DNA of 44,253 nucleotides from the NCBI GenBank assembly GCA_019237415.1, contig JAFAHD010000039.1:1-44253 (forward strand), written 5' to 3'. Shown in pieces: positions 1-44,253 of the stretch (positions are counted from its first letter, which is position 1; each line of letters starts with the position of its first letter). Both the position numbers and the translations under genes were made by a program. Below the pieces are notes generated by a model, which made no database searches, was not told the origin of the DNA, and saw only the letters and a list, made by a program, of their open reading frames with translations. The DNA comes from Vulcanimicrobiota bacterium (GTDB lineage Bacteria; Vulcanimicrobiota; Vulcanimicrobiia; Eremiobacterales; Eremiobacteraceae).

Positions 1-57
1 CCGTCTCATCAGCGAGGCATGCGATGCCGCCATCGCGTCTTCGTAGATCGCGGACGG

Positions 58-936
58 CTAGGCGAGTTTGAGGCCGCTGGTCGCTTTGCTCTGAACGTCG
101 TGATATTCGATCAACGGCGCAAAACCATCGGCGACAGAATCGCCGCCGAAGGTCGTGAGATAGCGGCACGTCGCATATGCGCTTGACCTCATGTCGTAGT
201 CGACAAGCCAGCGATTATATCGATCCTGCAGCTGCGGCACGTCGATCGGGAACTCAGCGGGCGGATTCATCATGTCGCAGCGCCATGGCTTTGGGGTGAG
301 GCGCGCGCGAAACGATTCTTGCGAGCGGCAGAGCCGGATGTAGAGCGGATCGCAGCCGAACTCTTTGAGCAACGCTTCCGTTTGCGCGTCGTCTGGCGCG
401 AACGGCGCGTTGGTGATGATGAGCCGGTGGCCTGCCGCCGTTTTGTAGGCTCGCGCGCTGAGCGAGCGTGCGGAGACGACCGCACCGATGGAATCGAGGA
501 CCGGATCGGATTGCGGCGCGGCCGGCTTCGGCTTGCCGAACAGCGAGCCTAAAAGACCGCCGAGTCCTCCTCCTTGCGCCTGTCCTTCGGGCTCATCGAT
601 GTCGACGAACATCAAACGTGGCGCATTGAGCACGAGCGCGCCGTATTGGTTGCGCGTGACGAGGGCGTTGAGCTGTCCGTCGGCCGAGCGGAATTCTTGC
701 ACCACAGGTTCGGGCAATGGACGGACGCCGTAGGGATAGCGCTCGCCGCTCTTCTTGCCAGAGCCCACGAAGTCTGCGACCTTGCGCGCGATCTCCAGCG
801 CACATTGTTGGGCGGCTTCGATGCTGTCGTCCGACCAGCCGCGTGCGGCGACGCGGAATTGTTTGCCGTTTCGTCCGACGGCATCGACGCGCGCGCGCGT
901 CCAAAAACGAGCGGTCTTCATAGCGGCAACGTCCAT
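58..936 (-). CDS. hypothetical protein, ~290 aa, no recognised domain
   Basis: Long ORF; alternative start at Met6 (~921). No family recognised. Confidence 0.6.
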   Translation of the reverse strand: MDVAAMKTARFWTRARVDAVGRNGKQFRVAARGWSDDSIEAAQQCALEIARKVADFVGSGKKSGERYPYGVRPLPEPVVQEFRSADGQLNALVTRNQYGALVLNAPRLMFVDIDEPEGQAQGGGLGGLLGSLFGKPKPAAPQSDPVLDSIGAVVSARSLSARAYKTAAGHRLIITNAPFAPDDAQTEALLKEFGCDPLYIRLCRSQESFRARLTPKPWRCDMMNPPAEFPIDVPQLQDRYNRWLVDYDMRSSAYATCRYLTTFGGDSVADGFAPLIEYHDVQSKATSGLKLA

Positions 937-1008
937 CAGGCATGCCCGGGCTTCCTGCGTAGGACGGTTGGTACCCGTATTCGAGCTGACGCCATGCGCG
1001 CGGCGCGT

Positions 1009-2544
1009 CTACGCGTTTCGAAGCAATCGGTCCAGTGAACGGTAACCGATCGCCTCGGCGATATGCTCAGGTTTTACGCTCTCGCACTGCGCGAGATCTG
1101 CGATCGTGCGCGCCACGCGCATGATGCGGTCATGCGCTCGTGCCGAGAGATGGAGCCGCCCCATCGCGGCAGAGAGGAGCGCTCGGCAGCGGTCATCGAG
1201 CGCGCAATGAATGCGGACGACATGCGCTGGCATCGTCGCGTTGGAGCCTTTGTTACCGAGGCGTGCGCGTTGCAGCCCGCGCGCGTTTCGAACACGCGCG
1301 CGGATGGCTGATGACGATTCGGCGCTCGGGCGGCCGCCGATGTCCTCATACGGCACGCGCGGCACTTCGACGTGCATATCGATGCGATCGAGCAGCGGAC
1401 CGGAGATCTTCGACAAGTAGCGTGCAACAGCAACGGGAGAACAGGAACAGCCGTGCAGCCCGTCTCCCTGGTAGCCGCACGGACACGGATTGAGACTTGC
1501 GATGAGCATAAATGCTGCAGGGAACGTCACTGCGCGGCCTGCCCGGCTGATGCTAACCGCGCAGTCCTCGAGCGGCTGGCGCAGCACTTCGAGTGCCGAG
1601 CGCTGGAACTCCGCGAGCTCGTCGAGGAAGAGCACGCCGCGATGCGCGAGGGAGACCTCGCCTGGACGCGGCGCCGATCCGCCGCCGGCAAGCGCGATCG
1701 CGCTGACTGTGTGATGCGGGGCGCGAAATGGCCGCACCGATACCAAACGCGAACGGTCGCGCAGCAATCCACTCACGCTGTAGAGCGCAGTGACGTCGAG
1801 CGCTTCGTCGGGCGTCATCGGCGGCAAGATCGACGGCATGCGCCGCGCGAGCATCGTCTTGCCGCTGCCCGGCGGCCCGACGAAAAGGAGGTTGTGACCG
1901 CCGGCTGCCGCGATCTCCATCGCGCGTTTGGCGCGTGCCTGGCCGCGGACATCTTGCAGGTCCTCGGCGAAATGCGGCTCGGGTGCGTCGCGCTCCAATG
2001 CCGCGCCGGACGACCCGATGCCGGCCGGTCCCCGGCCGAGCACGACGTCGACTGCCTGCATGAGCGTGTGCACCGGGTATAACGTGAGGCCAGCCACGAG
2101 CGCAGCTTCCTTTAGATTGTCCGCCGGCACGATGAGACGCTTGTGGCGCGACCGCTTCACGGCCATCGCGATCGGCAGCACGCCGCCGACCGGTTTGACC
2201 GACCCGTCAAGCGCGAGCTCGCCCAGGGCGACCACGTCGCGCAGCCTGTGCGCATCGATCTGCTGGTCCATGGCGAGAATCGTGAGCGCGAGCGCGATGT
2301 CGAACGCCGCGCCTTCCTTGCGCACGGCGGCCGGCGCCAAGTTGACCACGACGCGATACGTCGGAAATAAGAAACCCGACGAGCGGATCGCCGCGTTGAC
2401 GCGCTCTTTCGATTCCTGAATGGACCGGTCGGCCAACCCGACGATGTGGATGCCGACATCAGTGGTCGGAATGCCGACGACTTCCACGCGCACGATGTAC
2501 GCTTCGATGCCGCGCACCGCGCCGCAGTAGCCGATCGCAAGCAT
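1009..2544 (-). CDS. comM: YifB/ComM family Mg-chelatase-like AAA+ ATPase
   Basis: MLAIGYCGAVRGIEAYIVRVEVVG N-terminus, Walker A GPPGSGKTMLARRMPSILP, FRAPHHTVS and NPCPCGYQGD motifs; start set at Met6 of the ORF. Confidence 0.93.
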   Translation of the reverse strand: MLAIGYCGAVRGIEAYIVRVEVVGIPTTDVGIHIVGLADRSIQESKERVNAAIRSSGFLFPTYRVVVNLAPAAVRKEGAAFDIALALTILAMDQQIDAHRLRDVVALGELALDGSVKPVGGVLPIAMAVKRSRHKRLIVPADNLKEAALVAGLTLYPVHTLMQAVDVVLGRGPAGIGSSGAALERDAPEPHFAEDLQDVRGQARAKRAMEIAAAGGHNLLFVGPPGSGKTMLARRMPSILPPMTPDEALDVTALYSVSGLLRDRSRLVSVRPFRAPHHTVSAIALAGGGSAPRPGEVSLAHRGVLFLDELAEFQRSALEVLRQPLEDCAVSISRAGRAVTFPAAFMLIASLNPCPCGYQGDGLHGCSCSPVAVARYLSKISGPLLDRIDMHVEVPRVPYEDIGGRPSAESSSAIRARVRNARGLQRARLGNKGSNATMPAHVVRIHCALDDRCRALLSAAMGRLHLSARAHDRIMRVARTIADLAQCESVKPEHIAEAIGYRSLDRLLRNA

Positions 2545-2576
2545 GCAGCCGCCTATCACGGCGGCCGCACGTCACG

Positions 2577-3266
2577 TCAAGTGGGCGTCGGCGCTATCGG
2601 TGTCGGCAGCGCCGTCGGCGGCGGCGGCGTGCGCGGGATCGACGGCAGCACCGGGTAGGGCTTCACCGGAACGGACACTGTCGGCGCGGGCGACTCCGGC
2701 GTCGCGCCGAGGGGCTCGGGCGTCGTACCCAGCGGCTGCCTCGTCGGCACCGGCGTCATCGGGCGCTGCGGCGCGGTCGGCGGTGGACGGACTCCGGGCG
2801 CGTACTGCTGACCGGATTGCTGATACGAGTTCATACACTGTTCAAACACTTTGTCGAATTCGTTGCGCCGCGACTCCTCTTCGTTCTTCCGATTGCGCTT
2901 GCGAATGCCGCCGGCGACGGCGCCGATCGCAGCGCCCCATGCAGCGCCGCCGCCTGCATTCCCGCTCCAGCCGCCGACGAAAGAGCCGGCGAGAGCTCCG
3001 CCTGCAGCTCCCTCGAGGGCGCCTGCTCCGTGGCTTGATCCGCCGGAATACCCCGACCGCTGCTGCGCCACATTGGAGCAACGCTCATATTGGTTTGGCG
3101 GCGGATTATATGAATAACGCTGCTGGCTGTAGCCGGATTGTCCGTAGCCCTGTGCGAGCACGTCGACGCACAATGCGATAGCCAACGTGAGGCTGATCGC
3201 AGCGACCAAAAAGGCGCGCAGCCGCGCGCTCTTACTTGTTGCCACGTTTGGCCGCATCGATCGCAT
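2577..3266 (-). CDS. secreted glycine-zipper protein with proline/threonine-rich tail
   Basis: Signal peptide-like N-terminus; GAGALEGAAGGALAGSFVGG...GAAIGAVAGG glycine zipper. Confidence 0.65.
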   Translation of the reverse strand: MRSMRPNVATSKSARLRAFLVAAISLTLAIALCVDVLAQGYGQSGYSQQRYSYNPPPNQYERCSNVAQQRSGYSGGSSHGAGALEGAAGGALAGSFVGGWSGNAGGGAAWGAAIGAVAGGIRKRNRKNEEESRRNEFDKVFEQCMNSYQQSGQQYAPGVRPPPTAPQRPMTPVPTRQPLGTTPEPLGATPESPAPTVSVPVKPYPVLPSIPRTPPPPTALPTPIAPTPT

Positions 3267-3558
3267 CGAACAGCGTCATGGACTGGTGCGCCGTGCACAC
3301 CTCCATGACGCGCGACGTCGCCAATTCCAAGCCGCTCGTGTTGAGCACCGTCGCGCCTTGCTTGCCGGCGAGATAGCCCCAATAGAACATCATGATGGAC
3401 GAGCGATCCAAGACATCCGAGGCGAGCATGTCACCGCAGGTGACCTTCATGAGCTGAATCGCGGGATTGGGCGAGCGCGCCGGCGTTGTCGCTGCTGCGG
3501 CTGCGGTGCTCGCGGCGATCAGAACGGCGAACACCAACGACGACAAGCGTGCGACCAT
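3232..3558 (-). CDS. HdeA/HdeB-like periplasmic protein
   Basis: Signal peptide, VTCGDMLASDVLDRSSIMMFYWGYLAGKQGA...VMEVCTAHQSMTLFDAI resembles the HdeA/HdeB family with its two-Cys layout. Confidence 0.6.
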   Translation of the reverse strand: MVARLSSLVFAVLIAASTAAAAATTPARSPNPAIQLMKVTCGDMLASDVLDRSSIMMFYWGYLAGKQGATVLNTSGLELATSRVMEVCTAHQSMTLFDAIDAAKRGNK

Positions 3559-3715
3559 ATCGTCTCCTTCTTGTGAACGGACCGTTTGCGGGTGGTTGGA
3601 CGCCCGCCGTCCCGAACCTGTGCGTAGCTAGCATGTCGCGGGAAATCGGCGGGCGGCGGGTGAACCGTCGCGCCAGACAACCAAGGTTTCGATTCAGGAA
3701 AGGAAAGACAGTCAT

Positions 3716-4192
3716 ATGTTGACTCGCCTTACATTCGTGGCTCTTGTCGCATTGGTGCTAGCCTCAGCCAGTGTACCAGCGCGAGCCGACACCGCGACGT
3801 ATGACCAACAGAACGTGCGCGCGCTGTTCACGCAGTTCATCGGTCTGCAGAACCAACACAATCTTGCCGGCGTGCAAAAGCTCCTATGGAACGACCCGAA
3901 CCTCGTGTGGTTGACGATATCCGGGCCTGTCTTCGGCTATGACGCGGTCTCGGCTCACCTGCAAAAGCTGTTCAGCGGCGTCTGGAGCGCAACGCCCGAT
4001 TATACGAACACCCACGTCACGCTGCGCAGCGCGACCACGGCCGACGTCATCGCGCCTATGAACATCACCGCCACGGTTTCCGGCACGCCGTACAGCGCGA
4101 AAGCCATCGTGGTCACGACGTGCACGAAAACGAAGGATGGCTGGAAGGTCGCCGGCGTGATACCGGTATCGGCAGCCGTCAAGAACTACTAG
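3716..4192 (+). CDS. secreted NTF2-like (SnoaL-type) protein
   Basis: Signal peptide followed by NTF2-like sequence (VRALFTQFIGLQNQHNLAGVQKLLWNDPNLVWLTISG). Confidence 0.55.
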   Translation: MLTRLTFVALVALVLASASVPARADTATYDQQNVRALFTQFIGLQNQHNLAGVQKLLWNDPNLVWLTISGPVFGYDAVSAHLQKLFSGVWSATPDYTNTHVTLRSATTADVIAPMNITATVSGTPYSAKAIVVTTCTKTKDGWKVAGVIPVSAAVKNY

Positions 4193-4233
4193 AGATCGGA
4201 TAATTTCGGTCGCGCTAGCGAACGATGGGCGAG

Positions 4234-4270
4234 GGCGGGAGCGCTGGGCGGCGCCCCCGCCTTAGTTTTT
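4234..4270 (+). terminator. Rho-independent terminator
   Basis: GGCGGGAGCGC-tgggcg-GCGCCCCCGCC stem followed by TTAGTTTTT. Confidence 0.75.
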
Positions 4271-4295
4271 GAATAAATGAGATTGGGATTATACT
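4269..4295 (+). promoter_or_regulatory. putative sigma70-like promoter
   Basis: TTGAAT-N15-TATACT; followed by CTGAGA...TCTCAG hairpin in the 5' UTR (4294-4316). Confidence 0.4.
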
Positions 4296-4332
4296 GAGAG
4301 CGCAACGCATTCTCAGCCCGCCTTCGTACAAT

Positions 4333-5013
4333 GTGTGCGGAGGTCCAATTTCGATGAACACAAAGAACTACCAAGCGATCGCCCGGCCGCTCGTCGCAGC
4401 AGCCCTTGCGCTGATCGTCGCGCTTTCGATGGCGCGTCCGGTGCGCGCCGACGGCGCGGCTTCGACGCGCAACATCATCCTCGGCGCGGCGGCGGCAATC
4501 GCCGGCATCGTCATCTACGAAAACGTGCACAACAAGAACGTCGCGCATAACACGGTGGTCGGCTACACGCCCGACGGCGGGACCGTGTACGCGGATGGCC
4601 GAGTCGTGTATCCGAACGGCCAAGTGCTTTACACCGGCACGAACGGCGCGCCATGCTCGTGGGATGGATCGGAGCAGTACTGCGGAGCCAATCCGACGGT
4701 GTACTATCCGAACAACAACTACCCGCAGCCGGGATACGGATACTCGAATTATCCGGCCTACCAGCCGGCGTATACGTATCCGACGTACAACTACCCGACC
4801 TACACGCCACCCACGTACAGCTATCCGAGCTACATGTACAGCACGACTCGGACCGTGCGCGATACGGACGACCGTTACAATGCAAGCGCCCGCTACAACG
4901 TCCACAATAACGGACGCAACGGCAACCAGTGGAACGGCAATCGCGGAAATGGCAACGCCAACGGGCCTGGGCACAACGGCGATAATGGCCGGCACGACGG
5001 CGACGATCGCTAA
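4333..5013 (+). CDS. secreted low-complexity protein, Tyr/Pro-rich repeats plus Asn/Gly-rich tail
   Basis: ORF with signal peptide; YPxY-type repeats and HNNGRNGNQWNGNRGNGNANG tail; the next ATG at 4354 (MNTKNYQ) is a likely alternative start. Confidence 0.7.
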   Translation: MCGGPISMNTKNYQAIARPLVAAALALIVALSMARPVRADGAASTRNIILGAAAAIAGIVIYENVHNKNVAHNTVVGYTPDGGTVYADGRVVYPNGQVLYTGTNGAPCSWDGSEQYCGANPTVYYPNNNYPQPGYGYSNYPAYQPAYTYPTYNYPTYTPPTYSYPSYMYSTTRTVRDTDDRYNASARYNVHNNGRNGNQWNGNRGNGNANGPGHNGDNGRHDGDDR

Positions 5014-5033
5014 CGGCTAGGGCATTCGCAAAG

Positions 5034-5069
5034 CGCCGGGCGCCACTCGCGTCCGGCGTTCGTTTTTTC
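5034..5069 (+). terminator. Rho-independent terminator
   Basis: CGCCGGGCGC-cactc-GCGTCCGGCG stem followed by TTCGTTTTTT. Confidence 0.75.
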
Positions 5070-5187
5070 CGCTTTTTTCGTACGCACCGTTCCCGGGAAT
5101 TGCTCAAGCGCGCCTCGTAGTGCCCGCCAGTGGCTGATCTGCAGATGTCATCATTGCCTTTAGGTCGGCTTAAAGTAGCACGTGCCT

Positions 5188-5232
5188 GCTATCCACATAT
5201 CCACACAAAGGATGCCGGGCTGTGTGGATAGC
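5188..5232. promoter_or_regulatory. inverted repeat with DnaA-box-like 9-mers
   Basis: GCTATCCACA ... TGTGGATAGC perfect 10-bp arms; second overlapping ATATCCACA. Confidence 0.5.
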
Positions 5233-5241
5233 GCGGGGCGC

Positions 5242-5257
5242 AATCGTTCGAACGTTT
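5242..5257. promoter_or_regulatory. LacI-family-like operator palindrome
   Basis: AATCGTTCGAACGTTT with perfect CGTTCGAACG core, directly upstream of a sugar ABC operon. Confidence 0.4.
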
Positions 5258-5309
5258 ATGCGAGCCGTATCGGCCCGCAGGACGCACGCACTACGTATCG
5301 GAGGACCAC

Positions 5310-6251
5310 TTGCGACGTAATTCCGCCGCGGCAGCCTTGGCGGCAACCCTCATTCTGCTCGTGTCCGGATGCGCCAAGAGCAACGCGCCGACGAGCACGC
5401 CCGCGTCAGGATCCAAGAGCATCGGCGTTTCGCTGCTCGACTTGCAAGCGCAGTTCTATCAAGCGATGGAGCAAGGCATGAAGGACGAGGCGGCCACCTA
5501 CGGCTACTCGATCGTCTTCACCGACGCCAATCACGACCAGGCCAAGCAGACATCGCAGGTCGAGGACTTCATCAGCAAACATGTCGATGTCATCATCTTG
5601 TCGCCGGCGGATTCGAAGGCTGTCGGCCCCGCGATCGTCGAGGCCAACAGCGCGAACATCCCGGTGTTCACCGCGGACATCGCCAGCACCGCCGCGCGTG
5701 GCACGGTCATCTCGCACATCGCCTCGGACAATATCCAAGGGGGCAAAGTCGCCGCCGACCTGCTCGGTGCGGCGCTGGGCGGCCGGGGAGACATCGCGAT
5801 CATCGACGAGCCTGAAGTGACGTCGGTCCAGGATCGCGTCAAAGGCTTCAAAGACGAGCTGGCGGCGAAATATCCGGCCATTCGCATCGTCGCAGATCAG
5901 ACGGCTGGCGGCGAGCGGGCGCAAGCGGCGTCCGTCACCGACAATCTGCTGCAACGCTTTCCGAACCTGAACGGCATCTTCGGCATCAACGACGACTCGG
6001 CGCTCGGCGCGCTGGCAGCGGTCAGATCCGCGGGCAAGGTCGGCAAGATCAAGATCGTGGGCTACGACGCCAATCCGGAAGCACGCAAGGCCATCGATGC
6101 GGGCGAGATGGTCGGCGATCCCGAGCAGCATCCGGATCAGATCGGCAAGCTGACGATCGACACCATTCACGACTATTTCTCGGGAAGCACGCCACCGTCG
6201 CGCATACCGGTGACGGTCGGTTCGTACACGGGGCCAGCGCCGGCGAAATAA
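5310..6251 (+). CDS. sugar ABC transporter substrate-binding lipoprotein (RbsB-like)
   Basis: Lipobox LLVSGC; periplasmic-binding-protein type 1 fold sequence (ISHIASDNIQGGKVAADLL, GIFGINDDSALGALAA). Confidence 0.9.
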   Translation: MRRNSAAAALAATLILLVSGCAKSNAPTSTPASGSKSIGVSLLDLQAQFYQAMEQGMKDEAATYGYSIVFTDANHDQAKQTSQVEDFISKHVDVIILSPADSKAVGPAIVEANSANIPVFTADIASTAARGTVISHIASDNIQGGKVAADLLGAALGGRGDIAIIDEPEVTSVQDRVKGFKDELAAKYPAIRIVADQTAGGERAQAASVTDNLLQRFPNLNGIFGINDDSALGALAAVRSAGKVGKIKIVGYDANPEARKAIDAGEMVGDPEQHPDQIGKLTIDTIHDYFSGSTPPSRIPVTVGSYTGPAPAK

Positions 6252-6256
6252 GCGAC

Positions 6257-7762
6257 ATGCCGATCGCGCAGGCCGCGCCGTACCTCGTCCTGCGCGGCAT
6301 TTCGAAAAGCTATCCCGGCGTGCGCGCGCTTGACGGCATCGACTTCGATGTGCGCCCGGGCGAAGTGCACGCGCTCGTCGGTGAGAACGGCGCCGGCAAA
6401 TCCACGCTCGTCAACATCCTGTCCGGCGCGGTCGCGGCGGACGCGGGTAGCATCGAGATCGACGGACGCACCGTCACGCTCTCATCGCCGCGCCAGTCGG
6501 AGGCGCTCGGCATCGCCGTCATCCATCAAGAGTTCAATCTCGTGCCGCAGCTGACCGCGGCAGAGAACATCGAGCTCGGTCACGAGCCGTTGCGCGGCAT
6601 GGTGATCGACACGCGCGAGCTGCACGTGCGCGCAGCGGCGGCGCTGGCGCGCTTAGGCGTGACCGTGCCGCTCGACGCGCCGGTGCGCACCCTGTCGGTC
6701 GCGCAGCAGCAGATGATCGAGATCGCCAAAGCGCTGTCGGTGGAGGCGCGCATCATCTTCATGGACGAGCCATCGGCGGCGCTGACCGGACAAGAGGTCG
6801 ATCGCCTCTTCGCGATCATCAAAACGCTGACCGCGCATGGCGTCGGCGTCGTCTACATCTCACACCGGCTCGAGGAGGTCTTCGCGATCGCCGACCGCAT
6901 CACGGTGTTGCGCGACGGCCGGCTGATCGCGACCAAAGAGCGCGCCGACATGACAAGCGACGAGGTCATCACGCTCATGGTCGGGCGTGCTCTCGAAGCG
7001 CATTTCCCGACGCTGCCGCCCGATCCGCCGCATACGACGCCCCTGCTCTCGGTGCGCGGTCTGACCACGCGCGGCCGTCTCCAAGACGTCGATTTGGACG
7101 TCTACGCCGGCGAGATCTATGGGATCGCGGGTCTGGTCGGCTCCGGACGCACGTCGCTTTTGCGCGCGATATGCGGCGCAGACCGTTACGATTCGGGCTC
7201 GGTCACGCTTGGCGGCGCAGTGCTCCACTTGCGGGGGCCGCACGACGGCATCGCCGCGGGATTGGCGCTGGTGACCGAGGATCGCAAGTCGCAGGGCCTT
7301 ATCCTTGGCATGTCCATCCGCGAAAACGTCACGCTGCCCCACCTCGAGGATTTTGCGACGCTCGGCGTCATCGACCGGCCGAAGGAGACGACAGCGGTCG
7401 CGACGCTGTCGGCCGAGCTGCACGTGCGCTCGCGCTCGATCGAACAAGCGGTGCGCTCGTTATCGGGCGGCAACCAGCAAAAGGTCGTGCTCGCCAAGTG
7501 GCTGCTCGAACGCGCGACGCTGATCTGCTTCGACGAACCGACGCGCGGCATCGACGTCGGCGCCAAGGCTGAGATCTACGATCTTATCGTCTCGCTCGCC
7601 AAAGGCGGCACCGGGATCATCATGGTGTCGTCCGAGCTGCCCGAAGTGCTCGGCATGTCGATGCGCATCGGCGTCATGCACGGCGGGCGTATCGTGCGCG
7701 AATTCGCGCGCGGTGAAGCGACGCCCGAGACCGTCATCCGCTTGGCGACGGGAGCGGCATAG
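6257..7762 (+). CDS. sugar ABC transporter ATP-binding protein, two NBDs (RbsA-like)
   Basis: Two ABC modules: GENGAGKSTLVNILSG and ...LSGGNQQKVVLAKWL, DEPTRGIDVGAKAEIY. Confidence 0.95.
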   Translation: MPIAQAAPYLVLRGISKSYPGVRALDGIDFDVRPGEVHALVGENGAGKSTLVNILSGAVAADAGSIEIDGRTVTLSSPRQSEALGIAVIHQEFNLVPQLTAAENIELGHEPLRGMVIDTRELHVRAAAALARLGVTVPLDAPVRTLSVAQQQMIEIAKALSVEARIIFMDEPSAALTGQEVDRLFAIIKTLTAHGVGVVYISHRLEEVFAIADRITVLRDGRLIATKERADMTSDEVITLMVGRALEAHFPTLPPDPPHTTPLLSVRGLTTRGRLQDVDLDVYAGEIYGIAGLVGSGRTSLLRAICGADRYDSGSVTLGGAVLHLRGPHDGIAAGLALVTEDRKSQGLILGMSIRENVTLPHLEDFATLGVIDRPKETTAVATLSAELHVRSRSIEQAVRSLSGGNQQKVVLAKWLLERATLICFDEPTRGIDVGAKAEIYDLIVSLAKGGTGIIMVSSELPEVLGMSMRIGVMHGGRIVREFARGEATPETVIRLATGAA

Positions 7763-7763
7763 C

Positions 7764-8819
7764 GTGGCCGGCGCGTTACCGCCGACCGCACAAAGCGTCG
7801 AAGCGGGCGAAGCCGCCGCCGCGCAGGCCGCGGCGCGCGCGCGGCGCACCGCAGCGATTCGCGCAGCAGGGCTCATCGCCGGACTCGCGGTGCTGCTCGG
7901 CATTCTCAACGCGCTCACGCACGGCGATTTTCTCGCACCGGGCAACGTCGTCAACGTGCTGCGTCAGATCTCGGTCAACGCGATCCTTGCATCCGGCCAG
8001 ACGTTCGTCATCATCACCGCCGGCATCGACTTGTCGGTGGGATCGCTCATCGCGCTGACCGGCGTGCTGATGGCCGGCGTGCTAGGGGCAGAATCTTCGA
8101 TCGCGCTCGGCGTGATTCTCGCGACGCTCGTCGGCGTGAGCGTCGGCGGTGCAGCCGGTGCGATCAACGGCCTGCCGGTCGTGCGCTTCAACTTGCCGCC
8201 GTTCATCACGACGCTGGCGATGATGCTGATGGCGCGCGGCGCGGCCTTCCTCTACACGGGCGGCAAGCCGATCGAGATCGACAACCCGGCGTTCAATTAC
8301 ATCGGCAGCGGACTCATCGGCGTGGGACATGCGTTCGGCATTCCGGGCGTACCGGTACCGGTCATCATCATGCTGGCGATCGTCGCCGCGGGCCACTTCA
8401 TGCTCACGCGCACGAGGTTCGGACGCTACGTCTATGCGATCGGCGGCAATGAAGAGGCGGCGCGCCTGTCGGGCGTCAACGTGTTCGCCGTCAAGCTGAG
8501 CGTCTACATCATCTCCGGTGCGCTGGCGGGTATCGCGAGCCTGCTGCTCGCAGGCCGCCTCAATTCCGGCATCCCGCAGTCGGGCCAGGGATACGAACTG
8601 CAGTCGATCGCGGCCGTCGTGGTCGGCGGCACGTCGCTGGCGGGCGGACGCGGCTCGCTGGTCGGCACGTTCGTGGGCGCTTTGCTCATCGGCATGCTGT
8701 ATAACTTGATGAACTTGCTGAACGTCCAATCCTATGCGCAGGATGTCGTGCTGGGCGCGGTGATATTAGCTGCGGTGCTGCTCGATGAACTGCGCAGGCG
8801 CTACTTCACGTCAGGATAA
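7764..8819 (+). CDS. sugar ABC transporter permease (RbsC-like)
   Basis: GTG start just after rbsA-like stop; ITAGIDLSVGSLIALTGVLMAGVL and GGTSLAGGRGSLVGTFVGALLIG motifs. Confidence 0.93.
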   Translation: MAGALPPTAQSVEAGEAAAAQAAARARRTAAIRAAGLIAGLAVLLGILNALTHGDFLAPGNVVNVLRQISVNAILASGQTFVIITAGIDLSVGSLIALTGVLMAGVLGAESSIALGVILATLVGVSVGGAAGAINGLPVVRFNLPPFITTLAMMLMARGAAFLYTGGKPIEIDNPAFNYIGSGLIGVGHAFGIPGVPVPVIIMLAIVAAGHFMLTRTRFGRYVYAIGGNEEAARLSGVNVFAVKLSVYIISGALAGIASLLLAGRLNSGIPQSGQGYELQSIAAVVVGGTSLAGGRGSLVGTFVGALLIGMLYNLMNLLNVQSYAQDVVLGAVILAAVLLDELRRRYFTSG

Positions 8820-8826
8820 GGAGCAT

Positions 8827-9165
8827 ATGGCGGAGCAGGTCTGGGAACGCCTCGATCCGATGGTGGCCCGCTGGAAGAAATTCACTGGACCCGACGACGC
8901 CGAACGGCTCGCCGCCGTCGAGCATTCGCTGACGCCCGAACTGCAACGCCTCATCAAGGAGTTCGACGAAGTGCACGCCGACATCGACACCTACGTGGCG
9001 GCGCTCGAGAAGAAGTACGGCGTGTTTGAAACCGGTGATCTCGGCGCTGACGCGGCGCCTGAAGCCAAAGACGTCACGCGCCATCAAAGCCTGCTCGCGC
9101 TTCGTCGCGCGTACGACGACGCGTCAGCAGAGCTCGAGGATCGCGAGGCGACCGGAGAAGCCTAG
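8827..9165 (+). CDS. small hypothetical protein linked to ABC operon
   Basis: ATG with SD-like aaggag upstream; helical/coiled sequence. Confidence 0.65.
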   Translation: MAEQVWERLDPMVARWKKFTGPDDAERLAAVEHSLTPELQRLIKEFDEVHADIDTYVAALEKKYGVFETGDLGADAAPEAKDVTRHQSLLALRRAYDDASAELEDREATGEA

Positions 9166-9836
9166 ATCTGCCAGGTCGATGGCGGAAACTCGACGTTGAG
9201 CTGGATATCCGAATAGGTCTCGTGGCGCACCGTCTGGTCGCCTTCGAACTCCGTCACCTCAACCGGCAACCCGTTCGCACCAAGCGTCATCACTTCTTTG
9301 GTGACGCCGTTGTTCTGCGTCGGATCTTCGGCCTCGCCCGTCCACGTCGAGCGGTCGCCCGACACGCTCACCTGCGTGGACTTCCATTTGACGGACTTGA
9401 TGTGCTCGAGCGCTGCGCCGAACGGCGCGTCGGCGATCGTGCGGCCGCGCATCGACGTCGCGATCTTCGCGTGGATGTTGACGTTCAGGTGGATCGGCGA
9501 AAGCCAGCCGCCCTGATGGCCCTGCACGCGGTCGCCGCCTTGCCACACCGCGGCGCTGCCCTTGCCATCGCCGCCGGTGATGTCGAGCCGCGCGCTCGTC
9601 GGTTTCTGAAATTTGATGGCATACACGCGGTCTTGGATCTTGCCGTTCAAAAACTCGCGTGCGGTGATCGTCGCTTGGTAGGACTTGAGCGCATCCCACG
9701 CCGTTTGAAACGCGGCGATCCATTGCTCGGGTGTCGACGGCGCTGACGCCGGAGCGGCCTGAGGCGCTGAGGCGCCGATCCCCGCAGCGCCGAACACCGC
9801 GACCGCGTAGGCCATGGCGATCCGCGTGCTTGTCAT
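9162..9836 (-). CDS. LolA-like / DUF1571-like secreted protein
   Basis: Signal peptide; AFQTAWDALKSYQATITAREFLNGKIQDRVYAIKFQKP resembles LolA-like lipoprotein-carrier fold proteins. Confidence 0.55.
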   Translation of the reverse strand: MTSTRIAMAYAVAVFGAAGIGASAPQAAPASAPSTPEQWIAAFQTAWDALKSYQATITAREFLNGKIQDRVYAIKFQKPTSARLDITGGDGKGSAAVWQGGDRVQGHQGGWLSPIHLNVNIHAKIATSMRGRTIADAPFGAALEHIKSVKWKSTQVSVSGDRSTWTGEAEDPTQNNGVTKEVMTLGANGLPVEVTEFEGDQTVRHETYSDIQLNVEFPPSTWQI

Positions 9837-10453
9837 CGGCTGCCTCCTTTGTCGCCGAGGCCGTCCTTCGGCGAGACGCTGAGCATGCTCTTCGCATCGA
9901 TGCTGGAAACGCCGATGAGCACGTCAGTGGTCGTGTGCGTGGTCACGAACTCGATCGCTTTGGCGAGCGGCGCACCCGCATAACCATGTTCGCGATACGT
10001 GCCCATGACGATGAGGCTTGCGCCCTCTTCCTGTGCCGCCCGGATGACGGCCGTTCCCGTTTGCCGGTCGCGAATCATGCGCGTTTCGATGTCGACGCCG
10101 GCTTTGCGCGCGACCTCCTCCGCGGCGTTGAGCGCGGCGAGCGCGCGGCGTTCGACTTGCGGCAGATCGGCCTCGATCGGCAGCGTGTACGGCACCTCGA
10201 TGACGTAGATCGCGACGACCGTCGCGTGCTCGCGCTTGGCCATGCGGGCGGCAAGCGCCATGAGCACCAGCGAATTGATGTCCGCCGAGAAGACGACAAG
10301 CACCTTGCCGGAGATCTCGCTCGCCTGGCTGGACGCGGTCTGCGCCATGAGCGCGGAGCGCGACAGAGCCGGATGGAGCATCCAGTACAATGTCGAGCCG
10401 ACCGAACCGACGATGACCAACGCGATGCCGATGCCGATCGGATTGGGGATCAC
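9833..10453 (-). CDS. membrane-anchored universal stress protein (UspA family)
   Basis: Start GTG at 10453 overlapping upstream stop (GTGA); N-terminal TM segment then Usp domain with SLIVMGTYREHG. Confidence 0.8.
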   Translation of the reverse strand: MIPNPIGIGIALVIVGSVGSTLYWMLHPALSRSALMAQTASSQASEISGKVLVVFSADINSLVLMALAARMAKREHATVVAIYVIEVPYTLPIEADLPQVERRALAALNAAEEVARKAGVDIETRMIRDRQTGTAVIRAAQEEGASLIVMGTYREHGYAGAPLAKAIEFVTTHTTTDVLIGVSSIDAKSMLSVSPKDGLGDKGGSR

Positions 10454-10665
10454 GAGCGCGCCGGCGGATGTGCGCGCGCGGCGCGCCAGTAGATGATGCC
10501 GCGCCATACCGCGGCAGCTATGAGGATGCAAACCACGCAGTACGCGAGCGCGGTATCGTTCGACGGCGGCGCGATCGAGAGCAGACGGATGAGCGCCGCG
10601 ACGCCCAGCACGGCGATGCCGAACGAGCTGACGACCTTGAACCGCAAGCGGTTTTGGTCGACCAT
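10450..10665 (-). CDS. small two-TM membrane protein
   Basis: MVDQNRLRFKVVSSFGIAVLGVAALIRLL...AYCVVCILIAAAVWRGIIYW. Confidence 0.65.
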   Translation of the reverse strand: MVDQNRLRFKVVSSFGIAVLGVAALIRLLSIAPPSNDTALAYCVVCILIAAAVWRGIIYWRAARAHPPARS

Positions 10666-10669
10666 GATC

Positions 10670-11677
10670 TCACGCCCCGCGTTCGGCGATGAGGCCGATC
10701 GCCTCGCGGTAGGCGCGCTCGGCCGCATCGTCCTCGCCGCCGCGCCCGGCGACGATGCCGCGTTCCATCAGCGCGAGCGCTTCCGCGTATGCGCTTCGCG
10801 AGGGAGCCTGCGCCGGCGGAGCGCTTGCCGGCAGCATCGACGACCATCCGGCGCCCCCGTGCACGCGCGCGGATTCAAATGCAGCCAAGAGCGCGCCGGC
10901 GTCCGTGAAGCGGCGCTGAGGTTCGCTCTCGAGCAGGCGCGCGATGATGCGATCGAGCTCGGCGGGGATCTGCGGGTTGATCAGCCGCGGAGGCCGCGGC
11001 ACCTCGTTCACGTGCGCGATCATCGTCGACACGAGATCTTCAGATGATTCGGCGAACGGCAGCGCGCCCGTCGCGAGTTCGTAGAGCAAGACGCCGACCG
11101 AATACAGATCGCTCGAGCGACCGCCCGTCTTGCCCATGAAGCGTTCGGGGGGCAAGTAGGCCACCGTGCCGACGATCTCGCTGCTCTGCGACATGTTGCC
11201 GACGTCCGACATGCGGCGCGCCAAGCCGAAATCGGTGACTTTGACGACGCCGTCGTCGCTGACGATCACGTTACCGGGTTTGATGTCCCGGTGCACAACG
11301 TCGTGTTCGTGTGCGAACTCCAACGCGCGAACGAGCTGGGCCACGAGGTCCACCGCGTGCGCGATCGTGCACGTCCGGCGATCGATCTCGCGAATGGTCG
11401 CGCCCCGCACGTACTCCATGATGATGTACGAAACCGGCCCTTCGACGCCGACGTCGTACACGGCGACGATGCTTGGATGATTGAGCCGCGCCATCGCTTG
11501 CGCTTCGGCGAGAAAACGCCGATTGACATCGTCCGAGTGCTCGGCGAGGACCTTGATGGCGACGTCGCGCTCCAATCCGTGGTCGTAGCCGCGATAGACC
11601 TCGCCCATGCCGCCCGATCCGATGCGCTCGATGATGCGGTAGCGGTCGGCGAGGACCGTGCCTTCGGCGAGGCTCAT
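10670..11677 (-). CDS. serine/threonine protein kinase (PknB-type), no PASTA domains
   Basis: GSGGMGEVYRGYD, HRDIKPGNVIV, DFGLAR, SDLYSVGVLLYEL motifs. Confidence 0.95.
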   Translation of the reverse strand: MSLAEGTVLADRYRIIERIGSGGMGEVYRGYDHGLERDVAIKVLAEHSDDVNRRFLAEAQAMARLNHPSIVAVYDVGVEGPVSYIIMEYVRGATIREIDRRTCTIAHAVDLVAQLVRALEFAHEHDVVHRDIKPGNVIVSDDGVVKVTDFGLARRMSDVGNMSQSSEIVGTVAYLPPERFMGKTGGRSSDLYSVGVLLYELATGALPFAESSEDLVSTMIAHVNEVPRPPRLINPQIPAELDRIIARLLESEPQRRFTDAGALLAAFESARVHGGAGWSSMLPASAPPAQAPSRSAYAEALALMERGIVAGRGGEDDAAERAYREAIGLIAERGA

Positions 11678-12054
11678 CGCGCCGGCGGGAACGCGGCTTT
11701 GAAGTGGGTGATCTCGGTGCGCGCCGCGGTGCGCATCACGCTGATCACATCAAACCGGATGCGCGGGAAGACGCGGCCGCAAAACGCGAGGTACGCCTGC
11801 GCGGCACGCGCGATGCGAGCCTGCTTGAGCGCGGTGACCGCCTCGATCGGCGCGCCGCGCTGCAGCGTGCGCCGCAGCTTGACCTCGATGAAGACGAGCG
11901 TGCCGCCGTCGAGCGCGATGACGTCGATCTCACCGCCGCGGCAGCGGAAGTTGCGCTCGAGCACGTGGTAGCCGCGGGCCTGCAGGAAGGTCGCGGCCGC
12001 CTGCTCCGCCTGGCTGCCGCTCGCGCTGTGCGAACGCGTCTCGGCGCGGGTCAC
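11674..12054 (-). CDS. yraN: YraN/UPF0102 family putative endonuclease
   Basis: RNFRCRGGEIDVIALDGGTLVFIEVKLRR; GTG start at 12054 overlapping rnhB stop. Confidence 0.9.
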   Translation of the reverse strand: MTRAETRSHSASGSQAEQAAATFLQARGYHVLERNFRCRGGEIDVIALDGGTLVFIEVKLRRTLQRGAPIEAVTALKQARIARAAQAYLAFCGRVFPRIRFDVISVMRTAARTEITHFKAAFPPAR

Positions 12055-12710
12055 GATGCGGTGCTCTCGTACATAAACCGAAAGCGAGGCGAGACCACCG
12101 GCATGAACGAGCGGCGGTGGATCTTGCACGGACCAAGACGGTCGAGCGCGTCGAAATGCGAGGCCGTGCTATAGCCTTTGTGCTCGGCGAAGCCATAGCC
12201 CGGATACAGCGCGTCCATCTCGGTCATGTAGGCGTCGCGCGCGACCTTCGCGACGATGCTCGCCGCGGCGATCGCAGCCGACTTGCGGTCGCCGCCGATG
12301 ATCGCGGTCTGCGGATACAAGCAGCCGGGGATGGACAGCGCGTCGACGAGCACCCGGCAGGGCGCCTGCGTGAGCCCTTCAATCGCGCGGTTCATCGCCA
12401 CCTTGGTGGCGGCGAGGATGTTGATCCGGTCGATCTCCTCGTGGTCGACCCAGCCGAGCGAAACGGAAATCGCCTGCGCGCGAATGCTCTTGTCGAGCTC
12501 GGCGCGGCGCAGCTCGGTCACGAGTTTGCTGTCCTTGAGGAACTGCAGGCGCAGGGGCTGCTCGATGACGACCGCGCAGGCGACCACCGGTCCCGCCAAC
12601 GGGCCGCGCCCGACCTCGTCGATGCCGCAGATGAAGCGAGCGCCGCCTTCCCACGCGGCGCGTTCGTATGCGTGCAACCGGCGCAGGCGTTGGCGCTCCT
12701 TTGGGGTCAC
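12051..12710 (-). CDS. rnhB: ribonuclease HII
   Basis: ICGIDEVGRGPLAGPVVACAVVI, DSKLVTELRRAEL, SAAIAAASIVAKVARDAYM. Confidence 0.96.
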   Translation of the reverse strand: MTPKERQRLRRLHAYERAAWEGGARFICGIDEVGRGPLAGPVVACAVVIEQPLRLQFLKDSKLVTELRRAELDKSIRAQAISVSLGWVDHEEIDRINILAATKVAMNRAIEGLTQAPCRVLVDALSIPGCLYPQTAIIGGDRKSAAIAAASIVAKVARDAYMTEMDALYPGYGFAEHKGYSTASHFDALDRLGPCKIHRRSFMPVVSPRFRFMYESTAS

Positions 12711-12711
12711 G

Positions 12712-13521
12712 TCAGTCCTCTCTCGGGGTTTCGAACGTGAAGCGGCCGAGCGCTCCGCTGCGAAACTCTGTCAACAACGTGCGGGCGGCGCCGGCGCGCT
12801 CGACTTCGCCGCCTTTTCGCAGCATCCCGCGAGCGCGTGCGAATTCCTCGACATCGAATCGCGCAGCCGAACGCGCATGTCCGCCGGCGGCAACCCACGC
12901 GGCCAGACGTTCGACGACTTCCTCCGGATCGTACGCGGTCTCCGGTAGGCAACCGGTTGCGGCGAGCTGCCACGCCGCATCGACGCCGACGATCTTGGGC
13001 GGCAGGACGCCGGGCGTATCGAGCAGCTCGATGCCTGGTCCGAGCGAAAGCCAGCGCGCGTGACGCGTGACGCCCGCCCGGTCCTGCGCAAGCGCGCGTT
13101 TTCGCCGGCTCAGCGCGTTGATCACCGATGATTTTCCGGTGTTCGGCGCGCCCACGACCGCGACGTGCAGGGTCGCGCGGCGCCGCGGCGCGCGCAGCAC
13201 CGCCGCGCGCAACGCGGCCAGCGACGCGGCGCGCGTCCCGATGGTCGCGAAGGCCTGATGCTGCGCGCGCAACGCATGCAGCCAGCGGCGGGTCAACGGC
13301 GGATCCGCCAGGTCCTCTCTATTGAGGACGATGATGCGCTGTTTCGCCCGCAGCTTCGCGTGTAGTCCGGCGACTGCCGTCGCCGCCGGCACGCGCGCAT
13401 CGCGCACCTCGAGCACGAGGTCGATGAGACCTGCGAGCTCGTCGAGCGCGCGCATGCCCGCGGCCATATGGCCGGGGAACCAGCTGGCAGCGGCTTTTTC
13501 TCTAGCGGATCGGCGCGGCAC
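12712..13521 (-). CDS. rbgA: ribosome biogenesis GTPase RbgA/YlqF family (circularly permuted)
   Basis: WFPGHMAAGMR, NREDLAD, GAPNTGKSSVINAL, DTPGVLPPKI. Confidence 0.94.
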   Translation of the reverse strand: MPRRSAREKAAASWFPGHMAAGMRALDELAGLIDLVLEVRDARVPAATAVAGLHAKLRAKQRIIVLNREDLADPPLTRRWLHALRAQHQAFATIGTRAASLAALRAAVLRAPRRRATLHVAVVGAPNTGKSSVINALSRRKRALAQDRAGVTRHARWLSLGPGIELLDTPGVLPPKIVGVDAAWQLAATGCLPETAYDPEEVVERLAAWVAAGGHARSAARFDVEEFARARGMLRKGGEVERAGAARTLLTEFRSGALGRFTFETPRED

Positions 13522-14050
13522 GGTTGAGCGGCCACACCACCGCTTGCGCGCGCCCGATCACGGCCGCACGCGGCACCGCGCCGAAGCTGCGCGAGTCGTC
13601 CGATTCAGCCCGGTTATCGCCCAGCACGAAGACGGCGCCGGCGGGAACGCGCAGCCCGGACATAGACGAATGGTCGCTCGCGGCGAGATATGGTTCGGCC
13701 AGACGCCGGCCGTCGACCATCACGACGCCTTGCGCGATCGCGACGGTCTCGCCGGGTAAGCCGACGACGCGCTTGAGATAGACCTGCTGAGCGTCGCCGC
13801 CCGCGTGGACGAACGCGATGACGTCGCCGCGCGAGATCGGATGCAAGGCGATGTCGATCAGGGGATTGCCGCCGCTGCCGACGCGCAGGTCGTACGCGGC
13901 GGTGTTGATGAGCACGTGTTCGTCAGAGCGCAGCTGGGGTTCCATCGAATGCCCGCTTACCTGCGGCAAACGGACGAAGAACAACGAGAGCAGGATGAGC
14001 AGCGCGGCGATTTCGGCGGCCAGTTTTGCGGCGCGCACCAAGGCGCGCAT
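13502..14050 (-). CDS. lepB: signal peptidase I (paralog 1)
   Basis: SGHSMEPQLRSDEHVLINTAAYD, YLKRVVGLPGET, VFVLGDNRAESDDSRSFG; start ambiguous (ATG 14050 or GTG 14113). Confidence 0.9.
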   Translation of the reverse strand: MRALVRAAKLAAEIAALLILLSLFFVRLPQVSGHSMEPQLRSDEHVLINTAAYDLRVGSGGNPLIDIALHPISRGDVIAFVHAGGDAQQVYLKRVVGLPGETVAIAQGVVMVDGRRLAEPYLAASDHSSMSGLRVPAGAVFVLGDNRAESDDSRSFGAVPRAAVIGRAQAVVWPLNRAAPIR

Positions 14051-14267
14051 GAAGGGCGGCGGTTCGACGAGCGAGCCGGAAAGCGGCGGGGACGCGGCAT
14101 TCGCATCAGCCACGATCGCGTAGGCTGCAGTGGGATCGAGTTGCCCGCTTCCGTGCCACTTCCGCGCCGGCTGTCGCACGGAAGGAGGTGTTCCTTGCGT
14201 GCGGGCGCGCGCCCTTGTCGGGCGGGCGTCCAAAGGGCGCGCAGGCGCGCCGACAAACATCCACGCG

Positions 14268-15494
14268 ATGACGCGTCCGGATGCCGCGCGCAGCATTTTC
14301 GCCGAGCGCAGCTTCACATTGTACTATTGCGGCCAGCTGCTCAGCTATCTGGGCGATGGATTGCGCGCGCTCGCGATCCCGCTGCTGGTCTTCCGCCTCA
14401 CCGGGTCCGCATTATCTCTCGGCATCACCTACACGCTCGAGTTCTTGCCGTTCACGCTCTTCGGCCTGGTCGGCGGCTCGCTCGCGGATAGACTGGACCG
14501 GCGCAGGCTCATGATCGCGTGTGACTTCGTGCGCTTCGCCATCATCGCGCTCTTCGCGTTTCTGTACTGGCGCCACGCGTTGAGCTTGATCGTGCTCTAT
14601 ATCGGCATCGCGATCGTGTCGATCGCCGCCGCGATCTTTCTCGGCGGGCAATCCACGAGCGTGCCGTATTTGGTCGGCATCGCCCGCTCGGGAAGAGCGG
14701 TGGGTGCGCTCATCGCGGCCGAGCAAGGTTCGAATCTCGTCGCTCCGCCGATCGGCGGCATTCTCTTCTCGCTGGGCGGCCCGCTGCCGGCGCTGATCGT
14801 CAACGCGTGCACGTACTTGACATCGCAGCTCTCACTCGTGCTGGTGCCGAGCATGGGACCTGACCGCCCTGGACCGCTACCTTCAACGCGCGAGATCTGG
14901 GATGACATCGTCGAGGGCTTCAGATTCATGTACGGCGATCGCGTCATGACGGTCGTCGCCTATTGCAGCTTGCTGCTCAACCTCTTCGGCACGATGGCCG
15001 TCACAGTGTTCATCCCATTCCTCAAGCTAGAGTTTCACGCGAGCGACGCGCAGGTGGGCTTCAGTTACGGCGTGCTCGCCGCCGGATCGATCTTGGGCTC
15101 GATCCTCGGCGGCGCGACTGCCGGCAAGTGGCCGTTCGGGCGGTCGTTGCTCATCGCGTACGCGATCGACGGCTTGATCTTCGTGCCGATCATCTTTGCG
15201 CACACCATCTGGGCGACCGTCATCCCGTGGACGCTGGCCAACGGGCTCGGATCGTTTGAGGTCACGCAGATCATCAGCTGGCGCATGCGCATCACGCCGC
15301 ACGAGAAGATCGGGCGCGTGTTCGCGGCGGTTCGTTTCATCGCGCTGCTCGGAATCGTGCCGGGGACGCTGATCGCTGGGTGGCTGGCCGACAAGCACGG
15401 CCCGCGGCTGCCGGTCATCGTTTCGACGATCGGGTTCTTGGTGATCGCGCTGGGCGCGTCGGCGGCCGCTGCATTGCGCAACGACCGCCGCTAG
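14268..15494 (+). CDS. MFS transporter
   Basis: 12-TM-like MFS sequence, GGSLADRLDRRRLMIACD motif A. Confidence 0.9.
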   Translation: MTRPDAARSIFAERSFTLYYCGQLLSYLGDGLRALAIPLLVFRLTGSALSLGITYTLEFLPFTLFGLVGGSLADRLDRRRLMIACDFVRFAIIALFAFLYWRHALSLIVLYIGIAIVSIAAAIFLGGQSTSVPYLVGIARSGRAVGALIAAEQGSNLVAPPIGGILFSLGGPLPALIVNACTYLTSQLSLVLVPSMGPDRPGPLPSTREIWDDIVEGFRFMYGDRVMTVVAYCSLLLNLFGTMAVTVFIPFLKLEFHASDAQVGFSYGVLAAGSILGSILGGATAGKWPFGRSLLIAYAIDGLIFVPIIFAHTIWATVIPWTLANGLGSFEVTQIISWRMRITPHEKIGRVFAAVRFIALLGIVPGTLIAGWLADKHGPRLPVIVSTIGFLVIALGASAAAALRNDRR

Positions 15495-15524
15495 GTCAGA
15501 TCGGGTGAGGTTGTGTTCGGCTAG

Positions 15525-15851
15525 CTAGTGGCGCAAGACGACGATCTTGTCCGCGTGGCGCGCGCCAAGTGCCTTCTGGTCGTACGTGACCTGGACTTTC
15601 ATGCCCGGCTTCAGATACGACATCTGGTAGGTCGTCTTGCCGTCTTCCGACCAGATGTTTTTGAACTTCGGCACGAGCAGGAAGCTCAGTTCGTCGCCGG
15701 CCTTGTTGGCGACTTTGAGATTCTGTGTGGAAACGTGGGTGATGTGCCCAGTCCAGTACGCGTTGGTCATCGCTTGGACGGGCTTGCCTGCGCTGGTGAC
15801 GAGCGCAGCTGCGATCAGTGCGGCTCCGGTGAGTAGGATGAGTGTACGCAT
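15525..15851 (-). CDS. small secreted hypothetical protein
   Basis: Signal peptide MRTLILLTGAALIAAALVTSAGKPVQA; beta-rich mature part. Confidence 0.65.
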   Translation of the reverse strand: MRTLILLTGAALIAAALVTSAGKPVQAMTNAYWTGHITHVSTQNLKVANKAGDELSFLLVPKFKNIWSEDGKTTYQMSYLKPGMKVQVTYDQKALGARHADKIVVLRH

Positions 15852-15927
15852 GCTGCTCCTTTCCGGCAACATAACGTATACCCAATCCACGAAGTTCCGA
15901 CGCGGCCTCGAGCGAGCTGGCGTCAGA

Positions 15928-16620
15928 TTACTTGAGCGTGCCGGCGTGTTTGGGCGGCCAGAACACGAAGAACGCGTGGCCGACGAATTGATCGCGCCGC
16001 AAGAATCCCCATAGATGGCTGTCGTTAGAGTCGTTGCGGTTGTCGCCTAACATCAGATAGTAGCCGTTGGGCACCCGGTCGGGCGCCTGCCAGGCTGACT
16101 TGGGCGGCATCTGCGAACGTTCGGGGTTGAGCGGCATGCCGTCGACATAGATGTCGTAATCTTTGATCTCAAGGTCGTAGCTCGGGCGCGCGGCTTTGGC
16201 CACGTATGGTTCGTCGAGCTTCACGCCGTTGCGATAGACGTCTCCGTCCTTGACGCGGAACGTGTCGCCCGGCACGGCCATGACGCGTTTGATGAAATCG
16301 GTCGTGCCCAGTTGCGGCGGTGGAGCGAAAACCGCGATCTGTCCGTCTTTGGGATTCGAAAAGCGATACTGCAGCTCGTTGGCGAGCAGGACATCGTTGA
16401 TGTCGAGCGTGGGCTCCATCGACCCCGACGGGATCCAGAACGTGCGCACGACGAACTGCATCAGCACGAGCGCGACGACGCCGGCGACGATGAACGCATC
16501 GAGATACTCGCGCACCACCATGCGCTGCTTTTCGTCGGGGACCGTCACCGGGCGCACGCCGATGACGACGCGGGCCACGAGCAGCAGCCCGATGATGAGG
16601 AAGAGCGCGCCCGGACTCAC
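15928..16620 (-). CDS. lepB: signal peptidase I (paralog 2)
   Basis: [58 protein letters not shown] start overlaps rplS stop (GTGA). Confidence 0.95.
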
Positions 16621-16973
16621 TGCGCGGTTTGCTTCTGTTCCCGGATCCGGGTCGCTTTGCTGCCGACGCGTTCTTGCAGATAGAAGAGCTTGGCGCGGCG
16701 GACGCTGCCGCGGCGCACGATCTCGATCTTCTCGACCCTCGGCGATTGCACGAGGAACGAGCGCTCGACGCCGACGCCGTGCGAGAGCCGCCGCACCGTG
16801 AAGCTGGCGCTCGTGCCGCCATGGCGACGCTCGATGACGACGCCTTCGAACGCCTGAATGCGTTCTTTGTTGCCTTCTGTGACGCGCGTGTGGACCTTGA
16901 CGGTGTCGCCGGGCGCGAAATCGACGGTGCGCGTCTTGGCGCCGCCCGGGCCGACGAGGCTCGCGAGATTCAT
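16617..16973 (-). CDS. rplS: 50S ribosomal protein L19
   Basis: [35 protein letters not shown]...[20 protein letters not shown]. Confidence 0.97.
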
Positions 16974-17071
16974 GATACGGACGTTCCTTTTGGGGCCGTG
17001 AAAAAGGCGTCGTCCTTAGCAGGTTCGACGCCGCAGCCAATGATTTGGTTGCCGAAATGCGAACGCAAAAC

Positions 17072-17101
17072 AGTATAACATAAGGCTTTGACGGCCTTCA
17101 A
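17072..17101 (-). promoter_or_regulatory. putative rplS promoter
   Basis: On minus strand: TTGAAG-N18-TATACT; overlaps TTTGACG-N9-CGTCAAA dyad (17087-17109). Confidence 0.5.
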
Positions 17102-17130
17102 GCGTCAAAAGTCGGAGCTGGGACAGGGGA

Positions 17131-17164
17131 AGGGCGGGCCGCTCACTCGCATGCGGTCCGCCCT
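17131..17164. other. strong hairpin, possible terminator/boundary between DUF3455 gene and rplS
   Basis: AGGGCGGGCCGC-N10-GCGGTCCGCCCT, no U-tract. Confidence 0.5.
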
Positions 17165-17200
17165 CAGGTGGCGTACGGAGGTGGTCTTGTGTAGACGCCG

Positions 17201-17761
17201 CTATGACGCCGCTTCGAAGAAGACGTAGTCGGCTTTGAAGGGCACGCGGACGGTCGTGGCGGCAGCCGATGCGTCGCAGGCCTTCGCGGGCGGCAGCCCG
17301 CCGCTGACGTGGTCGCGGACGATGTCGGTCACGCTGACGAAGACGCCGGCGGTCGTGCGGTCGATCGCGTAGAGCTGATCGGGCAAGCCACTGCCCCGCG
17401 CGGGATCAATGCTCTTCGAAAGTTGGCCATTGATGCTACTGCCGTCGTCAGCCACCCACTCGGCGACGTCGGTCTGGCGGGCGAACGAGCGGCCATCCGA
17501 ATCGAGGAGGCGGGCATCGATGCCCCGGAGCTGCCAGGCATACGACCCGTTCACGGCCTCGCACCGGTAGATCTGTACGCCTGTTGCCGGTGCGCCAAAC
17601 ACTGCGTGGTGGCTTGAGGGCAAGCTGAACTCGACCGCGAGCGGGTTGATATCGTCGGCTCGCGCGACGTTGTAGCTGTAGAGGAGGGAGGAGATGAGAA
17701 GGCCGGCCAGCAGCGCGAGCCCCAGCAAGGCCGCCCGGCCTTCGATGACGTTGGAACGCAT
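17201..17761 (-). CDS. DUF3455 domain secreted protein
   Basis: Signal peptide; GVQIYRCEA...YAWQLRGIDARLLDSDGRSFARQ...SGLPDQLYAIDRTTAGVF. Confidence 0.8.
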   Translation of the reverse strand: MRSNVIEGRAALLGLALLAGLLISSLLYSYNVARADDINPLAVEFSLPSSHHAVFGAPATGVQIYRCEAVNGSYAWQLRGIDARLLDSDGRSFARQTDVAEWVADDGSSINGQLSKSIDPARGSGLPDQLYAIDRTTAGVFVSVTDIVRDHVSGGLPPAKACDASAAATTVRVPFKADYVFFEAAS

Positions 17762-17836
17762 GGTTATTTCCCTTCGCTTGGGATGACGCCGGCCCAAATT
17801 GCCGGGCTCCCGGAACGATCATAGCAGCGACTAGAG

Positions 17837-17875
17837 CTTTAGTAAAATTGAATGTTCTAAAGGAGGACTTCAATT
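17837..17875 (+). promoter_or_regulatory. interleaved inverted repeats around SD of LysR gene (possible pseudoknot or operators)
   Basis: CTTTAG 17837-17842 / CTAAAG 17857-17862 and AATTGAA 17846-17852 / TTCAATT 17869-17875, with AGGAGG at 17861-17866. Confidence 0.5.
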
Positions 17876-17878
17876 TGG

Positions 17879-18787
17879 ATGAAGTCAAGCGTGGCCGGTG
17901 TCATGGATATCCGGCACATCACGACCTTCGAGGCGATCGTCTCCGAGGGTAGCTTTGTCGGGGCAGCCCAGAAGCTAGGCTACTCGCAGTCCACCATTAC
18001 GATGCAGGTTCAGGCGCTCGAACGAGAGTTGGCGACCGAGCTGTTCGAGCGCGGCGAGAAACGGATCACGCTGACCGAAGGCGGACGGCTCCTGCGCGAG
18101 CATGCGGGCCGCATCCTGGACGACATGCGCGCCATGCGCCAGGCGATGTGCGATTTGACCAACGGCGAGACCGGACTCGTGCGCATCGCGGCGATCGAAC
18201 CCGCGGCCGCGCGACTCACCGTCATCCTCGCGCGCTTCCTGCGCGAGCATCCCAAAGTGAAGGTGGCGTTGGAAAGCGGCGGTTCATGCGCGGTGAGCGA
18301 GCGTGTCGAGGGCAAGGCGGTGGACATCGGCATCTGCAGCACGCCGCCGTCGCGCTTGGGGCTGACGTTCGAACCGCTCTACGTCGAGGACCAGCTCGCC
18401 CTGTTGCCCGCCGACCATGAGCTGGCGTCGAAACCGCGCATCCGCGCCAAGGACATCGCGTGCTGCAACCGGATCATCCTCACCGAGCCAGGCTGCAATT
18501 ACCGCGAAACGACCGAACGCGGCTTCATGCAAAGCGGATTGCTCATCGCCGCGGCGATGGAGATCAGCAATCCGGCCGTCCTCAAGCGGGCCGTGCAGAC
18601 GGGCATTGGGATCGCGATACTGCCCGAGCACGTCGCGTCGCCGCCGCCGGAGGGCACGGTGCTGCGCTCGCTCGAGGGCGTCAAAATCGGTTTGCCGGTC
18701 GGCCTCGTGCGCCGTCCCGACGGCGGACCCCCAAGCCGCTTGCTGCGGACGCTGATAGACGACATCCGCGAGCTCCTCCTCGCGTAG
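17879..18787 (+). CDS. LysR family transcriptional regulator
   Basis: IRHITTFEAIVSEGSFVGAAQKLGYSQSTITMQVQALERELATELFER HTH; substrate-binding C-terminal domain; ATG at 17906 is an alternative start. Confidence 0.95.
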   Translation: MKSSVAGVMDIRHITTFEAIVSEGSFVGAAQKLGYSQSTITMQVQALERELATELFERGEKRITLTEGGRLLREHAGRILDDMRAMRQAMCDLTNGETGLVRIAAIEPAAARLTVILARFLREHPKVKVALESGGSCAVSERVEGKAVDIGICSTPPSRLGLTFEPLYVEDQLALLPADHELASKPRIRAKDIACCNRIILTEPGCNYRETTERGFMQSGLLIAAAMEISNPAVLKRAVQTGIGIAILPEHVASPPPEGTVLRSLEGVKIGLPVGLVRRPDGGPPSRLLRTLIDDIRELLLA

Positions 18788-18799
18788 CCGCGGCCTGCG

Positions 18800-19582
18800 C
18801 TAGGTCTCTTCGAACAAGAAACGCTGATTGAGCGGCTGCACCGGGCGCGCGTCCATCGGGAATGCGCGCTTGAACTTGGCCACTTGGTTCAGCGACACGG
18901 AGACCGGCTCGGCCAGCACCAGCCACAACACGCCCTCCGAGCAGGGCGGCGTCGTCAGCGATCCCAGGTATTGATAGAAGTCGCTGCGTTTGCTCGGCAG
19001 CAGGTCCGCCGCATTCACCGAGACCCCCGCAATCGTCTTTTCAGGTGTTTCCGTCAACGGCAGGACCGACCAGATCTTGTCGAGCGCAGCGTTCGTTCCG
19101 CCGGACTTTAGAAATACGCCGAGCACGGCGAGGTTCTTCGCATCGTCTTGGTGGACGATGTGCAGTTCCATGTCGTAATGCTTGCCGTTGGCCGTGTGCT
19201 CGCTGGGCGTGTGGAAATGGAACTGGACGATTTGGTAGGTCCGCCCTTGCAGCGCGAGCGTGCTGCCCGGCTCGTAGTTGATCTGCACGGTATGCCCGTT
19301 GTTGAGGATGCGCAACGGCGTCTCGTGGTACGACAGTTCGATGTCCCCAAACTCGGCGTGGATCGCTTGGCCGAGGTCGATCGGCGACTGCAGTTTGCCT
19401 TGACTGCACATCGAAAACGCGGGTTCGAGCGTGCCCCAATGATCGGGCCCGGCTTCCCCGCTATAGCCCCAGTGGATCTCGCCGTGATCGGCGGCCTTGG
19501 CGCGCGGTATACCAAGTGATGCGCACGCCGCGCATGCGAACATGCCGGCGCCGAGTTGACCGAGGAGCGCACGTCTGTTCAT
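18800..19582 (-). CDS. alpha-class carbonic anhydrase with Tat-type signal
   Basis: MNRRALLGQLGAG twin-Arg; SPIDL, QFHFHTPSEHTANGKHYDMELHIVH zinc-ligand motifs, TTPPCSEGVLWLV. Confidence 0.94.
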   Translation of the reverse strand: MNRRALLGQLGAGMFACAACASLGIPRAKAADHGEIHWGYSGEAGPDHWGTLEPAFSMCSQGKLQSPIDLGQAIHAEFGDIELSYHETPLRILNNGHTVQINYEPGSTLALQGRTYQIVQFHFHTPSEHTANGKHYDMELHIVHQDDAKNLAVLGVFLKSGGTNAALDKIWSVLPLTETPEKTIAGVSVNAADLLPSKRSDFYQYLGSLTTPPCSEGVLWLVLAEPVSVSLNQVAKFKRAFPMDARPVQPLNQRFLFEET

Positions 19583-19611
19583 CGTCGGTGAACCTCCGGC
19601 GCTCCGGTTCG

Positions 19612-21489
19612 CTACTTGGTCGGGTTGGTCTTGGGTCGCGGATTGAAATCGGCGGGGATCGTGGTCGCGATGCCGAGCTGCGCGTCCGTCGGCACGATGC
19701 CCAGCGACTTGCAGCTCATCCCCGGCGGCAGGCCGTTGACCATATCGTCGGCGATGATAGCGTCCGAGGCGGGCAACGGGGCAGTCGTCCCCGCGAGCCT
19801 GCCTGCATCGAACCCTCCGACGAGATCGGTGATGCTGCTGTCTTGCGCATCTTCGGGTCCGAGCGAATCGACGCCGTAGCGCGCCAGACCCAACGCGGTG
19901 GCGCGCGACTCGTTCGGCAGCCCGGCGAGCGGCGGCAGGCCGAAAACGTCGTTGACGAGCTTGACCACTGACGATTGATCGCCGAAATCGTGCACGATGC
20001 CGCCGCGCCGCGCATACGGCGAGATCAGGATGAAGGGCACGCGCGGCCCTTCGCTGACCCACGATTCGCCCGGAATGATCTGGCGGACCGGCGGCCGCAC
20101 GTGGTCGTAGTCGCCTTCAGCGTCATCCCAGGTGACGATGATCGCGCTTTGCTTCCAATACTTGCTGCGCGCGATGAGGTTGACGATTTTGGCGACCATC
20201 GCCTCGCTGATCTGCGCGTCCGAATACGCCGGATGGTCGTCGTCGCCCAGGAAGTTCTTTTGCACCGCGGGGTCCGGATTGGCCGGCTTCATGCCGAAGA
20301 TGTTGCGATAGCCGCCTTTGACGTAGAACACGCCGCTGCCGGGCAGCGTCTGCTTTTGCAGCGCACTGAAGAAATCGCCAAGGCCATGCAGATGCGCGCG
20401 CATCTGCGTGTTGTTGGCGATGTATCCGAAATACTGCGGTCCGTTGTGATGCGTGATGTACGATGCGTGCCGGCCCATGGCGTCGAGCGGACCGGCGTCG
20501 TCGCCGGGTTCGTCGGTGTAGCCCTCCTCATACCAGCCCCATGGTACTGCTGAAGCCGGGCCATTTCGCCCGACAAACGAGATGTCGTCGCGCACGTCGC
20601 GCAGGTCGTTATTCGCGTCGCTGTCCTGGCGCGCCACCGACGGCAGCGAGCGGCCTTGCAGCGTCAGCGGCAAGCTCGCAAACGTCAAGTTGTACTGGAT
20701 GTCATAGCCGGGGAAGTCTTTGGGGTTCACCGCCATGGGGTGTGCGCTCTTGTCCGACGGCGACCCCCACAACGGGTCGGCGTCGTTGACTACCGGGACG
20801 CCCGGCCCCGTGTTGCCGTCATCCGCGAACGTCTCGTTCGGGTGCAGCAGCCACTGCGTGATGCCCGCCTGCGCGGCGATGATCACCAGATTGCCGGGCG
20901 TCGACGGACCGCTGATCGACTCGAAGACGTGATCGTAGAGCGAGAAGCGGCGCGCATACATCCACAGGTACGGCACGGTGTCGCAGTCCGCGTACGCCAT
21001 GGTCAGCTCGCCCATCTGCTTCGCGACGAGCGAAGGGTTGCCCGACGGCGCGTACTTCTGCTCCTCCACGAGTGCGAAGCGGTCCATCTTGGGCACGCCG
21101 TTTGTGATGTTCATCTTCGCGACGGTGCGCGTGTGCGAGTGATCGACGTCATCGGTGTCGGCCGCCCACTGCTCGGGCCCGATGCGGAACGGCGACACGA
21201 GCGTCATCGATCCGTCGGTGTTCTGCAGCGGCTGCTGGAAGCCGGGGATCTCGCGCGGCAGACCGGAGAAGAAGCCGTCAGCGCCAGGGAATGTGCCGAA
21301 ATAGGAGTCGAATGACCGGTTCTCTTGGTAGATGACGAAGACGTACTTGATCTTTTGACGCAATTGCGCGAGCCGCGCATTGTCGTTCGTCGGACCCTGC
21401 GCCGGCGCAGCGGCGCCCGCCGACGCGACCATCGCCACCATACAAACCGACCACGCGAGGGCAAGAGCACATGCGACGACCCGCCTCAT
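19612..21489 (-). CDS. secreted phosphoesterase family protein (phospholipase C / acid phosphatase-like)
   Basis: Signal peptide; YVFVIYQENRSFDSYFGTFPGADG, WDDAEGDYDHVRPP motifs. Confidence 0.9.
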   Translation of the reverse strand: MRRVVACALALAWSVCMVAMVASAGAAAPAQGPTNDNARLAQLRQKIKYVFVIYQENRSFDSYFGTFPGADGFFSGLPREIPGFQQPLQNTDGSMTLVSPFRIGPEQWAADTDDVDHSHTRTVAKMNITNGVPKMDRFALVEEQKYAPSGNPSLVAKQMGELTMAYADCDTVPYLWMYARRFSLYDHVFESISGPSTPGNLVIIAAQAGITQWLLHPNETFADDGNTGPGVPVVNDADPLWGSPSDKSAHPMAVNPKDFPGYDIQYNLTFASLPLTLQGRSLPSVARQDSDANNDLRDVRDDISFVGRNGPASAVPWGWYEEGYTDEPGDDAGPLDAMGRHASYITHHNGPQYFGYIANNTQMRAHLHGLGDFFSALQKQTLPGSGVFYVKGGYRNIFGMKPANPDPAVQKNFLGDDDHPAYSDAQISEAMVAKIVNLIARSKYWKQSAIIVTWDDAEGDYDHVRPPVRQIIPGESWVSEGPRVPFILISPYARRGGIVHDFGDQSSVVKLVNDVFGLPPLAGLPNESRATALGLARYGVDSLGPEDAQDSSITDLVGGFDAGRLAGTTAPLPASDAIIADDMVNGLPPGMSCKSLGIVPTDAQLGIATTIPADFNPRPKTNPTK

Positions 21490-21556
21490 AGAAATCCTCC
21501 ATCACAGGCACGAGCTGAAGCGGCTTCAGCATAGCAAAGCCGCCATTATCGGCCGA

Positions 21557-22252
21557 TTAAGGCCGTGCTGGCCGCGAGGGCAGGTCGGGCCGGCGAACGG
21601 CCGTGCGCGAGCGCGCTTGTTCGCGCCGCCATGCGTCGATCTTGGCGTGATCGCCGCTGAGCAGTACCGGCGGTACTTCGATGCCGCGGAAGACCGCCGG
21701 CCGCGTGTAGTGCGGCCAGTCCAGCGCCCCGTCGGCAAACGAATCTTGCGCGGCGCTCTGCGGCGCGATCGCGCCCGGCAGCAGGCGGACGCACGCATCG
21801 ACGAACGCGAGCGCGGGAATCTCGCCGCCGGTCAAGACGAAATCGCCCAGCGACACTTCGCTCGCGGGCACGAGCTCGAAAAAGCGTTCGTCGATGCCTT
21901 CGTAGTGGCCGCACACGATCACCAGCCGTTCGAGGCTCGACCATTGCGCGGCCATCGCATGATCAAATCGCGCACCGGCCGGCGACGGCACGATGACGCG
22001 CGTGCTCGCCGGTATTGCGATGTCGGGCCCGAGCACGTCTTCTAAACACGAGATGAGCGGCGCCAATCGCATGACCATGCCCGCGCCGCCGCCATACGGG
22101 GCGTCGTCGGCGCGCTCGCCCGCCGGCACATAGTGCCACAAGTCGTGCACGCGTATCTCCGCGAGCCGTTTTTCTTGTGCGCGGCCGAGGATGCTGCCGG
22201 AGATGATAGGTTCGAAGAAGGCGCGAAACAGCGTCACGATGTCGATGCGCAT
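21557..22252 (-). CDS. trmD: tRNA (guanine-N1-)-methyltransferase
   Basis: MRIDIVTLFRAFFEPIISGSILGRAQEKR, PYGGGAGMVM, VCGHYEGIDERF, SLGDFVLTGGE. Confidence 0.96.
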   Translation of the reverse strand: MRIDIVTLFRAFFEPIISGSILGRAQEKRLAEIRVHDLWHYVPAGERADDAPYGGGAGMVMRLAPLISCLEDVLGPDIAIPASTRVIVPSPAGARFDHAMAAQWSSLERLVIVCGHYEGIDERFFELVPASEVSLGDFVLTGGEIPALAFVDACVRLLPGAIAPQSAAQDSFADGALDWPHYTRPAVFRGIEVPPVLLSGDHAKIDAWRREQARSRTAVRRPDLPSRPARP

Positions 22253-22724
22253 GGAGTCGAGCGGTTCTCGCAAGGGCCCGACGACGCCCTTCGAACTAGG
22301 GCTGAAGGCGCTCGCCGACCGGCAGTACGACCTGGCCGTGAAACTGTTCAGCGACGCGGCGGATGCGGGCGTTCGCCGCGCCGAAGCGCTTTCGAAGCGC
22401 GGCGTCTGCAGGTTGCACATGGAAGATCGGCGATCGGCCGAAGCGGATTTCGAGGCAGCGCTGCAAGCGGATCCGCGCCACGCGCCTGCGCTCACCAATC
22501 TGGGCAATCTCGCGTTGGAAGACGGCCGGCTCGCCGAAGCGCGCGCGCGCTATGAAGCGGCGATCTCGGCAGATCCGGACTACGCGCTCGCGCATCACAA
22601 CTTCGCCGTGTTGCTCAAACGCGAAGGTAAGGTCGGAGACTCCGTGCGGGAACTGCGCCTCGCCGCCAAACTCGAAGCCGGATCGTTCTGGGATTTCCTG
22701 TCGGGCAGGCGCCGGCGGACCTAG
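22251..22724 (+). CDS. tetratricopeptide repeat protein
   Basis: TPR sequence (ALTNLGNLALEDGRLAEARARYEAAISADPDYALAHHNFAVLL); start taken as ATG 22251. Confidence 0.8.
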   Translation: MESSGSRKGPTTPFELGLKALADRQYDLAVKLFSDAADAGVRRAEALSKRGVCRLHMEDRRSAEADFEAALQADPRHAPALTNLGNLALEDGRLAEARARYEAAISADPDYALAHHNFAVLLKREGKVGDSVRELRLAAKLEAGSFWDFLSGRRRRT

Positions 22725-23200
22725 CGTTTGCCCGGCTCGACGACCTCCACGACCTCGGCTTTCTTGATGTCCTCGAGATACTCGAACAACTGCGGCAGCG
22801 AGATGCGCTCGAGGGCGGTGCGCTCTTTGCCTTTCCCCTCTTCGCCTTCATCGCGCAGATAGTAGCGCACGTCGAAATCGCCGTGCTCTTCGGTGTAGAA
22901 GGCGACGGCGTAACTCTTACCCTCGTCGTAGATACGCATAGCGTGCGGATTGACGATCTCGATCGAGTGGGCGGGATTGTTGGCGTCGAACAGCGTGACG
23001 ACCAGCTCATGTTGGCCGCTCACGTCCACCTGGCCGAGCGCGAAGATGTTCTTGACCGAGAAGAGCTGGCGCGTGCTGCGATGCCGTGCCGACATCTCGT
23101 AGAACACGTAGTGGTGGACGAACCGCGCGAGGATCTTTTTGAGCGTCGCGAGCGACGCGACCGGGTCCTCGCGCTGGCCCTTCGTGTAGAAGATCTTCAA
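22721..23200 (-). CDS. hypothetical protein
   Basis: 159-aa ORF, no recognised family. Confidence 0.6.
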   Translation of the reverse strand: MKIFYTKGQREDPVASLATLKKILARFVHHYVFYEMSARHRSTRQLFSVKNIFALGQVDVSGQHELVVTLFDANNPAHSIEIVNPHAMRIYDEGKSYAVAFYTEEHGDFDVRYYLRDEGEEGKGKERTALERISLPQLFEYLEDIKKAEVVEVVEPGKR

Positions 23201-23277
23201 AGGACCGCCCCGCGGGTGAGAGCTCGGAAAGAGATGGCAAGCCCGGCCTGCGACTGACCAGGGAGGGGCGACGGGCT

Positions 23278-23292
23278 GGACAAACTTTGTCC
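23278..23292. promoter_or_regulatory. perfect palindrome upstream of tatA
   Basis: GGACAAA-c-TTTGTCC; overlaps TGGACA-N17-TTAAAA promoter-like sequence (23277-23305). Confidence 0.4.
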
Positions 23293-23309
23293 TACGGCCT
23301 TAAAAAACC

Positions 23310-23606
23310 ATGCTGAGCCCATCGGACACCATCCTCATCTTCGTGGTCGCGCTGCTGCTGTTCGGGCCCGAGCATCTGCCCAAGATCGCCCGGCAGCTGG
23401 GCGACGCGATGCGCCACGTGCAGACCACCACGAACGCGTTCATGGCGGAGATGGAGCGCGCCGCGGCCGCATCCGATCGCCCGAACCCGCCCGCGTGGAC
23501 GCAAGAGCCACCGGCATCGCACGACGAGATCACCGACGCTGCAGAACTCCCGTCACACGACAGCGCGACACCGACCACGACCGATCCCGAAACGTCGGCG
23601 CGCTAG
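23310..23606 (+). CDS. tatA: twin-arginine translocase TatA/TatB-like subunit
   Basis: ILIFVVALLLFGPEHLPKIARQLGDAMR: TM followed by FGPxxLP and amphipathic helix. Confidence 0.85.
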   Translation: MLSPSDTILIFVVALLLFGPEHLPKIARQLGDAMRHVQTTTNAFMAEMERAAAASDRPNPPAWTQEPPASHDEITDAAELPSHDSATPTTTDPETSAR

Positions 23607-24187
23607 TCGGAATCCTGTCCGGTGAGCCGGCGCCACAGCGTGATCACTTTGTAGACGTAGTTCACCGTCTCGTCGTACGGCGGCACGCCGCCGTAGCGAT
23701 CGACCGCACCCGTGCCGGCGTTGTACGCAGCGATCGCGCGCACGAAGCAATCTTGCGCGTCCAAACCCGAGTAATGCTCGATGTTGCCTTTGAGCGTCAG
23801 CACGGTCGCGTGGATGTTCTGATCGATATCCTCGACGTCGGTCACGCCGTCGAGCGACGCCGTGCTCGGCATAAGCTGGCCCAGGCCGCGCGCGCCGGCG
23901 CTGCTGCGCGCCGTGCGGTCAAAAGAACTCTCGGTCGCGACGATGGCGACCACCAAGCGCGGATCGACCTTCTGCTCCCAAGCCTCGCGCATGATCGCCG
24001 CGACGATCTCCTGGGCCTCGTTCTCGTCGATGCCCGGATTGAAATAGCGGATGGCGTCGACGTATGCGGTCATCACCTGTGCAGCGGTGACATGGCGCAA
24101 CGGCTGCGTTGAAGCGGATGCGGCTCGCGGCAGCGCCAGCGCACAAAGCACGGCGGCAAGGAACGCAGCAGAAAAAAGGCGCTGCAT
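23603..24187 (-). CDS. lytic transglycosylase (SLT domain)
   Basis: VAIVATESSFDRTARSSAGARGLGQLMPSTA, AIAAYNAGTGAVDRYGG. Confidence 0.92.
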   Translation of the reverse strand: MQRLFSAAFLAAVLCALALPRAASASTQPLRHVTAAQVMTAYVDAIRYFNPGIDENEAQEIVAAIMREAWEQKVDPRLVVAIVATESSFDRTARSSAGARGLGQLMPSTASLDGVTDVEDIDQNIHATVLTLKGNIEHYSGLDAQDCFVRAIAAYNAGTGAVDRYGGVPPYDETVNYVYKVITLWRRLTGQDSD

Positions 24188-24283
24188 ATACCTTCTATAT
24201 CGGGCTTCGAGGCCGGGAAATGAAGAGGCCGCCTGTGGTAGGGCGGCGCTCGCAGCATGTCGCGCGCGGCGTGGGACGCGCAT

Positions 24284-24538
24284 CTAGAACTTCAATTGTG
24301 ACCGCACTTCGGCGACGCGCTCTTCCACGAACTTGGTCACCGACTTGCGAAGCGCCTCACGGTGCTCGTCTTCGAGCCGGTTGTAGATGACATACCCGGC
24401 GGTCGCCACGACGGCGCCGATCAACCCCGCGACCAGCGCGCCGCGCAGCTCGCCCGACCCGTCATCGGGCACTGGATCAGAGCTCGGGCGTTGGCTCGTG
24501 CCGTTGGGCAACGCGTCGCGTTCGCTTGGGGAATCCAT
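24284..24538 (-). CDS. small membrane protein
   Basis: 84 aa, single TM LRGALVAGLIGAVVATAGYVIY and charged helix. Confidence 0.6.
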   Translation of the reverse strand: MDSPSERDALPNGTSQRPSSDPVPDDGSGELRGALVAGLIGAVVATAGYVIYNRLEDEHREALRKSVTKFVEERVAEVRSQLKF

Positions 24539-24542
24539 GTCA

Positions 24543-24932
24543 TCAGGCTCCTTTGCGGGGCCGGTTGTGTTCCGCTCGTGCGCCGCGCCTACCTGTGCTC
24601 ACCAGCACGGACAGGTGCCGCGGATACTCGGCCGCAATCGCACGCAGCCCCGAGAGCGCCGTTTCGAGCACTGCCTGCGCGCGCTCATTGCGCGGCGCGA
24701 GCATTTCGAGCACGTAAGCGCCGTCGGGCTCGTCATGCACGGTCGCTTTCGCGCCGGCATGGCGTACGACGCCGTGCGCTGCGGCTTGGACGAGCGCGCT
24801 GACGCCCGCGCAGACGATGTCCTCACCCGGCCGGGCGAATCCGGCGTGGCCGGTGACCTCCAAGCGCACGATGCACCCGCCGCTGCGGCGCACGTCGACG
24901 CAGAGTCCGCGCCTAGAGCGCGATCTTTTCAA
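24543..24932 (-). CDS. prp: ribosomal-processing cysteine protease Prp
   Basis: GHAGFARPGEDIVCAGVSALVQA (His/Cys catalytic motif), adjacent to rplU. Confidence 0.88.
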   Translation of the reverse strand: MKRSRSRRGLCVDVRRSGGCIVRLEVTGHAGFARPGEDIVCAGVSALVQAAAHGVVRHAGAKATVHDEPDGAYVLEMLAPRNERAQAVLETALSGLRAIAAEYPRHLSVLVSTGRRGARAEHNRPRKGA

Positions 24933-25224
24933 TGCGCAGCTCGGTGACCGGCTGCCGGTGCCCGTGGCGCTTGCGGATGCGCTTCTTGGGCTTGTAATGA
25001 AAGACCATGATCTTGCGGTCTTTGCCCTGGCGCACGATCGTAGCGGTGACGGTCGCTCTTGCGACCAGCGGCGAGCCGATGCGCAGCTCGTTCCCGTCGT
25101 GGGCGAGCAGAACGCGCTCGAATGTTACCTTGGAATCTGGCGCGCCGTCGACCCCATCGATGCGGATCACGTCGCCCTCGCTGACTTTGAACTGCCTGCC
25201 GTTAGCCTCGATGACGGCGTACAT
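24913..25224 (-). CDS. rplU: 50S ribosomal protein L21
   Basis: MYAVIEANGRQFKVSEGD...KDRKIMVFHYKPKKRIRKRHGHRQPVTELRI. Confidence 0.96.
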   Translation of the reverse strand: MYAVIEANGRQFKVSEGDVIRIDGVDGAPDSKVTFERVLLAHDGNELRIGSPLVARATVTATIVRQGKDRKIMVFHYKPKKRIRKRHGHRQPVTELRIEKIAL

Positions 25225-25384
25225 GATGGATGGTTCGCCTTTCGTGGGAGTGGTGCGCTCGAAAAAGATTCGACGGCCGAATAAATCGACCGCTGCCGGC
25301 GCGCGATGACGAGCGAGAATGGTATCACACGGCGCTCTGACGAGTCAAATCGGAGTGTCCCGTATCACGGGGTGCCGAAAACTA

Positions 25385-25413
25385 TTTACAAAGGATGTTA
25401 AATGGCCTAATAT
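25385..25413 (+). promoter_or_regulatory. putative sigma70-like promoter of speD
   Basis: TTTACA-N17-TAATAT. Confidence 0.6.
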
Positions 25414-25424
25414 TCGTACTTGGT

Positions 25425-25442
25425 ACGTGGGACACCCCACGT
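25425..25442 (+). promoter_or_regulatory. perfect hairpin in speD leader
   Basis: ACGTGGG-ACAC-CCCACGT, just downstream of predicted TSS. Confidence 0.5.
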
Positions 25443-25503
25443 TTGGCACCCGACCACTGGAGGTGGGATCTCCCTGCTCGTTCACCCTGTGGGGGGTCGA
25501 TGG

Positions 25504-25950
25504 TTGAAAGCACCCGGTTCTCTCGGTACTCACATTATCGTTGAACTGTCAGACTGTAATCCCGACATCATCGCCGACGTCGACAGAGTCGGCACCATCC
25601 TCGTCGCAGCGGCCAAAGAGGCCAATGCCGAAGTCCTGCAAACCGCGTTCCACCGCTTCACTCCTCAAGGGGTGAGCGGTGTCGTCGTGATCGCCGAGTC
25701 GCATCTTTCGATCCATACCTGGCCGGAATACGGTTATGCGGCTATGGACATCTACACGTGCGGCGAGCACACCGATCCATGGAAGGCTTGCCGCTACGCG
25801 GCGGCCGAGTTCCAGGCCAAACAGATGCTCACCACGGAAGTGCGCCGCGGGATGACCAACGAAGACGGCGTGTACGGCCACAGCGTCGGCCGTCGCACCT
25901 CGGGGGTCGAGCCCGTTGCCAAGAGCCGCAAACTGTCGGTGGTACGCTAG
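25504..25950 (+). CDS. speD: S-adenosylmethionine decarboxylase proenzyme
   Basis: LGTHIIVELSDCNPDII, VVVIAESHLSIHTWPEYGYAAMDIYTCG (ES|H cleavage site); start TTG 25504 (SD GGGGGG) or GTG 25489. Confidence 0.94.
   Translation: MKAPGSLGTHIIVELSDCNPDIIADVDRVGTILVAAAKEANAEVLQTAFHRFTPQGVSGVVVIAESHLSIHTWPEYGYAAMDIYTCGEHTDPWKACRYAAAEFQAKQMLTTEVRRGMTNEDGVYGHSVGRRTSGVEPVAKSRKLSVVR
25919..25948 (+). repeat. copy A of ~32-bp near-duplicate (speD 3' end)
   Basis: gttgccaagagccgcaaactgtcggtggtacg, 26/32 identical to copy B at the speE start. Confidence 0.65.
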
Positions 25951-26003
25951 CGCCCTTCTCGCGCAGACGGTGTCCCCGCCGTACGAGCCGGTAGCCGGCC
26001 GGC

Positions 26004-26729
26004 GTGTGGGCAAGATTCGTCCTCGAATGGGTTTTGAACTTCACATTTGCAATCGCGGTCTTCGTCATGGGGTGGTGGAAGGTCAAAGCTGCGATGACCG
26101 ATGACGCCCCACGTGACGTCGCGCCGCCGGATGGCGAATTGCTCAGTCCGACGTGGGGCGCGAGTGAGGACGTGCGCTGCATCTCCGAGACCGACCCGAA
26201 CTTCAGCGAGACCGCATTCTTGGCGCAAGCCGCGCGGACATACGAAGCGGCGCTCTCGGCACAAGCAGCGCTGGACTCTTCGAGAGTCTCCAGCGCCACG
26301 ACGGCCAATTTTCGCCATTGTCTCGACACGGCTATTGAGAGACTGCGCGACTCCGGTTTGATCGAGCACGTTTCCGGTCTGCAGTTCGATCCTTCCCACG
26401 TCGTCCGGGTGTCCATCGACGGCACGAATCAGGTCATCGTCGTGCGCTTGAGCGGGAGCTGGGTCCGCTATACCGCGGATGCATCGACCTGCATCTTGTC
26501 AAGCGGCAGCACACAGCCGCAGCCGTTCACCGAATTCGTGACGTTCACGCGTCCGGCCGGCACCACGACGCCGAAGTCGATCGGCGCAGGTGGACCATCC
26601 CACTGTCCTGGTTGCGGAGCGCCGCTCCAGCCGTACAGTGTCGTGTGCCCGTTCTGCGGCACGCCGTTGACGGGGACCGGCGCGACGTGGCTGCTTGACA
26701 GCGTTAGCGCTACGCCGTACGTGGCCTAG
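26004..26729 (+). CDS. Tim44-like domain protein with C-terminal zinc ribbon (paralog 1)
   Basis: N-terminal TM; ...DPNFSETAFLAQAARTYEAAL...; HCPGCGAPLQPYSVVCPFCGTPL. Confidence 0.65.
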   Translation: MWARFVLEWVLNFTFAIAVFVMGWWKVKAAMTDDAPRDVAPPDGELLSPTWGASEDVRCISETDPNFSETAFLAQAARTYEAALSAQAALDSSRVSSATTANFRHCLDTAIERLRDSGLIEHVSGLQFDPSHVVRVSIDGTNQVIVVRLSGSWVRYTADASTCILSSGSTQPQPFTEFVTFTRPAGTTTPKSIGAGGPSHCPGCGAPLQPYSVVCPFCGTPLTGTGATWLLDSVSATPYVA

Positions 26730-26742
26730 AAGGGCACGAGGC

Positions 26743-26774
26743 GTTGCCAAAGACCGAAAACTTTCAGTGGTACG
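26743..26774 (+). repeat. copy B of ~32-bp near-duplicate (speE 5' end)
   Basis: gttgccaaagaccgaaaactttcagtggtacg. Confidence 0.65.
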
Positions 26775-27631
26775 TCGAGGCGGTTGCGCCCGGCGAGGTA
26801 CACGGCCACGCGATCACCGCGACCCTCGCGTCCGGGGAGTCGGAATTCCAACGCTACGCGATCGTCGCCAGTCCGCTGTTCGGCAAGATGCTCGTGCTCG
26901 ACGGCGACACGCAAAGCGCCGCACTCGATGAGTACGTCTACCACGAAGCGCTCGTCCATCCCGCATGCGCGCTGGTGGATGAGCCGTCGCGCGCGCTGAT
27001 CTTGGGCGGCGGTGAAGGCGCAAGTCTGCGCGAGCTGCTACGCGTGAAATCGATGCGCGAGGTGACGATGGTCGACATCGACGGCATCGTCGTCGACGCT
27101 TGCCGCAAGCACCTGCCGGAGTGGAGCGCAGGCGCGTTTGAAGATCCGCGCTCGGAGCTGATCATCGGCGACGCCAAGGCGTACGTCGAGGAGTCGCGGG
27201 AGCAGTTCGACGTCATCATCGGCGATCTGACCGAACCGCTTGAAGACTCACCGTCCTATGGTCTGCACACGGTGTCCATGTATCAGGCGATTCGCGCGCG
27301 CTTACGATCCGGTGGAGTGTACGCGCTGCAGACCTCGATGGCCGGGCCGCACAACTTCGCGCTGCACGCGCGCATGATCGCGACGCTGCGTGCGGCATTC
27401 GAGCGCGTGGCGCCCTACGTCGCGTACGTTCCTGCGTTTGACACGGTGTGGGGTTTCGCGCTGTGCGGCAGCCAGGTCGACGCTCGGAGCGAAGAAGGTG
27501 CCGCGCGTGCCGCCGCGCACGCGGCGCGACTCGCTGGGTTGCGCTTTTACGACGGCGAATCGCACCGCGGAATGTTCAATCTGCCGCGCTACCTGCGCGA
27601 CGCGTACGCGGCAGCGGCACCTCTGGGCTAG
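26744..27631 (+). CDS. speE: polyamine aminopropyltransferase (spermidine synthase family)
   Basis: LILGGGEGASLRELLR, VDIDGIVVDACRKHLPEWSAGAFEDPR, FDVIIGDLTEP; TTG start. Confidence 0.92.
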   Translation: MPKTENFQWYVEAVAPGEVHGHAITATLASGESEFQRYAIVASPLFGKMLVLDGDTQSAALDEYVYHEALVHPACALVDEPSRALILGGGEGASLRELLRVKSMREVTMVDIDGIVVDACRKHLPEWSAGAFEDPRSELIIGDAKAYVEESREQFDVIIGDLTEPLEDSPSYGLHTVSMYQAIRARLRSGGVYALQTSMAGPHNFALHARMIATLRAAFERVAPYVAYVPAFDTVWGFALCGSQVDARSEEGAARAAAHAARLAGLRFYDGESHRGMFNLPRYLRDAYAAAAPLG

Positions 27632-27652
27632 AACACGCGGTCGCCCAGAGGT
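27619..27652. terminator. dyad between convergent speE and NHL-like gene
   Basis: ACCTCTGGGC-N14-GCCCAGAGGT perfect 10-bp stem. Confidence 0.55.
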
Positions 27653-27656
27653 CGAT

Positions 27657-28733
27657 TTAGTGAATCGCCACGCCGGCCGTGCAGGCGGCCGCGTTGATAT
27701 TCGCGTCGGTATAGACCGCACTCGGCGCCAACGAGCTGCTAAACGCATGCGCAGCGGTCGGATATACGTACAATCGCGCCGGCGACGAGCAATCGGCATC
27801 GTAAAGGTTTCCCGCCGGATCAAAGGCGAGTTGGAACGGGAAGGGCACCGACGAGAGTTGGCCGGTTGCGTTGTACACGTCCGGCGTGGCACCGGCGGCG
27901 AGATTGGTGCTCTTGTACAGCGCGATACCTCCGGTCGGTGCGGCGTGCTGTGATCCGACATACAGATCGCCCGCGCCGTCGAAGATCAAAGCGAACGGTC
28001 TGACCGGTCCATTGAGGTAATGATCGATGGGGGTGCTGCTGCTGAAGCCGGCGCCTTTGAGGAACTCGGCGACAGAGTTCGCCCCCGCCGAGTTGCCGCA
28101 GGCGACCCAGAGATTGCCTGCTCTGTCGAACGCCAGCCCGACGGGAAACGCACAGCCGCCGGCCTTGAGCGTGATGCTGGGGCTTAGAATGGCGGGTCCC
28201 GGAAACGGAGCCTTAAACTCGTAAATGCCGGCGCCGTTCGCTGAGACCCACAGATTCCCAGCGGAATCGAATGCGATGGCCGGATCGGGTCCGGACACGC
28301 CTGCGGGAAGGTACAGCGGGAAGGGAATGCTTGACGAGGACAGCGGCAGCGTTTCGAACACGAACACGGTTTGCTGTATGCCGAAACCGGCGGCGAAGAG
28401 GCGGCCCGACGAATCGACCTGCATTTGGCCGACCGAGCCCAATTGATTCAAGTTCGAGCTGGTGACCGCGACTGCCGGCACCGAGGCATTGGTTACTGGA
28501 TAGCGGATCGCGCCGATTTGCACGGTCGACGGATTGGAATTTTCGGTGGAGTAGTAGACGTATGATTGGCCCGGCGCCGGAGTGGGGGGCGGCTGGGTCG
28601 CCGGCGGTTGCGTCGCAGGCGAGGTCGGGGCTGGCGGTGCAGCACTTGTGCCTCCGCTCCCGCCGCACGCCGCAACGAACGGCACGATCGAGGTAGCGAG
28701 CGCGACAAGAGCTGCGCGCAGGCGCGCCCGCAT
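27657..28733 (-). CDS. beta-propeller (NHL/SMP-30-like) lipoprotein
   Basis: Lipobox-like FVAACGG, repeated IAFDSAGNLWVS / LAFDRAGNLWVA / LIFDGAGDLYVG / LAFDPAGNLYDA. Confidence 0.8.
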   Translation of the reverse strand: MRARLRAALVALATSIVPFVAACGGSGGTSAAPPAPTSPATQPPATQPPPTPAPGQSYVYYSTENSNPSTVQIGAIRYPVTNASVPAVAVTSSNLNQLGSVGQMQVDSSGRLFAAGFGIQQTVFVFETLPLSSSSIPFPLYLPAGVSGPDPAIAFDSAGNLWVSANGAGIYEFKAPFPGPAILSPSITLKAGGCAFPVGLAFDRAGNLWVACGNSAGANSVAEFLKGAGFSSSTPIDHYLNGPVRPFALIFDGAGDLYVGSQHAAPTGGIALYKSTNLAAGATPDVYNATGQLSSVPFPFQLAFDPAGNLYDADCSSPARLYVYPTAAHAFSSSLAPSAVYTDANINAAACTAGVAIH

Positions 28734-28855
28734 GGCATCGCGGTCGATTCTCACAGTATAGGTATCGGCACGAGGTCCCGGGGGCCGACAAGGCTGTGCT
28801 TGCCCCTTGCCTAACCCAGGGCATGCGTGAACCATCGAGCGGGAGGATGCGACTT

Positions 28856-30091
28856 ATGGACATGGTGCGTCTGGCAGGACCGCTATTGTTGCTCGTCACC
28901 GTACTGATGTGCGGCGCTATGGGAGCCGGAGTGCCCATACCACCGGCGGACACCGCTGCGGCAGACAACCAGTTCGGCTTCAACCTGCTCAACGCGCTGC
29001 AGAAGACGCAGCCGGGGAAGAACGTCGTGCTTTCGCCGGTCAGCGCAGGGCTCGATCTTACAATCGCGCTCAACGGGGCGTCCGGACAGACCGCAGACGA
29101 GATGAGACTGGCGCTTGCGCTGCCCCCGGGGGACCTCGGCTCGATCAACGCGCCCAACCTGGAGCTGATCAATGCGACGCTTGCGCCGACGGATGGCGTG
29201 ACGCTGCACATCGCCGATTCGCTCTGGGCCGACAACAACCGCGTCGCGTTCCGCTCGTCGTTCGTCGATCTGGTGAAACACTGGTACGACGCCGAAGTCG
29301 CAAACGTCAACTTTTCCGATCCGAACACGCCCGCGCAGATCAATGGCTGGGTCGACAAGCAGACGAAGGGCAAGATCGACAAGATCGTCGACCGCATCAG
29401 CCCGTCCGACGTCGCGATTCTGCTCAACGCGCTGTACTTCAAGGGTCAGTGGATGCACAAGTTCGATCCGACGCTGACCAAAGACCAGGATTTCACGCTC
29501 GCCGGCGGCTCGGTCAAGAACGTGCCGCTCATGTCGCAGCACGGCAAGTTCGACTACTTCGACACGGCCGAGATGCAAGCGATCCGGCTGCCGTACGGCA
29601 AGGGCGGCGACCTTTCGATGGTCGTGTTGCTGCCTGCCAAGTCATCGAGCCTGGCCGCTCTGGAAGCAGAACTGACACCGAAGAACTGGACAGCGTGGGG
29701 CCAGCGATTTTCCGAAACGCCGGGAGACATCGAGCTGCCTCGGTTCGAGCTCAAAGCGGAATACGGACTGAACGACGCGCTGAAAACGCTCGGGATGCGC
29801 GCCGCGTTCAACCCCGCTACCGCAGACTTCCGTTTCATGTTCGATCCCACCGGAGCGCACGGTGGGAACTTCTTCATCTCGTACGTCAAACAAGCGACGT
29901 ATCTCAAAGTCGATGAGGAGGGCTCTGAAGCTGCGGCGGTCACGTCGATCGGCATCACGATGACTGCGGTCGTGCACAAGCCTCCGCCGTTCCGCATGGT
30001 CGTCAACCGGCCGTTCTTCTGCGCGATCGAGGACCGGCGCACGCGCGCGCTGCTGTTCGTGGCCGCCATCTACGACCCAGCGCCCTCGTAG
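28856..30091 (+). CDS. serpin family protein, secreted
   Basis: ILLNALYFKGQWMHKFDP, VDEEGSEAAAVTSIGITMTAVV hinge/reactive loop, FRMVVNRPFFCAIEDRRTRALLFVAAIYDP; SD GGGAGG upstream. Confidence 0.95.
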   Translation: MDMVRLAGPLLLLVTVLMCGAMGAGVPIPPADTAAADNQFGFNLLNALQKTQPGKNVVLSPVSAGLDLTIALNGASGQTADEMRLALALPPGDLGSINAPNLELINATLAPTDGVTLHIADSLWADNNRVAFRSSFVDLVKHWYDAEVANVNFSDPNTPAQINGWVDKQTKGKIDKIVDRISPSDVAILLNALYFKGQWMHKFDPTLTKDQDFTLAGGSVKNVPLMSQHGKFDYFDTAEMQAIRLPYGKGGDLSMVVLLPAKSSSLAALEAELTPKNWTAWGQRFSETPGDIELPRFELKAEYGLNDALKTLGMRAAFNPATADFRFMFDPTGAHGGNFFISYVKQATYLKVDEEGSEAAAVTSIGITMTAVVHKPPPFRMVVNRPFFCAIEDRRTRALLFVAAIYDPAPS

Positions 30092-30128
30092 CCCAGGGCG
30101 CCTCGCAGCCGAACGCGAAAAAAACGCC

Positions 30129-31232
30129 GTGACCACCACGAAGGCCCTGGCGCGGACGCCGCTGTCCGCGGTCCATGAAGGGCTCGGTGCGAAGATGTCC
30201 CCGTTCGGGGGCTTCCTCATGCCAATCCAGTATGCCGGTATCCTCGACGAACACCGCGCGGTGCGCTCGGCCGCCGGCATGTTCGATCTTTCGCATATGG
30301 GGCAGTTCGTCGCCACGGGCGAGGGTGTGCCTGAGTGGCTCGATCGGCTTACCGTGAACGCCGTCGGCACGATGAAGCCGGGCCAGGCGCGCTATAACAT
30401 CTTCACCAACGAGCGCGGCGGCGCGATGGACGACGCGATCATCTACCGGCTGGATGGCCGCTGGCTGGTCGTCGTCAACGCGGCGAATTCAGAAAAAATG
30501 TGGCGCTGGCTCTCTTCGCAGGTGCCCGCCGGCGTGACGCTGACCGACCGCACGCCGCAGTCCGCGCTCATCGCGATCCAAGGTCCGCGCTCGCTCGAAC
30601 TGCTGCAGCCCCTCACCGATGTCGGCCTCGCCAACATCAAGTACTATCACGCGACCGAGGGAGTGGTAGCCGGCGCGCATGCGGAGATCGCACGCACCGG
30701 CTATACGGGCGAGGATGGGTTCGAGCTGTTCGTCAGCGCCGACGCGGCACAGGAGTTGTGGCAAACGTTGACCCGCGAAGGCGCGCGCGTCGGATTGCGT
30801 CCGGCGGGACTCGGTGCGCGCGATGTGCTGCGGCTGGAAGCCGGCATGCCCCTGTACGGGCACGAACTCGAAGAAGATATAACCCCGCTGCAAGCCGGTC
30901 TGGATATCTTCGTGAAGCTGGAAAAGCCGGCGTTCGTCGGTAGAGATGCATTGGTACGCCAGCGCACGCAGAACGACTTCGACCGCATCGTCGGGCTCGT
31001 CATGGACGGCCGCGCGCCCGCGCGAGCGGGATACGCGGTGTGGCGCGGCCAGGAACGCGTCGGCGAGATCCGCAGCGGCTCGCCTGCGCCGGCGCTCGGC
31101 GGCAAGAACATCGCGACCGCGCTCGTCCGCGCTGACGCGAGCGCGATCGGGACGACGCTGGATGTCGAGATCCGCGGGCAGCGCCACCGCGGCGCCGTGG
31201 TTCCGCTCCCATTCTACAAGCGCGCGAGATAA
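30129..31232 (+). CDS. gcvT: glycine cleavage system aminomethyltransferase (T protein)
   Basis: HRAVRSAAGMFDLSHMGQ, RTGYTGEDGFELF; GTG start. Confidence 0.96.
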   Translation: MTTTKALARTPLSAVHEGLGAKMSPFGGFLMPIQYAGILDEHRAVRSAAGMFDLSHMGQFVATGEGVPEWLDRLTVNAVGTMKPGQARYNIFTNERGGAMDDAIIYRLDGRWLVVVNAANSEKMWRWLSSQVPAGVTLTDRTPQSALIAIQGPRSLELLQPLTDVGLANIKYYHATEGVVAGAHAEIARTGYTGEDGFELFVSADAAQELWQTLTREGARVGLRPAGLGARDVLRLEAGMPLYGHELEEDITPLQAGLDIFVKLEKPAFVGRDALVRQRTQNDFDRIVGLVMDGRAPARAGYAVWRGQERVGEIRSGSPAPALGGKNIATALVRADASAIGTTLDVEIRGQRHRGAVVPLPFYKRAR

Positions 31233-31250
31233 TAAAGGAAGAAACACGAC

Positions 31251-31640
31251 GTGGATCTGCCGGCCGGCCTGTTATACACGAAAGAACATGAGTGGGTGAA
31301 GCTCGATGGCACGAGCGCGACCGTCGGCATCACCGACTACGCACAATCATCGCTGGGCGACATCGTCTATGTCGAGATGCCCAAGGCGGGCGCGGTCGTC
31401 GAGCAGTTCAAGCAGATGGGCGTGATCGAGTCGGTCAAAGCCGTCTCGGACATCTTCGCGCCGCTTTCCGGCACGATCGCTGCGGTCAACGCCGACGTCG
31501 AGAACGATCCAGCCAAAGTGAACGGCGATCCGTACGGGACTGGTTGGCTCGTCAAGATCACACTGTCCGACGCGTCGCAGAGCAAGAACCTGCTCGACGC
31601 CGCGGCATACCAAAAGGTCGTCGACGCGGCGGACCACTGA
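31251..31640 (+). CDS. gcvH: glycine cleavage system H protein
   Basis: YTKEHEWVKLDG, GDIVYVEMPKAG, IESVKAVSDIFAP lipoyl site. Confidence 0.97.
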   Translation: MDLPAGLLYTKEHEWVKLDGTSATVGITDYAQSSLGDIVYVEMPKAGAVVEQFKQMGVIESVKAVSDIFAPLSGTIAAVNADVENDPAKVNGDPYGTGWLVKITLSDASQSKNLLDAAAYQKVVDAADH

Positions 31641-31643
31641 CCG

Positions 31644-32993
31644 ATGTACACGCCCCACACTCCGCAGGACATCGCCGCGATGCTCGAGGTCATCGGCGCG
31701 CCGTCGCTCGACGCGCTGAGCGACCCGCCTGCAGGGCTGAAGATCAAAGGCAGGCTCGACGTCGCGCCCGCGTTGCCCGAAGCGGACGCGTACGCGCACA
31801 TCCGCGCGATGGCGGACGAGAACAGCGCGGCGCGCATGACGTCGTTTCTCGGCGCCGGTGCGTACCGCCACTATCAGCCGCCTGCCGTGCCGTACTTCGC
31901 ATTTCGCTCCGAGTTCCTGACCGCGTATACTCCCTATCAAGCTGAAGCGAGCCAAGGCAGCCTTCAGGCCATCTTCGAGTGGCAGACCTACGTCTGTCTG
32001 CTCACCGGCATGGACGTCAGCAATGCGTCGGTGTACGACGGATCGACGGCGCTAGTCGAAGCGGTCATCATGGCGGCGCAGGCGACCGGACGGCGTCGCG
32101 TCGCGATCAGTCGCGGCGTGCATCCGGCGTACCGGCGCGTGCTGGCCACGTACGCGGAGGGCATCGGCGTCGAGATCAGCGAGATTCCGCTCGACGAGGC
32201 CGGCCAGACGAAGATCCCCGCGAGCCTTGATGCCGACATCGCGGCCGCCATCGTGCAAAGCCCCAACTTCTTCGGTGCCATCGACCATGTCGATCAAGCG
32301 GCGTCGGCGGCCCACGCCACAGGCGCGCTCGCCGTGCACGTCAGCGCGGAAGCGCTCTCTCTTGCGGTGCTCAAGTCGCCGCGGGAGTTAGGCGCCGACA
32401 TCGCGGTCGGCGACGCGCAATCATTCGGCTTGCCTGTCGGCTACGGCGGTCCGTATGTCGGCTTCGTCGCGACGACCAAAGAGCACGTGCGCCGTCTGCC
32501 CGGCCGGCTGGTCGGAGAGACGCACGATGTCGACGGCCGCAAGGCGTACGTGCTGACGCTGCAGGGACGCGAGCAGCACATCAGGCGCGAGCTGGCCAGC
32601 TCGAACATCTGCACCAACCAAGCGTTGTGCGCGCTCATCGCGACGATCTATCTTGCGACCGTCGGGCGCAAGGGGCTCGCATCGATCGCCTGTGCCAACA
32701 TGGCCAATGCACGCGCGCTCGCACGCGCCATCGAAGCGGTGCCCGGTTTCGGGTTGGCATACCGCGCGCCGTACTTCAACGAGTTCGTCGTGGGCACGCC
32801 GGTGCCCGCAGCCGAGCTGTGCGCGCAGCTGGAGAAGCGCAGCATCCTTGCGGGCATGCCGCTTTCGCGTTTCTATCCCGAGCTGACCCGCCAATTGCTC
32901 GTCTGTGCGACCGAGCTGACGACGCAGTCACAGATCGACGAGTTCGCACGCGCGCTCGCGCAGGAGGGCACGCATGCCGTCGCTGCTGTTTGA
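31644..32993 (+). CDS. gcvPA: glycine dehydrogenase (decarboxylating) subunit 1
   Basis: YTPYQAEASQGSLQAIFEWQTYVCLLTGMDVSNASVYDG; SFGLPVGYGGPYVGF. Confidence 0.96.
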   Translation: MYTPHTPQDIAAMLEVIGAPSLDALSDPPAGLKIKGRLDVAPALPEADAYAHIRAMADENSAARMTSFLGAGAYRHYQPPAVPYFAFRSEFLTAYTPYQAEASQGSLQAIFEWQTYVCLLTGMDVSNASVYDGSTALVEAVIMAAQATGRRRVAISRGVHPAYRRVLATYAEGIGVEISEIPLDEAGQTKIPASLDADIAAAIVQSPNFFGAIDHVDQAASAAHATGALAVHVSAEALSLAVLKSPRELGADIAVGDAQSFGLPVGYGGPYVGFVATTKEHVRRLPGRLVGETHDVDGRKAYVLTLQGREQHIRRELASSNICTNQALCALIATIYLATVGRKGLASIACANMANARALARAIEAVPGFGLAYRAPYFNEFVVGTPVPAAELCAQLEKRSILAGMPLSRFYPELTRQLLVCATELTTQSQIDEFARALAQEGTHAVAAV

Positions 32994-34443
32994 GCAAGGC
33001 GCACCCGGGCGCGGCGGCGACTTCGTACGCGGCGCGGGAAAGCCATCGCAGTACCTCGATGCGGCTGCGTTGCGCGCGGACCTGCCGCTCCCCGACCTGA
33101 CCGAGCTCGACGTAGCGCGCCACTTCACCGAGCTGTCGCATCGCAATTTCTCGGTCGACACGAACTTCTATCCGCTCGGGTCGTGCACGATGAAGTACAA
33201 TCCGAAGCTCAACGAAGCGGTGTCGGCGTTTGCGGGCTTCACGGATCTCCATCCGTACGCGCCCGACGACGGGGCGCAAGGCGCGATCCGGCTGCTCGCG
33301 CACATGGAGCGCACGCTCGCAAGCCTGTTCGGCATGGACGCGTTCTCGCTGATGCCTGCCGCCGGAGCGCACGGCGAGATCACCGCCATGCTCATGGCGA
33401 AGAAATACTTCAAGGACCGAGGGGAGCACGAGCGGCTCACCTGCATCGTGCCCGACACCGCGCACGGCACGAATCCGGCAAGCGCCGCGATGGTGGGCTA
33501 CAACGTCGTCTCCATCCCGTCGACGGCGCGCGGGCGCACCGACCTCTCGGCGCTGCGCGCCAAGCTGGACGGCTCGATCGCCGTCTGCATGATGACCAAC
33601 CCCAACACGTTGGGCTTGTTCGAGGACGAGATCGTCGAGATGACCGCATCCGTGCACGACGCCGGCGGGCTGATGTACTACGATGGCGCCAATGCCAACG
33701 CGATCGTCGGCATCACGAGGCCCGGCGACATGGGCTTCGATCTCATGCACCTCAACCTGCACAAGACGTTTTCGGTGCCGCACGGCGGCGGCGGTCCGGG
33801 TTCGGGACCGGTGGGCGCAAACGCGCGGCTGTCTCCGTACCTGCCGTCACCGATGCCGGCGCGCGACGCGTCCGGCGCGTACGTCTGGGATGAACAGCGC
33901 CCGAAGAGCATCGGCATGGTGCGCGCGTTTCCGGCGCACTTCCTCGCGATCGTCCGCGCCTACGCGTACATCATCGTCCACGGAGCCGACGGCTTGCGCG
34001 CCAACAGCCAGCTCGCCGTGCTCAACGCGAATTACCTGCGCGCAAAGGTCAAGAAGTTCCTCACGGTGCCGTATGACGATCATTGCCGACACGAGTTCGT
34101 CTGTTCGGCGGAGCAGCTGAAGAAAGAGACGGGCGTGCGCGCGCTCGATCTCGCGAAGGGATTGCTTGACGCGGGCGTGCACGCGCCGACGATGTACTGG
34201 CCGCACGTCGTGCCCGAGTGTCTCATGATCGAGCCGACCGAGACGGAGAACCGCCACACGCTCGACGCGTTCGTCGAGACGTTGCGCGAGCTCGTGGTGT
34301 ACGCGCACGAAGATCCGGCGGCGGTCCAACAGCGGCCGCTGCACACGCCGGTGCGCCGCGTCGATGAAGCTCAGGTCGGCAGGCTTGCCAACAAAGGGAT
34401 CGGACTACGCTGGTCGCCGCCGTCATCCGACGGCAACGCGTAG
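32974..34443 (+). CDS. gcvPB: glycine dehydrogenase (decarboxylating) subunit 2
   Basis: NFYPLGSCTMKYNPK; DLMHLNLHKTFSVPHGGGGPGSGPVG. Confidence 0.97.
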   Translation: MPSLLFEQGAPGRGGDFVRGAGKPSQYLDAAALRADLPLPDLTELDVARHFTELSHRNFSVDTNFYPLGSCTMKYNPKLNEAVSAFAGFTDLHPYAPDDGAQGAIRLLAHMERTLASLFGMDAFSLMPAAGAHGEITAMLMAKKYFKDRGEHERLTCIVPDTAHGTNPASAAMVGYNVVSIPSTARGRTDLSALRAKLDGSIAVCMMTNPNTLGLFEDEIVEMTASVHDAGGLMYYDGANANAIVGITRPGDMGFDLMHLNLHKTFSVPHGGGGPGSGPVGANARLSPYLPSPMPARDASGAYVWDEQRPKSIGMVRAFPAHFLAIVRAYAYIIVHGADGLRANSQLAVLNANYLRAKVKKFLTVPYDDHCRHEFVCSAEQLKKETGVRALDLAKGLLDAGVHAPTMYWPHVVPECLMIEPTETENRHTLDAFVETLRELVVYAHEDPAAVQQRPLHTPVRRVDEAQVGRLANKGIGLRWSPPSSDGNA

Positions 34444-34445
34444 CA

Positions 34446-34910
34446 ATGAAGCCGCGCCGCCGCCCGACGAGAGTCAAACACGAACGCTCGGCGGGCGGCT
34501 TCGTGCTCAAGCGCACAGGCGGCGCGTACCATGGGCTCATCATCGGGCGCGCGACGCCGCGCATCTGGTCGTTGCCAAAAGGCCACGTCGAGCCGGGTGA
34601 GAGCGAACAAGACGCAGCGACGCGCGAAGTGCTCGAGGAGACTGGCGTCGAGGGTGTGATTCTCGACAAACTCTCAGACATCAAGTATTGGTTCTATAGC
34701 AGCCGTCTCAAACACAGCAAGATCGTGCACTTCTATCTGATGCGCTACAAGAAAGGCACGCCCGTTCCGCAGGCCGGTGAGGTCGACGAAGTGGCGTGGG
34801 TGCCGCTCGACGAAATGGGCAAGCGCATGACCCATCTCAACGAGCGGCGCCTCGTGGGCCTCGTGGAAAAGATCGTCCAGGAGAAATCCGCCACCGAACT
34901 CGGCTTTTGA
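34446..34910 (+). CDS. NUDIX hydrolase
   Basis: GHVEPGESEQDAATREVLEETGVEG Nudix box. Confidence 0.95.
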   Translation: MKPRRRPTRVKHERSAGGFVLKRTGGAYHGLIIGRATPRIWSLPKGHVEPGESEQDAATREVLEETGVEGVILDKLSDIKYWFYSSRLKHSKIVHFYLMRYKKGTPVPQAGEVDEVAWVPLDEMGKRMTHLNERRLVGLVEKIVQEKSATELGF

Positions 34911-36031
34911 CGCTCCGCATCTGCGTGCTGCTCTGCGCCTTCGCACTGTGCGACGGATGTGCGAAAGCGCCCAGTCCGCAGCCGGCGAGCACGCCGACGC
35001 CGACGCCGACGCCCGCCGTAGAAAACCCGCTCAACGGCGCGATGGTGCCGCCTGACGCGCCCAAACACCGTATCGCCGCAGTCATGATCGACAATTATCC
35101 CGACGCGCGTCCGCAGAGCGGCTTGTACGATGCTGACGTCGTGTACGAGGTCGAGGCCGAGGGCGGCATTACGCGCTATCTCGCGCTGTTCTTAGGCGCG
35201 GCTCCCGTGGTGGTTGGCCCCGTGCGCAGCGCGCGCACCTATTTCGTGGACTTGGCGCGGCCCTACGACCCGTTCTTCGCGCACGCCGGTCAGAACGACG
35301 ATGTGATCGACGTGCTGCGCGATCTGCGCAATGCCGGTTTTGCCGACATGGACGAGATCCAGCACACACCCGAAGCGTTCTGGCGCGACGACTCGCGCGA
35401 CATGCCGCACAATCTGTACACCGGCATCGCGCGCATGCGCAAGGTCGGGCCGACCTACGGGTACGCCGACAAGGCGTTTTCGCGCGACCGGCTCACCTTC
35501 GGCTCGCCGGCGCCGACTCCGGACGCGTCCGGATCGACGCAGAACGCGCCCGGATCGACGCCGAACGCAAGCGCGCAGCCGAGCGCGAGCTCGTCGCCGA
35601 AGCCCGCGCCGAGCGTCACGGCGGCGATGCCGCCCGTACCTAATGTCGTCGCGTCGTTCTGGCTCGAGTACGATGTCGATTTCGTGTGGGATGGCGCGGC
35701 CTATCAGCGCTTCATCGACGGGCAACCCCAGCACGACCGCGATGACGACCGGCCGTACGAGGTGGACGACATCGTCGCCGTGTGGATCCCCGCCAAAGTG
35801 CTCGACGCGATCGGCGACCTCAGCATGAACGTCTACGGCTCGTATCCCGCGGTGCTCGTCCGCGATGGCGTTCCGACAGAGGGCACGTGGAGCGCTCCCG
35901 GTCCCGATATCACGCCACGTCTGGTCGACGATTCCGGTGACCCGCTCGTCCTCAAACCGGGTCATATCTACATCGAGATCATGCCGCAGGGCAGCAGTCT
36001 GACGCTCGGGAAAAAGAACTGGTCACATTGA
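34907..36031 (+). CDS. DUF3048 domain lipoprotein
   Basis: TTG start overlapping NUDIX stop (TTGA); VMIDNYPDARPQSGLYDADVVYEVEAEGGITRYLALF. Confidence 0.88.
   Translation: MTLRICVLLCAFALCDGCAKAPSPQPASTPTPTPTPAVENPLNGAMVPPDAPKHRIAAVMIDNYPDARPQSGLYDADVVYEVEAEGGITRYLALFLGAAPVVVGPVRSARTYFVDLARPYDPFFAHAGQNDDVIDVLRDLRNAGFADMDEIQHTPEAFWRDDSRDMPHNLYTGIARMRKVGPTYGYADKAFSRDRLTFGSPAPTPDASGSTQNAPGSTPNASAQPSASSSPKPAPSVTAAMPPVPNVVASFWLEYDVDFVWDGAAYQRFIDGQPQHDRDDDRPYEVDDIVAVWIPAKVLDAIGDLSMNVYGSYPAVLVRDGVPTEGTWSAPGPDITPRLVDDSGDPLVLKPGHIYIEIMPQGSSLTLGKKNWSH
35529..35568 (+). repeat. in-frame 21-bp-period duplication in DUF3048 linker
   Basis: ccggatcgacgcagaacgc / ccggatcgacgccgaacgc (1 mismatch). Confidence 0.7.
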
Positions 36032-36828
36032 TGAAGACCGCCAGCGCTCCGACCGCCGCCGAGACGGCCGCAGAGGCGATCGCCGACCGCAAGAAGCTGC
36101 TGGTCAAGCTCGACGTCTTCGACGGCCCCCTCGATCTGCTGCTGCATCTGGTCCTCGAACAGGACCTGGACATCGTCAACGTCAGCCTCGCCGACGTCTG
36201 CGACCAGTACGTCGCGTACCTGCGGCTGATGGAGAGCCTCGACATAGACGTCGCCAGCGAGTACCTGGTGATCGCGGCGACGCTGCTGTTCATCAAGTCG
36301 AAGAAGTTGCTGCCGCCGCCGCCCGCGCCGTTCGCCGACGATCTCGATGAAGACGCCGCATTTGCCGAAGAAGTGCTGCGCCAACGCCTCATCGCGTACG
36401 CGCACTTCAAACGCTTGGGCGAGCAGTTCCGCGCGCGATTCGAAGAACAGGCGGGGTATTTCACGTCCGGTGCGATCGCGGAAGAAGGTTTGGTACAGCA
36501 CTACGCGCTGCAAGCGCCGAGCCTGGCGCTGGCGCTGGAACGCGCCCTTGCGAACGCGGCCGCGCGTCCGGCCGTGGTCAAGCGCGAGACGTTTTCTATG
36601 GTCGTCAAGATGAACTACGTCCTGCGCCAGGTGCGCGAGCGCGTGACCCTTGCGTTCTCCGAGCTGATCGAAGGCTGCCGCCGGCTCGAGGTCGTGGTCA
36701 CGTTTCTCGCGCTGCTCGAGCTCGTCAAGGCGCGCAAGGTCGTGTGCGAACAGCCCAAGCTGTTCTCCGACATCATCGTCACGCCGGCGCCCAAGGGCGC
36801 GACGGATCAGCTTGGCAAGTCTGCGTAA
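36028..36828 (+). CDS. scpA: segregation and condensation protein A
   Basis: VFDGPLDLLLHLVLEQDLDIVNVSLADVCDQYVAYL. Confidence 0.95.
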   Translation: MMKTASAPTAAETAAEAIADRKKLLVKLDVFDGPLDLLLHLVLEQDLDIVNVSLADVCDQYVAYLRLMESLDIDVASEYLVIAATLLFIKSKKLLPPPPAPFADDLDEDAAFAEEVLRQRLIAYAHFKRLGEQFRARFEEQAGYFTSGAIAEEGLVQHYALQAPSLALALERALANAAARPAVVKRETFSMVVKMNYVLRQVRERVTLAFSELIEGCRRLEVVVTFLALLELVKARKVVCEQPKLFSDIIVTPAPKGATDQLGKSA

Positions 36829-37483
36829 CCGCATCGAAGCGGTCTTGCTGGCCGCGGACAAGCCCGCGGCCGAGGCGGACATCTGCAACGCCGTGCGCGC
36901 GACGCCGGCGGAAGTGCGCGCCGCGTTGCGCGAGATCGCTGCATCGCTCGAGGGCCGTGGCATCGTCCTACGCGAGGTTGCGGGCGGCTGGCGACTTGCG
37001 ACGCATCCCGAATGCCGCGAGTCCGTCGAGCGTTTCTTGCTACCACCCAAACATCACATGTCGCAGGCGTCGCTCGAAACGCTGTCGATCGTCGCGTATC
37101 TGCAGCCGGTGACGCGCGCCGAAGTCGAAAGCTTGCGCGGCGTCAACGTCGACGGCGTCATGCAGACGCTGGAGGATCGCGCGCTCATCAAAGAACTGGG
37201 ACGCAAAGAAACGGTCGGGCGCCCGATCATCTACGGCACGACCGACCGGTTCCTCGAGGCGTTCGGCCTGCGCGGCATCGACGAATTGCCGCCGCTGCCG
37301 GAGGGAGCGCCGCGCCGCGTCAACGGCGAGGTCATCCCCTTCCCTGTCGCACCAGCGCGCGAGCAGGCAATGGATCAGATACACGAATCGGTCGAAGGGC
37401 ACGAAGGGGATCAAGTGCCGCACGCGCAGTCCACGCTCGAGCACAGCGTCGCAGACGAGCTCGCGCACGCGCTCGAAGAGTGA
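36812..37483 (+). CDS. scpB: segregation and condensation protein B
   Basis: LSQASLETLSIVAYLQPVTRAEVESLRGVNVDGVMQTLEDRALIKELGRKETVGRPIIYGTT. Confidence 0.95.
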   Translation: MASLRNRIEAVLLAADKPAAEADICNAVRATPAEVRAALREIAASLEGRGIVLREVAGGWRLATHPECRESVERFLLPPKHHMSQASLETLSIVAYLQPVTRAEVESLRGVNVDGVMQTLEDRALIKELGRKETVGRPIIYGTTDRFLEAFGLRGIDELPPLPEGAPRRVNGEVIPFPVAPAREQAMDQIHESVEGHEGDQVPHAQSTLEHSVADELAHALEE

Positions 37484-38274
37484 AGCACCTTTCAGACTTC
37501 GACACGCTGGTCGAAGAGTACGCCCGCTATCGCACTTCGTATTCCGTCGAACTGTTCGACGCCATCGCTACGTATTTCGGACCGCCGGGTGACAAGCCGC
37601 TGCTCGACGCAGCGTGCGGCACCGGGCTTGCGACGCGCGGCATGATCGACCGCGGTTATGGCGTGACGGGCATCGACGTCGCGCAACGCATGCTCGACGT
37701 CGCGCGCGCCGGTACGCCGGCAGACGCCGGCGCGGCGTTCTACCTCGGCCGAGCGGAAGCGCTGCCCTTCGCTGACGGCGCGTTCTCGGGGATCATCTGC
37801 GCGCAAGCGTTCCATTGGTTCGACGAGGCTGCGGCGCTCGCGGAGTTCTCGCGGGTGCTCGCGCCGGGCGGCGGGCTGGCGATCTTCTGGAAGCACGCGC
37901 GCCCGGACGATCCCTATGCGCGCACCGTCCGGTCGCTGTTCACGCAGTGGACCGGGCGCGCAGAGGCGCCGCTCGAGAGCAGCTTCCGCGATTCGCTGGC
38001 CGGCTTTTGGGCGCAGGTCGCGCGCGGCGACAGCCCGTCCGAGGGCGCGATGTTCCGCAACGGTGAGCTGCGGATGTTGCGCTTCCGGCTGCATTACGAC
38101 GTCGACACGTACATCGGCTATCACCGTTCGCGGGAGAACCTGCGCATCGCGCTCGGCGACCAGCGCGAATCGTTCTTGCATGCCGCGCGCGAACGCGTCG
38201 CGGAACTCGCACCGGCATCAGGTGAATTCGACGTCGAGCAAGATCAGTTCTTATACTGCGCGCGCAAGGCATGA
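37480..38274 (+). CDS. class I SAM-dependent methyltransferase
   Basis: LLDAACGTGLATRGMIDRGYGVTGIDVAQRMLDVAR, AQAFHWF; GTGA overlap with scpB. Confidence 0.92.
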   Translation: MKHLSDFDTLVEEYARYRTSYSVELFDAIATYFGPPGDKPLLDAACGTGLATRGMIDRGYGVTGIDVAQRMLDVARAGTPADAGAAFYLGRAEALPFADGAFSGIICAQAFHWFDEAAALAEFSRVLAPGGGLAIFWKHARPDDPYARTVRSLFTQWTGRAEAPLESSFRDSLAGFWAQVARGDSPSEGAMFRNGELRMLRFRLHYDVDTYIGYHRSRENLRIALGDQRESFLHAARERVAELAPASGEFDVEQDQFLYCARKA

Positions 38275-39131
38275 GGTTCGGCGTCCACGTCGGCATCGGC
38301 GGGAACTTTCCGAAGAAGACCATCGAGCAGGCGCGCGAGGCCGGCTGCCAGTGCATCCAGATCTTCGCCGGAAATCCGCGCGGCTGGCGGCGCACGCCGT
38401 ATGACGTGCGCGCCTGGCAAGAGTTCAAAGAGCTGCGCGCGCAGCACGGCATCTTTCCGGTGCTCATCCATAGCTCGTACTTGGTCAACCTGACCACCGC
38501 GAATCGCACGCTGCACAAGAACAGCACGCTGCTGGTCGCGCACGATCTTGAGGTCGCGGCGCGCGGCGGCATCGAGTACGTCAACACGCATCTCGGCAGC
38601 TACGGCGGGCAGACACGCGCACAAGGCCTTGCGCGGGTGAGCAAGACGATCGCCACGCTGATCGGCGCAGCAAAACCAGGCCCGATGCTGCTGCTCGAGA
38701 ATTCGGCCGGCGCCGGCAACCTGTGCGGTGGCACCATGGAGGAGCTCGGCGAGATCCTGCGGCGGGTCGACGACGCGCGCGTCGGCGTGTGCCTCGATAC
38801 CGCGCACGCGTGGGCGTCCGGTTACGACATCCAGGATCAGAAGGGCGTCGATGGGTTCATGGACGACGTCGGCACGCACATCGGTTTCAAGCGCGTGCGC
38901 GCGCTCCATCTCAACGACACCAAAGTCGCGCTCGGCGCCAAGCGCGATCTGCACTGGCATGTCGCGCAAGGCCGCATCGGCACGAAGGGTTTCAGGGCAC
39001 TCCTGCACCGTCCCGAGTTTGCGGATGTCGCCGTGATTTGCGAAACGCCCAAGAGCATCGAGGAAGACCGCATGAATCTTCGCACGGCGCGCCGCCTCGC
39101 GGGTGTCAGGCAGCCGAGGACGAAAGGGTAG
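38271..39131 (+). CDS. nfo: deoxyribonuclease IV (endonuclease IV, Nfo)
   Basis: FGVHVGIGGNF, LLLENSAGAGN, VCLDTAHAWASGYD, HLNDTKVALGAKRDLHWHVAQGRIG. Confidence 0.94.
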   Translation: MRFGVHVGIGGNFPKKTIEQAREAGCQCIQIFAGNPRGWRRTPYDVRAWQEFKELRAQHGIFPVLIHSSYLVNLTTANRTLHKNSTLLVAHDLEVAARGGIEYVNTHLGSYGGQTRAQGLARVSKTIATLIGAAKPGPMLLLENSAGAGNLCGGTMEELGEILRRVDDARVGVCLDTAHAWASGYDIQDQKGVDGFMDDVGTHIGFKRVRALHLNDTKVALGAKRDLHWHVAQGRIGTKGFRALLHRPEFADVAVICETPKSIEEDRMNLRTARRLAGVRQPRTKG

Positions 39132-39177
39132 CGCCGCACGCCACTTTTCCGATAGGTTTGCAGTAGAGGTCATCGTT

Positions 39178-40161
39178 ATGAGCTCGCTCAAAAGGCTGTC
39201 CCTTTTCGGGACCGCGATCAGAGTCGCTGAGATCGCGTTCGTCGCGCTGCTGTTGCTCACGCTCGTGCTCGGCGGTGAGGCGCTGGCGCGCGCGGGCGGC
39301 GGCCAACACTACGGCGGTGGGGGCGGCGGGGGCGGATATCACGGCGGGTACGGCGGCGGCGGCTACCATGGCGGCGGTTTTGGCGGCAGCGGTTTCAGCT
39401 TCTGGCCGTTCTTGTTCTTGGGCCATGGCTCGGGCTTTTGGATCATCATCGCGCTCATCGTCGTGTACTACTTGTGGAACCGGGCGCAATCGAACGCGCG
39501 CGCGCAGCTTGGAACGCAGCCGCAACAACAGCTTGAGCCCGTGTTCTCATCCGCGCAGACGCAGTTCATGGATCAACCGTCGCACTCAGTCGATCCGCAA
39601 GCCATCGCCGCCGGCGAGGCGGCGATCAAAACGCGCGATCCTGGGTTCGACGAAAAGACCTTCCTCGATCGCGCGCAGACCGCGTTCTTCAAGATCCAGC
39701 AGGCGTGGATGGCGCGCAACCAAGATCTCGCGCGCGACGTGATGAGCGACGCGCTCTACCAGCGCCACAAGATGCAGACCGACCAGCTGCTCGCCGCGCA
39801 TCAGACCGACATGCTGGAGAACATCGTCATCGGCCACGCGAAGGTCGTGCAGGTGACGCCCGGGCCGCCCTACGACACGATCGTCGTGGCGATCACTGCG
39901 AGCATGAGCGACTACACGATCGACGACAACACGAAACAGGTCGTCGACGGGCAGCGCACGCCGACGACGTTCACTGAATTCTGGTCGTTCATCCGCCGCT
40001 CGGATGCCAAGACCGCGGTCGGCGAGACAGGGCTCGCCTCGACCTGCCCGTCCTGCGGCGCCCCGCTCAAACTCGTGAATGGCTTGTGCTCGTTTTGCAG
40101 CGCGCCGGTGCGCACCTCGTCGTCCGAGTGGGTGGTCGACCAGATCGAGCAATCGTTTTGA
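39178..40161 (+). CDS. Tim44-like domain protein with Gly-rich region, TM and C-terminal zinc ribbon (paralog 2)
   Basis: Gly-rich loop, TM, DPGFDEKTFLDRAQTAFFKIQQAW, TCPSCGAPLKLVNGLCSFCSAPV. Confidence 0.82.
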   Translation: MSSLKRLSLFGTAIRVAEIAFVALLLLTLVLGGEALARAGGGQHYGGGGGGGGYHGGYGGGGYHGGGFGGSGFSFWPFLFLGHGSGFWIIIALIVVYYLWNRAQSNARAQLGTQPQQQLEPVFSSAQTQFMDQPSHSVDPQAIAAGEAAIKTRDPGFDEKTFLDRAQTAFFKIQQAWMARNQDLARDVMSDALYQRHKMQTDQLLAAHQTDMLENIVIGHAKVVQVTPGPPYDTIVVAITASMSDYTIDDNTKQVVDGQRTPTTFTEFWSFIRRSDAKTAVGETGLASTCPSCGAPLKLVNGLCSFCSAPVRTSSSEWVVDQIEQSF

Positions 40162-40502
40162 CGCAAGACGACGCGGGCGAGCTGCACGTCGACCGGCGGC
40201 GCTTTCCGCGCTTTAACATCAAGCTGCCGATCGAGTTCACGATCATGGGCCAGGAGCGGCGCTATCGCGCCATGGTCGACAACATCTCCCTTGCCGGCGT
40301 GCTGCTGGTGACGGACGAGCCGCTGACGCAGGGCACGCGGGTCATCGTGCATCTGCCGTCCGCACCGGGCGTTCGCCTGGACATCCAGGCGGAGATCGTG
40401 CGTGCGTCCGTGGTAGGCGAGTTCGGCGTCGCGTTCGTCAGGATGACCGAGGACGAGATCGAACGAGTGACGGCGCTGGTCGAACGCCGCTCAGCGCTCT
40501 AG
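40158..40502 (+). CDS. PilZ domain protein
   Basis: RRRFPRFNIKLPIEF and DNISLAG c-di-GMP-binding motifs; TTG start overlapping Tim44-like stop (TTGA). Confidence 0.88.
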   Translation: MTQDDAGELHVDRRRFPRFNIKLPIEFTIMGQERRYRAMVDNISLAGVLLVTDEPLTQGTRVIVHLPSAPGVRLDIQAEIVRASVVGEFGVAFVRMTEDEIERVTALVERRSAL

Positions 40503-42095
40503 GATGAAGCGCCCGCCGGAATAATCCAGGAAGACCGCGCCGAATTTCGAGAGCACGGCGGCTCCCAGCAGGCCGTCGGACGTTGACGGCGTGAACGCGC
40601 CGGTCGGCTGCAGCACGATCTCCGTGAAGACGCGATCGACCGCGAAGTGACCCAAGTTGAGACGGGAGACGTAGCTCGTCTTCACGCGAATGGAGCCGCC
40701 GGCGCCGCTCGCTTGCGTCAGATCGCCGAAGAACATCGACGGATCCGGCTGCTGCGTGCTCCGTGGATCGACGAACGTCTCCGATGCGAGATCGCCGGGG
40801 CGCATGAAATCTTTTTGATGAGCCAGCGCGAAATCGCTGTAGACGATGAGCCCCGAATTGCTGCCCGTGTCGATCGTAAACGTTGCGGGATCGCTGTCGC
40901 CGAGTGTGGCCGGTACGTGCGGCACGCGGCTTGACTCATCGAGTGTAAGCACGACACCGGTGCCTGAATACGAGAATTTGTCGGGCGAAATAAGCCGCAG
41001 GCGTGAGCGGCCGTAGTCGATGCGCGCGACGACTTGCGCAAGCACGTCGTAGCCGAGGATGCCGGTGATGCCGAAACCTCGGATCTGGCCCGGAAGTCCC
41101 AGCGGCACCGCCTCGAAGACGAAGGGTGCGAAATGCACGCCGGCGATCTCGAGCGCATCGGCGCGCGCGAGCGTCCCTTGCAGCAGCTTCGCGCCGGCCA
41201 CGCGCGTACTGCCCGCCATCGGAAGCTTGAGCGCGCGCGCCTCGTCGGCGTCGATGAGCGACGCCGAGCTGCCTGAGTCCAGCAAGAACTTCACCGGCGT
41301 GCCGTTGACCTTCGCGTCGATCACGATAAGTCCGAGCGGAGACGTGAAATCGATGTTGACGTCCGATATGCCGGCTGGGAACGCCGCCTGGCGCTGCGGC
41401 GGTGGTTCGAAATCCATTGACGCGAGCGGCGCGAACGTGACGGACGTCAGCGTCGTGGTGATCGACTGGTCCTGGGTCGCATCGACCGTCTTCGTCGGCA
41501 CCGACAACCCGTCGAAGGTCTGATATTGGAGATAGCGCACGCTGCGTCCGGCGATATCGACGCCGTACACGAGGGCCGTGCGCGCATCGGCATACAGCAC
41601 GCCGTCGTAGCCGGCGATCTTCGCATGCAGCCGCGTGACTGCGCGGCCGTCGACCGTCGCCGGGCCGTCCAGCGTCCACTCGATGTCCGGATCGAGCAAC
41701 GTGCTGTTGAACCCGACCAAGCGCGACATGAGCGAGCGCTTGCCCTCGAGCGGACGCACGATAACGTTGCCGTTGACGTCTTGGACCCAACGCATCGTGT
41801 CCGTGTCGCCGTCGCGTTGCGGGCCGAACGGGCTCATGAACTCGGCGCGCCAATGGCCGTGGACGTCGGCGCTCTCGCTAAAGGGCGTGTCAGTGCCGTT
41901 TTGCGACACGATGCCAGTCCACGATGCGCCGGGGCCCGCGAGATGTCCGAGCGCGCGCCGGTGCCGATCGAGCAAATCGTCGAGTTGGGCGTTGCGGACG
42001 GCGGACGGCGGACCCGAAGGCGACGCCGTCGGAGCCGGCGACACCGCGGCCAGCATGAGCGCCGCGCTGACGCCGCCAATCCAGACGGCCATCAT
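40491..42095 (-). CDS. secreted two-lobed retropepsin-like aspartyl protease with LolA-like N-terminal region
   Basis: KFLLDSGSSASLID and TFTIDTGSNSGLIV active-site-like motifs; ILGYDVL; signal peptide MMAVWIGGVSAALMLAAVSPAPTA. Confidence 0.8.
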   Translation of the reverse strand: MMAVWIGGVSAALMLAAVSPAPTASPSGPPSAVRNAQLDDLLDRHRRALGHLAGPGASWTGIVSQNGTDTPFSESADVHGHWRAEFMSPFGPQRDGDTDTMRWVQDVNGNVIVRPLEGKRSLMSRLVGFNSTLLDPDIEWTLDGPATVDGRAVTRLHAKIAGYDGVLYADARTALVYGVDIAGRSVRYLQYQTFDGLSVPTKTVDATQDQSITTTLTSVTFAPLASMDFEPPPQRQAAFPAGISDVNIDFTSPLGLIVIDAKVNGTPVKFLLDSGSSASLIDADEARALKLPMAGSTRVAGAKLLQGTLARADALEIAGVHFAPFVFEAVPLGLPGQIRGFGITGILGYDVLAQVVARIDYGRSRLRLISPDKFSYSGTGVVLTLDESSRVPHVPATLGDSDPATFTIDTGSNSGLIVYSDFALAHQKDFMRPGDLASETFVDPRSTQQPDPSMFFGDLTQASGAGGSIRVKTSYVSRLNLGHFAVDRVFTEIVLQPTGAFTPSTSDGLLGAAVLSKFGAVFLDYSGGRFILER

Positions 42096-42669
42096 GCGCA
42101 GACGTTCGCCGCGCAAAGCGGCTCCGACCTGGCTTGTCGGCCAGAAAGTCCGCCTGCGTCCGATCGAACCAGACGATGTCGAGATGCTGCAGCGCTGGAT
42201 CAACACATCGCCGGCTCGCGAATTCATTTTCAGACGCTTGCCCGTCTCGTTCGAGCAGGAGCGCGACTGGGCGGCTAACGCGGCGGTCAATCCAAATACG
42301 CCGGGCTACGTGATCCAGACGCTTGCGGGCGCCGACGTCGGCACGATCTCGCTGCACATCGAGGGCGCGCGGGCCACGCTTGGCATCGCGATCTACGAGC
42401 AGCGCTACTGGGCGCGCGGACTGGGAACGGATGCCGTACGCGTGCTGGTCGACGCGGCATTTCGCACGCGGCCGCTCGTGCGCATCGAACTGACGGTACT
42501 GCCCGACAACGCGCGCGCGATCGCTTGCTATGAACGCGCGGGATTCGCGCGCGAGGGCGTGATGCGCCGCTGGCTGTGGCGCGACGGCGAGTATTGCGAC
42601 GTCGTGCTCATGAGCATCGTGCACGACGATTGGGCTGCGACCCGCACGCCCCTTGCGAAGCGGCGTTGA
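42094..42669 (+). CDS. GNAT family N-acetyltransferase
   Basis: VRLRPIEPDDVEMLQRW, IAIYEQRYWARGLGTDAVRVLVDAAF, NARAIACYERAGFAREG. Confidence 0.9.
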   Translation: MRRRSPRKAAPTWLVGQKVRLRPIEPDDVEMLQRWINTSPAREFIFRRLPVSFEQERDWAANAAVNPNTPGYVIQTLAGADVGTISLHIEGARATLGIAIYEQRYWARGLGTDAVRVLVDAAFRTRPLVRIELTVLPDNARAIACYERAGFAREGVMRRWLWRDGEYCDVVLMSIVHDDWAATRTPLAKRR

Positions 42670-42690
42670 CGCGCACGTGACAAGCATGTT

Positions 42691-43191
42691 TCACATCGGC
42701 GGCCCAGCGTGCGTGTGGTACGGGTTTTCACCGGGCTGATAGAAGGTATTTGACTCCGCCGGGCAGTGCTTCACGGGGCAGTTCAGGACTGGATAGCCGG
42801 GAGCGTACGGGGCGCATGGACCTTGCGGGGCATCGAATACGACGAGCCCATCGCCCGCCAGCAGTGCGAAACGCAAATAGCCGTAGGTATCTTTGCTCTG
42901 CACCGCTCGGACTTGCGACAGCGCGTGCGCGGTCAGTTCCGGCACGCCCGGCTTGCCGATTTGCGCGACGGCGTAGTTCCACACGCCATGTTGAGGATCG
43001 CGGTCGCCCCAAGGCCGGCAAAACGCGCGTGGAAGATCAAGTGGGAGCGACGTCTGAGCTGGGAGCGGCGTTTGGACGGCCACGGCTATTGGTGTCAGCG
43101 ACCCATGTGTCGTTTGCGTCGAGCGAGCGCACGCTGCCAGCGCAACGAACGCGCACAACGCCATCGCGTGCCTCGCGCGGATGAGCGGCAT
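42691..43191 (-). CDS. hypothetical lipoprotein
   Basis: Lipobox-like FVALAACARS; no recognised domain. Confidence 0.6.
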   Translation of the reverse strand: MPLIRARHAMALCAFVALAACARSTQTTHGSLTPIAVAVQTPLPAQTSLPLDLPRAFCRPWGDRDPQHGVWNYAVAQIGKPGVPELTAHALSQVRAVQSKDTYGYLRFALLAGDGLVVFDAPQGPCAPYAPGYPVLNCPVKHCPAESNTFYQPGENPYHTHAGPPM

Positions 43192-43221
43192 CCTTTCAAC
43201 CCCGACGCGTGCTGCGCTGTC

Positions 43222-43950
43222 TTACGTATGCGCCGGCGCCGGACTGGCTGGTGCCGGCGTCGTGCCCGGCGCAGTCGCCTTGCCGGTGGGAGTTACGCCC
43301 GCAGGCGTTGACAGTGGGCCGGGCGTCGGCGGACCAGGCACCGTGGGCACCGGAATCGGCTGTCCCTGCGGCGTCGGCGGAGGCGTGAAGCACGGCCCCG
43401 GCTCGACTTGGACGTGGATGTTGTCTTTCAGGTCGTCAGTCGGCGCCGGCGCAGGTGTGGGTGTCGGTTCGCCGATGACGGGCGCGCAGGGCTGCGACGC
43501 GCCATAGACGTGGAGCGTCAGGCCCTTGCTGAGGTTTGCTTTCTCTTGTTTGCCGAAAAACGTCTTCGGGTACTTGTCGCGCAGCTCGAGCAAGTAATAC
43601 GTCGCCTTCTCTTGCCCGTCGTACGTCCAGACTTTGAGATACGCGTTGGTCAACAGATAGAGCGAGCGCGCGAGCTGGGGATCGTTCGGATACTTGCGCT
43701 GCCAGTCCAAGAGCGCATCTTCGGCCCATTGGATCTTCGTGATCACTACTTGGAACGTCGTATGGTCGCCGGCCATGATCGACGCGTCTTTGAGCGAGTT
43801 GTTGATCCCAAGATAGCTGAGCTTCATTCTGCCGAAATACTCGTCGGCAGGCGCCGTGCCGGCGGTTGCAGCACGCGATGGCGCGCTCAATGACCCCGCA
43901 ACCGCGGAAGCCGCGAGAAGCACGAGCACGATTGCGACACGGAACTTCAT
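43222..43950 (-). CDS. secreted helical-repeat protein with proline-rich C-terminus
   Basis: Signal peptide; WQRKYPNDPQLARSLYLLTNAYLKV...YLLELRDKYPKTFFGKQ TPR-like; PTPTPAPAP tail. Confidence 0.65.
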   Translation of the reverse strand: MKFRVAIVLVLLAASAVAGSLSAPSRAATAGTAPADEYFGRMKLSYLGINNSLKDASIMAGDHTTFQVVITKIQWAEDALLDWQRKYPNDPQLARSLYLLTNAYLKVWTYDGQEKATYYLLELRDKYPKTFFGKQEKANLSKGLTLHVYGASQPCAPVIGEPTPTPAPAPTDDLKDNIHVQVEPGPCFTPPPTPQGQPIPVPTVPGPPTPGPLSTPAGVTPTGKATAPGTTPAPASPAPAHT

Positions 43951-43980
43951 TCTGGGCGCCCCCTAGATCGAACGTGGCCC

Positions 43981-44074
43981 TGGCGGGAGAAGATAGGAAT
44001 CGAACCTACCGATCCCCTTGCGAAGACCAACTGGTTTTGAAGACCAGCAGGGGCACCAGCCCCATGCTTCTCCC
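43981..44074 (-). tRNA. selC: tRNA-Sec (anticodon UCA), CCA encoded
   Basis: Minus strand GGGAGAAG...CTGGT-CTTCAAA-ACCAG-long variable arm-GTAGG-TTCGATT-CCTAT-CTTCTCCC-G-CCA: 8-bp acceptor + 5-bp T stem, anticodon TCA. Confidence 0.95.
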
Positions 44075-44115
44075 ACGCATGACGAAGGCTTGGTGCAACC
44101 CGCGCTCGGGGACCT

Positions 44116-44134
44116 CCTGCGCGTCGCGCGCAGG
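44116..44134 (-). other. hairpin downstream of partial phosphoesterase gene
   Basis: CCTGCGCG-tcg-CGCGCAGG. Confidence 0.4.
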
Positions 44135-44142
44135 TGTGCGCG

Positions 44143-44253
44143 CTAGCGGCTGAAGATGTCGTTGCCCATAACCGCAAGCCCGGGTGCGCCCGCGTAGCCG
44201 AGATATGGGAGGCCGAAGATCGCTTCGATCGTTCGCAACGTCGAGTAGTGATT
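44143..44253 (-). CDS. phosphoesterase family protein, C-terminal fragment (truncated by window edge)
   Basis: Minus-strand translation NHYSTLRTIEAIFGLPYLGYAGAPGLAVMGNDIFSR*. Confidence 0.6.
   Translation of the reverse strand, partial: NHYSTLRTIEAIFGLPYLGYAGAPGLAVMGNDIFSR

Follow-up and report, generated by a model that had tools for sequence, protein, structure and literature searches.

A selenocysteine tRNA gene at a contig end in a Candidatus Eremiobacterota genome, with selA and selB across contig overlaps

The selC locus

The window, meaning the whole stretch of 44,253 nucleotides that was analysed, is contig 147 of a metagenome-assembled genome (MAG; 1.76 Mb in 150 contigs, 72.4% complete, 0.31% contamination). 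The sole tRNA reported in it by ARAGORN is a tRNA-SeC with anticodon TCA, and the sole RNA family matched in it by Rfam cmscan is RF01852, at 76.0 bits against a gathering threshold of 47 (E = 5.4e-14, full model, positions 1–91). The original prediction of a tRNA-Sec, made from the sequence alone, was therefore borne out by both programs, including the covariance-model test that it had itself named; the minus-strand location is a detail that it had lacked. The structural features that it described can be read directly in the sequence, namely an 8-bp acceptor (GGGAGAAG/CTTCTCCC), the anticodon loop CTTCAAA with its TCA anticodon, and an encoded CCA, and the discriminator base is G. Model score, UCA anticodon, 8-bp acceptor and long variable arm all mark the gene as a tRNA-Sec. 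As for the flanks, the phosphoesterase gene named on one side was confirmed as PF04185, with its stop 68 bp from selC, whereas the supposed secreted TPR-like protein on the other side keeps its signal-peptide-like N-terminus but has no Pfam match (Table 1). This second flank is conserved beside selC in both congeners.

Table 1. Features at the selC end of the window
Feature	Position	Strand	Basis
242-aa protein, signal-peptide-like N-terminus, downstream of selC	43222..43950	minus	no Pfam/NCBIfam match
selC, tRNA-Sec(UCA), encoded CCA	43981..44074	minus	ARAGORN + RF01852 (match 43985-44074)
Exact overlap with end of contig G000:C8 (5700-5846; SelB C-terminus contig)	44107..44253		BLASTN, exact overlap
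Phosphoesterase (PF04185), C-terminal end; complete on C8 4629-5810	44143..44253	minus	contig overlap + Pfam

Across 101 genomes, this MAG included, RF01852 scores fall into two sets, at or above 63.5 bits and at or below 50.7 bits, with a gap between them. The second-best match in this MAG scores 46.1 bits, and the lower-scoring matches checked in relatives are tRNA-Ser or tRNA-Leu. All eight acceptor pairs are kept in 25 CCA-encoding loci, the window selC among them, with two-sided base changes at pairs 6, 7 and 8, and the TCA anticodon is present in each of the 30 loci read.

selA, selB and the contig end

Both SelA and SelB are encoded in this MAG. Contig C25 carries SelA (TIGR00474, 523 bits against a cut-off of 268) and the N-terminal part of SelB (TIGR00475, 278 bits against 242), and the C-terminal SelB match lies on C8. 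The reverse complement of C25 shares an exact 147-bp overlap with C8, which in turn shares one with the reverse complement of the window (BLASTN, 100% over 147 bp). Joined across C25 and C8, SelB is 632 aa long, as is its orthologue in the congener G002, which matches SelB-wing_3. That both overlaps have one and the same length suggests a k-mer overlap left by the assembler, and k147 appears in the contig name of a congener MAG. The joined order is a gyrA-like gene, a trxA-like gene, selA, selB, several genes including two MsrA (PF01625), the phosphoesterase and selC, where the gyrA and trxA names were taken from reading translations. selA and selB lie upstream of selC on the same strand, and 5070 bp separate the selB stop from selC.

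Its overlap with C8, the contig of the SelB C-terminus, shows that the window breaks off shortly before selAB is reached. The claim that selC sits away from any selA or selB was thus not upheld: the apparent absence of selenocysteine (Sec) machinery, and with it the isolation of selC, is a contig-end artefact, and the locus offers a clear example of partners that seem to be missing owing to where a contig stops.

The association of selAB with selC is kept in two genomes of the same genus, at distances of ~3.5 and ~10 kb. One contig of G002 (C66) is matched in the same order by C25, C8 and the window end, with the end of selB at L062:5198 and selC at 8735; in G001, selC is found at C29:4488 and SelB at C29:14687-16531. 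The genes between selAB and selC, identified by translation reading and partial Pfam scans, are the phosphoesterase, MsrA twice and a glutathione-transferase-like gene, together with a 1601-aa gene in G001. SelA from this MAG has its nearest named relative in Candidatus Eremiobacterota CP_BE_RX_3 (75% identity) and shares 64% identity with its counterpart in another Eremiobacterota MAG, and the host was assigned to the phylum Ca. Eremiobacterota because of these relatives.

A formate dehydrogenase gene with an in-frame UGA

A family search reading through stops returned a molybdopterin oxidoreductase match on contig C14 of this MAG with one in-frame TGA. The codon lies at 783-785, in the motif CGGLGIISIENQARI-U-HSSTVPGLGTSFGRGGATTF (in context, ENQARIUHSSTVPGLGTSFGRGG), and aligns with the active-site Sec of formate dehydrogenases (FDHs) of known structure. 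The predicted protein aligns over approximately its full length to Sec-containing FDH alpha subunits (9qm0, E = 4.6e-243; Escherichia coli 1kqf, E = 5.8e-227), scores 1054.6 bits against a cut-off of 814.2 with TIGR01553 (formate dehydrogenase-N alpha), and also matches NCBIfam NF041513.

A hairpin of 7 bp with the loop GGUCU lies 11 nt 3' of the UGA. Across the class, 28 distinct sequences of two FDH types keep its register, with loops of GGUCU or AGUUU. Standard pairs fill 195 of the 196 pair cells in these sequences, four of the seven pairs vary on both sides, and GC, CG and TA interchange at the same positions; because the protein is likewise conserved across the hairpin, the covariation lends support but does not amount to a clean test on its own. 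Register, loop G and UGA taken together, the hairpin is best read as a putative bacterial SECIS element. A selenoprotein gene with an in-frame UGA and a downstream SECIS candidate is thus present, as was to be sought according to the original prediction, and the organism very probably recodes UGA as selenocysteine. The accompanying warning about mis-called ORFs also holds: with UGA decoded as Sec, standard gene calls would split the FDH alpha gene here, and peroxiredoxin and SelD genes in relatives.

FDHs with a UGA are of two types in this class (L073 and L088 vs L084): one is short and FdhA-like (NRTUHAPSV), and the other is long and FdnG-like, with two motif variants, UHGPTVVSL and UHSSTVPGL.

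Within the window itself UGA is an ordinary stop. Many of its genes end in TGA, and none of four candidate UGA readthroughs has a domain that spans the stop. From their domain content, gcvH and gcvPA (31251-32993) are two genes with a normal stop between them; the kinase-to-Usp candidate (9836-11677) and the other two are each best read as a normal stop followed by a separate gene or by no domain. gcvH and gcvPA share a frame and are set apart by one TGA and one codon, an arrangement that a naive UGA-readthrough screen would flag.

Selenocysteine pathway and wider selenoproteome

The window tRNA is real, an ordinary component of bacterial Sec decoding, and we put the probability that it is the selC of a standard pathway of this kind in a Ca. 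Eremiobacterota MAG at about 96%. Genes, UGA position and hairpin are given by sequence, and the pathway steps follow from the families concerned. The tRNA-Sec would be charged with serine, which SelA would convert to selenocysteine with selenophosphate from SelD; SelB would then deliver the tRNA to UGA codons followed by a SECIS hairpin on the 3' side. The target here would be the FdnG-type FDH alpha subunit, with its in-frame UGA at the Sec position that ligates Mo/W, and Sec insertion is predicted at that codon.

SelD gave no match in this 72.4%-complete MAG, so that of the three proteins for which a genome search had been proposed, SelA and SelB were recovered and SelD was not. Among 30 relatives, 29 have a SelD match that exceeds the cut-off, the two congeners being among them, and its absence here is most simply put down to incompleteness of the MAG. 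The SelD active-site residue is U (TGA) in many relatives, the UGA form occurring in most family members, and C in both congeners (L016:1501-2427; G001 in L060), a case of Sec/Cys exchange within the family.

The missing SelD, together with a single selenoprotein gene in the MAG, is what could be said for selC being a relic, or a stray gene acquired horizontally, in a host that no longer decodes Sec. This is very improbable, as intact SelA and SelB are encoded close by, the FDH gene has both a UGA and a covarying SECIS candidate, synteny is kept in two congeners, and the tRNA differs from those of the congeners at only 2–3 of 94 positions, with its stems kept. Still less credence can be given to a mis-called tRNA with a long variable arm (Ser or Leu) or a general UGA suppressor: some RF01852 matches in the clade, at 39–47 bits, are indeed Ser and Leu tRNAs, but a score of 76 bits, the 8-bp acceptor, the UCA anticodon and the linked selAB all speak against such an error, and the TGA-terminated window genes and the four readthrough candidates above argue against suppression. 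Equally slight is the chance that C25, C8 and C14 are binned contamination. The genome is a fragmented MAG, but the contamination estimate is low, exact overlaps join C25 and C8 to the window, both contigs are collinear with congeners over kilobases, and from its UGA onward C14 matches G002 at each of the first 36 nt. An integrative element using selC as its attachment site, an idea raised by the variable spacing between selAB and selC among the three congeners, was dropped without being refuted, the genes in between having been read by translation and by partial Pfam scans.

With a standard Sec pathway as the preferred reading, the result amounts to a settlement, at the level of sequence, that an uncultivated lineage decodes UGA as selenocysteine, and it points to a selenium-dependent enzyme of formate oxidation in a phylum known almost solely from MAGs.

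In this MAG, the FDH gene is the only selenoprotein gene found among the FDH, SelD, peroxiredoxin, CMD and DsbA families; none of its nine AhpC-TSA matches, nor its one DsbA match, contains an internal stop. In relatives, genes for AhpC-TSA peroxiredoxins (TxxU) and CMD-family proteins (CxxU) occur with an internal TGA as the catalytic codon. Several Eremiobacterota peroxiredoxin subfamilies (L171-L186) have the TGA at the peroxidatic position, and in some genomes (L172, L175, L177) a TlpA-like gene with Cys only comes after a UGA-containing peroxiredoxin-like gene. Among the matches listed in the SelD, FDH, peroxiredoxin and CMD searches, internal stops are TGA only, never TAA or TAG. Counting these four families only, there are at least four selenoprotein genes in each congener and at least six in G006 and in G015, where six or more is the mark of a selenoprotein-rich organism (PMC5029168). 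No joint treatment of Eremiobacterota and selenocysteine was found in the open-access literature, most subscription papers falling outside that scope, and within the literature searched the selenoproteome of the phylum looks undescribed. It is somewhat more probable than otherwise that Ca. Eremiobacterota is a largely undescribed Sec-using phylum with some selenoprotein-rich members, whose UGA-containing genes include SelD, CMD-family genes, both types of FDH and a number of peroxiredoxin subfamilies.

It was also noted that whole-genome searches of G016 and G024 recovered SelB and FDH genes with an in-frame UGA and no tRNA-Sec above 47 bits (further loci, L103 and L092). In G016 (C43; L207) the contig breaks off within a block found close to selC in G021, and the lack of the tRNA is likely a gap; in G024 (C59; L208) the neighbouring block is present without the tRNA.

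Compared with E. coli selC and bacterial RF01852 members, the window selC shares the 8-bp acceptor, 5-bp T stem, long D stem, long variable arm, UCA anticodon, discriminator G and encoded CCA; it differs from E. coli selC in sequence and in its host, with no other notable difference. As with other bacterial SelA (TIGR00474) and SelB (TIGR00475) proteins, both exceed curated cut-offs and their genes are adjacent on one strand, whereas selC lies 5 kb downstream of selB and does not directly adjoin it, and gyrA-like and trxA-like genes precede selA in this MAG. The TxxU Sec-peroxiredoxins and CxxU CMD/AhpD-like selenoproteins listed in a 2026 review that does not mention Eremiobacterota (PMC13188914) have the same motifs as proteins in relatives of this genome. 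The C14 FDH shares with E. coli FdnG (1kqf), 9qm0 and the 6sdv FDH near full-length similarity, the UGA/Sec position and a downstream SECIS, but differs from them in its motif variant, U-HSSTVPGLGTSFGRGGATTF.
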